Shown here: positions 1-64,000 of the stretch, piece after piece
Layout of the letters: each line of letters starts with the position of its first letter
Numbering within the stretch: the first letter of the stretch is position 1
Assembly: GCF_015529805.1 (NCBI RefSeq)
Contig: NZ_CP064654.1
Location: forward strand, 2,108,001-2,172,000
Direction of reading: 5' to 3'
Source: Qipengyuania soli
GTDB lineage: Bacteria > Pseudomonadota > Alphaproteobacteria > Sphingomonadales > Sphingomonadaceae
DNA length: 64,000 nucleotides
The notes under the pieces: generated by a model
Databases searched by the model: none
Seen by the model: the letters and a program-made list of their open reading frames with translations, nothing else
What the model was told of the DNA's origin: nothing
Made by a program: the position numbers and the translations under genes

Positions 1-1377
1 TTTCTTGGGCAGGCCGCCGAATACGGTCTGCTCCCACGCGCTGAAGGCAGACGCCTTGGAAATCTCGCTGCGGGTCGGATAGGCGATGATCGCGCTGCCG
101 AGCGCGAAGGTGCTGCTCTTGCCCGTGATCGACTGGGTGAAGGGCAGTAGCAGTTCGCCGGCATTCCTGCCGACGATGCTGACGCCGAGCACCTTCTTGC
201 CCTTGAGCACCATCTTCATGTGGCCCCTGGTATACCCTTCCGCGACGGCGCGTTCGTTCTCGGAGAATTCCTCGCGCACGACTGTGATATTGTCGCCATG
301 CGCCTTGCGGGCATCGGCCTCAGTCATGCCGATCTGCGCGACTTCCGGTTCGGTATAGGTGCACCAGGGAAGCGCCTTGTAGTCGACCTTGGTCGGCAGG
401 CCGGTGACGATCTCGAGCGCGACGTTGGAGCCCTCGTATCCCGACACATGGGTCAGTCGTGGGCCCGCCCGGCAATCGCCGATCGCGTAAATGCCCTTCA
501 CCGAGGTGCGACGGCGGGCATCGACCCTGAAGCCGTTGCCGCCAAGGGCGATGCCCAGATCTTCCGCCCCGAAGCCCCTGACCCGTGCCCTGCGTCCTAC
601 GGCGAGCAGCAGGTGGGTGCCCGAGACTGTCTCACCGCCATCGGTATGGACCGTGACCTGTCCGGCTTCGCCTTCGACCTTCTTCGCCGCCCCGTGCACG
701 AAGCGCACACCTTCGCCCTTCATCGTATCGACCACGACCGCCACCGATTCCGGATCGTCGCGGCCCATGAGGTCATGAGGCTCGATCACCGTCACTTCGC
801 TTCCGAGACGGCGGAAGCTCTGCGCCATTTCCATGCCGATCACCCCGCCCCCGATGATGACGAGATGCCCCGGCAATTCGTCGATTTCGAACAGGTTCTC
901 GTTGGTGAGGTAAGGAACATCGTGGATGCCCTCGATCGGCGGGACGACCGGTTCGGAGCCGGTCGCGATAACGATGCGCGGAGCATGCAGGGTCCGGCCC
1001 GCGACCTCGACCGACTGCCGCCCGGTCATCCGAGCATGGCCGAGCAGGACCTCGCAGCCCATTTCCTCGAAGGTCTCGACCGAATCGTGATGCTCGATCC
1101 CGGCGATGGCATCGCGGATATGGCCGCGCACGCCGGTCCAGTCGACCTGCGGAGCCGCCAGCGTAACTCCGAAGCGCTTCTCTTCGCGCGCTTCGGCAGC
1201 GCGCTTTGCCGCAGTGATCAGCGCCTTCGAGGGGACGCAGCCATTGTTGAGGCACTCGCCCCCCATCTTGTGGCCCTCGATCAGCGCTACCTTGAGGCCG
1301 AACAGCGCGCAGCCGCCCGCAGCGGTTAGCCCTGCGGCCCCGCCGCCGATCACGATTACGTCATGGGTGAATTTCAT
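1..1377 (-). CDS. FAD-dependent pyridine nucleotide-disulfide oxidoreductase (dihydrolipoamide dehydrogenase/mercuric reductase-like), C-terminus cut by window edge
   Basis: The reading frame is open for 459 codons from an ATG at 1377 to the window edge, so the last residues and the stop are missing. The N-terminus has an FAD-binding GGGAAG motif at residues 11-16 and the redox-active pair C42/C47 in GGECLNNGCVPSK. A second Rossmann motif (GGGVIGMEMA) near residue 175 should bind NAD(P)H, and the C-terminal dimerisation domain follows. The usual C-terminal His of lipoamide dehydrogenases (HPT..E) reads YPT..E here, which argues against a genuine 2-oxoacid dehydrogenase E3 subunit. The family moves electrons from NAD(P)H through FAD to a disulfide, but the substrate cannot be told. 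It is divergent from the next gene with a 67-nt gap. Confidence 0.85.
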   Translation of the reverse strand, partial: MKFTHDVIVIGGGAAGLTAAGGCALFGLKVALIEGHKMGGECLNNGCVPSKALITAAKRAAEAREEKRFGVTLAAPQVDWTGVRGHIRDAIAGIEHHDSVETFEEMGCEVLLGHARMTGRQSVEVAGRTLHAPRIVIATGSEPVVPPIEGIHDVPYLTNENLFEIDELPGHLVIIGGGVIGMEMAQSFRRLGSEVTVIEPHDLMGRDDPESVAVVVDTMKGEGVRFVHGAAKKVEGEAGQVTVHTDGGETVSGTHLLLAVGRRARVRGFGAEDLGIALGGNGFRVDARRRTSVKGIYAIGDCRAGPRLTHVSGYEGSNVALEIVTGLPTKVDYKALPWCTYTEPEVAQIGMTEADARKAHGDNITVVREEFSENERAVAEGYTRGHMKMVLKGKKVLGVSIVGRNAGELLLPFTQSITGKSSTFALGSAIIAYPTRSEISKASAFSAWEQTVFGGLPKK

Positions 1378-1444
1378 CGCCTTGCCCCGTAACCCGAAAT
1401 CCCTAGGAAACGAAACGGGACTTCAACACCAAGAGGGTTTCGCC

Positions 1445-2464
1445 ATTTCGAGGATACTGGTTACCGGTGCCGCGGGCCTGCTCGGCGGTGAGGTGTGCGC
1501 GCGGCTCGTCGCCCGTGGCCACAGCGTCACGGCGATGGTCCATCGCACGCCGGACATTCTTGCGAATGACGGGACGAAGGTTGCGGTTGGCGAGATCGTG
1601 CCGGGCGATGTGTCGCTGCCGCGAATGGGCTGGAGCGAGGACGAATTTGCCCGCATAGCTGCCGGACACGATCTCCTCATCCACTGCGCTGCGACCGTGC
1701 GGTTCGATCTCGATGAGGCCGACTATGCCGCGGTAAATGTCGGCGGCACGGCCAATGCCATCGCCCTCGCCGAAGCTGGGGGAATGGAATTCCTGCACGT
1801 ATCCACCGCCTATGTGTGCGGCGATCGCAACGGCCCGATCAGGGAAGACGATCCGCTGCCCGAGAGCGGCTATGCCAACGGCTATGAGGCGAGCAAGGCC
1901 GCGGGCGAGCGGCTCGTTCGCAATAGCGGCCTGCCATGGGCCATTGCACGGCCTTCGGTCGTGGTCGGGGAACATGCCAGCGGCGCGATCAGGCAGTTCG
2001 ACACCACCTATGCCGCATTCAAGCTGATTGCCGAGGGTCGGGTGCGCCACATGGCCGCAACTCCTGGGGCGACACTCGATTTCGTGCCGATCGACCATGT
2101 CGCGGGCGGCATCGTGGCTATCGCCGAAAACATGGACGAAGCGTCCGGCCGGACATTCCACCTCGTTGCGGGCAGAACACTGCCGATCGAGCGCTTCATT
2201 CACGCCATCGGCGCCTATCCGCAGTTCCACGAACCGGCGCTGGTCGAACCGGCGAGGTTCGATCCGGCGAGCCTGCCCGCGCTCGAACGCCGCCTCTACA
2301 AGCGGGTTGCTGGCCTTTACGCCGCCTACTTCCAGCGCGACCCCCAATTTGACGACAGTGCCTTTCGCGTACTTACCGGAAGTGCATGCCCTCCGACCGG
2401 CGAACCCTACATCCGGCGCCTGATCGACCATTGCATCGCAGTCGGTTTCCTCTCCGCCGCCTAG
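1445..2464 (+). CDS. NAD-dependent epimerase/dehydratase (extended SDR), probable ATT start
   Basis: The protein of about 339 residues opens with SRILVTGAAGLLGGEV, the glycine-rich NAD(P)-binding loop of extended short-chain dehydrogenases, and has the catalytic YEASK (Y-x3-K) motif mid-protein. These enzymes act on nucleotide sugars or similar alcohols and ketones in the cytoplasm, but the substrate is unknown. No ATG, GTG or TTG occurs close before the Rossmann motif. An AAGAGGG Shine-Dalgarno sequence at 1431-1437 lies 7 nt before ATT at 1445, giving the expected N-terminus, so I chose that start. The nearest canonical in-frame start upstream is TTG at 1382, without a ribosome site. The stop overlaps the convergent glycosyltransferase stop inside the palindrome CTAG. 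Confidence 0.75.
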   Translation: MSRILVTGAAGLLGGEVCARLVARGHSVTAMVHRTPDILANDGTKVAVGEIVPGDVSLPRMGWSEDEFARIAAGHDLLIHCAATVRFDLDEADYAAVNVGGTANAIALAEAGGMEFLHVSTAYVCGDRNGPIREDDPLPESGYANGYEASKAAGERLVRNSGLPWAIARPSVVVGEHASGAIRQFDTTYAAFKLIAEGRVRHMAATPGATLDFVPIDHVAGGIVAIAENMDEASGRTFHLVAGRTLPIERFIHAIGAYPQFHEPALVEPARFDPASLPALERRLYKRVAGLYAAYFQRDPQFDDSAFRVLTGSACPPTGEPYIRRLIDHCIAVGFLSAA

Positions 2465-3183
2465 CGGATATCGGGATAGTTCTCCGCCATCCGGTGGCGC
2501 AGGCCGAGAGCCCACAGGATGCCGACCTTGAAATAGATCCAGTTGGCCTTGAGCGGACCCCATGCGGCGATCCTGCGGTCGGACGTAATCACCCAGCGCG
2601 GCACCATGCGGATCTTCCCGAGGCGTGCAAATTTCACGCACAGGTCCGCTTCCTCCATCACGGCATCGCCTGGCGTACAGCCCCCGATGGCGAGGAAATC
2701 CGCGCGGCGGAAGAACATGGCATGATCGCCGAATAGCAGCCTCACACCTCGGAAGAAGAGGTGCGGGCGGGTAATGAGCGGCGCGTACCAGGTCTTGATC
2801 CAGTTGTGTGCCGTTGTCCCCCACCGGGTCTTGTCCGGTCCACGGATGAGCGGGGTGAAACTTGCCAGCGCAATCCGCTTTTCGGCCAGCGTCGCCTCAA
2901 TCACGGAGACCATGTCGAAAGGTGGCAGGCTGTCGGCGTGAACGACGCATACCAGCTCTCCCTGAGCCTCGGTCACGCCGCGGTTGATCTGCAGCGCCCG
3001 GCCCTTTTCGCACTCGACCACCCTCCAGCCCGCCGCCTGAGCCAGCTTGGTGGTTGAATCGGTGCTGCCGCCATCGACCAACACGATTTCCCGAGGGCGC
3101 GGATAAAGCTTGGCCAGGTGCGCGACTAGCACCGGGAGGGCCTTTGCCTCGTCGAGCGCCGGGATGACCAGGCTGACGCTCAC
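2461..3183 (-). CDS. TIGR04283-type family 2 glycosyltransferase
   Basis: This 240-residue protein begins with the GT-A pattern SLVIPALDEAKALP and carries VDGGSTDST and HADSLPP, where the DxD-like acidic residues bind a nucleotide sugar and metal. This matches the small family 2 glycosyltransferases called TIGR04283, often found next to TIGR04282 proteins as here. The GTG start overlaps the upstream stop by 4 nt (GTGA), so the two genes are surely translated together. The true acceptor is not known for most members; homologous pairs occur in arsenosugar or radical-SAM neighbourhoods, but no radical-SAM gene is visible here. Confidence 0.85.
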   Translation of the reverse strand: MSVSLVIPALDEAKALPVLVAHLAKLYPRPREIVLVDGGSTDSTTKLAQAAGWRVVECEKGRALQINRGVTEAQGELVCVVHADSLPPFDMVSVIEATLAEKRIALASFTPLIRGPDKTRWGTTAHNWIKTWYAPLITRPHLFFRGVRLLFGDHAMFFRRADFLAIGGCTPGDAVMEEADLCVKFARLGKIRMVPRWVITSDRRIAAWGPLKANWIYFKVGILWALGLRHRMAENYPDIR

Positions 3184-3755
3184 TGGAGTTCCGGCCAGCT
3201 GGCGAGGTCTTCCGGCGTATCTATGTCAGCGAGCTCGGGAAGGATGGCAGGGCCGATGCCGCGCGCAGCAAGGCGTACAAGGGTCTCGGCGAAGACCGAA
3301 GGCGTGCTCCATGCCATGTTCTCGAACAGGAACGACACCGGTTCCCTGTGGCCGATGAGGTAGTATCCACCGTCGGTCGCTGGGCCCAGCACCACCGAAC
3401 GTTCGACGAGGGCATCGGCTGCGGCACGCAGGACCGGTGCTGAAATTCCCGGGCAATCGCTGCCGATGATGATTGCCGGAGTCGGGACCCGGTCAAGCCT
3501 CTCGCCAAGATCGCCCTCGCCCTGTTCTACAAGGTCGAAATCATCGCCGAAGATCTGCCTGAAATCCGCAATTTCACCGCCGGTCACCCGCAGTTCGACC
3601 GGAAGGCCCGACGCACGAGCCTCCGCCAGCGTGTGGTCGAGCAAGCGCCGGTAGAGTTCTGCTGCGCCCGTTTCGCCCAATGCCGGGATCAGCCTTGTTT
3701 TCACCATTCCCGGCTGCGGCAGGCGCGCGAAGATGACGAGCCTCACCGCTTCCAT
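3180..3755 (-). CDS. TIGR04282-type (DUF2064) nucleotidyl/glycosyl transferase
   Basis: The 191-residue product shows the DUF2064 signature FARLPQPGMVKTRL near the N-terminus, IIIGSDCPG in the middle, and GPATDGGYYLIG, all features of the TIGR04282 family with a CofC/MobA-like nucleotidyltransferase fold. It starts with ATG 6 nt after the stop of the lipoprotein gene and overlaps the next gene by 4 nt, so it belongs to a tight minus-strand run. It presumably acts with the TIGR04283 glycosyltransferase on the same small molecule or glycan, but the substrate cannot be inferred from the sequence. Confidence 0.85.
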   Translation of the reverse strand: MEAVRLVIFARLPQPGMVKTRLIPALGETGAAELYRRLLDHTLAEARASGLPVELRVTGGEIADFRQIFGDDFDLVEQGEGDLGERLDRVPTPAIIIGSDCPGISAPVLRAAADALVERSVVLGPATDGGYYLIGHREPVSFLFENMAWSTPSVFAETLVRLAARGIGPAILPELADIDTPEDLASWPELQ

Positions 3756-3761
3756 GGTTCG

Positions 3762-4139
3762 TCAGGTGCTCTTGTCGGTCTTGCTTTGCGCGACCTGTGC
3801 CAGCGATCCACCGAAGTGGCGGAACGCGCTCTCGTTCAGCGTGGCATCGGAAATGTCGAGCGTAAGAGTGGCGACCTCCTGGCCATCGGCGTCGAGCAGC
3901 CGTCCATGCGCCTGTCGGTCCGAGACGATAGCGATGGCGATACCCATCGCGTCACTGCCGCCAGCACTACGGAATTCCTGGCGGACGACGGAGCAGATCG
4001 TATCGTGATCGAGCCCGGCAAGCGATGCACCATCCACAATACAACGATCGGGCGTCTCGTTCACGGCAATCCCTTCTCCTGCAGTGGTGGTGCAGCTGGC
4101 CAGCATCAGCGCCATCGCAATCGTCACACCCTGGCTCAT
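3762..4139 (-). CDS. small predicted lipoprotein, function unknown
   Basis: I chose the ATG at 4139 because an AAAGGTGA ribosome site precedes it and the protein then starts with a lipoprotein signal peptide ending in LASC (Cys16). A longer open frame upstream has no signal and overlaps the HlyD gene. The mature domain of about 110 residues has three cysteines (in RCIVDG, TICSVV and the lipid Cys) and no family I recognise. It lies between the type I secretion genes and the transferase pair on the same strand, 73 nt after the HlyD stop. It may be a periplasmic or outer-membrane accessory, but that rests on position only. Confidence 0.7.
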   Translation of the reverse strand: MSQGVTIAMALMLASCTTTAGEGIAVNETPDRCIVDGASLAGLDHDTICSVVRQEFRSAGGSDAMGIAIAIVSDRQAHGRLLDADGQEVATLTLDISDATLNESAFRHFGGSLAQVAQSKTDKST

Positions 4140-4212
4140 CGCATCACCTTTCGCAGCAGGTTTTCCATCGGGCGGAAGCTTCGTGCAAGCCCCTTGAACC
4201 GTAGCTGACCGC

Positions 4213-5550
4213 CTATTCGCGCAAGGCCGTGTCGCGGAAACGCAGCAGCGGGGTGAGGATGTACTGAAGCACGGTGCGCTTGTCGCCGAGGAGGCTGACG
4301 TCAGCGACCATGCCCGGACCGATCGCAAGGTCACCCTTGTCCGACGGAAGCGCCTCGGCCTCGGTCCGTACGCGAACGAGGTAATAGACCTCGCCCCGCT
4401 TCTCGTCGACGATCGAGTCCGGGGAGATCGTCACGACCTTGCCTTCGAGCTTGCCGTAGACGGCCTGGTCGAAAGCCGTGATGCCGATGCGTGCCTGTTG
4501 TCCGATGCGAACCGTGCCGATGTCCTGCGGGCGGATCCTGACTTCGACGAGCAGCGTGTCGTCCGAAGGAGCGATCTCCACCAGCGGCTGGCCGGTCGAG
4601 ACCGCACTGCCGCGCGTGTTGACCAGCACCCGGTTGACTGTGCCCGCGACAGGCGATCGCAATGTGGTCCGCGCGAGCCGTTCCTGCAGCGCCGGAATTG
4701 CCGCCGACCGTGATCCCAGCTCTGCCTGTGCAAGGGCGAGTTCGTTCGCCGCCTGCGCACGCCAGTCGCGCGCAACGCGGTCGAGATTGGCACCTGCCTC
4801 TGTAACCTGGGCCTGAGCCCGGCCAACGGCCGCGCGTGCGCCGGCCAGTTCGGCCTCCGCGCTCGCCGCCTGGCTTTCGGCCCGAACCAGCGACAGGCGC
4901 GGCTCGATCCCCTGCTCGACAAGGGGCCGCAAGAGATCGGCCTCCGAGCGCGCGGCCGAGGCGCGGCTGGCCACGGCATCGACCTGTCGCTCGGCCTCGG
5001 TGACCATCTGCCGCGAACGCGCCAGCTGTGCGCGCGAACTGGTGAGGGCACTCTGGAGGTCGGCCTGGCGCGAAGAATAGAGCGCCTGTTCGACCCGTAA
5101 CTGCCGAGCGGCTTCTTCGTCTGCCGGAGCCGGAAAGCGTGGTGCACGGCCCGCAATTTCAGCCTCAAGCCTGGCAACTTTCATTTCCAGCGCACCTGCC
5201 GTCGCGGACGTGCTGCCAAGCGAGGAACCGGTTTCCGTGGGATCGAGACGAAGCAGCGGATCGTCCGCCTTCACGGCCTGCCCCGTCGTGACGAGGATTT
5301 CCTCCACCACGCCCCCTTCGAGACTGGAGATGACCTGCAACTCGCTGCTCGAAATGACACGCCCCATACCGCGCACGGTGCGGTCGACCTCGGCAAGCGA
5401 TGCCCAGGCGAGGAAGATCACAAAGAAGCCGACGATGCCCCAGAACAGCCAGCGCGACGCGGTGCGCGGCTCGATCGCATTGACCATGCCCTCGAGGCGC
5501 CCCTCCGCATCGCCTTCGTGTTCGGCGAAAAGCTCCTCACGCTCGCTCAC
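4213..5550 (-). CDS. HlyD-family type I secretion periplasmic adaptor
   Basis: This 445-residue membrane fusion protein links the inner-membrane ABC exporter to the outer-membrane TolC channel. It has a short cytoplasmic N-terminus, one membrane helix at about residues 34-54, a biotinyl-lipoyl-like strand (GGVVEEILVTTGQAVKADD), a long Ala/Glu/Arg-rich coiled coil at about 120-290, a second lipoyl half with RSPVAGTV, and the family C-terminus VLQYILTPLLRFRDTALRE. The length suits type I secretion adaptors. The GTG start overlaps the ABC gene stop by one base (TAGTG), showing translational coupling. No RTX-type substrate is encoded in the window. Confidence 0.93.
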   Translation of the reverse strand: MSEREELFAEHEGDAEGRLEGMVNAIEPRTASRWLFWGIVGFFVIFLAWASLAEVDRTVRGMGRVISSSELQVISSLEGGVVEEILVTTGQAVKADDPLLRLDPTETGSSLGSTSATAGALEMKVARLEAEIAGRAPRFPAPADEEAARQLRVEQALYSSRQADLQSALTSSRAQLARSRQMVTEAERQVDAVASRASAARSEADLLRPLVEQGIEPRLSLVRAESQAASAEAELAGARAAVGRAQAQVTEAGANLDRVARDWRAQAANELALAQAELGSRSAAIPALQERLARTTLRSPVAGTVNRVLVNTRGSAVSTGQPLVEIAPSDDTLLVEVRIRPQDIGTVRIGQQARIGITAFDQAVYGKLEGKVVTISPDSIVDEKRGEVYYLVRVRTEAEALPSDKGDLAIGPGMVADVSLLGDKRTVLQYILTPLLRFRDTALRE

Positions 5551-7307
5551 TAGCCCTTGACCTTCTGCGATATGACCGGTGTGCCGCGCGCTGCTCGGGC
5601 CAGCTTTGACAGGACCTCGTCGCGCGGACCGTCAGCCATGATCTTTCCGTCATCGACAACCACGAGGCGATCGACGAGAGTGAGCAAGGGCTGGCGATGC
5701 GTGACGACGATTAGCGTGCGCTTCGCAAATTCGTCCTTCAGCCGCGCGATCAGGTCGGCTTCGGTTTGTGCATCCATGGCACTGGTCGGTTCGTCCATGA
5801 CGACGACCGGTGGCTTGCCAGCGAGGGCGCGGGCGATGGCGATCGATTGGCGCTGTCCGCCCGACAACCCCTCTCCCCGATCGACGAGGCGCAAATCGTA
5901 CCCTCGCGGTATGCGGCTGGCGAAGGCGTCCGTACCCGAAAGGCGCGCTACGCGGAGCATTTCCTCGTCATCGACCGCATTGCGACCGAGAACGATATTC
6001 TCGCGAATGGTGCCGGAAAACAGCGCCGGTTCCTGCAGCACCGAAGCTACCGAATTTCGTAGCGATGCCGGGGCGAGCTGGGCAATATCGATCCCGTCGA
6101 ACAGCACCATGCCTTCCTGCGGTGGGTAGAGGCCGAGGATCATGCGCGCGAGCGTGGACTTGCCTGAACCCACGCGACCGATCAGGCCGACTTTCTCACC
6201 GGGCGCGATCTTGAGGCTCACACCGTCGAGCGCCTTGTTCGTAGCGCCCGGGTACTGGAAAGCGACATTCCGTAATTCGATTTCGCCTCGCGGCTTATCG
6301 AGTTCGATAGCATCGGCACCGGGACCCTCGGGGGGGCGCTCCATCAAAGCCCGCACCTGACGATAGGCTGTGCGGGTGGCCGTGATGCGTGACACCAGTT
6401 GCGAGATTTGCGCCAGCGGCGCAATCGCCCTCCCCGCAAGGATCGAGCAGGCGATAAGCCCACCCATGGTTAGGCGATTGTCCGCGAGCGAGAAAACGCC
6501 GACAATGACGACGCCGGCATACGAAATCGTGCCTGCCGAGGTTGCGAAGGTCGTACCGATTGCCGCAATGAGGCGCTGCTTGAGCGAGACCGCCGCATGG
6601 CCTTCGACCGCCTTGCGCCAACGTTCTTCAAAAAGCTGACGCGCCCCTGCGGTCTTCACCGCCTCGATACTGCCGATCGTTTCAACGAGGACCGACTGCT
6701 TGTGCAAGCCTTCGTCCATGGCCTTGGCCGAAAGCCGCTGCAGCGCGGGGTGCGCACCCCAGCCGACAAGGATGACAAGAGGGACTATCAGAGCCGGAAC
6801 CAGCACGACCCAGCCCCCGATAATCGCGATGACGACCAGGGTGATGATGATGAACGGCACATCGACCACCGCGGCCAGGGTCGCCGAAGCGAAGAAGTCG
6901 CGCATGGTTTCCAGTTCGCGCATCAGGCCAGTCAACTGGCCGGTCGAACCCTTGCGCAATTCGAGCCGCATCTCGATCAGGCGCCCGAACACGGTCTCGC
7001 CGATTTCCCGGTCGATATTCATGCCCGCATGATCGACGAAGTAGGCGCGCAGCAATTTCAGCGCGAAGTCGAAGACGATGATGATGCCGAGACCGATCGA
7101 CAGGGCCGCCAGCGATCCGAAGGCGTTGTTCGGCACCACGCGGTCGTACACGGTCATCGTGAACAGCGACGACACCAGTGCGAAAATATTGATCAGTGTC
7201 GCGGCGATGACGACCTTGGAATAGGTCCGCCAATTGGCGCGGATCGGCTCGACCAGCCAGTCGGCCAGCCGCTTGCCCGGCACTTCGACGAGCGGTTCGG
7301 CGCTCAT
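5550..7307 (-). CDS. type I secretion system permease/ATPase
   Basis: This 585-residue exporter fuses a six-helix transmembrane domain (about residues 30-330) with an ABC ATPase domain. The ATPase motifs are intact: Walker A GRVGSGKST, signature LSGGQRQ, Walker B VVVMDEPTSAMD and H-loop THRQP. The N-terminal peptidase-like domain found in many bacteriocin exporters is absent; about 30 residues precede the first helix. It would use ATP to push an unfolded protein through HlyD and TolC to the outside. Its ATG overlaps the TolC stop by one base (TAATG), and its stop overlaps the HlyD start, so the three genes form one operon. Confidence 0.95.
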   Translation of the reverse strand: MSAEPLVEVPGKRLADWLVEPIRANWRTYSKVVIAATLINIFALVSSLFTMTVYDRVVPNNAFGSLAALSIGLGIIIVFDFALKLLRAYFVDHAGMNIDREIGETVFGRLIEMRLELRKGSTGQLTGLMRELETMRDFFASATLAAVVDVPFIIITLVVIAIIGGWVVLVPALIVPLVILVGWGAHPALQRLSAKAMDEGLHKQSVLVETIGSIEAVKTAGARQLFEERWRKAVEGHAAVSLKQRLIAAIGTTFATSAGTISYAGVVIVGVFSLADNRLTMGGLIACSILAGRAIAPLAQISQLVSRITATRTAYRQVRALMERPPEGPGADAIELDKPRGEIELRNVAFQYPGATNKALDGVSLKIAPGEKVGLIGRVGSGKSTLARMILGLYPPQEGMVLFDGIDIAQLAPASLRNSVASVLQEPALFSGTIRENIVLGRNAVDDEEMLRVARLSGTDAFASRIPRGYDLRLVDRGEGLSGGQRQSIAIARALAGKPPVVVMDEPTSAMDAQTEADLIARLKDEFAKRTLIVVTHRQPLLTLVDRLVVVDDGKIMADGPRDEVLSKLARAARGTPVISQKVKG

Positions 7308-8755
7308 TACTCGGCATTCCCCCCTTCGCGCTCGAACAGGTCGAGCAGCCTGCCGGTTCTTGCCAGCAGGAGATAGCGAGCCGCATCGAGCTCGGTCAGG
7401 CCCTCGATATAGGCGACCGCCGCGCCAAGATAGGCGCTTTGTGCTTCCGATACGTCGAACAGCGACCCGCGCAGCGCGGCGAACCGACGGAACACGACGT
7501 CCCGGGTTTGCCGGGCGGAACGATAGGAAGCCTCGAGTGCCACGAGCTGCTTCTCCAGAGCATCGACGTCGGCCCAGACGACCGCGGCATCGCGCTCGCT
7601 CTCCTGCTTCACCCGATCGGCAGTCGCTGTCGCGGCATCCGCCCGCGCCTGCGCCTGGTCGATGCGGGCACGCCCGCCTCCGCCGAAGAGGCGGTAACGC
7701 AGGTTGAGACTCGCACGGACGTCGTAATCTTCGCGATCCTCGAATACGCCATAGCGACCCGCGTCAATACGCGCAGCGACGCGTGGCGCCTGGCTCGCGC
7801 GCGAGTTGTTGACGTCGATCCTTGCGGCCTGCGCCAGCGCCTCGGCGCTCTGGACCTCTGGCGCGTCAGCCGCGGCAGCGACCACGAAATCGCGACTGAA
7901 CCGCCCGGCCTCGAGCAAGGGTGCACGCCGCAGGAGCGGGGGGGGCTCCATCCCGGTCAGCTCCCGAAAGCGCGCCTCGGCACTGGCGAGACGGCGCTGG
8001 AACTGGGCAAGCCGGATCTCGCCGTCGGCACGCAGCGAAGCGACACGGGCCTTTTCGCTGGGTGCCGAAGCCCCCTGTGCAATCCGGTTGTCGACGGCCT
8101 TCTCGATGTCGTCCTGTGCCGCGACGAAACCTTCCGCGAGGCGGGTCAGCGACTGGTAGGCAAAGACGGAATACCACGTGGTGACAACCTGCGTTACGAT
8201 CTGTGTGGCGGCAGCATCCCGGTCGTGGCCGGCGGCCTTCAGGCGCGCTTCGGCCGCTGCAATCGCGGCATTGATCGCGCCGAAATCGAACACCGTGTAC
8301 TCGACTTCGGCAAGGGCATCGGTGCGCTTGCTCGGTCGCGATCGTTCGAGGAGGTTGAAGGGATCATTGCTGAAATCACGTGCAATCGTGCGAAAGGAAT
8401 TCACCGAAAGGTCGACCCGCGGTTCGTATCCCGACTTGGCTTCGGCCACCTGTGCCTCGGCAAGGTTGATGCGCGCCTCGGCTTCGCGCCGCACGGCGTT
8501 TTCCTGGAGTGCCGCGGCTACGATCCTGCGAAATTCGTCAACGTCCGCGGCACCTTGCGCAAGGTTGAGGATCGGATCGCTCGCGAAGTCGATTGCCAGC
8601 GGGCTGCCTTCTGGCTCAGGCAGGTCTGTCGCCTCCTGCGAAGCGGGCAGTACGCTTTCCTGGGCCTGTGCGAAAGCAGGGCTGCAAGCGCACAAATACG
8701 CTGCAACTACAAAGCAATAAGGCGATTGCTGGATGCGAACCCTGGAAACCACCAC
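7307..8755 (-). CDS. TolC-family outer membrane efflux/secretion channel
   Basis: The 482-residue protein has a signal peptide ending near AFAQAQ and two repeats of outer membrane efflux protein type, rich in long Ala/Arg/Glu helices (for example INLAEAQVAEAKSGYEPRVD and FRRFAALRGSLFDVSEAQSA). This is the usual layout of a trimeric TolC channel. It is the first gene of the tolC-ABC-HlyD operon. Two GTG codons in tandem at 8755 and 8752 could start it; the second is better spaced from GAGGG. It begins only 40 nt after the 3' end of tRNA-Lys with no terminator visible between, so transcripts from the tRNA promoter may run into it. Confidence 0.92.
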   Translation of the reverse strand: MVVSRVRIQQSPYCFVVAAYLCACSPAFAQAQESVLPASQEATDLPEPEGSPLAIDFASDPILNLAQGAADVDEFRRIVAAALQENAVRREAEARINLAEAQVAEAKSGYEPRVDLSVNSFRTIARDFSNDPFNLLERSRPSKRTDALAEVEYTVFDFGAINAAIAAAEARLKAAGHDRDAAATQIVTQVVTTWYSVFAYQSLTRLAEGFVAAQDDIEKAVDNRIAQGASAPSEKARVASLRADGEIRLAQFQRRLASAEARFRELTGMEPPPLLRRAPLLEAGRFSRDFVVAAAADAPEVQSAEALAQAARIDVNNSRASQAPRVAARIDAGRYGVFEDREDYDVRASLNLRYRLFGGGGRARIDQAQARADAATATADRVKQESERDAAVVWADVDALEKQLVALEASYRSARQTRDVVFRRFAALRGSLFDVSEAQSAYLGAAVAYIEGLTELDAARYLLLARTGRLLDLFEREGGNAE

Positions 8756-8795
8756 AACCCTCTAGCAGTCCGGGCAAGATTCGACAGATAATTCG

Positions 8796-8871
8796 TGGTG
8801 AGCCCTGCTGGGTTCGAACCAGCGACCTACTGATTAAAAGTCAGTTGCTCTACCGACTGAGCTAAGGGCCC
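8796..8871 (-). tRNA. tRNA-Lys (anticodon TTT)
   Basis: The 76-nt minus-strand sequence folds into a full cloverleaf. The acceptor stem pairs GGGCCCT with AGGGCTC (one G-U pair), the D arm has AGCTCAGTCGGTAGAGC, the anticodon loop is CTTTTAA with TTT, the T loop is GGTTCGAACCC, and CCA is encoded. It decodes AAA and AAG lysine codons. It is followed 40 nt later by the TolC-family gene. Confidence 0.97.
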
Positions 8872-8884
8872 GACCACGCGAGCG

Positions 8885-8913
8885 CCACTAGGCAGATGGC
8901 AGGGGATGGTCAA
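8885..8913 (-). promoter_or_regulatory. sigma-70-type promoter of tRNA-Lys
   Basis: On the minus strand TTGACC (8913-8908) is followed after exactly 17 nt by TAGTGG (8890-8885). This would start transcription about 7 nt before the mature tRNA 5' end, a typical short tRNA leader. It is a motif match only. Confidence 0.6.
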
Positions 8914-8959
8914 GCGGTCTGACCTTGTTGTTAACCCGCTGGGCCTATAGATTCCGGGT

Positions 8960-9559
8960 ATGAAAACAACAAATGTCGCGCAATTCTGGAAACCCTTGGA
9001 CGCAAGGGAATCCGCCAGTCGCACGGGTGGGCCTTCCTTCACCCTCGGCAACCGGCTCATGCGCGTCTTCTGGCGGACGAGCTGGCTGGTGCTGGCACGA
9101 TGGACACCTCCCCCACTGCATGCGTGGCGCGCCTTCCTTCTACGCTCGTTCGGAGCGGTGATCGGAGAAAACTGCCGCGTCCATGCCAGCGTCAACATAT
9201 GGCTGCCGGCTAACCTCACACTCAAGGACAATGTCCTGATTGGCCCCGGCGCGATCATCTATAACCAAGGTTACATCACGATCGGCAACGACACGGTCGT
9301 GTCGCAGCGTGCGCATCTTTGCGCCAGCACGCACGACGTGAACGATCCCGAGTTCCAGTTGATCTTGCGCCCTGTCGACCTCGGCAATCGCTGCTGGGTG
9401 GCTGCAGAGGCATTCGTCGGCCCGGGAGTGGCAATGAGCGACGGTTCGGTGCTCGCGGCACGCGGAGCGTTGTTCGAAGATACCGACCCTTGGACGATCT
9501 ATCGTGGCAACCCTGCAGCGCCCTTCAAGCGCCGCGAAAGGCGAGCTGGCGGAGCGTAA
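8960..9559 (+). CDS. WcaF-like left-handed beta-helix acetyltransferase
   Basis: The 199-residue protein has an N-terminal helical part followed by hexapeptide-repeat sequence (VHASVNIWLPANLTL, IGPGAIIYN, ITIGNDTVVSQ) typical of trimeric acyl-CoA acyltransferases. The CASTHDVNDPEFQL segment holds the catalytic His of the xenobiotic/colanic-acid acetyltransferase type. WcaF-like enzymes acetylate sugars of exopolysaccharide, using acetyl-CoA in the cytoplasm. No other polysaccharide gene is adjacent. Its 3' end overlaps the convergent folK gene by 35 nt. Confidence 0.85.
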   Translation: MKTTNVAQFWKPLDARESASRTGGPSFTLGNRLMRVFWRTSWLVLARWTPPPLHAWRAFLLRSFGAVIGENCRVHASVNIWLPANLTLKDNVLIGPGAIIYNQGYITIGNDTVVSQRAHLCASTHDVNDPEFQLILRPVDLGNRCWVAAEAFVGPGVAMSDGSVLAARGALFEDTDPWTIYRGNPAAPFKRRERRAGGA

Positions 9560-10010
9560 GACCCGTCACCGGGTCCTTCCATCCCGGCGCTACTTCCGCT
9601 GCGGGCCGTATTACGAATGGCCTTGTCCTGAAGTGCGGATGCGGGATGGCAAGTTCGGGTGATACCCAGATCCCTCCGCTCCACAGGACGAGGTCGAGGT
9701 CGAGCGGTCTGGCACGCCAGCGAAGCCCGCGATGCCGCCTGCCGAAGGCCGCTTCGATTTCCTTGAAACGGTGCAGGACCTGAGGCGGGTCAAGCTGCGT
9801 GTACACGATCGCCGCCGCATTGGCATAGTTGCGCGAGGCAGGACCAACGGGGCGGGTCTCGATCACCCGCGATACCGCCGCCACATCCAGTCCCAGCTCG
9901 GCCACCGCGTCAACTGCATGGATGATGACGGCACGCGGATTGCCGATGCCCGGCACCCGCATGTTGGATCCGATCCCGATGAGGTAACAATGCTCGCTTG
10001 CCTCGACCAT
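9525..10010 (-). CDS. folK: 2-amino-4-hydroxy-6-hydroxymethyldihydropteridine pyrophosphokinase
   Basis: The 161-residue protein carries the HPPK signature: an N-terminal IGIGSN, the central TRPVGPASRNYANAA segment and WRARPLDLDLVL, whose aspartates bind two magnesium ions. FolK transfers pyrophosphate from ATP to the pterin in folate synthesis. A small insertion after the first strand (MRVPGIGNPRAVI) is typical of alphaproteobacterial versions. It stands alone on the minus strand and overlaps the acetyltransferase gene at the 3' ends. No other folate gene is in the window. Confidence 0.92.
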   Translation of the reverse strand: MVEASEHCYLIGIGSNMRVPGIGNPRAVIIHAVDAVAELGLDVAAVSRVIETRPVGPASRNYANAAAIVYTQLDPPQVLHRFKEIEAAFGRRHRGLRWRARPLDLDLVLWSGGIWVSPELAIPHPHFRTRPFVIRPAAEVAPGWKDPVTGLTLRQLAFRGA

Positions 10011-10059
10011 TCCCTCGCCCTAGCGTCCGCGCACCCACAGGGGAACAGGGAGAGAGTGG

Positions 10060-11481
10060 ATGCGGATGAAGGCGATACTGCTGGCGGGTGCGCTGGCCAT
10101 GGCAGGACAGGCATCGGCTCAGGACACCGCTAGCGCAAAGCTGACCGAACACCAGCAGCGCGTCCATGACATCTATCGCGACATCATCGCTTTCCGGACC
10201 TCGCGCGGCAATGGCCAGGTCGACGACATGGTCGCCTACCTCTCCAAGCAGTTCCTCGATGCGGGCTTCTCCAAGGATGACATCATGGTCACCGACTATG
10301 ATGCCAATGGCGACCCGACGCAGGGGTTGATCGTTCGATACAGCGCCAAGGGCAAGGCGAAGGCCAAGCCGATCGTAATGCTGGCGCACATGGACGTGGT
10401 CGATGCGCGGCCCGAAGACTGGGTGCGCAACCCGTTCGAACTGACCGAGGCAGACGGCTATTTCTATGGCCGGGGCACGACCGACAACAAGTATGGCGTC
10501 GCCAATCTCAGCGGGACATTCATCCGGCTGAAGAAGGAAGGCTGGACGCCGAAGCGGGACCTCTACCTGGTCTTCTCTGGCGACGAGGAAAGCGGGATGA
10601 TCTCGACCCGCGCACAGGCGAAGTGGGTGGCGGAGAACGTCGATCCCGAATTCATCCTCAACTCCGATGCGGGCGGGATCGGATTGTCGGACGACTTCGC
10701 GCCACTCGCGCAACTGGTGCAGGCCGGGGAGAAGACCTTCGTCTCGTTCCATCTCGTCGCGACCAACAAGGGCGGTCACTCCTCGCGTCCGCGCAAGGAC
10801 AATGCGCTGTACGACATGTCGCGTGCCCTGCTGGCGATCGAGAATTACAGCTTCCCGGTTCGCGCGACCGAACTGACCCGCAGCTATCTCGGATCGCTCG
10901 GCCAGAGGATTCCCGGCGAGGCCGGAGCGGCCTTGCAGGCTTTCGCCAAGGACCCGACCGACGCAAAGGCCATAGCCGCCCTGCGCGCCAGCCCCGAATT
11001 TGTCGGCACGCTTGGCACCACCTGCGTCGCCACGATGATCGATGGCGGACACGCCGAGAACGCGCTGCCGCAGAAGGTTACGGCGACGGTAAATTGCCGT
11101 GTCTTCCCGGGTGAAGGCGTGGCGGCAACCAAAGCTACCCTGGAAAAGGTTGTCGCCAATCCCGACATCAAGTTCGAGACCATGGGCGACCCGGTCGAGG
11201 GTCCGGACAGCAAGTTGCGTGACGATGTTCGCAAGGCAATCGAGGTCTCGCTGGCGAAGCGCTACGGCAAGGCGATACCCATCGTCCCCTACATGGAATC
11301 GGGTGGGACCGACGGGATGCATTACCGGCGCCTGGGCTACGACACGGTGGCGATCAGCGCCGCTGCCAGCAGGCCGCAGGACATGTATGCCCATGGGCTG
11401 GACGAGCGGCTCCTGGTCAAGTCGTTCTATGACGGGCTCGACCACTGGTACTGGATCCTGAAGGAACTGGCCGGGCGCTAA
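10060..11481 (+). CDS. secreted M20-family metallopeptidase
   Basis: This 473-residue protein has a signal peptide (about residues 1-20, cleavage after ASA) and the M20 dizinc centre: HMDVVDA with its His and Asp, GRGTTDNKYG with the bridging Asp, GDEESG with the catalytic Glu, and a late HGLDE His. A dimerisation domain interrupts the catalytic domain, starting near NKGGHSS. M20 enzymes cleave dipeptides, aminoacyl or acyl-amino acid bonds, probably in the periplasm here. A GGGAGAGA ribosome site precedes the ATG. The stop overlaps the convergent gene stop (CTAA). Confidence 0.92.
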   Translation: MRMKAILLAGALAMAGQASAQDTASAKLTEHQQRVHDIYRDIIAFRTSRGNGQVDDMVAYLSKQFLDAGFSKDDIMVTDYDANGDPTQGLIVRYSAKGKAKAKPIVMLAHMDVVDARPEDWVRNPFELTEADGYFYGRGTTDNKYGVANLSGTFIRLKKEGWTPKRDLYLVFSGDEESGMISTRAQAKWVAENVDPEFILNSDAGGIGLSDDFAPLAQLVQAGEKTFVSFHLVATNKGGHSSRPRKDNALYDMSRALLAIENYSFPVRATELTRSYLGSLGQRIPGEAGAALQAFAKDPTDAKAIAALRASPEFVGTLGTTCVATMIDGGHAENALPQKVTATVNCRVFPGEGVAATKATLEKVVANPDIKFETMGDPVEGPDSKLRDDVRKAIEVSLAKRYGKAIPIVPYMESGGTDGMHYRRLGYDTVAISAAASRPQDMYAHGLDERLLVKSFYDGLDHWYWILKELAGR

Positions 11482-11900
11482 TCCGCGGGAAAGACCTCGT
11501 TCTGTGCATGACGGGCCAAAAATTCGCCAAGCGTGAGCTCACGCCGACGGCGGAAGAAACCGCGTGTCGTAACCGTGAAGGGCACAATGATGTTGCTCGC
11601 GTAGTTCGGCGCGCGCAGGTGGACTTCCACCTGGCTGTTGCCGGACTCATGGCAGGCGATGGCCGCACCGCGGATGAGACCTTCCTCGCCTCTCTGGCGC
11701 AGGACATCGAACATGCGGGCAACTGCGTCGCCCTCGACCGCGCCGGTTTCGAGCATGGCAATCGCCTGGACCGTGCCGTCTGCGCGCAGTTCGAAGATCA
11801 GCGGGAAGAAATGGCCGTCCTTCTCGAGGCGGGCGACCGCCGCTTCCAGTGCGGCAGAGAAGAGCCGGTCGAGTTCGCCCTGGCCGATCCCCCCGCCCAC
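11478..11900 (-). CDS. conserved-looking hypothetical protein, cytoplasmic
   Basis: I do not recognise this 140-residue protein. It has no signal or membrane segment and shows alternating hydrophobic strands and one helix, ending with an Arg-rich turn (FFRRRRELTLGEFLARH). The GTG start lies 4 nt after the stop of the N-carbamoylputrescine amidase gene, so the two are co-transcribed and perhaps coupled. Position suggests a link to polyamine metabolism or a generic housekeeping role; the sequence does not decide. Confidence 0.7.
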   Translation of the reverse strand: MGGGIGQGELDRLFSAALEAAVARLEKDGHFFPLIFELRADGTVQAIAMLETGAVEGDAVARMFDVLRQRGEEGLIRGAAIACHESGNSQVEVHLRAPNYASNIIVPFTVTTRGFFRRRRELTLGEFLARHAQNEVFPAD

Positions 11901-11904
11901 AGGC

Positions 11905-12768
11905 TCAGATGTCCTCGCTGATCCGGCCGTAAAGCTGCGGGCGCCGGTCGCGGAAGAAACCCATGCCCGCGCGGTGCTTCTTCGCCCGGTCGAGATCGAG
12001 CGTCGCCACCAGCACGCCGATTTCCTCAGCGCCGAATTCTTCCACCAGATCGCCCCATTCGTCCGAGATGAAGCTGTGTCCGTAGAAGCTCTGGGCGCGG
12101 TCGGCGGGACCTTCGTGCCCGATGCGGTTGGATGCGGCCACCGGCATGCAGTTCGACACCGCGTGGCCGATCATCGCCCGGCGCCACATGCGGCTGGTGT
12201 CGAGATCGGCGTCATAGGGTTCGGACCCGATTGCCGTGGGATAGAGCAACACTTCGGCGCCCTTCAATGCCATGACGCGCGCGCATTCCGGGTACCACTG
12301 GTCCCAGCAGATGCCGACGCCGATGCGCGCTCCGAACACGTCCCACACTTTGAACCCGTCATTGCCCGGGCGGAAATAGTACTTTTCCTCGTAGCCCGGG
12401 CCATCGGGGATATGGCTCTTGCGATAGGTGCCCATGATCTCGCCATCGGGGCCGATCATGGCGAGCGTGTTGTAATAGTGGTGCCCGTCGCGCTCGAAGA
12501 AGCTGGTCGGGATGGCGACGCCATGCTTGCGCGCAAGTTCGCGCATCGCCGCGACGCTCGGGTCATCGGCGGTCGGATGGGCACGGGCGAACAGTGCCTC
12601 GTCCTCTTCGCGGCAGAAGTAGTCGCCGGCGAATAGTTCGGGCGGCAGGATCACCTGCGCACCCTTGCCCGCAGCCTCTTCGACTAGCGCGGAGACGGCA
12701 GCGATATTGTCCGCCGCATCGGGCCGAGCGAGCGGGAGCTGGAGGACGGCGAGGGTCAGTTCTCTCAT
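11905..12768 (-). CDS. aguB: N-carbamoylputrescine amidohydrolase
   Basis: This 287-residue nitrilase-fold enzyme hydrolyses N-carbamoylputrescine to putrescine, CO2 and ammonia. The catalytic triad is visible: E44 (PPELFAGDYF), K117 (YRKSHIPDG) and C154 (GVGICWDQW). Segments such as YYFRPGNDGF and PTAIGSEP are typical of the AguB subgroup. I chose the ATG at 12768 (MRELTLAVLQ) since the longer frame only adds a hydrophilic tail with no ribosome site. An agmatine deiminase partner is not in the window. It sits 10 nt after the SIMPL gene on the same strand. Confidence 0.9.
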   Translation of the reverse strand: MRELTLAVLQLPLARPDAADNIAAVSALVEEAAGKGAQVILPPELFAGDYFCREEDEALFARAHPTADDPSVAAMRELARKHGVAIPTSFFERDGHHYYNTLAMIGPDGEIMGTYRKSHIPDGPGYEEKYYFRPGNDGFKVWDVFGARIGVGICWDQWYPECARVMALKGAEVLLYPTAIGSEPYDADLDTSRMWRRAMIGHAVSNCMPVAASNRIGHEGPADRAQSFYGHSFISDEWGDLVEEFGAEEIGVLVATLDLDRAKKHRAGMGFFRDRRPQLYGRISEDI

Positions 12769-12778
12769 GTCGCCCGCA

Positions 12779-13537
12779 CTATTTCTCCCGGAGGGCGAAG
12801 TCCACCTGGATATAGACACTGCTCCGCGTCGTGCCGACCATCATGCCGGGATTGGCGGTGCGCATGACCGGCGGCGGCGGAGCCACGGGCGGCGGCGGTG
12901 CGGCCTGCTCGACCTGGATCGCCATCGCATCCGCGCCGCGCAGCCATGTGTCGCCCTGCTGCCCTCCGGCATCGCGGATGTAGAGCACCCGGCTCACCTC
13001 CATCCCTGCCGCCTCGGCATAGGCCTCGGCCCGCTTGCGCGCCGCCTTGTACGCGTCGGCATAGGCAAGGTTGGCGGTCGCTTCGGGATCGGTCATCGAG
13101 AGGTTCGGACCGGAAACGATATTGGCCCCTGCCTCGGTCACCGCGGTGACGGCATCGCCAACCTTCCCGGGATCGCGCATCGTCACCGACACGACATTAC
13201 CCGCCTGGAACTGGCCCTTGCGATCACCCCAGTCGATCCGCTGGACGCTCACGGCGCGGGTCTGGATGTCCTTTTCCGCGATCCCGAGCTTCTGCAGGGC
13301 CGCGACGATCTCCGCGATCTTCTCGCCGTTCGCCTTGCTCGCATCCCGTGCAGAGCGCGCCCAGGTCTGGATGCCCGCGTCGAACTGCGCGCGGTCTGGA
13401 GTGCTTTCCGCCTGCCCGCTGGCACTGACCGATAAGAGCGTCTCCCCATGGTCCACGCCGCGGGTCTCGTCGGCGCGGTCGGAGCAGGCGGCCAGCACCA
13501 GCGGCAGCGCGGTGATCAGGCAAGTCTTGCGAATCAT
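12779..13537 (-). CDS. SIMPL-domain (DUF541) lipoprotein
   Basis: The 252-residue product starts with a lipoprotein signal ending in LAAC (Cys18), then a SIMPL domain: LSVSASGQAESTPDRAQF, DIQTRAVSVQRI and AYADAYKAARKRAEAYAEAAG are typical. A proline-rich linker (residues about 213-224) precedes the last strand IQVDFALREK. SIMPL proteins form periplasmic oligomers, and some family members protect against oxidative damage, but their biochemical role is poorly known. Its start codon and ribosome site lie inside a long inverted repeat described separately. Downstream are aguB and the unknown gene at 11478. Confidence 0.85.
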   Translation of the reverse strand: MIRKTCLITALPLVLAACSDRADETRGVDHGETLLSVSASGQAESTPDRAQFDAGIQTWARSARDASKANGEKIAEIVAALQKLGIAEKDIQTRAVSVQRIDWGDRKGQFQAGNVVSVTMRDPGKVGDAVTAVTEAGANIVSGPNLSMTDPEATANLAYADAYKAARKRAEAYAEAAGMEVSRVLYIRDAGGQQGDTWLRGADAMAIQVEQAAPPPPVAPPPPVMRTANPGMMVGTTRSSVYIQVDFALREK

Positions 13538-13572
13538 GTGACATTCTCCCCAAATGAGATAATGTCACATGA
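13534..13572 (-). promoter_or_regulatory. 12-bp perfect inverted repeat enclosing the SIMPL gene start codon
   Basis: Plus-strand arms TCATGTGACATT (13534-13545) and AATGTCACATGA (13561-13572) are perfect reverse complements separated by 15 nt. In the minus-strand mRNA the start AUG (13537-13535) is fully inside the right arm of the stem, and the ribosome site GGGGAG (13551-13546) is in the loop. It could act as an RNA switch on translation or as a DNA operator; no U-tract follows, so it is not an intrinsic terminator. Confidence 0.7.
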
Positions 13573-13605
13573 CTTACGGTCGCGACCTTAACGCCGCCTG
13601 ACGGT

Positions 13606-14439
13606 TCAGCGCTTGCGGAAGAGCAGCGTCATCCGGTCGCTTTCGCCAAGGTTCTTGAGCTCCTCTTTCTTGCTGCCCCAGACGGGCGGCATTTCCCACA
13701 CGCCACGTTCGTGATTGGCGGGGTCGGCGGGATTGGCATTGATGTCGCTCATCCCGACCAGTTCGAAACCGTGCGCCTCGACAAGTCCGATGACGTCCTT
13801 CTGCCGCAGGTAGCCCTTGCTGCCGTCGGTGTAGTCGCCACTGGCGTCATCCTTGGCGCGGTGCTGGACGATGCCGAGCATGCCGTCGCTCCTGAGCAGC
13901 GAGCGGATGCGGGTGAGTTCCTGGTGCATCACGCCATTGCGCAGCAGATTGTGCATTTCGCGGAAGATCAGCACGCGATCGACCGTGCCCTTCATGTCGT
14001 CGGTGATCTCGTTCGAGTTCATCACAGAGACGGGGGCGCCAGTAAGATTCCAGCCGGGTGAAACTTCCTTGAAGCGCGGGGTCAGCTTGGCAGCGTAATC
14101 GACCCAGCCGGTGTTGTTCGCGGTCGAGCCATCAGGATTGAGGCCGATGTAACGCCCCGAAGTGCCGAGGTAGGGCACCAGGACCCGCGTGTACCAGCCG
14201 CTCGCGGGCATGTAGTCGACCACTGTCATGCCCGGTTCGACCTGGAAGAAAGACAGCGTTTCCGCAGGATGGCGATACTGGTCGCGCGCCTTGTCGTCCT
14301 TGCGCGCGTCCGATGCCAAAGCCATCATCAGCGCGTGGTGCGACGGGCTGTGGGCGGCATGTTCCGCCGTCATGTGGTGGTCGGCAGCAGCAGGTGCTGC
14401 GAGGGCCATGGCAGCGGCAGCCGCCAGCAAGTATCGCAT
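13606..14439 (-). CDS. secreted class I SAM methyltransferase-like protein
   Basis: The 277-residue protein has a clear signal peptide (MRYLLAAAAAMALAAPAAA) followed by a His-rich segment and then a methyltransferase-like fold (COG4798 type): a helix SDARKDDKARDQYRHP, a motif-I-like strand VEPGMTVVDYMPASGWYTRVL, and IGLNPDG where the acidic ribose-binding residue normally sits. Motif I is degenerate compared with the usual D-x-G-x-G. Export to the periplasm, where SAM is not expected, suggests a non-methyltransferase or heme/metal role, but this is inference. It stands alone, divergent from msrA by 100 nt. Confidence 0.8.
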   Translation of the reverse strand: MRYLLAAAAAMALAAPAAADHHMTAEHAAHSPSHHALMMALASDARKDDKARDQYRHPAETLSFFQVEPGMTVVDYMPASGWYTRVLVPYLGTSGRYIGLNPDGSTANNTGWVDYAAKLTPRFKEVSPGWNLTGAPVSVMNSNEITDDMKGTVDRVLIFREMHNLLRNGVMHQELTRIRSLLRSDGMLGIVQHRAKDDASGDYTDGSKGYLRQKDVIGLVEAHGFELVGMSDINANPADPANHERGVWEMPPVWGSKKEELKNLGESDRMTLLFRKR

Positions 14440-14539
14440 CAGGTCTCTCCTTCGTACTCCCCCGCGCGCCTACTGCCCATGCAGTGGACGGATGACAAGT
14501 CGAAGTCCGCTTCCTATCTGGCGCGCGAAGGAGATTTTC

Positions 14540-15082
14540 ATGGCTATGGAACAGGCGATCGTCGCGGGCGGATGCTTCTGGTGCACCGAAGCGGTGATGA
14601 AGGACGTGATCGGCGTGACCGAGGTTGAGAGCGGCTACATCGGCGGCAACGCCGCGCACCCGACCTACAAGGAGGTCTGCAGCGGCGCGACCGGCCATGC
14701 CGAGGCCGTGCGCGTGACCTATGATGCCGACCAGCTGTCCTTTGCCGACCTCCTCGATGTGTTCATGGGCACGCACGACCCCAGCCAGCTCAATCGCCAG
14801 GGCAATGACGTCGGCACCCAGTATCGCAGCGCGATCTTCCCGCTCGACGACGACCAGCGCGCCGAGGCCGAGGCGGCCATCGCCCGCTGGGATGCCGAAC
14901 ACGCAGGCCAGAAAGCGGTGACGACCATCGAGGGTCCGGCCGAATGGTATCCGGCGGAAGACTACCACCAGGAATATTGGGAGGGCGAAGGGCAGCGCAA
15001 TCCGTACTGCCTCGCGGTCATTCCGCCCAAGCTGATGAAGCTGCGCAAGAGCTTCCAGAAGTACCTCAAGACCGAGGCCTGA
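14540..15082 (+). CDS. msrA: peptide-methionine (S)-S-oxide reductase
   Basis: This 180-residue enzyme reduces the S-epimer of methionine sulfoxide in damaged proteins. The catalytic motif GCFWC is at residues 11-15, with C12 as nucleophile. Conserved YIGG, GATGHAEAV, HDPSQLNRQGNDVGTQYRS and the tail NPYC follow. A GAAGGAG ribosome site lies just before ATG 14540; the longer upstream frame is not supported. The partner msrB is in the window but 16 kb away, not in an operon. Confidence 0.95.
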   Translation: MAMEQAIVAGGCFWCTEAVMKDVIGVTEVESGYIGGNAAHPTYKEVCSGATGHAEAVRVTYDADQLSFADLLDVFMGTHDPSQLNRQGNDVGTQYRSAIFPLDDDQRAEAEAAIARWDAEHAGQKAVTTIEGPAEWYPAEDYHQEYWEGEGQRNPYCLAVIPPKLMKLRKSFQKYLKTEA

Positions 15083-15128
15083 AGCGTAGCGGATTGTCGG
15101 ACGGGCGAAGCTCTGCAATCCTGCACGA

Positions 15129-15959
15129 ATGCAGGGTTCGAAGACCAGCGCCTATACGCATGACCATGTCGTCCGCGCCGACGGCAGCGTGGCCTTCGCC
15201 TGTTCGCAGGACGGCGAGCGCTGGCCGTGGTCGCTGCTCCATCCGCACCACCCGGGCGCGATCCAGGCACTGAGTTATTGGGTCAGTGTCGAAAGCGCGA
15301 TGGCGCTGGGCAAATGGGATCCGGAAAAGTGGTCGGCGCTGACCTGGACGCGCTGGGAATGCGGCGACCCCGATGTCGGCCGGATTGCCCACGGCACTTA
15401 CGAGCGCAGCACCATCGAGGGGAAGGAGAGCTTCTCGATCCACCTCTACGATGCTGACGACAGGCTCATCTGCCGACTGGACGGGCGCGGCGTGGTTTTC
15501 CGCACCCGAGATTTCGAGAAGTGGCGCCAGCCGGACAAGGAAGCGGCGCCCAAGGCACTGTCGGACACTTTTGCCTTCGCGGACGAACGCCTGCTCGGCA
15601 TCGCACCCGGCGAGCGGCCCTTCCTCTCCCCGCTGAACGGACGCGTCGCGATCGCACTGATCGACCGCGCCAACGGCATGCCTCCGGGCCATCCCTGGCT
15701 CGACGGATCGGGTGACCACGTGAACTCCGCCCACCTTGCCGAAGCAGCACGCCAGTTTGCCAGCCTGGTGAATGAAGGACAGGCGCTCCGTGTCGTGTGG
15801 GCGGAAATGGCCTTCCGCCATTACGTCGAATTGGGCAGCCCTTTCGAAATCTCGAGAATCGATGGAGCGGATTCTGACGAGATCGCCATGCAGGTCACGC
15901 AGGCGGGGCACGATTGCACTTCCATCCGATATCGGTTCGAAACCGCCTTACCGGCATGA
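15129..15959 (+). CDS. hypothetical protein, possible hotdog-fold or related domain
   Basis: I do not firmly recognise this 276-residue protein. It has no signal or membrane helix. A first half rich in Trp and acidic residues (CSQDGERWPWSLLHPHH, then GDPDVGRIAHGTYERST) contains long beta strands; the middle segment HGTYERSTIEGKESFSIHLYD hints at a hotdog or thioesterase-like sheet, and a helix HVNSAHLAEAARQFASLV follows. That resemblance is weak. It begins 46 nt after msrA on the same strand and could be transcribed with it. Composition is like that of its neighbours. Confidence 0.6.
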   Translation: MQGSKTSAYTHDHVVRADGSVAFACSQDGERWPWSLLHPHHPGAIQALSYWVSVESAMALGKWDPEKWSALTWTRWECGDPDVGRIAHGTYERSTIEGKESFSIHLYDADDRLICRLDGRGVVFRTRDFEKWRQPDKEAAPKALSDTFAFADERLLGIAPGERPFLSPLNGRVAIALIDRANGMPPGHPWLDGSGDHVNSAHLAEAARQFASLVNEGQALRVVWAEMAFRHYVELGSPFEISRIDGADSDEIAMQVTQAGHDCTSIRYRFETALPA

Positions 15960-16035
15960 TTCCCTTCGCGCCCGACGTATGGTAGGTGCCGCAAAACGAT
16001 AGTCAGTGGTCGCGGCAAATGGGGAGGGGAAACTC

Positions 16036-16860
16036 ATGCCGTATCGCTACGGACACTATTTCGTTGGTTTCGTGCTGGCCATTACCTTGGCGGGGTTCTG
16101 GGCCAGCTATTTTGCCATGGCCGAACCCATGCCGGCGGCGTTCCACATTCACGCCGTGACGGCGCTGGCCTGGCTTGCCTTCCTTGTCGTCCAGAGCGTC
16201 GCCATTCACCGGAAGCACAATGCCTTGCACCGGACCCTGGGACAGGCGAGCTTTCTTCTGTTTCCCTTGCTGATGGTCGGGTTCGTAGCGATCATCAACT
16301 TGTCGGCGGCGAGATATGTCGCAGCCGAGAGCGACTTCATCATGGTCGCAGGACCATCCTTCGGCATCGGCATGGTCATCGCACTCGCAGCGTATCTCAC
16401 CCTTTTCTACAACGCTCTCAAGCACCGCAGGAAAATCAAGCTCCATGCGGGATATTTGCTGGCAACCCCGCTCATCCTGTTCGAATCTCCCTTCAGCCGG
16501 GTCATCGACCGGTTCATTCCCTGGCTCAACGTGATCGGTAGCGAAGGTCCACGCGCTGTCATGGACACTATCCTCATCAGCGATGTCCTGGTCGCCGCCT
16601 TTGCCTTCGCGCTCTATCTTCGCGACCGCGCCAATGGGGCGCCTTGGCTGGTGACGATCTTCTTCGTCCTGCTCCAGGCGGTCATCATGTGGTTCGCACC
16701 TGACATGCCGTTCCTGGGCCCATTGTTCGAAGCTTATGGCCGGATACCGGGCAGCGTGACGATGGCAGCAGGTGCCTTGGCCGGCATCGCCGTCACCTAC
16801 TTTGGCTGGGTCGCGGGTTCGCGTCCGAAGTCCAATCCTGCGGTGGCAGGTGCCGGCTAG
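16036..16860 (+). CDS. polytopic membrane protein with conserved histidines, related to the convergent neighbour
   Basis: The 274-residue product has about seven hydrophobic helices. Histidines stand at helix ends: FHIHAVTALAW, HRKHNALHRTLG and KIKLHAGY. The same arrangement (HVHG, RHREIG, HREWHRRF) occurs in the next gene on the opposite strand, so they are paralogs. Such spaced intramembrane histidines suggest heme or metal binding, as in DUF2306-type or cytochrome b561-like proteins; this is a guess. I chose ATG 16036 because a GGGGAGGGGAAA ribosome site precedes it. It ends 12 nt from its convergent neighbour. Confidence 0.75.
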   Translation: MPYRYGHYFVGFVLAITLAGFWASYFAMAEPMPAAFHIHAVTALAWLAFLVVQSVAIHRKHNALHRTLGQASFLLFPLLMVGFVAIINLSAARYVAAESDFIMVAGPSFGIGMVIALAAYLTLFYNALKHRRKIKLHAGYLLATPLILFESPFSRVIDRFIPWLNVIGSEGPRAVMDTILISDVLVAAFAFALYLRDRANGAPWLVTIFFVLLQAVIMWFAPDMPFLGPLFEAYGRIPGSVTMAAGALAGIAVTYFGWVAGSRPKSNPAVAGAG

Positions 16861-16872
16861 GCAGACGGGGGA

Positions 16873-17610
16873 CTAGGCTCCCAGCAGGAGCGGATCGAAG
16901 ATGGCCGGAGCGACCGAGCGCCACCACTCGCCATAGGCGATGAAGGGGCTCGCCACATGCAGCGGCACAAGGGCGGCGGCGGTCCACCAAGTGGCCGGGT
17001 GGATCTTGCCGATCACACGCCTGTCATGCAGGGCGAGGACGACCAGCAAGGCGTCGAATCCGTAGGTTATCAGGTCGGGCCAGGGCGCCGCGAAGGGCAA
17101 CTGCAGGGTCCAGCGGCTGAAAGCGGGAGAGAGAAGCGAAAGCGCCGCACCAAAGATAAAGCGGCGATGCCATTCGCGATGCCGCGTCACCGTCGCGATC
17201 GCAGCAACCATGAGGCCCGAGAACAGCAATATGTCGATCAGGTTGAAGAAGGCGAAGTCATAGGGCGTCTGATTGCCCTCGCCAATGCGCCGCGCGATGG
17301 CCTCGGCCGCGGTGATCATCCCCATCGGCAGCATCAGGGCGGATATGGCTATGCCTGCCAGCCCGATCTCGCGGTGCCGCGCGACCTTGCCCTGTGCCAC
17401 GAGGTGTGACTGCCAGGCAAATAGTGCAGCCCATGAAAAGAAGATCGCCCCGTGGACATGGACAATCGGAGCAAACTGCTTGCTGCCGGTGGACACGGGA
17501 ATGAAATAGGTCAGCGGGAAGCTGGCCAGGATCAGGACCAGGATCACCAGGCTCCAGTTGGCATAGAAACGGTCGCGCACGACCCCGGTAGTTTCGCCGT
17601 TACCCCGCAT
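16873..17610 (-). CDS. polytopic membrane protein, paralog of the convergent neighbour
   Basis: This 245-residue protein has about seven membrane helices. It matches the layout of the 16036 gene: a first helix, then HVHGAIFFSWAALFAWQ, a basic turn with ARHREIGLAG, a central pair of helices, and TRHREWHRRF. Conserved histidines at these positions may coordinate heme or metal. No enzyme motif is visible. The two genes converge tail to tail with 12 nt between their stops, as expected if one arose by inverted duplication or if the pair is functionally linked. The identity level is low, so the duplication is old. Confidence 0.75.
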   Translation of the reverse strand: MRGNGETTGVVRDRFYANWSLVILVLILASFPLTYFIPVSTGSKQFAPIVHVHGAIFFSWAALFAWQSHLVAQGKVARHREIGLAGIAISALMLPMGMITAAEAIARRIGEGNQTPYDFAFFNLIDILLFSGLMVAAIATVTRHREWHRRFIFGAALSLLSPAFSRWTLQLPFAAPWPDLITYGFDALLVVLALHDRRVIGKIHPATWWTAAALVPLHVASPFIAYGEWWRSVAPAIFDPLLLGA

Positions 17611-17673
17611 GCCTCATCCCCCCGAATGAACCCATCTGCGCTGCTTCTACTTGGCGGCAGTCCCTTCCGCCAG

Positions 17674-18906
17674 TCAGGAGTTCCAGCGCGCAACGAAGAA
17701 CCCGTCGAGGCCGCCCGCCTCGGCCAGCATTCCGGGGTCGGTGCGCAGCCAGCCTTCGGAAGTGGGGGCAAGACCCTCCGGCAACTCGTCTGCCGAGAAC
17801 GGCTGGGGTGCGAAGGCTATGGGAGCCGCTTGCTCCTCCCCTTCTTCGCGCTCCAGCGAGCAAGTGGCATAAACCAGCGTTCCGCCCGGCTTGAGCCATA
17901 GCAGTGCCCGCTCGAGCAGTGCGGCCTGAAGCTCTGCCATCTCGACGATCTGCCGCGGGCCTATCCGGTGGAGGACATCGGGGTGGCGGCGCGCGGTCCC
18001 GGTAGCGGTGCATGGCGCGTCGAGCAGGATCGCATCGAACTTGTGCTTCGGCTCCCACGCAAGCGCGTCGGCGCGGACGATGCCAGCCTTGAGGCCGGTC
18101 CGCTTGAGGTTCTCGCGCAGCAATTCGAGACGGCGTTTGGAGATATCGAGGCTGGTGACATTCCAGCCCTGCGCGGCGAGTTGCAGCGACTTGCCACCGG
18201 GCGCGGCGCACAGGTCGAGAACGTGGCGGCCCTCGCCCTTACCCAGCAGGCGCGCGGGCAAGGACGCGGCAAGGTCCTGCACCCACCAGGCGCCTTCCCT
18301 GAAGCCGGGCAGCGTCTCGACATTCGCCCCGCGGGGCAGGCGGACATGCCCGGGCATGAGGCTGTCGCCGGAGAGCTGGTTCGTCCAGTGCGCCGTCTCC
18401 GACCAGTCGCGCAATGTCAGGTCGAGCGGTGGCGGTTCGGCCAGCCCTGCCGCGATTGCGGAAGCCCGCTCTCCCCAACGGGCGGCAACCTCGCCAGGCA
18501 GCGTCGGCACATCGGGCAGGCGAGCCTCTTGCTTGACGAGAGTGGAGAACACACCGTGGGCGAGGCGCCGCGGCCCTCCGGCGAGCAGGTCGAGCCCCGT
18601 CGCGATGACCGCGTGGGGCGGCGTCTCCAGCCGCAGCCATTGCGCCAGCATCATCCGCAGGACCATTCGCGGCTTGGCATCGTCGGGCAGGTTGTTCTTC
18701 GTCGCGCTGTCGATCAGGGCGTCGAGATCGGTCAGCCACCGCAGGACTTCGCCGGCAATGGCCCGGGCGAGCGCCTTGTCCTCGAACCGGCGGACGTCCT
18801 TGGTCGCGGCGGCAAAGGCGATGTCCATCGTCTCGCCCCGGCGCAGCACGGCATCGAGCAGGCGAAGCGCGGCGCGGCGCGCGTGAATTCCAGTGGGGTC
18901 GGCCAT
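17674..18906 (-). CDS. rsmB: RsmB/NOP-family rRNA (cytosine-C5) methyltransferase
   Basis: The 410-residue protein has an N-terminal NusB-like RNA-binding domain (about 1-130) and a C-terminal SAM methyltransferase domain. Signatures seen are LCAAPGGKSLQLA (motif I), DAPCTATG with the releasing Cys and YATCSLE with the nucleophilic Cys. It should methylate C967 of 16S rRNA. I start at ATG 18906 (MADPTGIHARR); a GTG at 18927 is possible. It is divergent from the small DUF1674 gene with 56 nt between starts. The symbol fits the domain order, although exact site specificity is inferred. Confidence 0.88.
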   Translation of the reverse strand: MADPTGIHARRAALRLLDAVLRRGETMDIAFAAATKDVRRFEDKALARAIAGEVLRWLTDLDALIDSATKNNLPDDAKPRMVLRMMLAQWLRLETPPHAVIATGLDLLAGGPRRLAHGVFSTLVKQEARLPDVPTLPGEVAARWGERASAIAAGLAEPPPLDLTLRDWSETAHWTNQLSGDSLMPGHVRLPRGANVETLPGFREGAWWVQDLAASLPARLLGKGEGRHVLDLCAAPGGKSLQLAAQGWNVTSLDISKRRLELLRENLKRTGLKAGIVRADALAWEPKHKFDAILLDAPCTATGTARRHPDVLHRIGPRQIVEMAELQAALLERALLWLKPGGTLVYATCSLEREEGEEQAAPIAFAPQPFSADELPEGLAPTSEGWLRTDPGMLAEAGGLDGFFVARWNS

Positions 18907-18962
18907 TGGCTGGGCCCCTACCCGCACTTGAAACCGCGCGCCAGTGCGCGCATTTCACCAGC

Positions 18963-19121
18963 ATGACCGATCGCGCCACCAAACGTCCCGCCGGCTTCGC
19001 CAAGCCCAAGCACTGGACCAACGATCCCCCGCCCGCGCCCAGGCAGGCGAAGGTGGACGAGGAACTGAGCCCGACGCGCTACGGCGACTGGGTCAAGGAC
19101 GGGATAGCGGTCGACTTCTAG
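18963..19121 (+). CDS. DUF1674 protein (SDHAF4-like)
   Basis: The 52-residue product ends with SPTRYGDWVKDGIAVDF, the hallmark of DUF1674, related to the mitochondrial succinate dehydrogenase assembly factor SDHAF4. The N-terminal part is basic and proline-rich, probably disordered. In eukaryotes the homologue binds the flavinated SdhA subunit; a similar role here is inference, as no sdh gene is nearby. ATG 18963 is chosen over an upstream in-frame ATG at 18906, which would overlap the rsmB start. The stop overlaps the convergent P450 gene by 4 nt. Confidence 0.8.
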   Translation: MTDRATKRPAGFAKPKHWTNDPPPAPRQAKVDEELSPTRYGDWVKDGIAVDF

Positions 19122-20512
19122 GCGACTGGTTTGAGTACGATCTTCAAGCCGTCCTTCGGTTTCGGGATAGGCCAGGCCTGCCAGTCGGGATCACCTGCTT
19201 CGAGCGCGATCTCGTAGCGCGGCAGCAGCTGCGCCATGAGGATTTTCACCTGCATGTAGGCGAAGTGGAGGCCGAGGCACATGTGCGCGCCGCCGCCGAA
19301 GGGGACCCAGGCATATTTGTGCCGCGCTTTTACCTTGTCGGGGGTGAAGCGCATCGGGTCGAACTTTTCCGGCTCGTCCCAGATCTCCGGATCATGGTGC
19401 GTGTGGTAGATGTTGATCCCCACATGCGCGCCCGCCGGGATGCGATAGCCGCCGAATTCGAAGCTCTTGAGTGCACGGCGCGGCATTGAGGGCACCGGCG
19501 GCACGAAACGCAGCGCTTCCTTGAATGCCATTTCAGTCAGCTCGAGCTTGCCGAGGTCCTCGTAGGCGAGATCGCGTGGGCGGCCGTTAGCGTCGAGACC
19601 GCCGGTGACCGCTAGCACTTCCTGCCGCAGCTTTTCCTGCCACTCCGGGTTCTTGGCCAGCAGCCAGACCAGCGTGGTGGCTGAAGAGGTGATGGTGTCA
19701 TGCGCGGCCATCATCAGGAAGTTCATGTGGTCGACCACCTCGTCGACCGCCATCAGGCTGCCGTCTTCATGCGTCGCGGTGGCGAACTGGCTGAACATGT
19801 CCTGCCCGCCGCCTTCCTTGCGCCGACGGATGGTCTCGGCGGTGAAGAAGTCGACCAGGAATTTGCGCCCGTCGACGCCCTTCTTCATCTGCGTGAAGGG
19901 CAGCGGCACGCGTACCGGTGCGACCGAGGCCTGGACCATGTCGATGAAGGCTTGGTTGATCTTGTCCGCCTCGGGACCCCACTCGATCCCGATGAAACTG
20001 TCCGCCGCAAGGTCGAGCGTGAGCTCCTTGATCGCGGGATAGAACTTCATCGGGCCTGCGCCCCATGCCTCGACCTGGCGGGCGATCCCGCGATTGAGGG
20101 CGCCCGAATAGTGGCGCATCGGTTCGGGCTTGAAGGCAATCGAAAGGGCGCGGCGATCGGCCCGGTGATGGTCGAAGTCCATCAGCATCAGCCCGCGCGG
20201 GAAGAGCTTGTCGAGGATCGGGCCCCAACCCTGCTCCGAGGAAAAGATCTTGTCGCGGTCGAACAGCACCAGCTCGTTTGCTTCGGGTCCGATCAGCGCG
20301 ATGTTCCAGCCGCCAAAGGCCTTGTTTTTGTAGACCCGGCCATACTGCTCGACATTGCGTCGTGCCATGCCATGCGGGTCGGCCAGCATCTTGAATGTAT
20401 TGCCGACAATCGGCCAACCGCCCTCGCCAGGGATATGAGCCAGCTCGTCCGGCGTGGGGTTACCCTCGGTCCAGTGAGTGGGAGCGGTATCGGGTGCGGC
20501 TAGCGTGGCCAT
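19118..20512 (-). CDS. cytochrome P450
   Basis: The 464-residue protein has all P450 landmarks: ExxR in EALRFVPP, the PERF-like region FDPMRFTP, and the heme-ligand loop FGGGAHMCLG with the axial Cys near residue 412. The I-helix reads MMAAHDTITSS, with A-H-D-T in place of the usual A/G-G-x-D/E-T, so oxygen-activating Thr is kept. It lacks a membrane anchor and would need separate ferredoxin partners, which are not nearby. The start is ATG 20512 with GGAGAG before it. An inverted repeat at 20529-20546 immediately upstream may be its operator. Substrate unknown. Confidence 0.93.
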   Translation of the reverse strand: MATLAAPDTAPTHWTEGNPTPDELAHIPGEGGWPIVGNTFKMLADPHGMARRNVEQYGRVYKNKAFGGWNIALIGPEANELVLFDRDKIFSSEQGWGPILDKLFPRGLMLMDFDHHRADRRALSIAFKPEPMRHYSGALNRGIARQVEAWGAGPMKFYPAIKELTLDLAADSFIGIEWGPEADKINQAFIDMVQASVAPVRVPLPFTQMKKGVDGRKFLVDFFTAETIRRRKEGGGQDMFSQFATATHEDGSLMAVDEVVDHMNFLMMAAHDTITSSATTLVWLLAKNPEWQEKLRQEVLAVTGGLDANGRPRDLAYEDLGKLELTEMAFKEALRFVPPVPSMPRRALKSFEFGGYRIPAGAHVGINIYHTHHDPEIWDEPEKFDPMRFTPDKVKARHKYAWVPFGGGAHMCLGLHFAYMQVKILMAQLLPRYEIALEAGDPDWQAWPIPKPKDGLKIVLKPVA

Positions 20513-20528
20513 CAAGTCTCTCCAAGCA

Positions 20529-20546
20529 ACTTACCCGAGTGTAAGT
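20529..20546 (-). promoter_or_regulatory. candidate operator upstream of the P450 gene
   Basis: ACTTAC (20529-20534) and GTAAGT (20541-20546) form a perfect 6-bp inverted repeat with a 6-nt spacer, 17 nt before the P450 start. The shape suits a dimeric TetR-type repressor. Next to it, TAATCGC, TAATCGT and TAATCCA run as three 7-bp direct repeats (20546-20566), overlapping the end of hemH. Confidence 0.45.
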
Positions 20547-20551
20547 AATCG

Positions 20552-21580
20552 CTAATCGTTAATCCAGCCCGACAATTCGCGACGCAGCAGTTTTTCCAGC
20601 ATCTCCAGTCCTGCGGCAGAGGTGTTGAGGCAGGACAAGGCGGCAAATTTGTCCCCGCCCGCGTCGATGAACTGGTCGCGGCCCTGCATGGCGAGTTCCT
20701 CGAGCGTCTCGAGGCAGTCCGCCGAAAATCCGGGTGCGGCGATAACCATGCGCTTGGTCCCGGCCTTGGCTTCTTCAGCGATAACCGCGTCCGTCGCCGG
20801 TTCGAGCCACTTGGCCCGGCCGAAACGCGACTGGAAGGTGGTACGGAACCGCAGCCCCGGGCGCGCCATGACCGCTTCGAGCAGACGCGCGGTCTTGCGG
20901 CAGTGGCAGTGGTAGGGATCGCCGAGTTCAAGCGTCCGTTGAGGCATGCCGTGGAAGCTCAGCAGCATCACCTCTGGCTGGAAATCGAGGCCGTTGAGCT
21001 GGCGATTGAGGTCGCTCGAAAGCGCTTCGATGTAGGCGGGATCGTCGTGATAGGGCGGCAGCGTGCGCAAGGCGGCTTGCCAACGCATTGTCCGCAACTT
21101 GTCCGCTGCCTTGTCCACAACCGTCGCCGTCGTCGCGCCACTGTACTGGGGGTAGAGCGGGGCCAGCAGGATGCGCTCGCATCCGGCCTTCATCAGCGCC
21201 TCGATGCGATCGCCGATCGATGGCGTTCCGTAACGCATGGCCCAGTCGACCATCACTCCCGAGCCGAGCGCGGTCTGCATCGCCTCGGCCTGATTGCGCG
21301 TTATTACGGCGAGCGGCGACCCCTCGTCGGTCCAAACCTGCGAATAGGCATGCGCGCTCTTCCTGGGCCGGGTGTTGAGGATGATCCCGCGCAGGATCGG
21401 CTGCCATGCAATCGGCGGAATCTCCACAACGCGACGATCGGAGAGAAATTCGGCGAGATAGCGGCGCACCGGCCCCGGTTCGGGCGCATCCGGCGTGCCG
21501 AGATTGACGATCAATACGCCGACCTTGCCCGACTGGACCTGCGGATGGTCGACGGGAAGAAATTGCGGGCGCCAGGTCAA
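20552..21580 (-). CDS. hemH: ferrochelatase, TTG start
   Basis: This 342-residue enzyme inserts ferrous iron into protoporphyrin IX, the last step of protoheme synthesis. Visible features are VGVLIVNLGTPDAP at the start, PLYPQYSGATT, LLSFHGMPQR with the iron-binding His, and DPYHCHCRKTARLL. The start is TTG 21580: AGGAG lies 6 nt before it and the conserved N-terminus follows, while upstream ATGs would lie inside the preceding gene. The ribosome site overlaps the stop of the molybdenum hydroxylase gene, so the genes are likely coupled. Confidence 0.93.
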   Translation of the reverse strand: MTWRPQFLPVDHPQVQSGKVGVLIVNLGTPDAPEPGPVRRYLAEFLSDRRVVEIPPIAWQPILRGIILNTRPRKSAHAYSQVWTDEGSPLAVITRNQAEAMQTALGSGVMVDWAMRYGTPSIGDRIEALMKAGCERILLAPLYPQYSGATTATVVDKAADKLRTMRWQAALRTLPPYHDDPAYIEALSSDLNRQLNGLDFQPEVMLLSFHGMPQRTLELGDPYHCHCRKTARLLEAVMARPGLRFRTTFQSRFGRAKWLEPATDAVIAEEAKAGTKRMVIAAPGFSADCLETLEELAMQGRDQFIDAGGDKFAALSCLNTSAAGLEMLEKLLRRELSGWIND

Positions 21581-21590
21581 TTCTTTCTCC

Positions 21591-23894
21591 TCACTGGGCT
21601 TCCGACAGCAATGGCAAACGGCGGAAACGCGTGCCGGTCGCCGAATACAATGCATTGGCAATGGCCGGCGGCGCAACCGCGACGCCCAGTTCGCCCGGGT
21701 CGAAGGCGGGTGCCTCGCTGGCGATGAACTCCACCGTGATTGCGGGACAGTCGGACAGTTTCGGGAGCCCCAGTCCGGAAAGCCGATTGGGAAGCGGCTT
21801 GCCCTGTTCGAAGACCACGCTCGAACCGGTTGCGAGCGAGAGACCGTAGATCAGCCCTCCTTCGATCTGTTGTCGGGCGATATCGAGGTTCACGATGCGA
21901 CCGATGTCGACAACCGCATGAAGGCTCGTCACGGTTACCCCGCCCTGCGCCAGAGAAGCATTTGCCACGCAGGCAATCCGCCCGCCGGTGTCGATGCCGC
22001 CCATGCGGACCATCGCCAGCCCCTGCCCGGTGCCGCGCCGTCCGCCGTCCCACCCGCCCAGCCGCGTCGCGCGTCGGAGAACCTCGGCCATGCGCGCAGA
22101 ATGCCCGAGCATTTCCATGCGATAGAGGAACGGGTCGCGCCCGGCCTTCTCGGCAAGTTCGTCGATGAAGCATTCGGTGAAGAATGACGTGTAGGCAGCC
22201 GAGTTCCCGCGCATCCGCCCGGTTGGCAACCCGATATCGAGCGGCAGATGGTCGACTGCCACATTGTCGATACCATAGGGCGGTACCGCACCTTCGCAGG
22301 CGAGTGTGTCGGCCTCGCCCGAGGCATGGGCCATGGCCGCTTCGGGCGTGTAGTTGTCGAACAGGCGGTGGCCGAATTCGCAGACTGTCGCCGGCATGGC
22401 AAGCCGGGCGCGCCAGGCGGCGATCCGCCCTCCGGTCGCCGGATGGAATGCGACCGACAGCTCCGCAGCAACGGGTGTGCGAACCGGCACGCTCTGGAAT
22501 TCCTGCACTCGCGGCCAGGTCAGCTGGACCGGGCGCCCGATTGCCTGCGCAATGACCGCCGCCTCGATTGCGTGCCGATTTTCCAGCCGGGCGTCGAAGC
22601 TGCCCCCGGCCGCCGTGGGATAGAGCACGACCTCGCTTTCCGAGATACCGACCGCCTCGGCCACTGCCAGCCGGGTCTGTTCGGGTGCCTGCGATGCGAC
22701 CCAGATCTCGAGTTTCCCGTCCTCGATCCGTGCCGTTGCCGATGCGGTTTCGATGGCGGCATGGACTGCGGGTGCCACCACGTATTTTTGCGAGAGGTCG
22801 GCGCGCGCCAGCAGGCCGTCGGCATCGCCGAGTTCGTAGATCCGCTCCACATCGGCATCGTCGTCCTGGATGGCCTGCTCCAGGCGCGCGACCGACGCTG
22901 CGCTTTCGAGCGGGCGCGGCCCGGTGAAGACCGGCTTCATGGCCTTCAGCGCCTGTTCGGCAGTCCACCAGCTTTCAGCGACGGCGGCGAGATAGCGCTT
23001 TGACCTGACGACCCCGACGAGACCCTTGATGCCAGCCACCGCCTTTTCATTGAAACGCGAAAGGTAGCCTCCACCGACGGGTGCATGGCGGATCGAGGCA
23101 AATACCAGGCCCGGCAGGCGGATGTCAGCTGCGAAGAGGAAGCTTCCGTCCACTTTCGATGGCAGGTCAAGGCGGGGATAGAGCGGATCGACCTCCTCTT
23201 CACCGGGGACCGGTTCCTCGAACGCGGCAACGACGCGCAAGGGCGCCGGGTCGGGCGGATCGAGCCGCGCGGCATCGTCGACCAGCTCGCCGAAGGTCGC
23301 GCTGTTCTCGCCATGCCGCACGAAGCCGCTGGCTATTTCGCATTGTTCCCAGTCGACATCCCAGCGATCGGCGGCTGCCATTGCGAGCAGTGCCCGCGCC
23401 GATGCCGCCGCTTCGCGCATGGGAGGTTCGTAGGCGTCGAGCGAAAGGCCCTCGGCAGTGGCGGCAAAGGCACTGGACCGGGCAAAGTTTCGTGCCAGCC
23501 TGCTGTCGGGATCGCCAGCCAAATCCGGAAAGCGCGACCACAGCGGCGCCCATTTCGCAGCCAGCGGGACATTGGCATACAGCCCTGACGGCGGTGCCGG
23601 TTCGATGGCTACCTGGCGCCAGTCGGCACCCAGTTCCACCGCCACGACCTGCGCGAGGACCGAGGTAATCCCCTGCCCCATTTCCAGCTGCGGTACCGCC
23701 ACGGTCACGACGCCGTCGCGCCCGATGGTCAACCAGCCGCCGAAATCGCGCTCGGTCGGACCGGGGGTGAGCGGGCTGGAGTAATGGCGCGGCCACAGCC
23801 ACCACGCCACGGCAAGCCCGCCACCGACGGCGGCCCCGGCGATGATTTGACGCCGGGTGACCGGAAGGTCGCTCAGCTTCTCGCGGAAATCCAT
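21591..23894 (-). CDS. Tat-exported molybdopterin hydroxylase large subunit (isoquinoline 1-oxidoreductase beta-like)
   Basis: The 767-residue protein belongs to the xanthine oxidase family, with the domain order of IorB-type subunits in which the two halves of the molybdenum-binding region are present. It starts with a twin-arginine-like signal (TRRQIIAGAAVGGG) and a membrane-crossing segment, so it acts outside the cytoplasm. Motifs include VPQLEMGQGITSVLAQ, GGSFDARLENRH and the late PGELGVAVAPPAIANAL with the catalytic Glu. The usual 2Fe-2S small subunit is not beside it. It overlaps the upstream Mrp gene by 22 nt and is followed by hemH. Confidence 0.85.
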   Translation of the reverse strand: MDFREKLSDLPVTRRQIIAGAAVGGGLAVAWWLWPRHYSSPLTPGPTERDFGGWLTIGRDGVVTVAVPQLEMGQGITSVLAQVVAVELGADWRQVAIEPAPPSGLYANVPLAAKWAPLWSRFPDLAGDPDSRLARNFARSSAFAATAEGLSLDAYEPPMREAAASARALLAMAAADRWDVDWEQCEIASGFVRHGENSATFGELVDDAARLDPPDPAPLRVVAAFEEPVPGEEEVDPLYPRLDLPSKVDGSFLFAADIRLPGLVFASIRHAPVGGGYLSRFNEKAVAGIKGLVGVVRSKRYLAAVAESWWTAEQALKAMKPVFTGPRPLESAASVARLEQAIQDDDADVERIYELGDADGLLARADLSQKYVVAPAVHAAIETASATARIEDGKLEIWVASQAPEQTRLAVAEAVGISESEVVLYPTAAGGSFDARLENRHAIEAAVIAQAIGRPVQLTWPRVQEFQSVPVRTPVAAELSVAFHPATGGRIAAWRARLAMPATVCEFGHRLFDNYTPEAAMAHASGEADTLACEGAVPPYGIDNVAVDHLPLDIGLPTGRMRGNSAAYTSFFTECFIDELAEKAGRDPFLYRMEMLGHSARMAEVLRRATRLGGWDGGRRGTGQGLAMVRMGGIDTGGRIACVANASLAQGGVTVTSLHAVVDIGRIVNLDIARQQIEGGLIYGLSLATGSSVVFEQGKPLPNRLSGLGLPKLSDCPAITVEFIASEAPAFDPGELGVAVAPPAIANALYSATGTRFRRLPLLSEAQ

Positions 23895-24835
23895 GCGTCG
23901 AGCCTGTCGGCAATATCGATGAAGGGACGCGCCACGGCCTCGTCGGACGCGGCTGGCGGGTCACCCCTGTCGCTGCCCTGCCGGATGGCAAGGTCGAGCG
24001 GGATGCGGCCGAGAAACGGCAGTTCGAGGCGGCCCGCCGCCTGCTCGACACCGCCTTGCCCGAACGGATCCGAATGCTCGCCGCAATGCGGGCAGGCATA
24101 GCCGGACATGTTCTCGACCAGGCCGATGACGGGGACGCCTGCCTGGTCGAACAGCTGGCCGGCGCGGGCCGCGTCGATCAGGGCGAGGTCCTGCGGGGTA
24201 GATACGATCACCGCGCCCGCCGGCTTGAACTTCTGCAGCATGGTCAGCTGGACGTCGCCTGTGCCCGGCGGAAGGTCGACCAGCAGCACCTCGGCATCGC
24301 CCCAATGCGCTTCGAACAGCTGGGTCAGCGCGCCCGCCGCCATCGGCCCGCGCCAGGCGATCGCACGCCCCGGTTCGACGAGGTGACCCATCGAGAGGAC
24401 CGGCACCCCGAATCTGCTCGCGACCGGCACCAGCTTTTCGTCATGTGCGACCGGCTTTTCGCCTTGGTTGCCGAGGATGACCGGCTGCGAGGGGCCATAG
24501 ATATCGGCGTCGACAAGTCCGACCTTGCGACCCTTGCGCGAGAGCGCAATGGCGAGGTTGGCGGTGAGCGTCGACTTGCCCACGCCGCCCTTGCCGCTGC
24601 CGATCGCGATGATGGTCAGGCCCTTGCGCTCGGCCGTCATGGCGACGCGGACCTCGTCGACATCGTCGCGCTCGATCAGGATATCCCTGATCGCCTGCTC
24701 CAGCCCGGAACGCTCGCTTTCGCCCAGCCCGCTCGCGTCGACGACGGCGATGGCGCGGCGGTTGAGGAAACTGAGGGATGATACGCGCTGCGCGATGGCG
24801 GCAGGCAACAGCGCTTTCGGGTCCGTGGAACTCAT
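23873..24835 (-). CDS. Mrp/ApbC-type iron-sulfur cluster carrier ATPase
   Basis: The 320-residue protein has a short N-terminal domain and a P-loop ATPase with GSGKGGVGKST, LVDADIYGPS and VDLPPGTGDVQLTM, as in Mrp/NBP35 proteins. The C-terminal CPHCGEH supplies the CxxC pair that holds a bridging 4Fe-4S cluster in the dimer. It transfers clusters to apo-proteins in the cytoplasm. The start ATG (MSSTDPK) is 76 nt from the divergent hflK. The 22-nt overlap with the following molybdenum hydroxylase gene suggests co-expression, which would suit an enzyme with iron-sulfur partners. Confidence 0.93.
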   Translation of the reverse strand: MSSTDPKALLPAAIAQRVSSLSFLNRRAIAVVDASGLGESERSGLEQAIRDILIERDDVDEVRVAMTAERKGLTIIAIGSGKGGVGKSTLTANLAIALSRKGRKVGLVDADIYGPSQPVILGNQGEKPVAHDEKLVPVASRFGVPVLSMGHLVEPGRAIAWRGPMAAGALTQLFEAHWGDAEVLLVDLPPGTGDVQLTMLQKFKPAGAVIVSTPQDLALIDAARAGQLFDQAGVPVIGLVENMSGYACPHCGEHSDPFGQGGVEQAAGRLELPFLGRIPLDLAIRQGSDRGDPPAASDEAVARPFIDIADRLDAWISARS

Positions 24836-24910
24836 GGGCGAGGCTGCTGTAGCATCAAAAAGCGGCGTTCAACCCTGTTTTTCCGGCAAACCACACCTAT
24901 AAGGGTCTGC

Positions 24911-26077
24911 ATGAGAACATTGGACGGGTTCGGACAGAGGATCTGGCTGGCAATGGCCGGGAAGAAAAGCCCTTGGGGCGGCGGTTCTGGTAAGGGACCG
25001 GAAGGCGACGGAACGCCTGCGGGCGATGCTGGGAACGATGGCGGCAAGTCGAACGGGCCGCGCAATCCCTGGCTCCCGCCGCGAAGCGGTGATGCCGATG
25101 AAGGTCGCCGCGCGGCTAATATTGAGGACATTTTCCGCAATCGCGGCCCTGAAGGCCCTCGCAGAGGCGGTGGATCGGGCGGCCCGAACTTTCGCCTGCC
25201 CCCGCGTCCCGGCGGCAAGAGCTGGTTCCCGGTTGCCGTATTCGGCGTCGTTGCCCTGTGGTTTTTTGCCACCGCGGTGCACCAGGTTGCCCCGCGCGAG
25301 CAGGGAGTGGTCAGCTGGTTGGGCGGCAAGTATTCGCGCACGCTGACACCGGGCCTCAATTTCACTGCACCCTGGCCGATCCAGACAGTCGATATCGAGA
25401 ACGTCAGCCAGATCCGTTCGGAAAGCATTCCTGGAACCGCTGAGCAGAAGCTGATCCTGACGGGGGACCAGAACCTCGTCGACCTGAGCTATCTCATTCG
25501 CTGGAACATCAAGGACCTGCGCCAGTTCCGATTCCAGCTCGCCGAGCCGGAAGAGACCATTCGCGAAGTGGCCGAAGCTGCCATGCGCGCCTCGGTCGCC
25601 GAAAAGGATCTCGACAGCGTGCTCTCAGGCGCCGGCCGCGCCGACATCGAAGCTCGCGTCCGCAGCCGCATGCAGGCAATCCTTGACGCCTACAAGGCAG
25701 GGGTCGCGGTCCAGGGCATCGAAATCGAGAAGACCGATCCGCCGAACGAGGTGGTCGAGGCATTCAAGGATGTTTCCGCGGCGCAGCAGGATGCCGAGAC
25801 CGCAGTCAACTCTGCCCGCGCCTATGCCCAGCGCGTGCTGGCCCGGGCACAGGGTGACGCAGCTGCGTTCGACAAAATCTACGCCGAGTACAAGCTGGCG
25901 CCCGAAGTGACCCGCCGCCGCCTTTATTACGAAACCATGGAAAGCGTGTTGGGAAGAACCGACAAGACCATCGTGGAGGCCAATGGGGTCACCCCTTACC
26001 TGCCACTGCCCGAAGTGCGTCGCCGCGCGAAGGAGCAGGACGCTCCCACCGTCGTGACCGGACCGGAGGGCCGCTGA
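24911..26077 (+). CDS. hflK: FtsH protease modulator HflK
   Basis: HflK and HflC form a membrane complex around FtsH and limit its activity. The protein of up to 388 residues has a Gly/Pro-rich cytoplasmic N-terminus, one membrane helix (WFPVAVFGVVALWFFATAV) and an SPFH/prohibitin domain starting at VAPREQGVVSWLG, with a long Ala-rich helix after it. Start is uncertain: ATG 24911 has AAGGG 5 nt upstream, but a TATAAG box at 24897-24902 would make it almost leaderless, so ATG 24953 (MAGKKSPWGGG) is a good alternative. The stop is one base before hflC. Confidence 0.93.
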   Translation: MRTLDGFGQRIWLAMAGKKSPWGGGSGKGPEGDGTPAGDAGNDGGKSNGPRNPWLPPRSGDADEGRRAANIEDIFRNRGPEGPRRGGGSGGPNFRLPPRPGGKSWFPVAVFGVVALWFFATAVHQVAPREQGVVSWLGGKYSRTLTPGLNFTAPWPIQTVDIENVSQIRSESIPGTAEQKLILTGDQNLVDLSYLIRWNIKDLRQFRFQLAEPEETIREVAEAAMRASVAEKDLDSVLSGAGRADIEARVRSRMQAILDAYKAGVAVQGIEIEKTDPPNEVVEAFKDVSAAQQDAETAVNSARAYAQRVLARAQGDAAAFDKIYAEYKLAPEVTRRRLYYETMESVLGRTDKTIVEANGVTPYLPLPEVRRRAKEQDAPTVVTGPEGR

Positions 26078-26078
26078 C

Positions 26079-26924
26079 ATGAACACCATCTGGCAGGACC
26101 ACAAGCCGACCATAATCGCCGTCATCCTCGGCCTGCTCGTGCTTGCAAGCGCGACAGTGATCGTCCCGGAAACCAAGCAGGCGGTCATCATACAGGCCGG
26201 TCGCCCCGACCGTGTCGCAAACCGGTTCGAACCCAACCGCGACTTCGGCCAGACCGGCGCGGGCCTCGTGCTGCGCATCCCCGGCTACGAGCGCGTGCAA
26301 CTGGTCGACAAGCGAATCCTCGACCTCGACATGGAGCGGCAGCAGGTTCTGTCGAACGACCAGCAGCGCCTGCAGGTAGACGCCTACGCCAGGTTCCGCA
26401 TTATCGACCCAGTCCTGATGGTCGAGAACGCAGGAACCGAAGACAACCTTCGCACCCAGCTTTCGCCGATCCTTACCTCGGTATTGCGCCAGGAACTGGG
26501 ACGCCGTCCCTTCTCCGCATTGCTTACTGCAGAGCGTGGAACGGCGATGACCAACATCACCAAGACGCTGGATACCCAGGCGCGCAAATATGGGGCACAG
26601 GTCATCGACGTGCGAATCAAGCGCGCTGACCTGCCCGATGGTGCACCGCTCACAGCCGCATTCACCCGCATGCAGACCGACCGGCAGGAAGAAGCCGCGA
26701 CAATTCGTGCGCAGGGTGAGAAGAATGCGCAGATCATCCGCGCCGAAGCCGAAGCCGAAGCCGCTCGCATCTATGCGACAGCATATGGCAAGGATGCGGA
26801 GTTCTACGATTTTTACCGCGCGATGGAGAGCTACCGCCGGACGTTCGAGCAAGGCAAGGGAGACACTTCGGTGATCCTGTCGCCAGACAACGAGTATCTG
26901 CGGCAGTTTCGCGGACGCCGTTGA
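26079..26924 (+). CDS. hflC: FtsH protease modulator HflC
   Basis: The 281-residue protein has a single N-terminal membrane helix and an SPFH domain (VIVPETKQAVIIQAG through DVRIKRADLP), then a charged coiled coil (RTQGEKNAQIIRAEAEAEAARIYA-like) and a short tail EYLRQFRGRR. It pairs with HflK on the periplasmic side of the inner membrane. It begins one base after the hflK stop and is followed 141 nt later by the periplasmic protease gene, the usual alphaproteobacterial order. Confidence 0.93.
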   Translation: MNTIWQDHKPTIIAVILGLLVLASATVIVPETKQAVIIQAGRPDRVANRFEPNRDFGQTGAGLVLRIPGYERVQLVDKRILDLDMERQQVLSNDQQRLQVDAYARFRIIDPVLMVENAGTEDNLRTQLSPILTSVLRQELGRRPFSALLTAERGTAMTNITKTLDTQARKYGAQVIDVRIKRADLPDGAPLTAAFTRMQTDRQEEAATIRAQGEKNAQIIRAEAEAEAARIYATAYGKDAEFYDFYRAMESYRRTFEQGKGDTSVILSPDNEYLRQFRGRR

Positions 26925-27065
26925 CGGTTTGTCGAAGTCGCAAGGCTTCGTTCAATCGGCATTCAGCGGGAAAGGCGAGATTTCGCCCGGATTTCGCGCC
27001 GCACGAGAGTCGGAAACCCCCGCCGTCCCGCGTGCGCCGCAAGCAATGAAGAGGATGAAAAGGAC

Positions 27066-28604
27066 GTGAAGCCCGTGCGATATGCATATTCCGTAACGAG
27101 TGCGCTGCTGGTCGGTGGCGCTGCCATCTCTCTCGCCACCGGTTATCCCGCCGGGGCGCAAGTTGCCCAGAACGATGACTCCCACATGGCGCGGGTTGTC
27201 CCGCGCGCTGGGGCCCCAGAAAGCTTCGCCGATCTCACCGCGCAGCTGCAACCGGCGGTGGTAAACATCTCCACTCGCCAGAAGATCGAGGTCCAGCAGC
27301 AGGGCAACCCCTTCGCCGGCACGCCGTTCGAAGGCCTTTTCGGCAGTCGCCGCGGTCAGCAGCAGGAGCCGCAGTACCAGGAAGGCCAGTCGCTTGGTTC
27401 GGGCTTCATCATCTCGGCAGACGGCTATGTCGTGACGAACAATCACGTCGTCAGCCCGAGCGGCCGCGGCACGGTCGAGGAAATCACGGTGACCATGCCC
27501 GACGGCACTGAATACGAGGCCGAACTGGTCGGCAACGATGCCCAGTCGGACCTTGCCGTCCTCAAGATCAATCGCCGCGAACCCTTCCCCTTCGTCGAGT
27601 TCGGCGATTCCCGCCAGGCTCGTCCGGGCGACTGGGTCGTTGCGATCGGCAATCCCTTTGGCCTTGGCGGTACGGTTACCAGCGGTATCGTCTCGGCAAT
27701 CCAGCGCACCACCGGTTCGGGCGGTGCTTATGACCGCTACATCCAGACCGATGCCAGCATCAACCGCGGCAACTCGGGCGGGCCGCTGTTCGACATGCAG
27801 GGCAATGTGATCGGCATCAACAACGCCATCTTCTCGCCCTCGGGTGGAAGCGTGGGTATCGGCTTCGCCATTCCGGCCGAAACCGCCGCGCCGATCGTCG
27901 AGAAACTGCGCAAGGGTGTCGAAATCGAGCGCGGTTATCTTGGCGTCAGCATCCAGCCGGTGACCGAAGACCTCGCGGACTCTCTGGGTATCCCGCAGAA
28001 CAAGGGCGAGTTCGTCCAATCGGTCCAGCCGGGCGAAGCTGCGGAAAAGGCCGGTATCCAGGCCGGTGACATCGTGCTGCGGGTCAACGGCCAGGAAGTG
28101 ACGCCCGAACAGACCCTGTCCTACCTCGTCGCCAACATCCGCCCGGGCACGACTGTCCCGATCGACATCATTCGCGACGGCCAGCGCCGCAAGCTCAATG
28201 CCACGGTAGGCAAGCGCCCGAGCGAAGAGCAGCTTCGCCAGCAGCAGCAGTTCGATCCCGACGCGGACCCAGACGACGACATGCAGCCAGGCGACAACAA
28301 GACGATCGAAGATGGCCTCGGCCTTCAGGTCATGTCGCTCAACGCACAGATCGCACGCCAGCTGGGCGCCGGTGCGGATACACAGGGCGTCGTCATCGCT
28401 GGCGTCGACCCCAATTCCGATGCGGCGCGCAAGGGGCTGCAGCGCGGGGACATTATCCTCACTGCCAACTATCGTGCTGTGACCAGTCCCTCAGATCTGG
28501 AAGGCGCCATCACCACGGCCAAGCGCGATGGACGCGAAGCGGTGCTGTTGCGCTACCAGCGCCGCGGTCGGCCGCCGCAGTATGTGGCAGTCCGCTTCCG
28601 CTAG
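27066..28604 (+). CDS. periplasmic serine endopeptidase DegP/MucD (Do family)
   Basis: This 512-residue protease and chaperone handles misfolded envelope proteins. A signal peptide (about residues 1-31) precedes the trypsin-like domain with the triad H127 (NNHVVSP), D162 (QSDLAVLK) and S237 (NRGNSGGP). Two PDZ domains follow, beginning near GYLGVSIQPV and LGLQVMSLN. The LA-loop region is Gln-rich. GTG 27066 is the start used; the in-frame GTG at 27075 is also possible because the AAGGA element lies very close to the first. The gene ends before a strong bidirectional terminator. Confidence 0.93.
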   Translation: MKPVRYAYSVTSALLVGGAAISLATGYPAGAQVAQNDDSHMARVVPRAGAPESFADLTAQLQPAVVNISTRQKIEVQQQGNPFAGTPFEGLFGSRRGQQQEPQYQEGQSLGSGFIISADGYVVTNNHVVSPSGRGTVEEITVTMPDGTEYEAELVGNDAQSDLAVLKINRREPFPFVEFGDSRQARPGDWVVAIGNPFGLGGTVTSGIVSAIQRTTGSGGAYDRYIQTDASINRGNSGGPLFDMQGNVIGINNAIFSPSGGSVGIGFAIPAETAAPIVEKLRKGVEIERGYLGVSIQPVTEDLADSLGIPQNKGEFVQSVQPGEAAEKAGIQAGDIVLRVNGQEVTPEQTLSYLVANIRPGTTVPIDIIRDGQRRKLNATVGKRPSEEQLRQQQQFDPDADPDDDMQPGDNKTIEDGLGLQVMSLNAQIARQLGAGADTQGVVIAGVDPNSDAARKGLQRGDIILTANYRAVTSPSDLEGAITTAKRDGREAVLLRYQRRGRPPQYVAVRFR

Positions 28605-28625
28605 GATCAGCGCCTGACCAATAGC

Positions 28626-28661
28626 GAAGGGCCCCGTGCCGATGCAGGTACGGGGCCCTTC
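28626..28661. terminator. intrinsic terminator between convergent genes
   Basis: GAAGGGCCCCGT (28626-28637) and ACGGGGCCCTTC (28650-28661) form a perfect 12-bp stem with a 12-nt loop, between the DegP-type gene and the convergent PBP gene. The U-rich part after it on the plus strand is weak, but the stem is very stable and could serve both directions. Confidence 0.8.
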
Positions 28662-28684
28662 CTCTATTTGCTCCCCGGCGCTTC

Positions 28685-30841
28685 CTAGCGCGGTCTAATG
28701 ATTTCTATGCTCGGCTGAGGTGTCGGGGTTTGGCTCGGGCGCGGTCGCCTGTCACGACGCGCCCCGGTTGCTTCGTCGAGGAAGTCGTCTCCGACCGCCT
28801 GCGGCGCGCCGTCCGCACCGCGTCCCGGCCTCTGCGCCTCGCCCGGTCCAGGCTGTGCGTCCCCGAAGGGATCATCGCGCGGTCCCTGCGGTTCGCCGGG
28901 CTCGATCAGGTTGCCCTGCTCGTCGACGAAGTAATAATCGTCAGGATCGCCGAGCATGTATTCGTCGTCCGGTTCGAGCTGCCATTCGGGCAGCTTGAGG
29001 TCCGTATCGAACTCTTCGACCGGACGATCCTTCACCGCGTAGCGCATGTAAGCAGCGAAGGCCTTCGCAGGGGCCGTGCCTCCCTGCAATCCACCAACTT
29101 TCTTGCTGTCGTCGCGACCCATCCAGACCCCGGTGGTGATGCCACTGGAGAAGCCGACGAAGTAACCGTCCTTGTTCGAACTCGTGGTCCCGGTCTTGCC
29201 GGCGACAGGACGGCCGATTTGTGCCGCGCGCCCCGTGCCCGTGTTGACGGCAGTTTGCAAAAGGTCGGTCATGCCTGCTGCAACATAGTCCGCGACCAGT
29301 TGCGAAGACCGCCGCCGCTCGTGCTGGTAGAGCAGCTTGCCGCCCGCCGTGGTGACCTTGACGATGCCATAGGGTTCGACCGATGCGCCCTTCGCCGACA
29401 GGACCGCAAAGGCCCTCGTCATGTCGATCAGGCGAACCTCGTTCGACCCCAGCACCATGGAGGGATAGGTCTTGATCGGCGTGGTGATGCCGAAGCGCTT
29501 TGCCATCGATGCAACCGTGCCGAAGCCAACCTCGTTACCCAGCTGTGCCGCAACCGTGTTGATGGAGTAGGCAAAGGCAGTGCGCACGTCGATTTCGCCG
29601 ACATTGCGGCCCGACGAGTTGCGCGGACTCCATCCGTCGATCGTTACCGGTGTATCGACCACACGATCATCGGGCGTGTAGCCCGCTTCGAGCGCGGCAA
29701 GGTAGACGAACAGTTTCCAGCTCGATCCCGGCTGGCGCAGGGCATCTGTGGCGCGGTTATAGCTGGTCTCGACATAGTCGGTGCCCCCGACCAGCGCGAG
29801 AATGGCCCCATCCCGGTCGAGGCTGACGAGGGCGCCCTGGGCACCGCCCGGTACATTTCCCTTGATCGCGGCAGTGGCAGCACGCTGCATGCCGGTGTCG
29901 AGCGTGGTCCAGACTTCGATCGGCTCGAACGTCTCGGGCAGCAGCAGGTCAAGCTGCGGCAGTGCCCAATCGGTGAAGTAGCGGACCGAATTCTGCCCCT
30001 TCTCTTCTTTCAGGTTCACCGCCGAAGGATCGACCGTCACGTCGGGGGCAATCATCCCCTGTTCCTTCATCAGGCGCAGGACGACGCTGGCACGGCCCAC
30101 GGCGGCATCGACGTCGGCGGTCGGGGAATAGCGGCTCGGCGCCTTCACGAGGCCGGCAATGATGGCGGCCTCGGCCGTCGAAAGTTCGGTCGCGGGATGG
30201 CTGAAGAAGTTCCGGCTGGCAGAATCGATGCCGTAGGCACCCCCGCCGAAATAGACTTTGTTGAGATAGAGCTCGAGGATCTGCTCTTTCGAGAACTTCG
30301 CCTCCAGCGCCATCGCCAGGATCATTTCGCGCGCCTTGCGGTCGAGGGAGCGGTTATTGTTGAGGAAGACGTTGCGAGCCAGCTGCTGGGTGATCGTCGA
30401 GGTCGCCGATACTCGCTTGTCGCCCGTTATCGCCACATAGACCGCGCGAGCGAGACCGTAGGGGTCGACGCCGGGATGCATGTAGAAACGGCGATCCTCG
30501 ACCGCGACCATCGCATTCTTCATCACCTGCGGGATCTGGTCGGAGGAGAGCCACTTGCCGTAGCTGGGGCCGATGGCGACGATTTCGGTCCCGTCGCGCG
30601 CGCGGACGACTATGGTCTGCGCCGTCTGGGTGGCCTTGAGCTGGTAGAAGCTCGGCATCGAACGGGCGGCGAAGGCTACTGCAAGGCCCAGGAATAGGGC
30701 TCCGAGCAGCGCCAGCGACCCACCCCAGATCATGATCTTTCGCAGCCACCGCCGCCAGCTACCCTGCGGACGGTCGCCCTCGGCCCGCCGGGCCATTTCG
30801 CTGCGCGCCGCTTTCTTGCGACGACTCCCTCTCTTTTCCAT
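28685..30841 (-). CDS. class A penicillin-binding protein (PBP1A family)
   Basis: The 718-residue protein polymerises and crosslinks peptidoglycan. It has a basic cytoplasmic tail, one membrane anchor (WGGSLALLGALFLGLAVAF), a GT51 glycosyltransferase domain with the catalytic Glu in VEDRRFYMHPG and TITQQLARN, and a transpeptidase domain with GSSWK (SxxK), YSINT (SxN) and GKTGTTSS (KTG). The C-terminal 90 residues are acidic and proline-rich, probably disordered. It lies alone and converges with the DegP-type gene. Similar proteins are called MrcA/PonA. Confidence 0.95.
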   Translation of the reverse strand: MEKRGSRRKKAARSEMARRAEGDRPQGSWRRWLRKIMIWGGSLALLGALFLGLAVAFAARSMPSFYQLKATQTAQTIVVRARDGTEIVAIGPSYGKWLSSDQIPQVMKNAMVAVEDRRFYMHPGVDPYGLARAVYVAITGDKRVSATSTITQQLARNVFLNNNRSLDRKAREMILAMALEAKFSKEQILELYLNKVYFGGGAYGIDSASRNFFSHPATELSTAEAAIIAGLVKAPSRYSPTADVDAAVGRASVVLRLMKEQGMIAPDVTVDPSAVNLKEEKGQNSVRYFTDWALPQLDLLLPETFEPIEVWTTLDTGMQRAATAAIKGNVPGGAQGALVSLDRDGAILALVGGTDYVETSYNRATDALRQPGSSWKLFVYLAALEAGYTPDDRVVDTPVTIDGWSPRNSSGRNVGEIDVRTAFAYSINTVAAQLGNEVGFGTVASMAKRFGITTPIKTYPSMVLGSNEVRLIDMTRAFAVLSAKGASVEPYGIVKVTTAGGKLLYQHERRRSSQLVADYVAAGMTDLLQTAVNTGTGRAAQIGRPVAGKTGTTSSNKDGYFVGFSSGITTGVWMGRDDSKKVGGLQGGTAPAKAFAAYMRYAVKDRPVEEFDTDLKLPEWQLEPDDEYMLGDPDDYYFVDEQGNLIEPGEPQGPRDDPFGDAQPGPGEAQRPGRGADGAPQAVGDDFLDEATGARRDRRPRPSQTPTPQPSIEIIRPR

Positions 30842-30939
30842 CTTTAGCGGGATATCCCTTGTCTGCGCCTCGCCCTATATCGGCCACAATCTGCAAAGGC
30901 GAGGTCTAACCCCAAGTGAACGACACCTGGGGATTGAGA

Positions 30940-31353
30940 CTATGCGGGTTTTTCATCCCCCGGCTCGAATTCCAGCGCCGCGCTGTTGATGCAATAGCGC
31001 AGGCCGCCGCGGTCGCGCGGACCGTCGGGGAAGACATGACCCAGGTGACCGCCGCAATTGGAACAGGTCACTTCGGTGCGGATCATGCCATGCGACGTAT
31101 CGCGATGTTCCTCGACCGCTTCGCCTTCGGCCGGCGCAGTGAATGCGGGCCAGCCACAGCCGCTGTTGTACTTGTCGTCGCTCTCGAACAGCTTCTGGCC
31201 ACAGCCGGCGCAATAATATTCGCCGGCATCGTAGTGCTTGTCGTACTTGCCGGTGAAGGCACGCTCCGTACCCGCCTCGCGCAGAACGTGGTATTGTTCG
31301 GGCGTCAGCTTTGCGCGCCACTCTTCATCACTGCGGATCGTCTTCTCGTTCAC
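30940..31353 (-). CDS. msrB: peptide-methionine (R)-S-oxide reductase
   Basis: This 137-residue enzyme reduces the R-epimer of methionine sulfoxide. Two CxxC zinc sites (CAGC and CSNC) and the catalytic LRYCINS with its Cys are present, along with SGCGWPAF. I chose GTG 31353 because AAGGAA lies 9 nt before it and the MNEKTIRSDEEW start fits the family; an ATG at 31407 would add 18 residues. A 14-bp palindrome lies upstream at 31380-31393. It is divergent from rpsT. Confidence 0.94.
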   Translation of the reverse strand: MNEKTIRSDEEWRAKLTPEQYHVLREAGTERAFTGKYDKHYDAGEYYCAGCGQKLFESDDKYNSGCGWPAFTAPAEGEAVEEHRDTSHGMIRTEVTCSNCGGHLGHVFPDGPRDRGGLRYCINSAALEFEPGDEKPA

Positions 31354-31379
31354 TGTGGGTGTTTCCTTTCCGGCTTGCT

Positions 31380-31393
31380 CACCTATGTAGGTG
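31380..31393. promoter_or_regulatory. palindrome upstream of msrB
   Basis: CACCTA-TG-TAGGTG is a 6-bp inverted repeat with a 2-nt centre, 27 nt before the proposed msrB GTG start. It is well placed as an operator if transcription begins just upstream. If the longer ATG start at 31407 were real, the repeat would be inside the coding sequence. Confidence 0.35.
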
Positions 31394-31446
31394 TACATCC
31401 GTCGCAATCCACCGTTCCGTTACGGCGAAACGGTCCAAGCATTCGC

Positions 31447-31475
31447 TTGACGATTCGCGGGTCGGTCGCTAAGTG
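31447..31475 (+). promoter_or_regulatory. sigma-70-type promoter of rpsT
   Basis: TTGACG (31447-31452) and TAAGTG (31470-31475) are 17 nt apart and upstream of rpsT, with a leader of roughly 80 nt. The -35 element matches the consensus except the last base, the -10 less well. Confidence 0.5.
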
Positions 31476-31564
31476 CGCCGCTTTCCGGCGGTCCTGCCGC
31501 CGTTTTCGCACGCTTTTAAGAGATTATTCCGCCGCGTATCTCGCGCGGCCTGACGAGGACAAAC

Positions 31565-31825
31565 ATGGCCAATACGCCGCAAGCCAAGAAGCGCATCCGC
31601 CGCAACGACCGTCGCGCCGAAGTCAACGGTGCCCGCATGAGCCGCATCCGCAGCTTCGTGAAGAAGGTCGAAGCCGCGATCGAAGGTGGCGACAAGGACG
31701 CAGCCAAGGAAGCCCTGGCCAATGCGCAGCCCGAACTGGCTCGCGGCGTTGCCCGCGGCGTGCTCCACAAGAACACCGCTTCGCGCAAGATGAGCCGTCT
31801 GACCAAGCGCGTCAGCGCTCTCTGA
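31565..31825 (+). CDS. rpsT: 30S ribosomal protein S20
   Basis: The 86-residue, very basic protein ([17 protein letters not shown] start) is S20, which binds 16S rRNA and helps early assembly of the small subunit. ATG 31565 follows GACGAGGAC. It is a single-gene unit, with a candidate promoter upstream and an intrinsic terminator 60 nt after its stop. The rpsT-dnaA neighbourhood is common in alphaproteobacteria. Confidence 0.97.
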
Positions 31826-32299
31826 TTCGCGCTTTCGGAGTTCCTTGGGAGCTCCGCTTGTCACCCATTTGGGTATCGAATTCGACAAGGCCGTTGCCGT
31901 GGGCAGCGGCCTTTTGTCGTGTCTCGGACATGCTGCGTTGCAGTATCGTAACGCGGGCGCAATCAAACTCTAAGGATTCCAACGATTCGCGTCGGCAATA
32001 TCGTGTTTTCTGTTTAATTTCAGCGTGTTGAACGCAACTCTGCGGCTTGCGGCGAGTCAACAACATTATTTCAGTTTTTTTGCAGTTATCCCCCTTGCGA
32101 CTCAATCCGAGTGCGACTTACACCTGTGTTCACAGCCGGGAACGGGACAGTCCCGGCTTCACATGACCAGACAGCTTGGGGGATACTCCGGGAAAGGTGG
32201 ATTCCGGAGAAGGGCTACGCTTTGCCCGAACGACACAACTGCGATTTGATGGATTGCTGCGTCACATGGTGATGCCAGCTCGGGGGATTTTTGACTACG
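31826..32299 (+). other. 474-nt intergenic region between rpsT and dnaA
   Basis: It holds the rpsT terminator at its start, then an AT-rich stretch (about 31970-32095, including TTTTTTT at 32074-32080) that probably carries the dnaA promoter. A hairpin AGCCGGGA/TCCCGGCT lies at 32134-32158. I see no exact DnaA boxes (TTATCCACA); the nearest is TTATCCCCC near 32086. No reading frame of note is present. Confidence 0.6.
31887..31916 (+). terminator. intrinsic terminator after rpsT
   Basis: AAGGCCGTTGCC and GGCAGCGGCCTT pair over 12 bp with one G-U pair around a 3-nt loop (31887-31913), followed by a short U run (TTT). It lies 61 nt after the rpsT stop. Confidence 0.8.
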
Positions 32300-33766
32300 A
32301 TGGGTAAGGGATCAGAACACGCGGGTCACAAGCGGAAGGCAACAGACGATTTCATGGAAGACAGCGAAGCCGTTAACTTGGCCGCCGATTGGTCGGACAT
32401 CAGCCAGGGCCTCCGCAAGGATTTGGGGCATCAACTTCACAGCCAGTGGATCAAACCGATCCAGGTCGGCGGCATCGACAAGGACACGGGAACGCTCGAC
32501 CTTTTCCTGCCGACCGAATTCAGCGCCAACTGGGTCAAGGACCGCTTCGCCGACCGGCTGAGCCTGGCGTGGAAGATCGCGCGCAGCGAAGTGCGCCACG
32601 TCAACATCCAGGTGCATCCGGGTCGCCGCCAGGTCGCCGACCTGCGCCTGCATTCCGACGGCCGCCGCCCGGCAAACGACGGCGCCGACACCAGCATGAT
32701 GGCGATCAGCGCCGACACGCTGGGCGACACCGGCTTCACCTCTTCGGTGGGCCTCGACCCGTCGCTTACCTTTGCCGCCTTCATCACCGGTGAAGCCAAC
32801 GTGCTGGCCTTCAATGCGGCGCAGCGCATGTCGGCAACGGAAAAGCCGCAGTTCAGCCCGCTCTACCTCAAGGCCGCGACCGGCCAGGGCAAGACGCACC
32901 TGCTGCACGCCATCGGCCACAGCTTCCTTCAGGCCCATCCGCGCAGCCGCATCTTCTACTGCAGCGCCGAACGCTTCATGGTCGAATTCGTCCAGGCGCT
33001 GAAGGCCAACCAGATGCTGGAATTCAAGGCGCGCCTGCGCAGCTTCGACCTGCTGCTGGTCGACGACATCCAGTTCATCATCGGCAAGGCATCGGCGCAG
33101 GAGGAACTCCTCTACACGATCGATGCGCTTCTGGCCGAGGGCAAGCGCCTGGTCTTCGCGGCCGATCGCGCGCCGCAGGCACTGGACGGTGTCGAACCCC
33201 GCCTCCTTTCGCGCCTGTCGATGGGCCTCGTGGCGGACATTGCCGCTGCCGATATCGAGCTGCGCAAGAAGATCCTCCATTCGAAGCTGTCGCGCTTCGC
33301 GCCCCTCTCGGTGCCGGAAGACGTGATCGACTTCCTTGCCCGCACCATCACGCGCAATGTGCGCGAGCTGGTCGGCGGCCTCAACAAGCTGATCGCCTAT
33401 GCCCAGCTGACGGGGCAGGAAGTGTCGCTCCAGCTGGCCGAAGAACAGCTCACCGACATCCTGTCGGCCAACCGCCGCCGGATCACCATCGACGAGATTC
33501 AGCGCACCGTGTGCCAGTTCTACCGCATCGATCGCGCGGAAATGTCGTCGAAGCGCCGTGCACGTGCCGTCGTCCGCCCCCGCCAGGTCGCGATGTACCT
33601 CGCCAAGGTGCTCACCCCGCGCAGCTACCCGGAAATCGGGCGCAAGTTCGGCGGTCGTGACCACTCGACGGTGATCCACGCCGTTCGCCTGATCGAGGAC
33701 CTGCGCCAGCGCGATGCCGACATGGACGGCGATGTGCGCAGCCTGCTGAGGCAGCTCGAAAGCTGA
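32300..33766 (+). CDS. dnaA: chromosomal replication initiator protein DnaA
   Basis: The 488-residue protein has the DnaA layout: N-terminal domain I, a short linker, an AAA+ domain with KAATGQGKTHLLHAIG and LLVDDIQFI, and the DNA-binding domain IV ending in GRKFGGRDHSTVIHAVRLIE. It binds DnaA boxes and opens the origin when ATP-bound. The first Gly of Walker A is Ala here (AATGQGKT). Start is ambiguous: ATG 32300 is used; TTG 32291, just after GGGGGA, would add three residues. A tiny KOW-like gene follows 5 nt after the stop. Confidence 0.95.
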   Translation: MGKGSEHAGHKRKATDDFMEDSEAVNLAADWSDISQGLRKDLGHQLHSQWIKPIQVGGIDKDTGTLDLFLPTEFSANWVKDRFADRLSLAWKIARSEVRHVNIQVHPGRRQVADLRLHSDGRRPANDGADTSMMAISADTLGDTGFTSSVGLDPSLTFAAFITGEANVLAFNAAQRMSATEKPQFSPLYLKAATGQGKTHLLHAIGHSFLQAHPRSRIFYCSAERFMVEFVQALKANQMLEFKARLRSFDLLLVDDIQFIIGKASAQEELLYTIDALLAEGKRLVFAADRAPQALDGVEPRLLSRLSMGLVADIAAADIELRKKILHSKLSRFAPLSVPEDVIDFLARTITRNVRELVGGLNKLIAYAQLTGQEVSLQLAEEQLTDILSANRRRITIDEIQRTVCQFYRIDRAEMSSKRRARAVVRPRQVAMYLAKVLTPRSYPEIGRKFGGRDHSTVIHAVRLIEDLRQRDADMDGDVRSLLRQLES

Positions 33767-33771
33767 CGGCT

Positions 33772-33951
33772 TTGGCAGTCGATTCCATCATCAACGGGAT
33801 CGACTGCCGCGTCTTTGCGGGAACGCACAAGGGCAAGGTCGGCCAGGTCGAAGACCGCCACGTCAGCAAGACCGGCGCAGTGACGATAACGGTGCGACTG
33901 GCCGACGGGAACAGGTTCAAGACGCTGGCCAAAAACGTCGAACCCATCTGA
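33772..33951 (+). CDS. 59-residue KOW-motif-like protein, TTG start
   Basis: This short frame begins with TTG 33772, 5 nt after the dnaA stop, and reads to TGA 33949-33951. The product contains FAGTHKGKVGQVEDRHVSK, then a beta-rich stretch with TITVRLADGNRFKTLAKNV. The HKGKVGQV segment resembles the KOW motif of ribosomal S4E/L24-type RNA-binding proteins. Codon use and GC are like dnaA. A role in RNA binding is inference. It is probably co-transcribed with dnaA and the downstream DUF983 gene. The ribosome site is weak, so the start is uncertain. Confidence 0.65.
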   Translation: MAVDSIINGIDCRVFAGTHKGKVGQVEDRHVSKTGAVTITVRLADGNRFKTLAKNVEPI

Positions 33952-33993
33952 GACTTGTCGACAGGCCTTCCACGGCCTGCCAACAGGCATTCC

Positions 33994-34422
33994 ATGACCG
34001 AAACACGCGAGCAAATCGCCGCCTATTCGCTTCCCACCACGATCTGGGCCGCCATCCTGCGCGGTGCACGGAGTCGCTGCCCCCGCTGCGGAGACGGAAA
34101 AATTTTCCGCAAGTGGCTGAAGCCGGTCGATAAATGCCCCCATTGCTCGCTCGATATCTCGGGCCAAAGGGCGGATGATTTTCCCGCCTATATCGCCATG
34201 TTCGCAACCGGGCACCTGCTCGCGCCAGTGCTGATCCTGCTGGCGGGCGACTACGATCTTTCGCCCCTGGTCGTCGTCGCCATCATCATTCCATTGGCCA
34301 TTGTCATGATGATCGCCCTGCTCCAGCCAGCGAAGGGCGCGGTGATCGCACTGCAATGGTGGAACGGCATGCATGGGTTCCGACGAGAGCGGCAGCCCGA
34401 GGTGGAAGACCAGGCGCCGTGA
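33994..34422 (+). CDS. DUF983 membrane protein with zinc ribbon
   Basis: The 142-residue protein has CPRCGDGKIF and CPHC, four Cys of a zinc ribbon, followed by two membrane helices (AMFATGHLLAPVLILLAG and VVVAIIIPLAIVMMIALL) as in DUF983. Function is unknown for the family; in alphaproteobacteria it is often found near cytochrome oxidase or nearby housekeeping genes. I chose ATG 33994 over 33955. It overlaps the next gene by 4 nt (GTGA). Confidence 0.85.
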   Translation: MTETREQIAAYSLPTTIWAAILRGARSRCPRCGDGKIFRKWLKPVDKCPHCSLDISGQRADDFPAYIAMFATGHLLAPVLILLAGDYDLSPLVVVAIIIPLAIVMMIALLQPAKGAVIALQWWNGMHGFRRERQPEVEDQAP

Positions 34423-35192
34423 GCCTGCCTCCGGAACGCCTCGAACGGTTCGCCCGCCATATCGTGCTGCCCGAAATCGGCGGCGCAGGGCAAGTAGCCC
34501 TCGCCGGCAAGCATCTCGTGCTTGTCGGGCTCGGCGGCATCGGTTCGCCCGCGCTCCAGTATCTGGCCGCTGCCGGTATCGGGAAATTGACGTTGGTCGA
34601 CGACGACAAGGTCGATGTCTCCAATCTTCAGCGCCAGACCCTCTACAACATGCGTGATATCGGCCACGGGAAGGCCGTTCTTGCCAAGCGCTGGGTGAGC
34701 ACGTTCGATCCGGGACTGCACGTTGGGATAAGCGACCGGCGTATCACGGTCGAGAATGCACCCGACCTCGTCATCGGAGCCGATCTCGTGCTCGACGGGA
34801 CGGACAATTTCTCCACCCGCCTCGCCATCTCCGACGCCTGTGTGGCCGAGCGTGTCCCTCTGCTCTCTGCCGCTGTGGGTCGTTTCCAAGGGCAGGTCGG
34901 TGCCTTTGCCGGTCACTTGCCTGGCCAGTCCTGCTACCGCTGTTTTGTGGGCGATGCCTTCGATGCTGAGGACTGCGACACCTGCGCCGACGATGGAATG
35001 CTCGGCGCCATGGCAGGCTGGGTCGCGACATTCGCGGCGATGCAGGCCGTCCGGATCCTTCTCGCAGGGGTAGGCAACATGGGCGAGATCGAATGGGGCA
35101 AGGTCCACCTGCTCGACGGGGCCGCGCCCGCAATGCGCAGCTTCATGATCGCCAAGGACCCCGCCTGCAAGGCTTGCGGTTCAGCCGCCTAG
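34419..35192 (+). CDS. MoeB/ThiF-type adenylyltransferase (E1-like)
   Basis: The 257-residue protein adenylates the C-terminus of a ubiquitin-like sulfur carrier such as MoaD or ThiS. It has the nucleotide loop VGLGGIGSPALQYLAAAG, the DNLQRQ-like DVSNLQRQ and DGTDNFSTR, and two Cys pairs (CYRC and CKAC) of the zinc site. GTG 34419 overlaps the DUF983 stop by 4 nt. It lacks a rhodanese domain. The partner carrier is not in the window, so molybdopterin and thiamine roles cannot be separated. It ends 12 nt inside the convergent sirtuin gene. Confidence 0.9.
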   Translation: MSLPPERLERFARHIVLPEIGGAGQVALAGKHLVLVGLGGIGSPALQYLAAAGIGKLTLVDDDKVDVSNLQRQTLYNMRDIGHGKAVLAKRWVSTFDPGLHVGISDRRITVENAPDLVIGADLVLDGTDNFSTRLAISDACVAERVPLLSAAVGRFQGQVGAFAGHLPGQSCYRCFVGDAFDAEDCDTCADDGMLGAMAGWVATFAAMQAVRILLAGVGNMGEIEWGKVHLLDGAAPAMRSFMIAKDPACKACGSAA

Positions 35193-35882
35193 AACCTCGT
35201 TTACCCATTCGGGGACCAGCCTGCTGGCAGGCCCCTGTCGACTTTCGTGAAACCAGTGCGAACCCTGGCTGCGCTCAAGATTGAGTTCGAGGGTCCGCAC
35301 CCGCAGTTCGCGCGCATCGCGGACGAATCCGGCGGCGGGGTAGACCGCGCCGGAAGTGCCGATCGACACGAAGAGGTCAGCTTGCCTGATTGCGCCATAG
35401 ATGCGGTCCATCTCGTAAGGCATCTCACCGAACCACACGACGTCCGGCCTCAGTGCACGCGCGCCGCACGAAGGGCACGGAGGCCTGTCGATCATCGGCC
35501 CTGTCCAAGGTGACCGCGTGTCGCATGCAGTACACCAGGCATTGAGATGGGTACCGTGCATGTGGAGGACCCGCCTCGCCCCAGCGCGCTCGTGCAGGTC
35601 GTCGACGTTCTGAGTGACTATCAGCAGTTCGCCCTTCCAAGCGGCATCAAGTCGCGCCAGGGCCTGATGCGCGGGATTGGGCAGCTTGGTCTGGATCGCC
35701 TCGCGCCGCATGTCGTAAAAGCGCAGGACGAGATCGGGGTCGCGCGCGAAGCCTTCGGGCGTCGCCACATCCTCGACCCGGTGCTGTTCCCACAATCCGC
35801 CTTCGGAGCGGAAGGTATCGATCCCGCTTTCGGCGGAAATCCCTGCGCCTGTCAGGACCACGATGTTGCGAATACCGGTCAT
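35181..35882 (-). CDS. cobB: NAD-dependent protein deacylase (sirtuin)
   Basis: This 233-residue class III sirtuin removes acyl groups from lysine using NAD. Motifs are TGAGISAESGIDTFR, TQNVDDLHERAG and the catalytic His in MHGTH. A four-Cys zinc site is present (CTAC and CPSC), and Y/R residues in the FYDMRR segment fit the desuccinylase/demalonylase type. ATG 35882 (MTGIRNIVV) is preferred over the ATG at 35891 and a TTG at 35906. Its start lies 35 nt from the divergent dapB start. Confidence 0.92.
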   Translation of the reverse strand: MTGIRNIVVLTGAGISAESGIDTFRSEGGLWEQHRVEDVATPEGFARDPDLVLRFYDMRREAIQTKLPNPAHQALARLDAAWKGELLIVTQNVDDLHERAGARRVLHMHGTHLNAWCTACDTRSPWTGPMIDRPPCPSCGARALRPDVVWFGEMPYEMDRIYGAIRQADLFVSIGTSGAVYPAAGFVRDARELRVRTLELNLERSQGSHWFHESRQGPASRLVPEWVNEVLGG

Positions 35883-35916
35883 CAAGGCCATGAACCACTT
35901 CGACAAAGGAGTGGCA

Positions 35917-36645
35917 ATGGCGCGGATCGGAATAATCGGCAGCGAGGGAGCGATGGGTCATGCTCTTGCCATGGTGATTGCCGCGGCCGGGCACGAACTT
36001 TCGGGCGGAGTAGACAAGGGCGGCGACGCAGCTCGCCTCGCCGACGCAAGCGACGTTCTGGTAGATTTCTCCGCTCCGGGAGCGCTCCAGCACAATCTCC
36101 ATGCCGCGATCGGGGCCGGAATTCCGATCCTCGTGGGGACAACCGGCCTTGAAGACGTACATCACCTGGCGATCGACAACGCCGCGCGCGCGGTGCCCGT
36201 CCTGCAGACGGGGAACACTTCGCTGGGCGTCACCCTCCTCGCTCATCTCGTGCGCGAGGCGGCATCCCGGCTAGGGCCTGACTGGGACATCGAGATCGTC
36301 GAGATGCACCATCGCCGCAAGGTAGACGCGCCCTCCGGAACGGCGCTTCTGCTGGGGCAGGCCGCAGCGGAGGGTCGCGGGATCGAACTCGCTTCGAACC
36401 GTGAGAGCGGTCGCGATGGCGTTTCCGGAGCACGCAACAGCGGTGCAATCGGTTTCGCCTCGCTACGCGGAGGCACCGTCGTTGGCGAACATGCAGTGAT
36501 TCTGGCAGGCGAAGAGGAACGCCTCACTCTCTCTCACAGCGCAGAAAACCGCGCGATATTTGCACGCGGCGCAGTGAAGGCAGCCGAGTGGCTGATCGGG
36601 CGTGAAGCCGGACGCTATCGGATGGAAGAGGTTCTTGGTATTTAG
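35917..36645 (+). CDS. dapB: 4-hydroxy-tetrahydrodipicolinate reductase
   Basis: This 242-residue enzyme of the diaminopimelate/lysine pathway has the Rossmann loop IGIIGSEGAMGHAL and the substrate motif HHRRKVDAPSGTA. AAAGGAG lies 6 nt before ATG 35917, so the longer upstream frame is rejected. It works in the same pathway as dapE at 41 kb, supplying precursors for peptidoglycan. The first glycine-rich loop reads GSEGAMG rather than the common GAxGRMG, a minor change. Confidence 0.93.
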   Translation: MARIGIIGSEGAMGHALAMVIAAAGHELSGGVDKGGDAARLADASDVLVDFSAPGALQHNLHAAIGAGIPILVGTTGLEDVHHLAIDNAARAVPVLQTGNTSLGVTLLAHLVREAASRLGPDWDIEIVEMHHRRKVDAPSGTALLLGQAAAEGRGIELASNRESGRDGVSGARNSGAIGFASLRGGTVVGEHAVILAGEEERLTLSHSAENRAIFARGAVKAAEWLIGREAGRYRMEEVLGI

Positions 36646-36669
36646 CTGACGGGAACAGGAGGGGAGGAC

Positions 36670-37533
36670 ATGGCGGGCTTGCGGACGAAGCTGCATGAAC
36701 AATTGTTCGTCGGGGCGCATCCGGACGGCCGCCTTACCATTCTTAACCGCCTGCTGATCATCACCATCGTCCTGGCTATTGTCGCAGCGGCCCTCTCGAC
36801 CGAACCAACGATCCCACCCCATTGGCACCGCGCGCTACTGCTGAGCGAGTTCGTCTTCGGTACCGTATTCCTGCTGGAATACCTCGCCCGCATTTTCGCG
36901 GCGGCCGAGGACGAAGGCGAAGGAAGTGAGTGGGACAAGCGGTGGCGCTTCATCCGCTCGCCACTGGGCATTATCGACTTGCTCGTGGTTCTTTCCACCT
37001 TGATGCCACTCATCGTCGCAGATGCCGCAATGCTTCGGATGTTGCGACTGATGCGCGTGATTGCGGTCATGAAGTTCGGCCGCTTTTCATATGCCATCAC
37101 CGAGTTGTGGCGGGCGATTTCCGACCGCATCGACGATCTCATCATCACCGCCGCAGTGGCATTCATCCTCGTCCTTTTTGGTGCCACCGCGCTTTACATG
37201 ATCGAGGGGCACATCCAGCCCGAAGCATTCGGTTCAATCCCCCGCGCGCTGTATTGGGCGACCGTTACCTTGACGACCGTCGGCTATGGCGACGTGGTGC
37301 CCATCACCCCTCTGGGAAAGGTCTTTGCGGCGGGGCTCGCCATGTCGGGCATCGCATTCGTTGCCATGCCGACCGGCATTATCGTCGCCGCATTCTCAGA
37401 TGCCATGCAGCGTCGACGCGATCACCTCATCGATGACATGCGCAGGCACCTCGAAGCGCTGGATATCGAGGACGAGCATATCGAAGCCAAAATCGCCGCG
37501 CTCGAACGATCGCGTTCACGGCCACGCCAGTGA
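36670..37533 (+). CDS. voltage-gated-like potassium channel (ion transporter)
   Basis: The 287-residue protein has six membrane segments. The fourth has regularly spaced positive charges (MLRMLRLMRVIAVMKFGR), as in voltage sensors, and the pore carries the potassium filter TTVGYGD. A short charged helix with IEDEHIEAKIAALERSR may be a coiled-coil tetramerisation tail. It starts 25 nt after dapB. An ion transporter of the Kv family is the best call. Confidence 0.92.
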   Translation: MAGLRTKLHEQLFVGAHPDGRLTILNRLLIITIVLAIVAAALSTEPTIPPHWHRALLLSEFVFGTVFLLEYLARIFAAAEDEGEGSEWDKRWRFIRSPLGIIDLLVVLSTLMPLIVADAAMLRMLRLMRVIAVMKFGRFSYAITELWRAISDRIDDLIITAAVAFILVLFGATALYMIEGHIQPEAFGSIPRALYWATVTLTTVGYGDVVPITPLGKVFAAGLAMSGIAFVAMPTGIIVAAFSDAMQRRRDHLIDDMRRHLEALDIEDEHIEAKIAALERSRSRPRQ

Positions 37534-37588
37534 CGCGGCGCACGTCAGGCTGGCATAACCCGCTCAAAGCTTTATCCGACTGCCTTCA

Positions 37589-38257
37589 ATGACCCGCGAC
37601 CAGATCTTCGAATTCTTCCGGCGGCTTGCCGAAGACAATCCTTCGCCTGAGACCGAGCTGGAATACGGCAATTGCTACCAGCTGGTGGTCGCCGTGGCTC
37701 TGAGCGCACAGGCGACCGATATCGGCGTCAACAAGGCGACGCGGGCTCTGTTTCGCGAGGTGAAATCTCCGCAGCAGATGCTCGAACTGGGCGAGGAGGG
37801 GCTGAAGGAACACATCAAGACGATCGGCCTGTTCAACTCCAAGGCCAAGAACGTCATCGCGCTCTCGCAATTGCTCGTCGACGAATTCGGTGGCGAGGTG
37901 CCCGACCGGCGCGAAGACCTCGTCCGCCTTCCCGGTGTGGGACGCAAGACCGCGAACGTGGTGCTCAACTGCTGGTTCGGGCAGGAGACGTTTGCCGTCG
38001 ATACCCACATCTTCCGCGTCGGCAATCGCACCGGCCTCGCCAAGGGCAAGACGCCGGATCAGGTCGAGGTCAAGCTGGAAAAGCGCGTTCCGCAACCCTT
38101 CCGCTTGGGCGCGCACCACTGGCTGATCCTGCACGGCCGCTACGTTTGCAAGGCACGCACGCCGGAATGCTGGCGGTGCAAGGTTGCCGATCTTTGCAGC
38201 TTCAAGAAGAAGGTGCTGGAAAAGCCCAAGGGACGCAAGGAAGCCACGTATACTTGA
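37589..38257 (+). CDS. nth: endonuclease III
   Basis: This 222-residue DNA glycosylase/AP lyase removes oxidised pyrimidines. The helix-hairpin-helix reads LPGVGRKTANVV with the catalytic Lys; the catalytic Asp is in AVDTHIFRV; the 4Fe-4S loop is CKARTPECWRCKVADLC with Cys spacing C-x6-C-x2-C-x5-C. Length fits the family. It stands alone, followed 46 nt later by a DUF2189 gene. Confidence 0.95.
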   Translation: MTRDQIFEFFRRLAEDNPSPETELEYGNCYQLVVAVALSAQATDIGVNKATRALFREVKSPQQMLELGEEGLKEHIKTIGLFNSKAKNVIALSQLLVDEFGGEVPDRREDLVRLPGVGRKTANVVLNCWFGQETFAVDTHIFRVGNRTGLAKGKTPDQVEVKLEKRVPQPFRLGAHHWLILHGRYVCKARTPECWRCKVADLCSFKKKVLEKPKGRKEATYT

Positions 38258-38303
38258 ACCGGCGCCGCGGCTGCGGCATTTTCATGTCCGGGGAGAAGAT
38301 GCG

Positions 38304-39071
38304 ATGGATACTGACGTCGGCGGAATCCGGCCCACGGTGGCAAGCGATCTCAAGGTCTCGGACCTCGTCTCGGCGCTGGCAGCGGGATGGCGCGACTTTG
38401 CCGCGCGACCGGTCTTCGGCCTGTTCTTCGCCTCGTTCTATGTCGCGATCGGCGTAACGCTCTACTATCTCTTCATGGTGAGCGGACAGGCGCGCTGGCT
38501 CATCGCCTCCATCGCGGGCTTTCCCTTGCTTGCCCCTTTCGCCGCAGTCGGACTCTATGAAGTCAGCCGCAGGCGTGAACTGGGCATGGCGATGGACTGG
38601 GGCGCAATACTGGGAGCCATGCGTGGTCACGGGGACCAGCAGTTGCTCCTGATGGGCGGCTTCATCTTCGTCGGCTTCAGCTTCTGGGTGATCATCGCGC
38701 ACATGATCTTTGCGATCTTCGTGGCGTCCGCCGGATTGGGTGAAGGCATGGAGTTCCTCCGCTCCGGCACCGGGCTGACAATGCTGGCAGTGGGCGGAGC
38801 CGTTGGCGCGATCATCGCCTATCTGTTCTATGCCATCACCGTCATGAGCCTTCCGATGCTCGTCGATCGAGATGTCGATTTCATCACTGCCATCATCACG
38901 AGCGTGGCAGCCCTGCGAGCAAACACGGGGGTTCTCCTGTTGTGGGCGCTGTTCATTGCCCTAGTGCTCTTCGTCGCCATCCTGCCGCTGTTTCTTGGCC
39001 TGCTGGTGGCATTGCCCGTGCTCGGGCATGCGACTTGGCATCTCTATCGGCGAACCGTATCGACGCCATGA
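38304..39071 (+). CDS. DUF2189 membrane protein
   Basis: The 255-residue product has six membrane helices. Features of DUF2189 are seen: DLVSALAAGWRDFAARPVFGLFFASFYVAIG near the start and the YEVSRRRELG turn. Function is unknown. I chose ATG 38304 because GGGGAGAAG lies 8-13 nt before it; the upstream frame begins inside nth. It is followed by a small secreted protein gene on the same strand. Confidence 0.85.
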   Translation: MDTDVGGIRPTVASDLKVSDLVSALAAGWRDFAARPVFGLFFASFYVAIGVTLYYLFMVSGQARWLIASIAGFPLLAPFAAVGLYEVSRRRELGMAMDWGAILGAMRGHGDQQLLLMGGFIFVGFSFWVIIAHMIFAIFVASAGLGEGMEFLRSGTGLTMLAVGGAVGAIIAYLFYAITVMSLPMLVDRDVDFITAIITSVAALRANTGVLLLWALFIALVLFVAILPLFLGLLVALPVLGHATWHLYRRTVSTP

Positions 39072-39138
39072 GCCACCCGGCTTGCCATCCACACTTCGAA
39101 GGCGCAGTCTCGGCCGACATGCAGGGAGGACCCTCGAG

Positions 39139-39558
39139 ATGATCAAGCGTGGAATTTTGCCATTCGCCCTTGGCGCCATCGTCATCATGTCCGCAGGCAG
39201 CGTTCAGGCCCAGGATGCGGCCGAAACTGCGGTCATCCTGAGCGGCGCGCCTGCGCAACAAAGCGGCGCGAGGTCGCTGGGCGATGCGATTTCCGGCGCC
39301 ATGGGCCAGGTTGGCGAAGAAATCCGCGCCTCGCGCTCGAGCAATGGCAGCAGCGGCCCGGTCTATGCGCCCTCGCGAAGGGGCGGAGGTGGCACAACGA
39401 CAACCTATTTCCCGATGGGCGGCCCGGTCGAGGCTGACGCTCTCGCCCATGCCGAAGTCGCTACCTATCGGCTCGAAAACGGTGTGCGGATGCGTGTAAG
39501 CGGGACATTCCTGCCCTCCGGAACCACCGTTTGCGAGGCGTTCTGCCCGGGAGGCTGA
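39139..39558 (+). CDS. small secreted protein, function unknown
   Basis: This 139-residue product starts with a signal peptide (MIKRGILPFALGAIVIMSAGSVQAQ). The mature part has an Ala/Gly/Ser-rich low-complexity stretch and a beta-rich end with two Cys (VCEAFC) near the terminus. I recognise no family. GGGAGGA lies 9 nt before ATG 39139. It begins 67 nt after the DUF2189 gene and ends 15 nt before the convergent symporter. Confidence 0.7.
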   Translation: MIKRGILPFALGAIVIMSAGSVQAQDAAETAVILSGAPAQQSGARSLGDAISGAMGQVGEEIRASRSSNGSSGPVYAPSRRGGGGTTTTYFPMGGPVEADALAHAEVATYRLENGVRMRVSGTFLPSGTTVCEAFCPGG

Positions 39559-39573
39559 CGCCTATTCCCGCGC

Positions 39574-40962
39574 CTACTGGTTGACGTCCGGATCGAGGTT
39601 GAGGCCGGCCCGCCCTTCCGATGAAGTGTGATGCGGAGCGACCGGTTCGTCGAGGTCCGGGTCGCGCATCGGCTGAAGCATACCTTCCCACTTGGTGATG
39701 ACCCCGGTCGCCACTGCATTGCCGAGGACATTGGTCGCCGTACGGCCCATGTCGAGGAAGTGGTCGATGGCGAGGACCAGCGCGATCCCTTCGACCGGCA
39801 GATCGAACATGGCCAGAGTCGCGGCGATGACCACCAGGCTGGCGCGCGGCACGGCGGCGATGCCCTTGGAGCTGATCATCAGGGTCAGCAGGATTGCGAT
39901 CTGCGTCCCGATCGACAGGTCGATGCCATAGGCCTGCGCGATGAAGATCGTCGCGAAGCTGGCGTACATCATCGAACCGTCGAGATTGAAGCTGTAGCCC
40001 AGCGGCACCATCAGGCCCGAGATGCGGCGCGGCACGCCGAAGCGGTCGAGCTGTTCGAACAGCTTGGGCATCGCCGCTTCGGATGAGGCGGTCGAGAAGG
40101 CGATCAACACCGGCTCTCGCACATAGCGGACCAGCGAGAAAACCCGGCTGCGAAGGAAGACGAAGCCGGCAAACAGCAGCAAAGCCCAAAGCAGCAGCAG
40201 CGCGAGGTAGAACTCGCCGAGCAGACGGGCATAGACGACGAGTATCCCGAGCCCGTTCTGCGCCACGACATTGGCGAGCGCGCCGAAGACCGCGAAGGGG
40301 GCGAAACGCATCACGTAGCCGGTGATCTCGAGCATCAGTTCGGCCAGCGCTTCGGCGCCCCTGACCAGGGGCTTGCCCTTCTCGCCGATGGCGGTCAGCC
40401 CCACGCCCGCAAAGAGCGCGAAGACGAGGATTTGGAGGACGTTGTTGTCGGCCATCGCGCCGATGACGTTTTTGGGAAAAACGTGCTCGATGAACTCGAA
40501 GAAATCGAGCTTCTTGACCTCGCCCACAGCCTGCGTCGGTGCGGTGACGTCGACTCCGACACCGGGCTGGAAGAGGTTGACCATGACGAGGCCGAGGCTG
40601 ATCGAAATGAGGCTGGCAATGATGAACCATCCAATCGCCCTCACGCCTATCCGGCCCACGGCGCTGCTGTCGCCCATGTGGGCGAGGCCCGAAATGATAG
40701 TCGCCAGCACGAGTGGTGCGACCAGCATCTTGATCAGGTTGAGGAAGATATTGGAGAGCATCTGGAAGCCGCGAGCCCAGTCGTCGGTCGATGCGAGTCC
40801 GGCAAGAAGCCCCTGATTGACCAGCCAGCCCGCGACTACGCCAAACACGAGGCCGACGAGAATGCAGGCGGTCAGGTGGCGCGAGAGGTAATAAAAGAGC
40901 CAGCCCAACGCCGACTGCGGCTTCTCCACCGGCAATGCCTGTTCAACGCCCGTACCGGCCAT
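39574..40962 (-). CDS. dicarboxylate/amino acid:cation symporter (SDF family)
   Basis: The 462-residue membrane protein takes up dicarboxylates or amino acids with sodium or protons. It has the GltP/DctA hairpin HP1-like FSTASSEAAMP, the YSFNLDGSMMY motif and VVIAATLAMFDLPVEG followed by DHFLDMGRTATNVLGN. The conserved FSTASSEAAMPK and NVLGNAVAT segments are typical. Eight helices and two re-entrant loops are expected. It stands alone between convergent and co-directional genes. Substrate is not predictable. Confidence 0.92.
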   Translation of the reverse strand: MAGTGVEQALPVEKPQSALGWLFYYLSRHLTACILVGLVFGVVAGWLVNQGLLAGLASTDDWARGFQMLSNIFLNLIKMLVAPLVLATIISGLAHMGDSSAVGRIGVRAIGWFIIASLISISLGLVMVNLFQPGVGVDVTAPTQAVGEVKKLDFFEFIEHVFPKNVIGAMADNNVLQILVFALFAGVGLTAIGEKGKPLVRGAEALAELMLEITGYVMRFAPFAVFGALANVVAQNGLGILVVYARLLGEFYLALLLLWALLLFAGFVFLRSRVFSLVRYVREPVLIAFSTASSEAAMPKLFEQLDRFGVPRRISGLMVPLGYSFNLDGSMMYASFATIFIAQAYGIDLSIGTQIAILLTLMISSKGIAAVPRASLVVIAATLAMFDLPVEGIALVLAIDHFLDMGRTATNVLGNAVATGVITKWEGMLQPMRDPDLDEPVAPHHTSSEGRAGLNLDPDVNQ

Positions 40963-41012
40963 GCGACCCCTCCCGTATTGTCTCCAGCGCCAAGGGCTAA
41001 CAGGGCAAGCGG

Positions 41013-42149
41013 TCAGCGCGCAAGGGCAGCAAGCGCAATCCGGCGATAAATCCTCGCCAGCACAGCAAGGTCTTCGATGGCCACCGCCTCATCGCGCTTG
41101 TGCATCGTCGCGTTGCACAGGCCGAATTCGATCACCGGGCAGACGGCGCGCAGGAAACGCGCGTCGGAAGTGCCACCGGTGGTCGACGGCTCGGGGTCGA
41201 TCCCGGTCTCCGCCTTCACGGCCTCGGCGACGATGGCGCTGAATTCGCCAAGCGGTGTGAGGAAGGGTTCGCCCGAAATGACGGGGCGCGCCGTGCCGCC
41301 ATGTCGTTCCGCAATCTCGGTGACGAGTGCAGACAACTCCGCGCCGGTATGATTGTCATTGAACCGGATCGAGAGGCGCGCTCTGGCATGCGAGGGAATG
41401 ACGTTGGTGGCTGGATTACCGACCTCCATGTCCGTGATCTCGAGGTTCGACGGCTGGAACCAGTCGTTCCCCTCATCGAGCACGAGGGCGTCGAGTTCAG
41501 CGAGCATCGCAACGAGCTTCGGGATCGGGTTGTCGGCGAGGTGGGGATAGGCGACATGCCCTTCCTTTCCCTCCACCTCGAGCCAGATGTTGAGCGAACC
41601 GCGCCGTCCGATCTTCATCATGTCGCCGAGGCGATGGACGCTGGTCGGTTCGCCGACGAGGCACAGGTCGGGCGTGTGACCTGCCGCGGCCATGAAGTCG
41701 ATGAGCGCGCGCGTGCCGTGGAGTGCCGGACCTTCTTCGTCCCCGGTAATGATGAAGCTGATCGTACCAGCGTCGGCAGGGATGTCGGCAACTGCATCCA
41801 CCATGCAGGCGATAGAGCCCTTCATGTCGACCGCGCCGCGACCGTAGAGCAGGTCTCCGCGGACTTCGGGTTCGAAGGCGCCGGTGGTCCAGCCTTGGCC
41901 GGGAGGCACGACGTCGAGGTGCCCGGCAAAAGCGAAGTGCTTTGAACCCGGCGGGCCATGGCGGATCGCGAAGAGGTTTTCGACGGGAGCATCGGGCGTC
42001 CCGGGTGCGCCGTCGCCGCGAATGAAACGCTTTATCTCAAAGCCGAACGGAGCGAGCAGTGACTCGAACGCATCAAACACTGCGCCTGTCGCAGGCGTTA
42101 CGCTGGGCGCGGCAATCAGCCGCTTGGCGAAGTCGAGGACTTGGGTCAT
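41013..42149 (-). CDS. dapE: succinyl-diaminopimelate desuccinylase
   Basis: This 378-residue M20-type dizinc enzyme hydrolyses N-succinyl-LL-diaminopimelate for lysine and cell wall synthesis. H77 and D79 are in FAGHLDVVP, D108 in GRGAVDMKG and the catalytic Glu in GDEEGPA. The family features TSVHRLGD-like GEPTS and STTGGTSDARF are seen. The start is ATG 42149 (MTQVLDFAK); the longer frame runs through the divergent cupin start. It is divergent from the cupin gene by 29 nt. DapB is 5 kb away. Confidence 0.93.
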   Translation of the reverse strand: MTQVLDFAKRLIAAPSVTPATGAVFDAFESLLAPFGFEIKRFIRGDGAPGTPDAPVENLFAIRHGPPGSKHFAFAGHLDVVPPGQGWTTGAFEPEVRGDLLYGRGAVDMKGSIACMVDAVADIPADAGTISFIITGDEEGPALHGTRALIDFMAAAGHTPDLCLVGEPTSVHRLGDMMKIGRRGSLNIWLEVEGKEGHVAYPHLADNPIPKLVAMLAELDALVLDEGNDWFQPSNLEITDMEVGNPATNVIPSHARARLSIRFNDNHTGAELSALVTEIAERHGGTARPVISGEPFLTPLGEFSAIVAEAVKAETGIDPEPSTTGGTSDARFLRAVCPVIEFGLCNATMHKRDEAVAIEDLAVLARIYRRIALAALAR

Positions 42150-42178
42150 GAACGCCTCGCTAGCAGGAGTGCGCGCCC

Positions 42179-42643
42179 ATGCCCAAGCTCGATCTCGATG
42201 CCATCCCCCAGACCAATGCGACGGGTTATCCCGCGCCATTCGATGCCGAGGTCCAGGGACGCTGGTATCGCCGCCTCGCCCCTGTCGCCGGGCTGACCCG
42301 AATGGGTGCGAGCCATGTCACGCTCGAGCCGGGCGCCTACTCGTCGCAGCGACACTGGCACCGGCTCGAGGACGAGTTGCTGGTCATGCTCGACGGCGAA
42401 GCGGTGCTGATCGAAGACGAGGGCGAGACCGTGATCCGTCCGGGCGACGTGCTGGCGTGGGCAGCCGGAGTCGAGAACGGCCATCGCCTCCACAACCGAA
42501 CCGACCAGCCGTGCATCTTCGTCGCCATCAGCGCGGGGGATGATGACGATTCGGGCGAATATCCCGATATCGACATGGTCTTCGACGCCGAAGGCTACGC
42601 CCGCAAGGACGGCACGCGCTATCCGACAAAACGACTGCCCTAG
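42179..42643 (+). CDS. cupin-domain protein
   Basis: The 154-residue protein is a single-domain cupin with the two conserved motifs: a first with S-Q-R-H-W-H-R (metal His) and G-E-A-V-L-I-E, and a second with DVLAWAAGVENGHRLHN. Such proteins bind metal and small ligands; the substrate is unknown. The C-terminal stretch with DMVFDAEGYARKDGTRYP is shared with cupins of unclear role. The stop shares CTAG with the convergent nuclease gene. Confidence 0.85.
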   Translation: MPKLDLDAIPQTNATGYPAPFDAEVQGRWYRRLAPVAGLTRMGASHVTLEPGAYSSQRHWHRLEDELLVMLDGEAVLIEDEGETVIRPGDVLAWAAGVENGHRLHNRTDQPCIFVAISAGDDDDSGEYPDIDMVFDAEGYARKDGTRYPTKRLP

Positions 42644-43533
42644 TTGCGCTGCGGTTCCGGCAAGGGGCCGGGCGCAAAGGCCGCATCGAGATATTCGGCC
42701 ATGCGGATGCCTGCCTGCGTCACGCGGCGTTGCGAGATGGGAATGGCGCGCTCGATATCGTCCTGCGTGAGCGCCGTTTCCTTCGGCAAAGCGCCTTCGC
42801 AAGGTTCGCAGTCGAAGGCCTCGGGATAGACAAACCCCTTGGCGATTTCCCAGCTTTCGCGCCCCCATACCGCCGCGTCGCCGCCGCCGAGCTCAGCCCG
42901 TTCGGTTTCCGAATAGCGCCGGACGAGCGAGGGTTGCGCACTGGTGATGGCACGCTCTGCCAGTGGGCCATCCCAAATCCAGTGGAGGTTGAGGCTCGGC
43001 ACGATGCCGTAATCGGTCACCCGGTCGTTGCCGCCACGATCCTCGAAATCGCCCGAGTGCAGCGGCATGTGAATGTCGCCGATGAAGTGGACGAGAAAGG
43101 CCAGCGCCTCCAGCCGGACGTTGTCGGGCAGGCCCTCGTCGGCGAGGATGCGCTGGTTGCGTTCGATCTGAGCGGAGACGCAATTGCCGCCGCTGCAGTT
43201 CTTGCGCACGTCATAGTCCTGCGTGACCGGCTCGGTCTGGTAGTGCCAGGCGAAGGTATAGCCCCAGCGCCAGCTCTCGCCGCGCAGGCAATCGGGCCAG
43301 GTCGAGGCATCGCCCAGCGTCCTGAGCGCGCACCCCGGCGTTCCCAGTTGCGGCGCCGCGCGCAGCAGCTTCGCAATCTTCACCCGCGTTTCGGGTTTCA
43401 CATTCTCGAGCGCGATTTCGGCGGTGACGTTGTGCGCATAGAAACCCCAGGCCTGCGCCTGCGCGGGAATAACGAGCGCAGCCGCCGCCGCAATTACGTT
43501 CAGCCCACTGTTTCGTATTGTTCGATGACCCAT
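42640..43533 (-). CDS. secreted S1/P1 nuclease
   Basis: The 297-residue protein has a signal peptide ending AQA, so the mature N-terminus would be Trp (WGFYAHN), which helps bind zinc in P1-type nucleases. Other ligands are in HFIGDIHMPLH and DRGGND. It has six Cys in loops, likely paired. These enzymes cut single-stranded RNA and DNA, outside the cytoplasm. ATG 43533 is chosen; it overlaps the upstream GST gene by 34 nt, so they are probably co-transcribed. A longer frame has no signal. Confidence 0.87.
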   Translation of the reverse strand: MGHRTIRNSGLNVIAAAAALVIPAQAQAWGFYAHNVTAEIALENVKPETRVKIAKLLRAAPQLGTPGCALRTLGDASTWPDCLRGESWRWGYTFAWHYQTEPVTQDYDVRKNCSGGNCVSAQIERNQRILADEGLPDNVRLEALAFLVHFIGDIHMPLHSGDFEDRGGNDRVTDYGIVPSLNLHWIWDGPLAERAITSAQPSLVRRYSETERAELGGGDAAVWGRESWEIAKGFVYPEAFDCEPCEGALPKETALTQDDIERAIPISQRRVTQAGIRMAEYLDAAFAPGPLPEPQRN

Positions 43534-44159
43534 TCTTCGTCCTCGGCCGCGTTGATCCAGGCCTGCATCCATTCGTGTTCCCACACCGCTTCCATGTAGG
43601 AGATGGCAAAGCCCGGTACGGGGATCTGGTAGGTGATGAACCGCGACACGACGGGGGCAAAGAATACGTCGGCCGCGCCGAAAGTGCCGAACAGGAACGG
43701 CCCGCCGCTGCCGAAGCGGCTGCGAGCTTCTGCCCAGAGGCCGAGGATGCGCAGGATGTCTGCCTTGCAAGCCTCGCTCGGCTCGAACCCGTCGAAGCGC
43801 TTGCGTACGTTCATCGGGCACTCGCCGCGCAAATTGGCAAAGGAGGAGTGCATTTCCGCGACCATCGATCGCGCCATGCCGCGCGCCGTGTCATCCTTGG
43901 GCCAGAAGCGGTCCCGTCCGACCTTGTCAGCGAGATATTCCATGATCGCGAGGCTGTCCCAGACAACGACCTCGCCGTCCCACAGCAGCGGCACCTTGCC
44001 GGACGAAGGCCGGATCTGGCCGTCATTGCGATCGGCTTCCCAGTTCTCGCCGAACAACGGGACGATGATTTCCTCGAACGACAGGCCCGACTGCTTCGCC
44101 GCTAGCCAACCGCGCAGGCTCCAGCTGGAATAATTCTTGTTTCCGATCACGAGTTTCAT
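43500..44159 (-). CDS. glutathione S-transferase
   Basis: The 219-residue protein has a thioredoxin-like N-terminal domain (KNYSSWSLRGWLAAK, then GKVPLLWDGEVVVWDSLAIMEYLA with the glutathione-binding DS) and an all-helical C-terminal domain. The Ser in YSSWS is a likely catalytic residue. It conjugates or reduces electrophiles with glutathione in the cytoplasm. It overlaps the S1/P1 nuclease start. Confidence 0.9.
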   Translation of the reverse strand: MKLVIGNKNYSSWSLRGWLAAKQSGLSFEEIIVPLFGENWEADRNDGQIRPSSGKVPLLWDGEVVVWDSLAIMEYLADKVGRDRFWPKDDTARGMARSMVAEMHSSFANLRGECPMNVRKRFDGFEPSEACKADILRILGLWAEARSRFGSGGPFLFGTFGAADVFFAPVVSRFITYQIPVPGFAISYMEAVWEHEWMQAWINAAEDEEWVIEQYETVG

Positions 44160-44264
44160 GCGCGTCCCACCTTTCGCTGTCGGCGCGGTAGAGGTTCAGC
44201 TTCCGCCTGTCGAGGATGAACGTTGCGGCTTTGCGACCGGCGACTTCAGCGCTAGACGAGTGGC

Positions 44265-44684
44265 ATGAGCCTGCGCCCTTTCCACCTCGCCTTTCCCGTC
44301 GACGATCTCGCCGCCGCACGCGCATTCTATGGCCAGGCCATGGGCTGTGCCGAAGGCCGCAGCAGCGATGAGTGGATCGACTTCGACTTCTACGGCCACC
44401 AGATCGTCGCGCACCTCGCGCCGGGCCAGGCAGGCGATCGCGCTGCCAATCACGTCGACGGCCACGGCGTGCCGGTGCCGCATTTCGGCATCGTTCTGAA
44501 AATGGAGGACTGGGAGGAACTCGCCGGGCGACTGACTGCAGCAGGCGTCGAATTCGCGATCCCCCCGACGATCCGCTTCAAGGGCCAGCCCGGCGAGCAG
44601 GCGACGATGTTTTTCCGCGACCCGAGTGGAAATGCGCTGGAGATGAAGGCCTTCGCCAGCGACGATATGCTTTTCGCGACCTAG
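44265..44684 (+). CDS. VOC-family (glyoxalase-like) protein
   Basis: The 139-residue protein has the VOC layout of two beta-alpha-beta-beta-beta units. Probable metal ligands are His in FHLAFPVDD, a His in HQIVAHL and Glu in [11 protein letters not shown]. It ends with [15 protein letters not shown], typical of VOC proteins. The reaction is unknown. It is alone, divergent from the GST gene. Confidence 0.87.
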
Positions 44685-44827
44685 GCGCACCCAAAAGGCG
44701 ACATGCGGTTGACGACCCGATTTCGCCAGCTGCCGCCTAACCAGTTTTGCCCCACATATCGGCGCAGCCACCTGGCCTGCCTGTCACTTCGGCGAGGAAG
44801 TGTCGCATCTCTGGTAGAGGTCTCGCC

Positions 44828-45658
44828 TCAATTGCCGAGCCACTCGAAGCTGATCTCTCCCCTCTGCCCTTCCGGGGCAAGCGTAACACGGAGGGCTTCA
44901 AGCAGAGGCGGCAGCGTCTGCGTGAAGGCGTAGGGCGGATTGACGATGAAGAGACCTGCGCCGTTATAAATGCCAGGCTGCTCCGCATCATACAGCCAAT
45001 GCTCGATGCTCATCAATTTGGGTATGCCCAGCCGGCGCAGCTGCTGCTTCCACCGCACATGCGTGGCGCGATCCTTCAGCGGATACCAGATCACCGTCAC
45101 CCCATGCGCCCATTTGCGCCGGGCAGCGGCAAGCGTGTCCGTGATCCGTGCGCGTTCGTCCGTCTGTTCGTAGGGCGGGTCGACCACCACCACACCGCGC
45201 GGCGTCCGGGTCGGCAGCATTGCCAGCCACAGCTCATACGCGTCGCGCTGATGCACCGCGGCGGACGTGTCCCGCATCGCGGCACGCAGCGCCTTGGCAT
45301 CCTCCGGATGCTTCTCGTTGAGGATCAGGACATCCTGCTCACGCAAGAGCTGCGCCAGAATGCGCGGGCTACCGGGATAGAGCCGCGGCTCCGGCCCGAG
45401 GTTCACCGCCTGTACCGTAGCGCGATAGTCGTCGAGCAAGGGGCTCGCATCGGCAAAGGCTCGCAATACGCCTTGCGCTGCCTCGCCGGTGCGTTTCGCC
45501 TGGTTGCCGTGAAGATCGTAAATCCCGCAGCCGGCGTGGGTGTCCATGATCGTCAGCGCACTCGGCTTTTGCTGCAGCGCCCGCACGAGGGCGATCAGCA
45601 GGCTGTGCTTCACGACATCGGCGCTGTTTCCGGCATGGAATGAGTGGCGGTAGTTCAT
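44828..45658 (-). CDS. rlmJ: 23S rRNA (adenine2030-N6)-methyltransferase
   Basis: The 276-residue SAM enzyme starts with NYRHSFHAGNSADVVKHSLL and has the active-site DPPY motif (VVVDPPYEQ). It methylates A2030 of 23S rRNA, as in E. coli RlmJ. The order on the minus strand is yidC-yihA-pseudouridine synthase-rlmJ, so it could be part of that run, 37 nt after the pseudouridine synthase stop. Confidence 0.9.
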   Translation of the reverse strand: MNYRHSFHAGNSADVVKHSLLIALVRALQQKPSALTIMDTHAGCGIYDLHGNQAKRTGEAAQGVLRAFADASPLLDDYRATVQAVNLGPEPRLYPGSPRILAQLLREQDVLILNEKHPEDAKALRAAMRDTSAAVHQRDAYELWLAMLPTRTPRGVVVVDPPYEQTDERARITDTLAAARRKWAHGVTVIWYPLKDRATHVRWKQQLRRLGIPKLMSIEHWLYDAEQPGIYNGAGLFIVNPPYAFTQTLPPLLEALRVTLAPEGQRGEISFEWLGN

Positions 45659-45695
45659 GGGACGCCACCGCCTTTAGACGAGCCTGCGGTTGCGC

Positions 45696-46244
45696 CTAGA
45701 CGAAAATTTCCTCGAATTGTCCCGGCGCGATCCCTTCGACCGTCCAGTCACCGATCGACCAGCGCACCAGCCTCAGGGTGGGCAGCCCAACAGCCGCCGT
45801 CATACGCCGCACCTGCCGGTTACGCCCTTCGCGGACGGTGATCTTGAGCCAGCTATCGGGAATGGACTTGCGCTGGCGTATCGGCGGATCGCGTGGCCAC
45901 AGATCCGGTGCGTCGATGCATGCGACCTCTGCCGGCAGTGTCATGCCGTCCTTGAGACGGACGCCTTGCCGCAAACGCTCCAGTTCCGGTTCCTGCGGAT
46001 CGCCTTCGACCTGTACGAGGTAGGTCTTCGGCAGCTTGAACCGCGGATCGGCAATGCGCGCCTGCAGCCGCCCGTCGTCCGTAAGCAGCAGTAGTCCCTC
46101 GCTGTCCCGATCGAGCCTCCCGGCTGGGTAGACGCCCTTCACCGCAATGAAGTCCGACAATGTCGCGCGCATCGTCGGCGATCCGCGGTCAGTGAACTGA
46201 GACAGGACGCCGAAAGGTTTGTTGAACAGGAGCAGCCGGGACAT
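45696..46244 (-). CDS. RluE/RsuA-family 23S/16S pseudouridine synthase
   Basis: The 182-residue protein lacks the S4 domain and begins [17 protein letters not shown], with the catalytic Asp in [15 protein letters not shown] and the motif [11 protein letters not shown]. This fits RluE-type enzymes acting on 23S rRNA U2457, although RsuA-like enzymes cannot be excluded. ATG 46244 is chosen by homology; the longer frame is spurious. It begins 34 nt after the yihA stop in the same direction. Confidence 0.87.
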
Positions 46245-46278
46245 CCTGGCTCCATATCGCTCGAATGAGCCTATGTCT

Positions 46279-46923
46279 TCAGACCCCGGCGTCCGCCAGC
46301 ACAGCCGCCCGCAAAGCGCCGATGCCCATGCCCTTCTCGCTCGAGGTGACGTGCACCTCGGGATAGGCGGCGACGTGCTTGCGCGCCTCGGCCTCGGTCG
46401 CAGCAACGACCTTTTCCAGCTCGCTCGCCTTCATCTTGTCGGCCTTGGTCAGCACGACGCGGTAGCCGACAGCCGCCTGGTCGAGCATCTTCATCATCTC
46501 GCGGTCGACGTCCTTGGGGCCGTGTCGCGCATCGACCAGCACCAGCGTGCGGGCAAGCGCTGGGCGGCCACGCAAGTAAGTGCGGACCAGTTCCTTCCAT
46601 TTCTCGACAACCTTCACCGGTGCCTTGGCAAAGCCGTAGCCGGGCATGTCGACGAGGCGGAACAGGGTGGGGTCGCCGACCTCGAAAAAGTTCAGTTCCT
46701 GCGTGCGGCCTGGCGTCACTGAGGCGCGTGCGATGGCCTTGCGCCCCGTGAGCGCGTTGAGCAGCGAGCTCTTGCCGACGTTGGAGCGTCCGCAGAACGC
46801 GATTTCCGGCACGTCGGGCTCGGGGAGGAATTTGAGCTGCGGAGCCGAGAGAAGAAACTCCACCCGGCCCGAGAACAGCTTGTTCGCCCGCTTTTCGAGC
46901 GTGAGGAGCTCTTCCTCGTCCAT
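46279..46923 (-). CDS. yihA: ribosome biogenesis GTP-binding protein YihA/YsxC (EngB)
   Basis: The 214-residue GTPase takes part in large-subunit assembly. G motifs are [12 protein letters not shown] (G1), DMPGYGF (G3) and TKADK (G4). The N-terminal [15 protein letters not shown] region is typical. Its ATG overlaps the yidC TGA stop by one base (TGATG), showing translational coupling. It is the last conserved member of the rpmH-rnpA-yidD-yidC-yihA cluster; argB, often next in alphaproteobacteria, is not here. Confidence 0.95.
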
Positions 46924-48698
46924 CAGCCTGCCTTGGCCGCTTCCCTGGCCTTTGCAGCCTTTTCCTCGTCAGCCGCGGCCTTGAGCTGCGGATGCTTGGA
47001 ATAAAGGTACTTCTGCTGTGCCAGCGTCAGGATGTTCGAGGTGACCCAGTAGAGCAGCAGGCCCGCCGCGAACGGAGCCATGACGAACATCAGCACCCAG
47101 GGCATGATGTTGAAGATCTGCTGCTGCACGGGGTCCATCGCGCTGGGGTTGAGCTTGAAGGTCAGCCACATCGTCACGCCGAGCAGCACGCCCAGCACGC
47201 CGAGGCCGAAGATCATCATCAGCCAGCTCGGCACGGTGATCCCGCCGATCGAGAGCAGCGCGGCAAGGTTCGCCGGATCGGGCGCCGAAAGGTCGCTGAT
47301 CCAGAGGAACTTCTGGTGGCGCATCTCGATGCCTAGCACGAGCACCTTGTAGAGCGCGAAGAAGACCGGGATCTGCAGCAGCATGGGAAGGCAGCCCGCG
47401 ACCGGGTTTACCTTCTCGCGCTTGTAGAGCTCCATGATCTCCATCTGCTGCTTCTGCTTGTCGTCCTTGTACTTCTCCTGGATCGCCTTCATCTTCGGCT
47501 GGATGGCCTTCATCGAAGCCATAGAGGCGAAGCCCTTCTGGGCGATCGGGAACATCAGGCCGCGCACGATCACGGTCAGCAGGATGATGGCGATGCCGAA
47601 GTTGCCGACCGCTTCGAACAGCGTCCGCAACAGCCACAGCATCGGCTTTTCGAACCAGCGGAACCAGCCCCACTCGATGGCGAAGCCGAACTTCTCGATC
47701 CCCGCATTCTGATACTGGTCGAGCACCACGCTTTCCTTCGCACCGGCATAGAGCCGCGAGGTGGTGGTGAGCTTCTTGCCGGCAGGAACGGTGACCGGTT
47801 CGTAGATCATGTCGGCGCGATAGGTCTCGTTGCCCATGGCGCGGAAAGTGGTTTCGGGCGCAAGGCCGTCCTGCGGGACAAGCGCCGAAAGCCAGTAGAT
47901 GTCGGTGAATCCCGCCCAGCGCGTGCGTCCTTCGGGAGTGACCTTCTTGTCCTCGTCGAGCGTGGAATAATCGATGTCGTAATCGGCGGTGTCGCCGAAC
48001 ACGCCCATCGGGCCCGAATGCGCGATCCAGATGTCCTGGCTGGCAGTCTTGCTGGTGCGGTTGACCAGGCCGAACGGCTGGAGGACCACCGGATTGGTAC
48101 CGCCGTTGGACACCGACTGCGCGGCGGTGAGCATGTAGTTGTCATCGATCGAATAGCGGATGGCGTAGGTCAGCCCTTCGCCATTGTCCCAGGTCAGGGT
48201 GACCGGCGCTTCCTTGGTCAGCACCTTGCCGTCGGCGGTCCAGACGGTCTGGGGACCGGGTACCTTGAGGTTGGAGCCGACCCAGCCGAACTGGGCGAAC
48301 TGCTGCGCGGGCGTGCCGTTGGGGGAGAAGATGCGAACCGGTTCGCTATCCTTGCCGGTGCCTTCCATGTGGTCCTTGAGCACGATGTCATCGACCACGC
48401 CGCCCTTGAGGTTGATCGACCCGGCCACGCGCGGCCCATCGATCTTCACGCGGTCGGGCGAGGAAAGCGCGGTCTTGAGATCCGCCTTCTCGAGCGCCTG
48501 CAGCGTCGGGTCGACGAGCCCGCCGGTGCGGGTGTGCTGGGTCTTGGCGGTGGCCGCCTGCTCGCTGGGAGTGTCGGCCTTGTCCTCTACCAGCGCCTGC
48601 TCGGGCTGGGGGTAGAAGTAGTTCATCGCATAGTCCCACCCGATGAGGAGCAGGAATGAAAGCGCGATGGCCAGGATCAGGTTGCGCTGGTTTTCCAA
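46923..48698 (-). CDS. yidC: membrane protein insertase YidC/Oxa1
   Basis: The 591-residue protein inserts inner-membrane proteins with or without SecYEG. It has an N-terminal membrane anchor (LILAIALSFLLLIGWDYAM), a large periplasmic beta domain (about 60-350) and the conserved five-helix core, including a cytoplasmic coiled region with KMKAIQEKYKDDKQKQQMEI. The C-terminal tail is Lys/Ala-rich. Gene order and overlap with yihA are typical. 70 nt separate it from yidD. Confidence 0.96.
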   Translation of the reverse strand: MENQRNLILAIALSFLLLIGWDYAMNYFYPQPEQALVEDKADTPSEQAATAKTQHTRTGGLVDPTLQALEKADLKTALSSPDRVKIDGPRVAGSINLKGGVVDDIVLKDHMEGTGKDSEPVRIFSPNGTPAQQFAQFGWVGSNLKVPGPQTVWTADGKVLTKEAPVTLTWDNGEGLTYAIRYSIDDNYMLTAAQSVSNGGTNPVVLQPFGLVNRTSKTASQDIWIAHSGPMGVFGDTADYDIDYSTLDEDKKVTPEGRTRWAGFTDIYWLSALVPQDGLAPETTFRAMGNETYRADMIYEPVTVPAGKKLTTTSRLYAGAKESVVLDQYQNAGIEKFGFAIEWGWFRWFEKPMLWLLRTLFEAVGNFGIAIILLTVIVRGLMFPIAQKGFASMASMKAIQPKMKAIQEKYKDDKQKQQMEIMELYKREKVNPVAGCLPMLLQIPVFFALYKVLVLGIEMRHQKFLWISDLSAPDPANLAALLSIGGITVPSWLMMIFGLGVLGVLLGVTMWLTFKLNPSAMDPVQQQIFNIMPWVLMFVMAPFAAGLLLYWVTSNILTLAQQKYLYSKHPQLKAAADEEKAAKAREAAKAG

Positions 48699-48768
48699 GG
48701 TCGGTCCCGTCTAGTTCAATCGAAAATCGTAATGTGGGAAGGTGTATCAGGCTTTCAATACACCGGCG

Positions 48769-48978
48769 CTATGGCACCGGGTCATGGCCGTGTCCGCCCC
48801 AAGGGTGGCAGCGCATTATACGCTTAGTCGCCAACCATCCACCCTTGATCGCGCCATATTTTCCCAGTGCCTCGATCGCGTACTGGCTGCACGAGGGCGC
48901 ATAGCGGCAACTGGGCGGCAGGATCCGGCTGGGACCCCACTGCCACAGGCGGGCGATGAAGATAAAGACATGCTTCAT
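48769..48978 (-). CDS. yidD: membrane protein insertion efficiency factor YidD
   Basis: This 69-residue protein assists YidC. It has the YidD signatures [21 protein letters not shown] and [13 protein letters not shown], with two Cys in the conserved motif. ATG 48978 lies in the middle of a longer shadow frame. It overlaps rnpA by 4 nt (ATGA) and precedes yidC. It is one of the small members often missed in annotation. Confidence 0.93.
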
Positions 48979-49358
48979 GCGCGGCGGCTCCTCTGGTGGC
49001 GAGGCGGACGCGGGCGATCGCCCTTGCCCTCGCTCGCACGGGCGAGCGCTGCGGACAGTTCGTCCTTCAGCGTGGCGAAATCGCGTTCTACCCCGCCCTC
49101 GCGCCCGATCAGGATGTGATCGTGATCCGGCAACCCTTGCTCGGGCAGCGCTGCCCACAGCAATTCGCGGAAGCGTCGCTTCATCCGGTTGCGCACGACG
49201 GCGTTGCCGATTTTCTTCGTCACAGTGATCCCGAAGCGCTTGCCCTTCCCGCCGTTCGGGTTGGCGAGCAGCACGAATCCCGGTCGCGCGACCCTGAGGC
49301 CCCGATTCGCGGCGAGGAAGTCGCTGCGCTTGCGGATCACGGATAGGCTCGGGTGCAT
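48975..49358 (-). CDS. rnpA: ribonuclease P protein component
   Basis: The 127-residue basic protein joins the M1 RNA to process tRNA 5' ends. It has the RNR motif region [15 protein letters not shown] and [18 protein letters not shown] 49358 ([13 protein letters not shown]) is chosen; the upstream frame is longer but falls in the rpmH-rnpA gap. It overlaps yidD by 4 nt. A terminator-like hairpin at 49374-49398 separates it from rpmH. Confidence 0.94.
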
Positions 49359-49373
49359 GGATGCCAGATACGC

Positions 49374-49398
49374 AAAACGGGCCCCCGATGGGAGCCCG
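49374..49398 (-). terminator. terminator-like hairpin between rpmH and rnpA
   Basis: On the minus strand CGGGCTCCC and GGGGGCCCG pair over 9 bp (one G-U pair) around ATC, followed by TTTTG. It lies 16 nt before the rnpA start. It may stop part of the rpmH transcripts, giving more L34 than RnpA. Confidence 0.65.
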
Positions 49399-49444
49399 CT
49401 CGCATTCGTCCGTCGATCGCCGCGCACAAGCGCAGCGAATCAGC

Positions 49445-49579
49445 TCAGGCGCAAAGCTTCTTGCGGCCGCGGGCGCGACGGGCGCGAAGCACCTTGCGGC
49501 CACCCGGGGTCGCCTTGCGCGCGAAGAAACCGTGGCGACGCTGGCGCACGAGGTTCGAGGGCTGGAAAGTCCGCTTCAT
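49445..49579 (-). CDS. rpmH: 50S ribosomal protein L34
   Basis: The 44-residue basic protein starts [19 protein letters not shown] and ends with [12 protein letters not shown], the classic L34 sequence. ATG 49579 is preceded by GGA in AGGACACTTCCG. It is the first gene of the rpmH-rnpA-yidD-yidC-yihA cluster, with a strong promoter match at 49674-49702 and hairpins before and after it. Confidence 0.96.
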
Positions 49580-49631
49580 CGGAAGTGTCCTACAAAAATC
49601 TTCTGGTTCCGGCGGCGCGAGACGCCACCAA

Positions 49632-49659
49632 CAAAAAGGGCCACCCGGGCGGGGTGACC
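49632..49659 (-). terminator. terminator-like hairpin in the rpmH leader
   Basis: On the minus strand GGTCACCC and GGGTGGCC pair over 8 bp (one G-U) with a 5-nt loop, followed by CTTTTTG. It lies between the predicted rpmH promoter and the gene, so transcripts from that promoter must cross it. It may also end transcripts from the upstream gene at 49699. Confidence 0.55.
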
Positions 49660-49673
49660 GCTTGAATGGCGCG

Positions 49674-49702
49674 CGCATAAGGAAGCGCGCCCGCTACGTC
49701 AA
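49674..49702 (-). promoter_or_regulatory. sigma-70-type promoter of the rpmH-rnpA cluster
   Basis: Minus-strand TTGACG (49702-49697) and TATGCG (49679-49674) are 17 nt apart. The -35 overlaps the stop of the gene at 49699. An inverted repeat GGCGCGC/GCGCGCC (49668-49674 and 49685-49691) spans the -10 and spacer. Confidence 0.6.
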
Positions 49703-50568
49703 GAGAAAGTCATGTCGGAATAGGCCAGTTTGGGTGCCTGCTGTGCGGGCGGTTCCACCACCGCCTGTGCCGGAGCGGGCGCAGCCCAGCGGCGCATGTC
49801 CTGCGCCTCGAGCCACAGTGCCTCGGCATGGGGCACCGAGTTGGTAAAGGCGTAGAATGCGCGCGCCTGCCGCTCGCCCATTCCCATCTCGCGATAATAA
49901 GAGATGTACTTGAGGTTCTCTGGTGCGTTTTCGCCGAAATCGCCAGCTTCGCGTCCGTATTCGTCCATCCAGCTATGCACCGCGAACTCTGCCCCGTCGG
50001 CAATGTCGCGCTCAACACCGGCGAGGAACAACTCTACCGCGCCGGACCGGACCGAACCGATCGGCGGGACGTGCGTGACCATATGCGCGGCACGGATCAT
50101 CCGTCCGAGTTCCATGTTGGCCTTGTCGTCGCGCGTACCCGGGCACTCGACCATGTCGACCTGGACCAGGTCGGGAAAGGCACGGCGCATGGCGGCAAAG
50201 ACGGCGGGCGTGTCGTGCCCCGTCTCGTCAACCAGCGCGACTCGACGCGAATCGAGGACGAGGAAGGGACCGAAGCGGGCGATGCCCCGCCGATAATCGC
50301 GAAAACTGCGATCGACCGCCGGACGGGCGGTGGCGGGAACAGGTGCGAATTCGCTTCGACCCGGAATGGCGAAGCGCAGGTTCGTGAAATCGGCACCCGC
50401 CGTATCGCGAACCACCCCGATCCGGCGCGCATCCTCCACGGCCAACTGGGCCAGCGGTTGCGCAGCCAGTACCACCGGCACAGTCATGATGCTCAGCGAC
50501 TGCGCGCTCGCCGGAGCGGCAAGCGCGAGGCCGAAAACCGAGCAGACAAGGCTGGCTATTCGAAGCAT
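49699..50568 (-). CDS. secreted ClpP/crotonase-fold protein (COG3904-like)
   Basis: The 289-residue product has a signal peptide (about 1-23). The core shows MELGRMIRAAHMVTHVPP, SVRSGAVELFLAGVERDI and AVHSWMDEYG. This pattern, Ser followed by a helix and then a His in a G/A-x-H turn, matches COG3904 and other ClpP-like periplasmic proteins, with Ser, His and a later acidic residue as possible triad. The N-terminal segment and an Ala/Pro-rich tail are not recognised. Proteolytic activity is unproven. It ends in the rpmH promoter. Confidence 0.7.
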   Translation of the reverse strand: MLRIASLVCSVFGLALAAPASAQSLSIMTVPVVLAAQPLAQLAVEDARRIGVVRDTAGADFTNLRFAIPGRSEFAPVPATARPAVDRSFRDYRRGIARFGPFLVLDSRRVALVDETGHDTPAVFAAMRRAFPDLVQVDMVECPGTRDDKANMELGRMIRAAHMVTHVPPIGSVRSGAVELFLAGVERDIADGAEFAVHSWMDEYGREAGDFGENAPENLKYISYYREMGMGERQARAFYAFTNSVPHAEALWLEAQDMRRWAAPAPAQAVVEPPAQQAPKLAYSDMTFS

Positions 50569-50606
50569 TCGGCAGGATTGCTCCCCGGCATCTTGCCAGC
50601 TTCCAA

Positions 50607-50618
50607 AGGCACGTGCCT
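50607..50618. promoter_or_regulatory. 12-bp perfect palindrome in the gap before comM
   Basis: AGGCACGTGCCT is a perfect palindrome in the 159-nt gap between the divergent gene at 49699-50568 and comM. A repeated GGGGTTAACG element is found at 50624-50633 and 50718-50727. Either could be an operator for one or both genes. Confidence 0.35.
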
Positions 50619-50727
50619 AAAGCGGGGTTAACGGCATCCCTTCTCCACCGATGCGGAGGCTGTTCCTCTCGACAAATCAGGTGTTTGCAGCCATCGCCAC
50701 GTATGAATACGGGGTTGGGGGTTAACG

Positions 50728-52236
50728 CTGGTCGCACTGGTCAAAACGGTCGCTTACCTCGGGCTGGAAGCCCGCGGGGTAGAGGTGCAATGCTCGGTCG
50801 CGCCGGGACTGCCGAACTTCAATATCGTCGGTCTGGCAGACAAGGCGGTGGGGGAGAGCAAGGAACGCGTCCGCGCCGCGCTCGCCGGAATGGGCCTCGC
50901 CCTTCCGCCCAAACGGATCACCATCAACCTGTCGCCCGCCGACCTGCCCAAGGAGGGTTCGCACTACGACCTGCCCATCGCACTCGCCCTGCTGGCCGCG
51001 ATGGGGGTCACCGATGCCGAACAGTTGTGCGACTGGATAGCCGTAGGCGAACTCGCCCTCGATGCGCGGATCGTGCCGTCACCGGGCGTGCTCTTGGCGG
51101 CGATCCATGCCAGCGAGGCCGATGTCGGGCTCATCTGCCCCAGGGCCCAGGGTTCCGAAGCGCGGTGGGCGAGCGACATCCCGGTCTGCGCCGCCCCGGA
51201 CCTTACGAGCCTGCTCAATCACCTCAAGGGCACGCAGCGCCTGCCCGATCCCGAGCCGGGGTTGGTTGACGAGCCGGGCATCGGGCCCGACCTGAAGCAG
51301 GTGAAAGGCCAGGAAACCGCCAAGCGTGCGCTCGAGATCGCTGCGGCTGGCGGACACAATCTGCTGATGGTCGGCCCTCCGGGTGCGGGCAAGTCGCTGC
51401 TGGCCAGCTGCCTTCCCGGCATCCTCCCGCCACTAACCCCGCCCGAAGCGCTCGAAGTCAGCATGGTCCAGTCGGTTGCGGGGACGCTCGAGGATGGCCG
51501 GATCAGCCGTGCGCGGCCGTTCCGCGCGCCGCATCATTCGGCGAGCATGGCTGCACTGACCGGCGGCGGATTGCGAGTGAAGCCGGGAGAGGTAAGCCTC
51601 GCGCATCTCGGCGTGCTGTTCCTCGACGAACTGCCCGAATTCCAGCGCGCGGTGCTCGATTCGCTGCGCCAGCCGCTCGAAACCGGGAAGGTCGACGTCG
51701 CGCGTGCCAATGCTCACGTGACATTTCCCGCCAACGTCCAGCTGGTCGCTGCGATGAATCCGTGCCGTTGCGGGCACCTGGGGGATGCGGCGCTGGCGTG
51801 CAGCCGTGCGCCGCGATGCGCCGCCGACTACCAGAGCAAGGTGTCCGGTCCGATGCTCGACCGGATCGACCTGCATGTGGAGGTCGATCCGGTGAGTGCC
51901 ATGGACCTCGCTCTGCCCCCGCCTGCCGAAGGGAGCGCGGAGGTAGCCGCCCGGGTGCTCAAGGCGCGCGCGATTCAGACCGGGCGCGCGGAGCAAACGC
52001 GCGCGCGAACCAATGCCGACCTGCAGGGCGATGCTCTAGAGAAGTTCGCGACGCCCGACGAGCCTGGCCGCCAGCTACTGATGCAGGCGGCGAGCGCGAT
52101 GCGCCTGTCGGCCCGCGGCTACACGCGGATGCTGCGCGTCGCGCGCACGATCGCCGACCTTGCGGGAATGGAAACGGTCGGTCGCATTCACATCGCCGAA
52201 GCACTCAGCTACCGCAGGCATGCGCCGCGCGCCTGA
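50728..52236 (+). CDS. comM: YifB/ComM-family Mg-chelatase-like AAA+ ATPase, probable CTG start
   Basis: The 502-residue protein has a Lon-like N-terminal domain, a Mg-chelatase AAA+ domain (GPPGAGKSLLA, LFLDELPEFQ) and a C-terminal domain; it is related to ComM, which helps branch migration in natural transformation. The family N-terminus, VALVKTVAYLGLEARGVEVQ, is encoded upstream of the first GTG (50785). The only fitting start is CTG 50728, with GGGGG at 50717-50721 before it. No ATG, GTG or TTG is in frame before the stop TGA at 50704. GTG 50785 would lose 19 residues. Confidence 0.85.
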   Translation: MVALVKTVAYLGLEARGVEVQCSVAPGLPNFNIVGLADKAVGESKERVRAALAGMGLALPPKRITINLSPADLPKEGSHYDLPIALALLAAMGVTDAEQLCDWIAVGELALDARIVPSPGVLLAAIHASEADVGLICPRAQGSEARWASDIPVCAAPDLTSLLNHLKGTQRLPDPEPGLVDEPGIGPDLKQVKGQETAKRALEIAAAGGHNLLMVGPPGAGKSLLASCLPGILPPLTPPEALEVSMVQSVAGTLEDGRISRARPFRAPHHSASMAALTGGGLRVKPGEVSLAHLGVLFLDELPEFQRAVLDSLRQPLETGKVDVARANAHVTFPANVQLVAAMNPCRCGHLGDAALACSRAPRCAADYQSKVSGPMLDRIDLHVEVDPVSAMDLALPPPAEGSAEVAARVLKARAIQTGRAEQTRARTNADLQGDALEKFATPDEPGRQLLMQAASAMRLSARGYTRMLRVARTIADLAGMETVGRIHIAEALSYRRHAPRA

Positions 52237-52238
52237 AG

Positions 52239-52679
52239 TCAGTGGTCCTCGGTCAGGTCGAGGTTGAGCTTGACCGTCTCGTGCTCGCGGTCGCCCTCGA
52301 ACTTCTTGAGGAATTCCTCGATCGGCATGGCCTGGCTGCGATCGACCATGGGATTCGACTTGGCCATCTCCACCGCCTTCAACTCGTCGGGCGTCATGCG
52401 CACGTGGATATAGGGCATCCAGACATCGCCATAGTCGGCCTTCTGATACCAGACGTCGAGGATGTCGTAGGACGCCCACGAGCCGGTGGGTTCCTGCAAG
52501 CGGATACCTTCGCCAATGCGCGGCACGGTGACCACCTTGATACGGAAGACCGTCTGGTGCGTCTCGTTCTGGATTTCGATGTCGATCACGTGTCGCGGGG
52601 TCCGGCTGTACCAATGGGAATCGGGAATTCCCTCTCTGGTGGCAGCGACGTATTGAGATCGCTTTAACGATGACGTCAC
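52239..52679 (-). CDS. hypothetical protein, beta-rich
   Basis: This 146-residue protein is not recognised. It has no signal or membrane segment; strands such as VIDIEIQNETHQTVFRIKVVTV and a Trp/Tyr-rich middle (WASYDILDVWYQKADYGDVWMPY) are seen, with an acidic tail. It converges with comM with 2 nt between stops. The only usable start is GTG 52679, located in the palindrome TGACGTCA. It is divergent from the TonB-like gene. Confidence 0.65.
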   Translation of the reverse strand: MTSSLKRSQYVAATREGIPDSHWYSRTPRHVIDIEIQNETHQTVFRIKVVTVPRIGEGIRLQEPTGSWASYDILDVWYQKADYGDVWMPYIHVRMTPDELKAVEMAKSNPMVDRSQAMPIEEFLKKFEGDREHETVKLNLDLTEDH

Positions 52680-52704
52680 GCAGCCATGGGCGATTGTGAC
52701 GTCA
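52671..52704. promoter_or_regulatory. two TGACGTCA palindromes between divergent genes
   Basis: Perfect 8-bp palindromes TGACGTCA lie at 52671-52678 and 52697-52704, 26 bp apart (about 2.5 helical turns). The first covers the GTG start of the minus-strand gene; the second precedes the plus-strand TonB-like gene. They look like paired operator sites. Confidence 0.4.
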
Positions 52705-52730
52705 CTCTTGCGCGGCTATTTGAAGCGCGA

Positions 52731-53561
52731 ATGCATTCCCCCCAATCTCGGAGTCGCGACGAAGACAGGCGTTTGCGCCTGGCTGACTGGTGTCGCGAGC
52801 GGTACGCCGGTCTCGATCCGGAGTGGCGGCGCAAGGCGGTGGGCCTTTCACTCGCCGTAGGCATCGAGGCCCTCTTGGTTCTGTTGCTGCTGTCGCTGGG
52901 CATCGTGAACCGCGAACCGGTGCCAATGAGCGATTCTCTGGTTACCGTGACCATGAGCGAGAATCCCGCTGAAGAAGACGAGCCATCCGAAGCCAGGTCA
53001 TATCCTGCAGAAGATTCCCCTGCTTCCCAGGCCCCGCAGCCCCCGCAGGAAGAAGAGCCGGTCCAGCAACCGACGGACGCCCGCCAAACGCCCGTCCCGG
53101 CGCTGATCGCGGTTTCCCCCGACAGCATGCGATCGCTCGACATTTCGCGGGCTCAGCCCTCCAGGCCTATCGTCGGCGCGCAACCCTATGGTCCTGTCGA
53201 CACTGCGCGCCCCGGTGACTCGCAACGCATTGCCGGAAGCGGACCCAATGGCGAACCACTTTACGCCGCGCGCTGGTACCGCGAGCCGACCGACCAGGAA
53301 TTGCAGGGCTACCTGTCGACGGCTTCTGGTCCAGGATATGCCTTGATCAACTGCCAGACCGCACCGCAGTATCGCGTGGAGAATTGCGTGCTGGTGTCCG
53401 AGGGGCCGCAAGGCTCGAACATGGGGCGAGCGGTTCTGGCCGCGGCCTGGCAATTCAAGGTGCGTCCGCCGCAGATAGGTGGGCGTCCCCAAGTCGGGGA
53501 ATGGGTACGGATCAGGATAACGTACGATGTGAGACCGGCTGTCCCGCCCTACTCGCGCTGA
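52731..53561 (+). CDS. TonB-like periplasmic protein
   Basis: The 276-residue protein has an N-terminal cytoplasmic part, a single membrane helix (VGLSLAVGIEALLVLLLLSLGIV), a long Pro/Glu/Gln-rich linker and a C-terminal domain with a Cys pair (NCQTA, NCVL) and the strands AWQFKVRPPQ and WVRIRITYDV, as in TonB C-terminal domains. This fits an energy-transducer or similar scaffold, but TonB-dependent partners (ExbB/ExbD) are absent. ATG 52731 (MHSPQSRSRD) is chosen; the upstream ATG at 52686 would lie before the second palindrome. Confidence 0.65.
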   Translation: MHSPQSRSRDEDRRLRLADWCRERYAGLDPEWRRKAVGLSLAVGIEALLVLLLLSLGIVNREPVPMSDSLVTVTMSENPAEEDEPSEARSYPAEDSPASQAPQPPQEEEPVQQPTDARQTPVPALIAVSPDSMRSLDISRAQPSRPIVGAQPYGPVDTARPGDSQRIAGSGPNGEPLYAARWYREPTDQELQGYLSTASGPGYALINCQTAPQYRVENCVLVSEGPQGSNMGRAVLAAAWQFKVRPPQIGGRPQVGEWVRIRITYDVRPAVPPYSR

Positions 53562-54116
53562 TCAGGCCGCGTCCTTGGCCTTGCGGATCGCACCGAGGTC
53601 AACGACATCGCCGTTCGCGAGCGAACCTTCTGCTGTCGCGCGGCTGCCGTCGGCGCGGATACCAAGATTGTTGCGCTCGACGAGCCAGAGATCCTGAGGA
53701 CCGAGGATCCGGCCATCGTGACTGAGGATGGAGGTCGGCCCGATGGGCAGACGGTCGCGTTCATCGACCAGAACCGGGTTTTCGACAACTTCGGAACCGT
53801 ATTTCTGACCCCACTGGCGCAACGCAACCATGGCAGGGAGCAAATCGAAGCCCTTCTCGGTCAGGCGATATTCGATTTTGCGACGGTCTTCGGCGCAGGG
53901 ATCGCGCTTGAGAATGCCATGTTCGACCAGTTTGGCGAGCCGATTGGAGAGAATATTGCGGGCGATTCCCAGTTCGGTGAGGAATTCCTCGAAATGGTGC
54001 AAACCGTTGAAACTGGCGCGAAGGATCATGAAGCTCCATCGTTCGCCCATGACTTCAAGAGCTTGCGGCAGGCCGCATTCGGTCAGTTCACGCAAAGGTT
54101 CGCGAAGGTCGCCCAT
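53562..54116 (-). CDS. HxlR-family transcriptional regulator
   Basis: The 184-residue protein has the HxlR winged-helix domain (residues about 10-110) with WSFMILRASFNGLHHFEEF, the recognition helix RNILSNRLAKLVEHGILKR and RRKIEYRLTEKGFDLLPAM. A C-terminal extension of about 75 residues is unusual for this small family and may sense a signal. It is divergent from a CC_3452 gene; GTTGC/GCAAC repeats between them may be its sites. Confidence 0.87.
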   Translation of the reverse strand: MGDLREPLRELTECGLPQALEVMGERWSFMILRASFNGLHHFEEFLTELGIARNILSNRLAKLVEHGILKRDPCAEDRRKIEYRLTEKGFDLLPAMVALRQWGQKYGSEVVENPVLVDERDRLPIGPTSILSHDGRILGPQDLWLVERNNLGIRADGSRATAEGSLANGDVVDLGAIRKAKDAA

Positions 54117-54188
54117 TTTTTTCAGTCCTCTTCCAGAAACCTATCTAGCGCGAAAATCGCCGATGCCAAAAAATTTTTCCACGAAAGG

Positions 54189-54237
54189 GTTGCAATGCGC
54201 AACTTAGTTTTATAGGTAGCGATTCGCAACTGGTTGC
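54189..54237. promoter_or_regulatory. candidate operators between the HxlR gene and CC_3452 gene
   Basis: Half sites GTTGC (54189-54193) and GCAAC (54199-54203) form an inverted repeat with a 5-nt spacer; GCAAC (54226-54230) and GTTGC (54233-54237) form another with 2 nt. Both are in the 188-nt AT-richer gap; a TATAAA box on the minus strand lies between them. Confidence 0.45.
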
Positions 54238-54304
54238 TATTTGAAACTCAATTGCACGAATGGCAAGCCCTGTTGAGAAAATTGCAAGCGTAAAGGACCT
54301 CCCC

Positions 54305-54649
54305 ATGGCCATCACTCTCCCCCGCTCGGTCAACATCGGCGCAATCGTCGCCGCATTCGCATATACCTCGCTGACCTTCGGCGCTGCCGTTGCGCCGGCC
54401 CCGGCAGAAGCCGCCGGCAACCAGGTGTTCTACACCGCACAGCTCGCCAAGCCCGTCGAAAAGGCCACCACCACCGTCGCTGGCGGTGTCGTGTGGAGCT
54501 GCAAGGGCGATACCTGCATCGCTGCAAAGGGCGCTTCGCGTCCGTTGCGCGTGTGCCGCGAACTCCAGAAGGAACACGGCGAAATCGCCGGCTTCACCGC
54601 CAAGGGTGAAGAACTGGCCGCCGATAACCTTGCAAAGTGCAACGGCTGA
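54305..54649 (+). CDS. CC_3452-family secreted protein
   Basis: The 114-residue product has a signal peptide (about 1-36) and a mature domain with FYTAQLAKPVEKATTTVAGGVVWSCKG and SRPLRVCRELQKEHG, matching the CC_3452 family of small alphaproteobacterial periplasmic proteins with conserved Cys. Function is unknown. AAGGA precedes ATG 54305. A strong terminator follows it. It is divergent from an HxlR regulator that may control it. Confidence 0.87.
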   Translation: MAITLPRSVNIGAIVAAFAYTSLTFGAAVAPAPAEAAGNQVFYTAQLAKPVEKATTTVAGGVVWSCKGDTCIAAKGASRPLRVCRELQKEHGEIAGFTAKGEELAADNLAKCNG

Positions 54650-54702
54650 TCGGATCCTGACGAACTTACCCCCCACCCCTCTCCATCGGTGGGATTCCTC
54701 CA

Positions 54703-54734
54703 GGGCTCTGGCAGCAATGCCAGGGCCCATTTTT
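54703..54734 (+). terminator. intrinsic terminator with GNRA tetraloop
   Basis: GGGCTCTGGCA and TGCCAGGGCCC form an 11-bp stem (one G-U) around the loop GCAA, followed by ATTTTT. It ends the CC_3452 transcript. Confidence 0.88.
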
Positions 54735-54741
54735 CATGCGC

Positions 54742-55347
54742 TTAAATCAGCCCACGCGTCCCAAGGTCGGCTTCCAGCGTCTGCGCGTCGGCAAAATGAT
54801 GCACCTGCCAGCCGCAGGCCTTGGCTGATTCCACATTGGCGAGGCTGTCATCGATGAAGAGCATGGCATTCGCGGGGTGGCCGAAACGCCTTTCTGCAAG
54901 TTCGAATATTGCGGGATCGGGTTTCGCCAGCTTCTCTTCGCCAGAAACGACGATGTCGCGAAACACGTCGAAGACGGGTGCTGTCGGACGGAACTCGGCC
55001 CAGAACTCGGCTCCGAAATTGGTGATCCCGAAAATCGGCACCCCGCGAGCATCGAGCCTCGAAACAAGGTCATGGCTGCCGGGCACGGGTCCCGGAATCG
55101 TTTCGTTGAACCGCGTCGCATAGGCACGCAACGCCTCTGCATGATGCGGATATTCGGCGATACGGGCCGGAACCATTTCCGCTAGCGGCACGCCGGCATC
55201 GTGCTGCGAGTGCCATTCGACGGTAACGACCTCCTCGACCAGCTCGCGCAGCCGCTCCGGGTCGCTCTCGACCTTGCGCATCAGGAGCGCAAGGTCCCAC
55301 TGATAGAGGACCTTGCCTACATCGAACACGACAGCCTGGATCGCCAT
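54742..55347 (-). CDS. HAD-family hydrolase/phosphatase
   Basis: The 201-residue protein has the HAD core: D9 as nucleophile in VVFDVGKVL (a DxG instead of DxD motif, like YihX-type haloacid dehalogenase relatives), GITNFGAEFWAEF with motif II, KPDPAIFELAERRFG with the motif III Lys, and FIDDSLANVESA with motif IV. It removes phosphate or halide from an unknown small molecule. ATG 55347 is chosen with GAGGTGA before it; a GTG at 55356 is possible. Confidence 0.9.
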   Translation of the reverse strand: MAIQAVVFDVGKVLYQWDLALLMRKVESDPERLRELVEEVVTVEWHSQHDAGVPLAEMVPARIAEYPHHAEALRAYATRFNETIPGPVPGSHDLVSRLDARGVPIFGITNFGAEFWAEFRPTAPVFDVFRDIVVSGEEKLAKPDPAIFELAERRFGHPANAMLFIDDSLANVESAKACGWQVHHFADAQTLEADLGTRGLI

Positions 55348-55368
55348 TCCCGTCACCTCAAACGCGAA

Positions 55369-55397
55369 CGGCCCGAACTCCCTTCGGAGCCGGGCCG
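55369..55397 (-). terminator. terminator-like hairpin after L36
   Basis: CGGCCCG and CGGGCCG with inner CTCC/GGAG pairs form a stem-loop (loop of four bases) in the gap between the L36 stop and the HAD gene start. The following T run is weak, so it may be a partial terminator. Confidence 0.5.
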
Positions 55398-55437
55398 GTC
55401 AGCAAGACATGCACCGCGCGGGGCGCGGCGCGCCGAA

Positions 55438-55563
55438 TCAGCCCTGGCGGGCCTTGAAGCGGCGGTTGGTCTTGTTGATGACGTAAGTGCGCCCGCGGCG
55501 ACGGATCACGCGGCAATCCCGGTGGCGGTCCTTGAGCGACTTGAGGCTGTTGCGGATCTTCAT
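55438..55563 (-). CDS. ykgO: 50S ribosomal protein L36, C-minus type
   Basis: The 41-residue basic protein ([20 protein letters not shown] start) is L36 of the type without the zinc ribbon, as only one Cys is present. In bacteria with two L36 forms, this type is made under zinc limitation; whether the zinc form exists elsewhere cannot be seen here. It is too short for many ORF finders. ATG 55563. A single-gene unit. Confidence 0.93.
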
Positions 55564-55652
55564 AGGTCTTCTCGTCAAATAAATACGCGCCGGAGATGGG
55601 CCCCCGACGCGGCAAATTCAAGCGCGCCCGTTAGCGGCGAGGGTGATTCCCG

Positions 55653-56666
55653 TCAACCGTCTCCGCGCATTTCGGCAAGTCGCCGTTCCCACTGCAGCGC
55701 GTGGCTGACGATGATGTCGAGATCGGCAAAGCGCGGCTGCCACGGCAAGGTGGCGCGAATGCGCGAGGGATCGGAGATCAGCTGGCCCGGATCGCCCGCA
55801 CGGCGCGGCTCCATCCTGCGCACGATCGTCTGGTTGGTCACTCGGTCGACCGCGTCGAGGACTTCGAGGACCGAGAAACCGCGTCCGTAGCCGCAGTTCA
55901 TCGTCAACGAACACTTCGGTTGCTCGATCAGTGCCTCGAGAGCGAGGACGTGTGCGGCCGCAAGATCGCTCACGTGGATGTAATCGCGCACCCCGGTGCC
56001 ATCGCGCGTGTCGAAATCGGTGCCGAATACCGCCACGTGGTCGCGCTTGCCAGTCGCCGCCTCGCAGGCGACCTTGATCAGGTGCGTCGCCCCTGCGGTC
56101 GACTGGCCCGTGCGCCCGTCGGGATCGGCCCCGGCAACGTTGAAATAGCGCAGGGCGCAGAAGTTGAAGCCGTGCGCCGCGCTAGCATCGGCGAGCATGC
56201 GCTCGGTCATCAGCTTCGACCAGCCGTACGGATTGATCGGCTCCTTGGGCGTATCCTCTGTCACCGCCTCGACTTCGGGCACACCATAGGTCGCCGCGGT
56301 CGAGCTGAAGATGAAGTGGTCCACCCCGCCCTTCACCGCCGCCTCGATCAGGGCGCGGCTCTTCACCGTGTTGTTGTCGTAATACTTGAGCGGGTTCTCG
56401 ACCGATTCCGGCACCACGATCGAGCCGGCAAAATGCATGATCGCCTTGGTGCCCTGCTCGCGGAAAATGCGCGCCAACAGGTCGGCGTCGGCGATGTCGC
56501 CTTCATAGAGCGGGACGCCTTCGGGAATGGCGAAGGCGAAGCCGGTCGACAAGTTGTCGATCACTGCCACGCTCCAGGCGGCATCGCGCAGGGCGAGGAC
56601 CGCGTGGCTGCCGATATACCCTGCCCCGCCGGTGACCAGCACCGGGACTTTGCCGTTTTCGTCCAT
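55653..56666 (-). CDS. galE: UDP-glucose 4-epimerase
   Basis: The 337-residue extended SDR has the Rossmann loop TGGAGYIGSHAVLAL and the catalytic NPYGWSK (Y-x3-K), with SSTAATYG supplying the Ser. The binding segment for the nucleotide sugar, FNVAGADPDGRTGQ, is of the GalE type. It converts UDP-glucose and UDP-galactose for polysaccharide precursors. ATG 56666 is chosen; the upstream frame of 100 residues is a shadow. Divergent from the DUF4136 gene; the 135-nt gap has a hairpin CCATGC/GCATGG (56747-56761). Confidence 0.92.
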   Translation of the reverse strand: MDENGKVPVLVTGGAGYIGSHAVLALRDAAWSVAVIDNLSTGFAFAIPEGVPLYEGDIADADLLARIFREQGTKAIMHFAGSIVVPESVENPLKYYDNNTVKSRALIEAAVKGGVDHFIFSSTAATYGVPEVEAVTEDTPKEPINPYGWSKLMTERMLADASAAHGFNFCALRYFNVAGADPDGRTGQSTAGATHLIKVACEAATGKRDHVAVFGTDFDTRDGTGVRDYIHVSDLAAAHVLALEALIEQPKCSLTMNCGYGRGFSVLEVLDAVDRVTNQTIVRRMEPRRAGDPGQLISDPSRIRATLPWQPRFADLDIIVSHALQWERRLAEMRGDG

Positions 56667-56801
56667 GGCTCGCCGAGTAGCATACGATTTGGTAACGGCA
56701 AGTTGTCTAGGGGCGCCGCCAAGCGTCCCGGAGCGCAAAACGGTCGCCATGCGTTGCATGGATACCGTGGTGCGACGAGAGAGACGCGAAAGGATCGCAA
56801 G

Positions 56802-57407
56802 ATGAGACATCCACTTCCCGCCGTGGCGCTGGCCGCCACCCTCGCCCTTGGCGCCTGCGCTACACCGCCGGGCCCGGTCGAGGTCACGCGCTTCGTTGCG
56901 CCGGAACGTGTCGGCCAGCTGGGTCAAGGCACGGTCTTCGTGGAGAGCCTCGCCGGTTCGCAAGGCGATACCCTTGCGCTGGCACCCTACAAGGCCGCAG
57001 TTGCCGCAGAACTCAAGCGGCTTGGTTACGTCGAGGCCGATCGTGCGGGCGCAAGCCAGGTCGCGCAGGTATCGGTCGAAAAATACACGCTGGCCGCAGG
57101 CGGCAAGCGCAGCCCGGTCAGCGTCGGAGTCGGCGGTTCCACCGGCAGCTACGGCTCGGGCGTGGGCCTTGGCATCGGCATCAACCTTGGCGGAGGAGAG
57201 AAGGATCGGCTGGGCACCACGCTCACCGTCCGCATCACCGACAAGGCCACGCAGGCGAGCCTGTGGGAAGGTCGCGCCGATTTCCGCCCGCCGGAGAATT
57301 CACCCCTTGCGCGCACGCAGGCGAACGCCCAGACGGTCGCCTCCGCGCTGTTCCGGGAGTTTCCGGGCAACAATGGCGAAACGATAGAAGTGAAGGTTAG
57401 CGAGTGA
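56802..57407 (+). CDS. DUF4136 lipoprotein
   Basis: The 201-residue protein has a lipoprotein signal ending LGAC (Cys19), then a DUF4136-type beta domain with a long glycine-rich stretch (residues about 103-130). Function is unknown; the family is found in the envelope. AAAGGA lies 10 nt before ATG 56802. It overlaps the M14 carboxypeptidase gene by 4 nt (GTGA), so both may be needed together, perhaps with the carboxypeptidase acting in the cytoplasm. Confidence 0.87.
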
Positions 57408-58543
57408 GCGATATCAGGATCGATACCCAGTTCGACAGCGGCAACATCGAAGTGCTGTCGACCTCGGGGGCAAAGGCGAAGCTGGCCGTACGCAAGGACC
57501 ACATGAGCGAATTCGCGCAGTGGTTCCATTTCCGCGTCGCTGGCGCTGCCGGTCGCGAGCTCGAACTCAAGATCACCGGTCTCAACGACAGCGCCTATCC
57601 CGGCGGCTGGCCCGACTACGATGCCTGCGTTTCGGAAGATCGCGACTACTGGGGCCGCGCCTCCTCGAGCTTCGACAAGGACGAGGACAATGGAACGCTG
57701 ACGATCCGCTATGCGCCTGCCAGTGACATCGTCTGGTTCGCCTATTTCGCGCCCTATTCGATGGAGCGCCACCACGACCTCATCGCCGAGGCTGCTGCCT
57801 CGGAGGGCGTCGAGTACAAGCACCTCGGCACCACGCTCGACGGCCAGCCGATCGACTGCCTCACCATGGGCGAAGGCGATTTCCAGGTCTGGCTCTATGC
57901 CCGCCAGCACCCGGGCGAGACGCAGGCCGAATGGTGGATGGAAGGCGCACTCGAAGTGCTGACCGATCCCAGCGACAGCGTGGGCCGCGAACTGCGCCAG
58001 CGCTGCCGCATCCATGTCGTGCCGAACGCCAATCCCGACGGCTCGCGCCGCGGTCACCTGCGGACCAATGCAGTAGGCGTGAACCTCAACCGCGAGTGGG
58101 CCAATCCGACCCCGGAGAAGAGCCCCGAAGTGCTCGCCATCCGCAATGCCATGGACAAGACCGGCGTGGATTTCGCGATCGACGTGCATGGCGACGAGGC
58201 GATCCCGGTCGCTTTCCTCGCCGGCTACGAAGGCATCCCGAGCTGGACCGAGGCGCAGGGCGAGCGCTTCTACCTCTACGAACGCATCCTCGACCGCCGG
58301 ACGCCCGACTTCCAGACCGAGCAGGGTTACACCAAGGCTGCCGCCGGCCAGGCCAACCTAACCATGAGCACCAACCAGGTCGCCGAGCGCTTCGGTGCGA
58401 CGGCGATGACGCTGGAAATGCCTTACAAGGACAATCCGGCTAAGCCCGAGCCCGAACAGGGCTGGAGCCCGGAGCGCTGCAAGATGCTGGCGCGCGATTG
58501 CCTCGCTGCTCTGCTCGAGTGGCTCGACGCCAAGGACAAGTAA
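57404..58543 (+). CDS. M14-family zinc carboxypeptidase (cytosolic type)
   Basis: The 379-residue protein has an N-terminal beta domain (about 1-120) followed by the M14 domain with zinc ligands H169 and E172 (RQHPGETQ) and H262 (DVHGDE), and catalytic Glu E338 (TLEMPYK). NPDG and [13 protein letters not shown] fit the cytosolic CCP-like branch, some of which act on polyglutamate or side chains. No signal peptide is seen. It starts with GTG in a 4-nt overlap with the lipoprotein gene and is followed by a terminator. Confidence 0.93.
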
Positions 58544-58548
58544 GAGAG

Positions 58549-58574
58549 ATGCCGGGGGCGACCCCGGCATTTTT
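58549..58574 (+). terminator. intrinsic terminator with GNRA tetraloop
   Basis: ATGCCGGGG and CCCCGGCAT make a perfect 9-bp stem around GCGA, followed by TTTT. It ends the DUF4136-M14 transcript. Confidence 0.9.
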
Positions 58575-58577
58575 CGT

Positions 58578-58751
58578 TCAACCTTCGAGAATTTTCGCGG
58601 CGACTTCTTCGATCGAGCCGGTCACCAGCAGCGGCTGGCCGCCGACCATGCCGACATTGGTCTGTCCGTTTTCGGCGGTACGCAGCCAGGCGATGTTGCT
58701 GGCCACCACGAGATAATTGCCGCCACGCGATTCGAGCTTGATGAACTTCAT
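58578..58751 (-). CDS. 57-residue small protein, resembling FlbD-type fold
   Basis: ATG 58751 to TGA 58578-58580 encodes 57 residues: MKFIKLESRGGNYLVVASNI, then a middle strand and GQPLLVTGSIEEVAAKILEG at the end. AGGAG lies about 10 nt before the start. The order of strand, turn and final SIEEVAAKI helix resembles the small FlbD flagellar family, but the resemblance is weak and no flagellar genes are nearby. It is convergent with the M14 gene; a terminator lies between. Too short for ordinary ORF finding. Confidence 0.65.
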   Translation of the reverse strand: MKFIKLESRGGNYLVVASNIAWLRTAENGQTNVGMVGGQPLLVTGSIEEVAAKILEG

Positions 58752-58827
58752 TTCAAACCATCTCCTGAGCGCAGCCGCGATAGCCGACTAACGCTCGCAA
58801 AATGGTTAACGCGCGACCCGAATGCCC

Positions 58828-59847
58828 TCAGGCGACGATGGGTTCGAGCAGGCGCAGAGTCCGCGCCTCCGCATCGAGTTCGACCGTGGCACCGTGCGGC
58901 AGACACAGCTGGTTGCGGACGTGACCGATGTTGCCTCCGGTAAAGGCGGGAATGCCAAGCGGGCGCAGGTGATGGTCGATCACGTCGTCGAGAGTGAAGC
59001 CGACACTCTCGGGATCGTCCGGATTGCAGTGCGTACACTGGCCGAAAACCACGCCAGCCGCATGATCGAGGATGCCCGCAAGCTTCAGTTGCTGGAGCAT
59101 GCGGTCGACACGGTAGATCGCCTCATTGACGTCCTCGACGAACAGGATCGCACCATCGAAGTCCGGAACCCAAGGCGTTCCCAGCAGGGTCGAAAGGATG
59201 GTGAGATTGCCGCCGAGCAGCCGCCCCCTGGCCGTCCCAGCCGTGATCGTCCGCCCGGCCCGCATGGTTTCCACTTCGACCGCTTCGCCCCCGAGCACCG
59301 GAGCCACCCCGGCGAACCCGAGGTGCCAGAGACTTTCCCAGCTCGCCTTTTCCCAGCGGCTCGCGGCGTTGGGACCGTGGATCGTCGGGAACCCTGCCCG
59401 CGCCGCGAAGGCGAGGTGCAGCGCACTGGTATCGCTGTAGCCGACCAGCAGCTTGGGATTGGCGCGGATCGTCGCCCAGTCGAGCAGCGGCAGGATGCGC
59501 GCCCCGCCCCAACCGCCGCGAATGGCGAATATCGCGCGCACGTCGGGATCGGCGAACATCGCATTGAGGTCGGCGGCACGCGCCTCATCGGTCCCGGCGA
59601 GGTAGCCGTCCTGTTCGGTCACATGCGCACCGCGCTTGGGCACGAGACCCATGCCTCGCATCCAGTATTCCGCGCGGTCGAGTTCGTCGGGTAGCGTCAG
59701 CGCCGTCGCGGGCGCGACGAGGCCGACGGTATCGCCCTCTCGCAGGCGCGGCAGCTTGCGCGGCGCGTGCGGTGCAGCGGCGGCGGGCATCGCCAGTCCC
59801 GCCAGCGCTCCGGCCATCGTCCCGAGCGCTGTGCGGCGGGCAATCAT
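58828..59847 (-). CDS. LD-carboxypeptidase (S66), Tat-type signal
   Basis: The 339-residue enzyme cleaves the tetrapeptide L,D bond in peptidoglycan recycling. S138 is the likely nucleophile in VGYSDTSAL. An early VGLVAPA segment and IRGGWGGARILPLL are conserved. The N-terminus has a twin-arginine-like signal (MIARRTALGTMAGALAGL), so it may be exported by Tat, unlike the cytoplasmic E. coli LdcA. ATG 59847 overlaps the cdd stop by 4 nt. Confidence 0.9.
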   Translation of the reverse strand: MIARRTALGTMAGALAGLAMPAAAAPHAPRKLPRLREGDTVGLVAPATALTLPDELDRAEYWMRGMGLVPKRGAHVTEQDGYLAGTDEARAADLNAMFADPDVRAIFAIRGGWGGARILPLLDWATIRANPKLLVGYSDTSALHLAFAARAGFPTIHGPNAASRWEKASWESLWHLGFAGVAPVLGGEAVEVETMRAGRTITAGTARGRLLGGNLTILSTLLGTPWVPDFDGAILFVEDVNEAIYRVDRMLQQLKLAGILDHAAGVVFGQCTHCNPDDPESVGFTLDDVIDHHLRPLGIPAFTGGNIGHVRNQLCLPHGATVELDAEARTLRLLEPIVA

Positions 59848-60248
59848 GCCAGGCTGGCTGGCCCGAAGGCGTGGGGGAGGAGTTCCGAAAGCCTGACCTT
59901 GGTCACGCTGTCCGGTCCGACACAAAGGATATCCGGGTCGGTGCCGCCCAGCTGCGCCAGCTCGTTGAGCACCTGGCGGCAGCGGCCGCAGGGCGTGATT
60001 GGGTCGGCGCCGGGACCGGTTACGGCGACTTTTTCGAGACCGCCGACCCAGTTTTCGGAGAGGATCTTGGCCACGGCAACGGTCTCTGCGCACAGCGCGA
60101 GGCCATAGCTTGCGTTCTCGACATTGGTGCCCGTCACCACGCTGCCGTCCTGCAGCAGCAGCGCCGCGCCGACCGCGAAGTTCGAATAGGGCGAATAGGA
60201 TTTGGCGGCGGCAGCGCGGGCGGCGGCGATCAGGTCTTCGTCGGTCAT
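59844..60248 (-). CDS. cdd: cytidine deaminase
   Basis: The 134-residue enzyme deaminates cytidine to uridine in pyrimidine salvage. C53 and E55 (LCAETVAVA) and C87/C90 (PCGRC) form the zinc centre with the catalytic Glu. This is the short tetrameric type. It starts a small run with the LD-carboxypeptidase gene; the 4-nt overlap is ATGA. Confidence 0.94.
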   Translation of the reverse strand: MTDEDLIAAARAAAAKSYSPYSNFAVGAALLLQDGSVVTGTNVENASYGLALCAETVAVAKILSENWVGGLEKVAVTGPGADPITPCGRCRQVLNELAQLGGTDPDILCVGPDSVTKVRLSELLPHAFGPASLA

Positions 60249-60270
60249 TTCGTCTTCGTCCCAGGAAACA

Positions 60271-61002
60271 TCACAAGGGTCGCACCACCGCCCAGCGCAG
60301 CGGGCGGTCGGCCGCCTCGCTCTTGTACCAGCGATTGGCGGTCCACATCAGCCACGGGCGCGAGGCATAGTCGGGTTCGAACCAGCTGCGCTCCAGCCAT
60401 AGCTGGCGATCGATGCGGCGCGATACGCCATATTCGTCCTCGAAAGCCTCGCTCGGCGCAAGGATGACGGCTTTGCCCGCATGCGCCTCGATCTGGTTGA
60501 CCAGCGTCATTAGTTCGCTCTGCACCGCAGCGTCGGACACCCGTTCAGGACAATCGGCGGCTGTCTGATCGAGCAGGATCACGGGTGGCAGCAGGTCGCT
60601 GTCGCGCGGCACCATGGTCACGAAATTGGCCGACTGCCCATCCGCCACGGCACAGGGGTCGAAGACGTGGACCGCCCCGACCTCCAGCCCCGCATCGCGC
60701 GCCCTGGAAAAGTTCTGCGCAAAGCCCGCATCCCTGCCCTTCGCGCCGCGACTTGCCTCGAGATAGGCAAAACGCGCGCCGAGCCCGGCAAGCGTGTCGA
60801 AGGACACCGGCCCATCCGCCGCTCCGACCAGCGCACCCTGGTCCGGCCAGGTAGCCTCGTCGGGTCGCCAGCTACGCCCCTGCGTCCAGGCATAGGCTGC
60901 TCCGACCAGCGCCACCAGCAGCAGGAAGAACGCCATCAAGGCCGAGCGCGAGACTTGCCGTGGCCGCGTGGCCTTGCGCTTCCTCGTCGATTTGCGTGCC
61001 AT
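60271..61002 (-). CDS. GH25 lysozyme-like membrane protein
   Basis: The 243-residue protein begins with a Lys/Arg-rich segment and a membrane helix (ALMAFFLLLVALVGAAYAW), then a GH25 (Chalaropsis-type lysozyme) domain with FAYLEASRGAKGRDAGFAQNF, which holds the usual Glu. The end WLMWTANRWYKSEAADRPL fits the family. It may cleave peptidoglycan near the membrane. A DxE motif typical of GH25 is not clean, so activity is uncertain. ATG 61002 is chosen, following a basic start MARKSTRKRK. Confidence 0.8.
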   Translation of the reverse strand: MARKSTRKRKATRPRQVSRSALMAFFLLLVALVGAAYAWTQGRSWRPDEATWPDQGALVGAADGPVSFDTLAGLGARFAYLEASRGAKGRDAGFAQNFSRARDAGLEVGAVHVFDPCAVADGQSANFVTMVPRDSDLLPPVILLDQTAADCPERVSDAAVQSELMTLVNQIEAHAGKAVILAPSEAFEDEYGVSRRIDRQLWLERSWFEPDYASRPWLMWTANRWYKSEAADRPLRWAVVRPL

Positions 61003-61015
61003 GAAATGCGCCCCT

Positions 61016-61519
61016 TCAGCCCTTGATATGCAGGACGCAAATGAGTGTGAAAAGGCGGCGCGCGGTTGCGAAGTCGGTTTCGACCTTGTCTTCGAGCCGC
61101 TCCAGCAGGAGTTCCGCGGCGCGGTTGTGAACCCCACGGCGGGCCATGTCGATCGTCTCGATCTCCATCGGAGTCGCCTTGCGGATGGCCTGGTAATAGC
61201 TGTCGCAGATGGCGAAATACTCGCGGATCGGGCGCCGGAAACGGGCCAGGCCGAGGAGCAGTTCTTCCAGCAACCGGTCTTCGGTATCGGAGATCGTCAT
61301 CAGCAGGCGGCCGTCGCGCACCGCCAGGCGAAGGTTATATGGCCCGGTCTCCCCACGCTCGACTGAACGCAACGGCTTGAAGGTATTCTCCTCGATCAGG
61401 TCGAAGATGGCGATGCGCCGTTCCTGTTCGATATCGGCATTGCGCCAGATGATCGTCTCCTCATCGAGCTCGATATGCGCGATCCGATGGTCGCCGGAGG
61501 AGTTTGTTGAATCGGTCAT
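61016..61519 (-). CDS. UPF0262 family protein
   Basis: The 167-residue protein has the UPF0262 signatures HRIAHIELDEETIIWRNADIE, RRIAIFDLIEENTF and PYNLRLAVRDGRLLM. Function is unknown; the family is confined to alphaproteobacteria. ATG 61519 is chosen (MTDSTNSSGD). It is divergent from dnaB, with 138 nt between starts that include a DnaA box-like site, and is followed by the GH25 gene. Confidence 0.9.
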   Translation of the reverse strand: MTDSTNSSGDHRIAHIELDEETIIWRNADIEQERRIAIFDLIEENTFKPLRSVERGETGPYNLRLAVRDGRLLMTISDTEDRLLEELLLGLARFRRPIREYFAICDSYYQAIRKATPMEIETIDMARRGVHNRAAELLLERLEDKVETDFATARRLFTLICVLHIKG

Positions 61520-61580
61520 GCCTTCAGGCTGCTTTCGCAAGATAGGCGGGGTGCGGCAAGGGCTTGGCGCAGTGTCCCCA

Positions 61581-61589
61581 CTATCCACA
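61581..61589. promoter_or_regulatory. DnaA box-like site upstream of dnaB
   Basis: CTATCCACA differs at one position from the consensus TTATCCACA. It lies in the gap between UPF0262 and dnaB, 69 nt before the dnaB start. A single site is weak evidence for regulation. Confidence 0.35.
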
Positions 61590-61657
61590 GGCGACGATTG
61601 AAAAATAGCGTGCCAAATCGCTTGTCACTGGCACGCCGCGCCATGCATTGGGAGTGG

Positions 61658-63178
61658 ATGGCCGACACCGATCTTCTCTTCCCCGCCGATGATTCGACTG
61701 CAGACAAGGCGGCGAAAGGCGTACAGCTGCCCGCCAACCTCGAGGCGGAAGCGGCCTATCTCGGTGCGGTGCTGATCGACAACCGGGTGATCGAGGAACT
61801 GACCACCCCGCTGATGGTCGAGCATTTCCACGAGCCGGTCCACCAGCGCATCTACGAGCGCATCCTCAAGCTGATCGAGCGCAATTCGGTGGCGACGCCG
61901 GTGACGCTCAAGCCCTATTTCGAGAGCGACGAGGCGCTCAAGCAGCTCGGCGGGACGACCTATCTCGCGCAGCTGACCGCCGACGGCCAGGGCCTGCTGC
62001 ACCCGCGCGAACTGGCCGAACAGATTTACGACCTCGCCCTGCTGCGCCAGCTGGTGACGGTGGGCCGCAACCTCGTCGAGGGCGCACTCGACACTTCGGA
62101 CGAGGTCGAACCGCTCAAGAAGATCGAGCAGGCAGAAGCCGATCTCTACCGCGTCGCCGAAGGGGCGACGACGGGCAGCGAGGCGCAGAGTTTCCGCACC
62201 GCGGCCTTCGGCGCGCTACAGGTGGTCCAGGCTGCGATGAATTCGGGCGGGCGCTTTTCGGGCAAGACCACCGGCCTCGACACGATCAACGACAAGACCA
62301 GCGGCCTGCACAATTCCGACCTCGTGATCCTCGCGGGGCGTCCGGCGATGGGCAAGACCTCGCTGGCGACCAACATCGCCTTCAACGCTGCCTCACGCCT
62401 GATGCGCGACCTGCGCGACGGGATCGACCGCGCGGATTCGCCCGGGGCAGGCGTTGCGTTTTTCAGCCTCGAAATGAGCGCCGACCAGCTGGCAACGCGT
62501 ATCCTTGCCGAACAGGCGGAGATTTCGAGCGAGAAGCTGCGTTCTGGCAAGCTGTCGCGCGACGAATTCCAGCGCCTGTCCTTCGCCAGCCAGGAACTGA
62601 CCGACCTCCCGCTTTACATCGACGACACGCCGGCCCTAACCATCGGCGCACTGCGCACCCGCGCGCGGCGGTTGAAGCGGCGGCATGATATCGGCCTCGT
62701 CGTGGTCGACTACCTTCAGCTGCTGCAGGGGTCGGGTCGCGCAAGCGACAATCGCGTCAACGAAATCTCCGAGATCAGCCGCGGATTGAAAACGCTGGCC
62801 AAGGAGCTTCATGTTCCGGTTATCGCGCTGTCCCAGCTGTCACGTCAGGTCGAGAGCCGCGAAGACAAGCGGCCCCAGCTTTCCGACCTGCGCGAATCCG
62901 GCTCGATCGAGCAGGACGCGGACATGGTATGGTTCATCTACCGAGCGGAATACTACCACAACGCGCTGAAGCCCGACACGCCGGACGAAACCTCGTCGGA
63001 AGACGTGCGGATGAAATATGCCGAGTGGGAGGCCAAGCATCTCGAACTGGTCAACAAGGCCACGCTGATTGTTGCCAAGCAGCGCCATGGTTCGACCGGC
63101 AACGTGCCCCTGCTGTTCCACAGCGAGTATACCAAGTTCAGCAGCCCCGATATCCGCTACACGGACGACTACGAATAG
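61658..63178 (+). CDS. dnaB: replicative DNA helicase DnaB
   Basis: The 506-residue hexameric helicase unwinds DNA at the replication fork. It has an N-terminal DnaB domain (about 25-125) and a RecA-like C-terminal domain with Walker A GRPAMGKTS, FFSLEMSADQL and VVDYLQLLQG (Walker B), and RESGSIEQDADMV. GGGAGTGG lies just before ATG 61658; an upstream ATG at 61598 has no ribosome site. It converges with a phospholipase D-family gene, the stops 2 nt apart. Confidence 0.96.
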   Translation: MADTDLLFPADDSTADKAAKGVQLPANLEAEAAYLGAVLIDNRVIEELTTPLMVEHFHEPVHQRIYERILKLIERNSVATPVTLKPYFESDEALKQLGGTTYLAQLTADGQGLLHPRELAEQIYDLALLRQLVTVGRNLVEGALDTSDEVEPLKKIEQAEADLYRVAEGATTGSEAQSFRTAAFGALQVVQAAMNSGGRFSGKTTGLDTINDKTSGLHNSDLVILAGRPAMGKTSLATNIAFNAASRLMRDLRDGIDRADSPGAGVAFFSLEMSADQLATRILAEQAEISSEKLRSGKLSRDEFQRLSFASQELTDLPLYIDDTPALTIGALRTRARRLKRRHDIGLVVVDYLQLLQGSGRASDNRVNEISEISRGLKTLAKELHVPVIALSQLSRQVESREDKRPQLSDLRESGSIEQDADMVWFIYRAEYYHNALKPDTPDETSSEDVRMKYAEWEAKHLELVNKATLIVAKQRHGSTGNVPLLFHSEYTKFSSPDIRYTDDYE

Positions 63179-63179
63179 G

Positions 63180-64000
63180 TCAGATGCCCAGGTTCAGCCT
63201 GCGCGTCACCGTGTAGTCGATTACCGAGACCAGCACCCAGCCCATCCACCAGCGCACGCGGTTGAACACGGTGCGCCGCTGGCGATGCAGTTCAGGGGTG
63301 ATCTCCTCCGACGCGGCAATCTGGCGTCCGATATATTCGCGCAGCGTGTCGGCGAGCACGCGGTCCTCGATCCGCAGCATGATCTCGAGGTTGAGATAAA
63401 GGCTGCGCATGTCGAAATTGGCGCTGCCCATGTAAACCGCGTCGTCGAGCACCAGCAGCTTCGTGTGCAGCTTGCACGGGCTGAACTCCCAGATCTTCGC
63501 CCCACGCTTGAGCAGGTAGGAGTAGAGCGAGCGCGTCGCTCCAAGCGTTGCGCCATTGTCGCTCTTGGCCGCCATCAGCAGGCGGGTATGGCCCTTGCGT
63601 GCCACCCGCGCGATGCGCCGAAGGAGTGTGTAGGGCGGCGAAAAGTAGGCCATGAAGATGTCGAGCTTCTCGCCATCGACGAGATCACGGGTGACGCTGC
63701 GTGCCCAACTCGACAGACCTCGTGTCGGTCCACCGACCAGCCAGCGCGCATGGCCTTCGGGCGCGGTCCACTCCCACTTGCCGACCGTTTCGCGAATGGC
63801 GCGGAAATGGGCATCCTTATCGTCGGTCCAGTCGGCGAGGCGCTCGAACCAGTCGGTAAGGCCTCCCACCGCATCGCCCTCGATCCCGATGGCGAGGTCG
63901 TTCCAGCCGTTCTCTTCCGGCGGGGCGAAATAGCTATCCTCGATGTTGAACCCGCCGAACAGCGCACGCTTGCCGTCGGCGATGACCATCTTCTGGTGGT
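63180..64000 (-). CDS. phospholipase D-family protein (cardiolipin synthase-like), N-terminus cut by window edge
   Basis: The frame is open to the window end, so the start is missing. Two HKD motifs are seen: HHQKMVIAD at the edge, and KLHTKLLVLDDAVYMGSANFD. The order fits cardiolipin synthase (ClsB-like) enzymes, which join phosphatidyl groups, or other PLD hydrolases. A short hydrophobic stretch near the C-terminus (WWMGWVLVSVIDYTVTRR) may contact the membrane. It converges with dnaB. Confidence 0.87.
   Translation of the reverse strand, partial: HQKMVIADGKRALFGGFNIEDSYFAPPEENGWNDLAIGIEGDAVGGLTDWFERLADWTDDKDAHFRAIRETVGKWEWTAPEGHARWLVGGPTRGLSSWARSVTRDLVDGEKLDIFMAYFSPPYTLLRRIARVARKGHTRLLMAAKSDNGATLGATRSLYSYLLKRGAKIWEFSPCKLHTKLLVLDDAVYMGSANFDMRSLYLNLEIMLRIEDRVLADTLREYIGRQIAASEEITPELHRQRRTVFNRVRWWMGWVLVSVIDYTVTRRLNLGI

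Follow-up and report, generated by a model that had tools for sequence, protein, structure and literature searches.

What does the perfect inverted repeat at the start of a SIMPL-domain lipoprotein gene of Qipengyuania soli do? The repeat lies within the stretch of 64,000 nucleotides analyzed here (the window; Table 1). A sequence-only reading had proposed that it hides the start codon in the mRNA, with a temperature- or ligand-sensing RNA or a repressor operator as plausible roles. The description of the repeat proved correct: TCATGTGACATT (13534-13545) and AATGTCACATGA (13561-13572), separated by 15 nt, are complementary at 12 of 12 pairs, and on the minus strand the ATG (13535-13537) falls inside the 3' arm and GGGGAG (13546-13551) inside the loop, where the latter is predicted to pair further with UCUC in a 4-bp inner helix. 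The predicted fold of the 101-nt leader has an energy of -44.3 kcal/mol (z = -5.0), and none of 200 shuffles folded as well. As for the assertion that such a repeat is unlikely by chance, perfect 12-bp inverted repeats (loop 3-30) were absent from 12 of 15 dinucleotide shuffles but occur at three places in the window. Because two more of them are present, length alone does not single out 13534-13572, and conservation is the stronger argument. These two, both with short loops, are found at 28626-28661 and 51860-51893; a perfect 10-bp palindrome, GGTCGCGACC, lies just upstream of the hairpin at 13578-13587. A dispersed repeat or mobile element was rejected because the sequence is single-copy: a two-copy search across the 2.91-Mb genome found the 12-bp repeat intact at 13534-13572 only, and no second match to the full repeat pattern with up to three mismatches was detected in the window.

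Table 1. Features at the SIMPL locus of Q. soli (window coordinates) and candidate Zur regulon loci.
Feature	Position	Strand	Remarks
SIMPL (PF04402) lipoprotein gene, 252 aa	12779..13537	-	Pfam E 5.7e-37; ATG 13535-13537
3' arm of Q. soli hairpin	13534..13545	-	holds start codon; species-specific
Shine-Dalgarno GGGGAG	13546..13551	-	8 nt from ATG; in loop of 12-bp stem, partly paired in inner helix
Zur-type operator dyad ATGTGACATTATCTCAT	13554..13570	-	conserved core; 1 mismatch to genus consensus
5' arm of Q. soli hairpin	13561..13572	-	holds 5' half of conserved operator
Upstream motif GTCAGGCGGCGTTAAGG, degenerate copy of GTCAGCC-NN-SGTTCAT	13586..13602	-	motif conserved across most relatives in the genus
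Codirectional upstream gene, 277 aa, exported, methyltransferase-like by eye	13606..14439	-	possible read-through source
Carbon-nitrogen hydrolase ORF, codirectional, downstream	11905..12819 (as listed)	-	PF00795 E 4.4e-53
Candidate Zur regulon loci	L033, L034, L036, L070, L072, L073-L087, L089, L090, L092		TGTNAYANTRTNACA-type dyads

The gene upstream of the SIMPL gene had no Pfam or NCBIfam match. The true start of the downstream hydrolase is likely an ATG near 12768, about 10 nt past the SIMPL stop codon, and the hydrolase is therefore probably co-transcribed with the SIMPL gene. SIMPL orthologues with 70-84% identity were found in 29 of the 60 other genomes of the genus, and a thirtieth genome (G018) carries a more distant copy with 55% identity (locus L122). 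Qipengyuania and Erythrobacter are among the named relatives from another collection.

Each of the 30 genus orthologues examined (29 relatives and Q. soli) has a hairpin past the upstream stop codon and ahead of the SIMPL start, and the predicted folds agree with the earlier proposal that it occludes the initiation region. The relatives pair bases other than those of Q. soli, and their hairpins are centered on an operator-like dyad (see below); nearly all are predicted to form near-perfect stems of about -21 to -36 kcal/mol. The mean predicted probability that the Shine-Dalgarno sequence is unpaired was 0.09 in the genus vs. 0.36 in 16 loci of other genera, the values for L020 and L021 not being meaningful since their start codons were mis-picked. 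Counted outward from the dyad center, positions 3 and 5-8 are nearly fixed and position 4 varies, while at positions 9-18 (10 outer base pairs) the sequence differs between species and complementarity is kept. Q. soli retains only two of these ten ancestral outer pairs; instead, the 5' half of the operator with its flanking bases pairs perfectly with the start-codon region. As judged from the sequences, Q. soli has lost the ancestral arms and its stem has formed anew in a different register, so that the feature is an old element recently shifted in its pairing. The exact arms of Q. soli are not conserved; according to the predicted structures, occlusion of the initiation site is.

Covariation was assessed in an alignment of 27 genus hairpins. 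Standard pairs occupied 96.5% of the cells, compared to 81.0% in column shuffles and 38-49% when the partners were slid; two-sided changes occurred at nine pairs, and the covariation score was 0.474 vs. 0.158. Covariation, which the sequence-only reading had wished to see in relatives, is thus present in their arms, but not in the species-specific arms of Q. soli. By parsimony on the SIMPL protein tree, about 38 compensatory changes (Watson-Crick to Watson-Crick) stand against about six breaks in the arms. Deviations from Watson-Crick pairing were G-U in 15 cells and A-C in three, a tally of cells rather than of independent events, with 10 of the 15 G-U in the operator core; this excess of G-U favors pairing in the sense RNA strand.

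The middle of the hairpin in the genus is a 17-bp dyad, ATGTNAYANTRTNACAT, located just upstream of the Shine-Dalgarno sequence, and its core was found within one mismatch in 28 of the 29 relatives. The contact rule of the E. coli Zur dimer is RNNNYxxxRNNNY (PMC4219657), and work on Caulobacter took GTTA-5N-TAAC to be the Zur motif of proteobacteria in general (PMC4176598). The dyad matches RNNNYxxxRNNNY and TGTNAYA half-sites: the Q. soli sequence GTGAC-ATT-ATCTC conforms to the rule, and every one of the 29 relatives has Y/R at position d=2 and G/C at d=6, as Zur contacts require. The half-sites of a CRP site, TGTGA...TCACA, are spaced by 6; here the spacing is 5, and CRP was rejected as the identity of the dyad. 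The 15-bp motif TGTNAYANTRTNACA occurred 48 times in 61 genus genomes and not at all in the reversed control. A matrix built from 16 distinct non-SIMPL sites only placed the Q. soli site at the top of the window (19.7 bits, next 10.4) and ranked the SIMPL operator first in 30 of 30 SIMPL loci, a test not fully independent of the pattern, since that consensus had served to find most of the sites in the first place. The sequence evidence thus supports a Zur-like operator type well, and the operator layer is probably a new member of the Zur-site family. The proposal of a repressor operator is supported for part of the hairpin, the 5' arm containing half of the conserved dyad.

Zur boxes of E. coli (GAAATGTTATA-N-TATAACATTTC) and Caulobacter share with the SIMPL dyad the 7-1-7 / 8-1-8 architecture as well as the contact rule. 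The SIMPL dyad differs from them in its place at the ribosome site, embedded in a long RNA-capable stem, and in the fourth half-site position, where many SIMPL operators carry G or A instead of the usual T. Because of this substitution, and because the right half-site of Q. soli is degenerate (TCTCAT), Zur may bind SIMPL operators, that of Q. soli included, only weakly.

The Q. soli genome encodes a Zur homologue that matches the FUR family and, below the curated NCBIfam cut-off, a Zur model; its alignment with E. coli Zur (4mtd) runs through the SAYD and VYR segments, and it so has the DNA-contact residues. Away from SIMPL, the dyad precedes a CDF exporter (TIGR01297, E 2e-72; ZitB model 1.6e-57, which does not reach the cut-off of that model), MerC (PF03203) and a small His/Cys-rich protein, and in the Q. 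soli genome itself TonB and a DUF4349 lipoprotein. In these genomes the motif thus also stands before zinc or metal genes, as known Zur boxes do. The candidate Zur regulon of the genus, with TGTNAYANTRTNACA-type dyads, comprises the CDF zinc exporter, a MerC-like protein, a small CGHGHCHH protein, TonB and the DUF4349 lipoprotein. Literature searches for Zur with MerC in Alphaproteobacteria, or for Zur in sphingomonads, yielded nothing useful, and in titles or abstracts of work on SIMPL/DUF541 function no link to zinc was found. To our knowledge, the SIMPL gene is not known as a Zur target.

Operator and arms can be told apart. Non-SIMPL copies of the operator have two to six of the ten outer pairs at 22 of 23 sites (the exception, L074, has nine), and SIMPL sites have eight to ten at 28 of 30. 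In other genera, the dyad occurs without arms some way upstream of the gene (L093, L099, L107, L122, L049); in two genera in which the upstream gene is divergent (L044, L104) the operator is present and the arms are absent, and arms are also short or missing at certain codirectional loci (L098, L111-L114). Judged by these sequences, the arms belong to the SIMPL copies and the dyad is a separate, DNA-level feature. The exception is a 35-bp perfect palindrome (L074:1194-1228) with a Zur-type dyad at its center, the only non-SIMPL site with long arms, situated between a codirectional sugar-kinase gene, whose stop codon it closely follows, and the His/Cys-rich gene. In one other genus (g15; L111, L112, L113, L114) the SIMPL dyad is altered to TGAGACANGGTCTCA-like sequences, possibly because operator and regulator are drifting together. 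In Novosphingobium marinum (L051, upstream of 3001), a stem of CTTCCTCCA and TGGAGGAAG covers the Shine-Dalgarno sequence before SIMPL without any dyad.

This distribution bears on two other accounts of the arms. The whole extended palindrome could be a protein-binding site whose arms are read by a second Zur dimer or by an accessory protein; Zur can bind as two dimers (PMC4219657), and an imperfect inverted repeat is found at Zur-activated export genes of Xanthomonas and Caulobacter (PMC4176598). We consider this very improbable, as the arm sequences differ widely yet stay complementary, contrary to what sequence-specific reading predicts, and are absent at other operators. Alternatively, template switching during replication may homogenize quasi-palindromes around the operator, leaving an RNA stem with little or no function. 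Without any selection, compensatory changes can arise by template-switch mutation, which can both create and maintain perfect stems (PMC8794818) and invert spacers (PMC8604942). CACTA and its exact inversion TAGTG are both found as central sequences in the orthologues: the hairpin center is ACACTAT in L003, L008, L017, L025 and L026 and ATAGTGT in L011, L012, L016 and L024, which is compatible with spacer inversion. By eye, about two substitutions separate the new 3' arm of Q. soli from the L002 start region, which would also suit template switching. Against this account, the same operator elsewhere in the same genomes grows no arms except at L074, 28 of 30 species have kept the arms, with few breaks, and the deviations lean to G-U over A-C. 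Template-switch mutation could explain part of the compensatory pattern, but not the near-restriction of the arms to SIMPL copies, and as the main explanation it appears unlikely.

The stem covers the Shine-Dalgarno sequence in nearly all genus orthologues, which together with the strong covariation and the sense-strand bias of the deviations would suit a post-transcriptional switch, i.e., an RNA thermometer or ligand-sensing leader that opens in the normal SIMPL mRNA to expose the ribosome site. RNA thermometers such as ROSE and FourU likewise occlude the Shine-Dalgarno sequence or AUG by a leader hairpin. However, the SIMPL stems are nearly perfect and, at the energies given above, far too stable for simple melting, unlike the marginally stable, imperfect stems of thermometers that melt near growth temperature, and thus the proposed temperature sensor found no support. 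Nothing pointed to a ligand-sensing RNA either: a search of 12 loci against Rfam, with E values up to 1, turned up nothing relevant, thermometer families included; the loop bases are variable and follow the rule for the DNA operator, which explains those that are conserved; and other genera retain the core where the arms are missing. We regard a switch of either kind as quite unlikely.

The hairpin closely follows the codirectional upstream gene, and it could be the intrinsic terminator of that gene, which happens to contain the operator and to abut the next start codon. Several T follow the stem in some species (L005-L007, L024), and the palindrome at L074, with the operator at its center, directly follows the kinase stop codon. 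The T-tract is not conserved, though; the 8-nt tails mostly contain 0-3 T, what follows the Q. soli stem is coding sequence lacking a T-run, and the stem sits on the Shine-Dalgarno sequence. We regard a terminator as improbable, to about the same degree as a switch.

The reading we prefer, to which we give an even chance, is a compound element, in which a Zur operator in the DNA is combined with an RNA stem that hides the Shine-Dalgarno sequence and start codon and acts as a translational insulator. At the DNA level, Zur (a zinc-sensing, Fur-family regulator) would bind the 17-bp dyad and repress. At the RNA level, the operator flanks being complementary, a transcript reading through from the upstream gene would fold into a stem, about 15-20 bp long, in which the Shine-Dalgarno sequence and/or the start codon is concealed, and initiation would thereby be blocked. 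The transcript from the operator-controlled promoter would start at or in the operator, without most of the 5' (anti-Shine-Dalgarno) arm, and this short transcript would leave the ribosome site freer. Translation of SIMPL would then depend on transcripts from its own zinc-controlled promoter alone, with the hairpin as the insulator; in Q. soli, the operator's 5' half has taken over pairing with the start-codon region after loss of the ancestral arms. Cutting the leader at 13564, at the operator, abolished the 12-bp stem of Q. soli in the predicted fold, and we count this difference between truncated and full leader in favor of the insulator. The absence of arms at the two divergent loci is likewise as this model predicts, although the sample is small: the argument from orientation rests on these two, and armless codirectional loci exist. 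If the promoter lies further upstream, the hairpin would be part of every SIMPL mRNA and would act either constitutively or as a switch. Somewhat less probable than the compound element, in our estimate, is a wider two-tier zinc device, in which one palindrome would serve both as the Zur operator in DNA and as the core of an RNA stem silencing every transcript not controlled by Zur, the stem being continually rebuilt through drift by selection and template switching.

Hairpins that sequester the ribosome site and act only on read-through transcripts are known from insertion sequences such as IS10. There, too, the 5' arm lies upstream of the element's own transcript start (presumed in the SIMPL case), so that only incoming transcripts form the full stem, and the Shine-Dalgarno sequence and/or AUG is buried. 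The SIMPL hairpin differs in that it is found at an ordinary chromosomal lipoprotein gene and is fused to a repressor operator, and in that its transcript ends are presumed; a search of the literature on read-through-blocking hairpins returned nothing directly usable. The fusion of a Zur-type operator with a stem occluding the Shine-Dalgarno sequence is new. It places a lipoprotein of the SIMPL family, which is widespread and of unknown function, in a probable zinc regulon, and, if the insulator reading is true, it shows how a single sequence can serve as both repressor operator and translation-blocking hairpin. The 28 species with rebuilt arms also form a clean natural data set for weighing selection against template-switch mutation in the evolution of hairpins.

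Between the upstream stop codon and the hairpin, most genus relatives (upstream regions of L002-L030) contain the motif GTCAGCC-NN-SGTTCAT, with a repeat spacing of 10-11 bp like that of a response-regulator site. It is possibly a response-regulator or promoter element. As a common promoter, GTCAGCY-NN-SRTTCA was rejected, its six matches in 21 genomes being about equal to the reversed control. A further match to the motif is located at 4195-4209 of the window, near another small lipoprotein gene.
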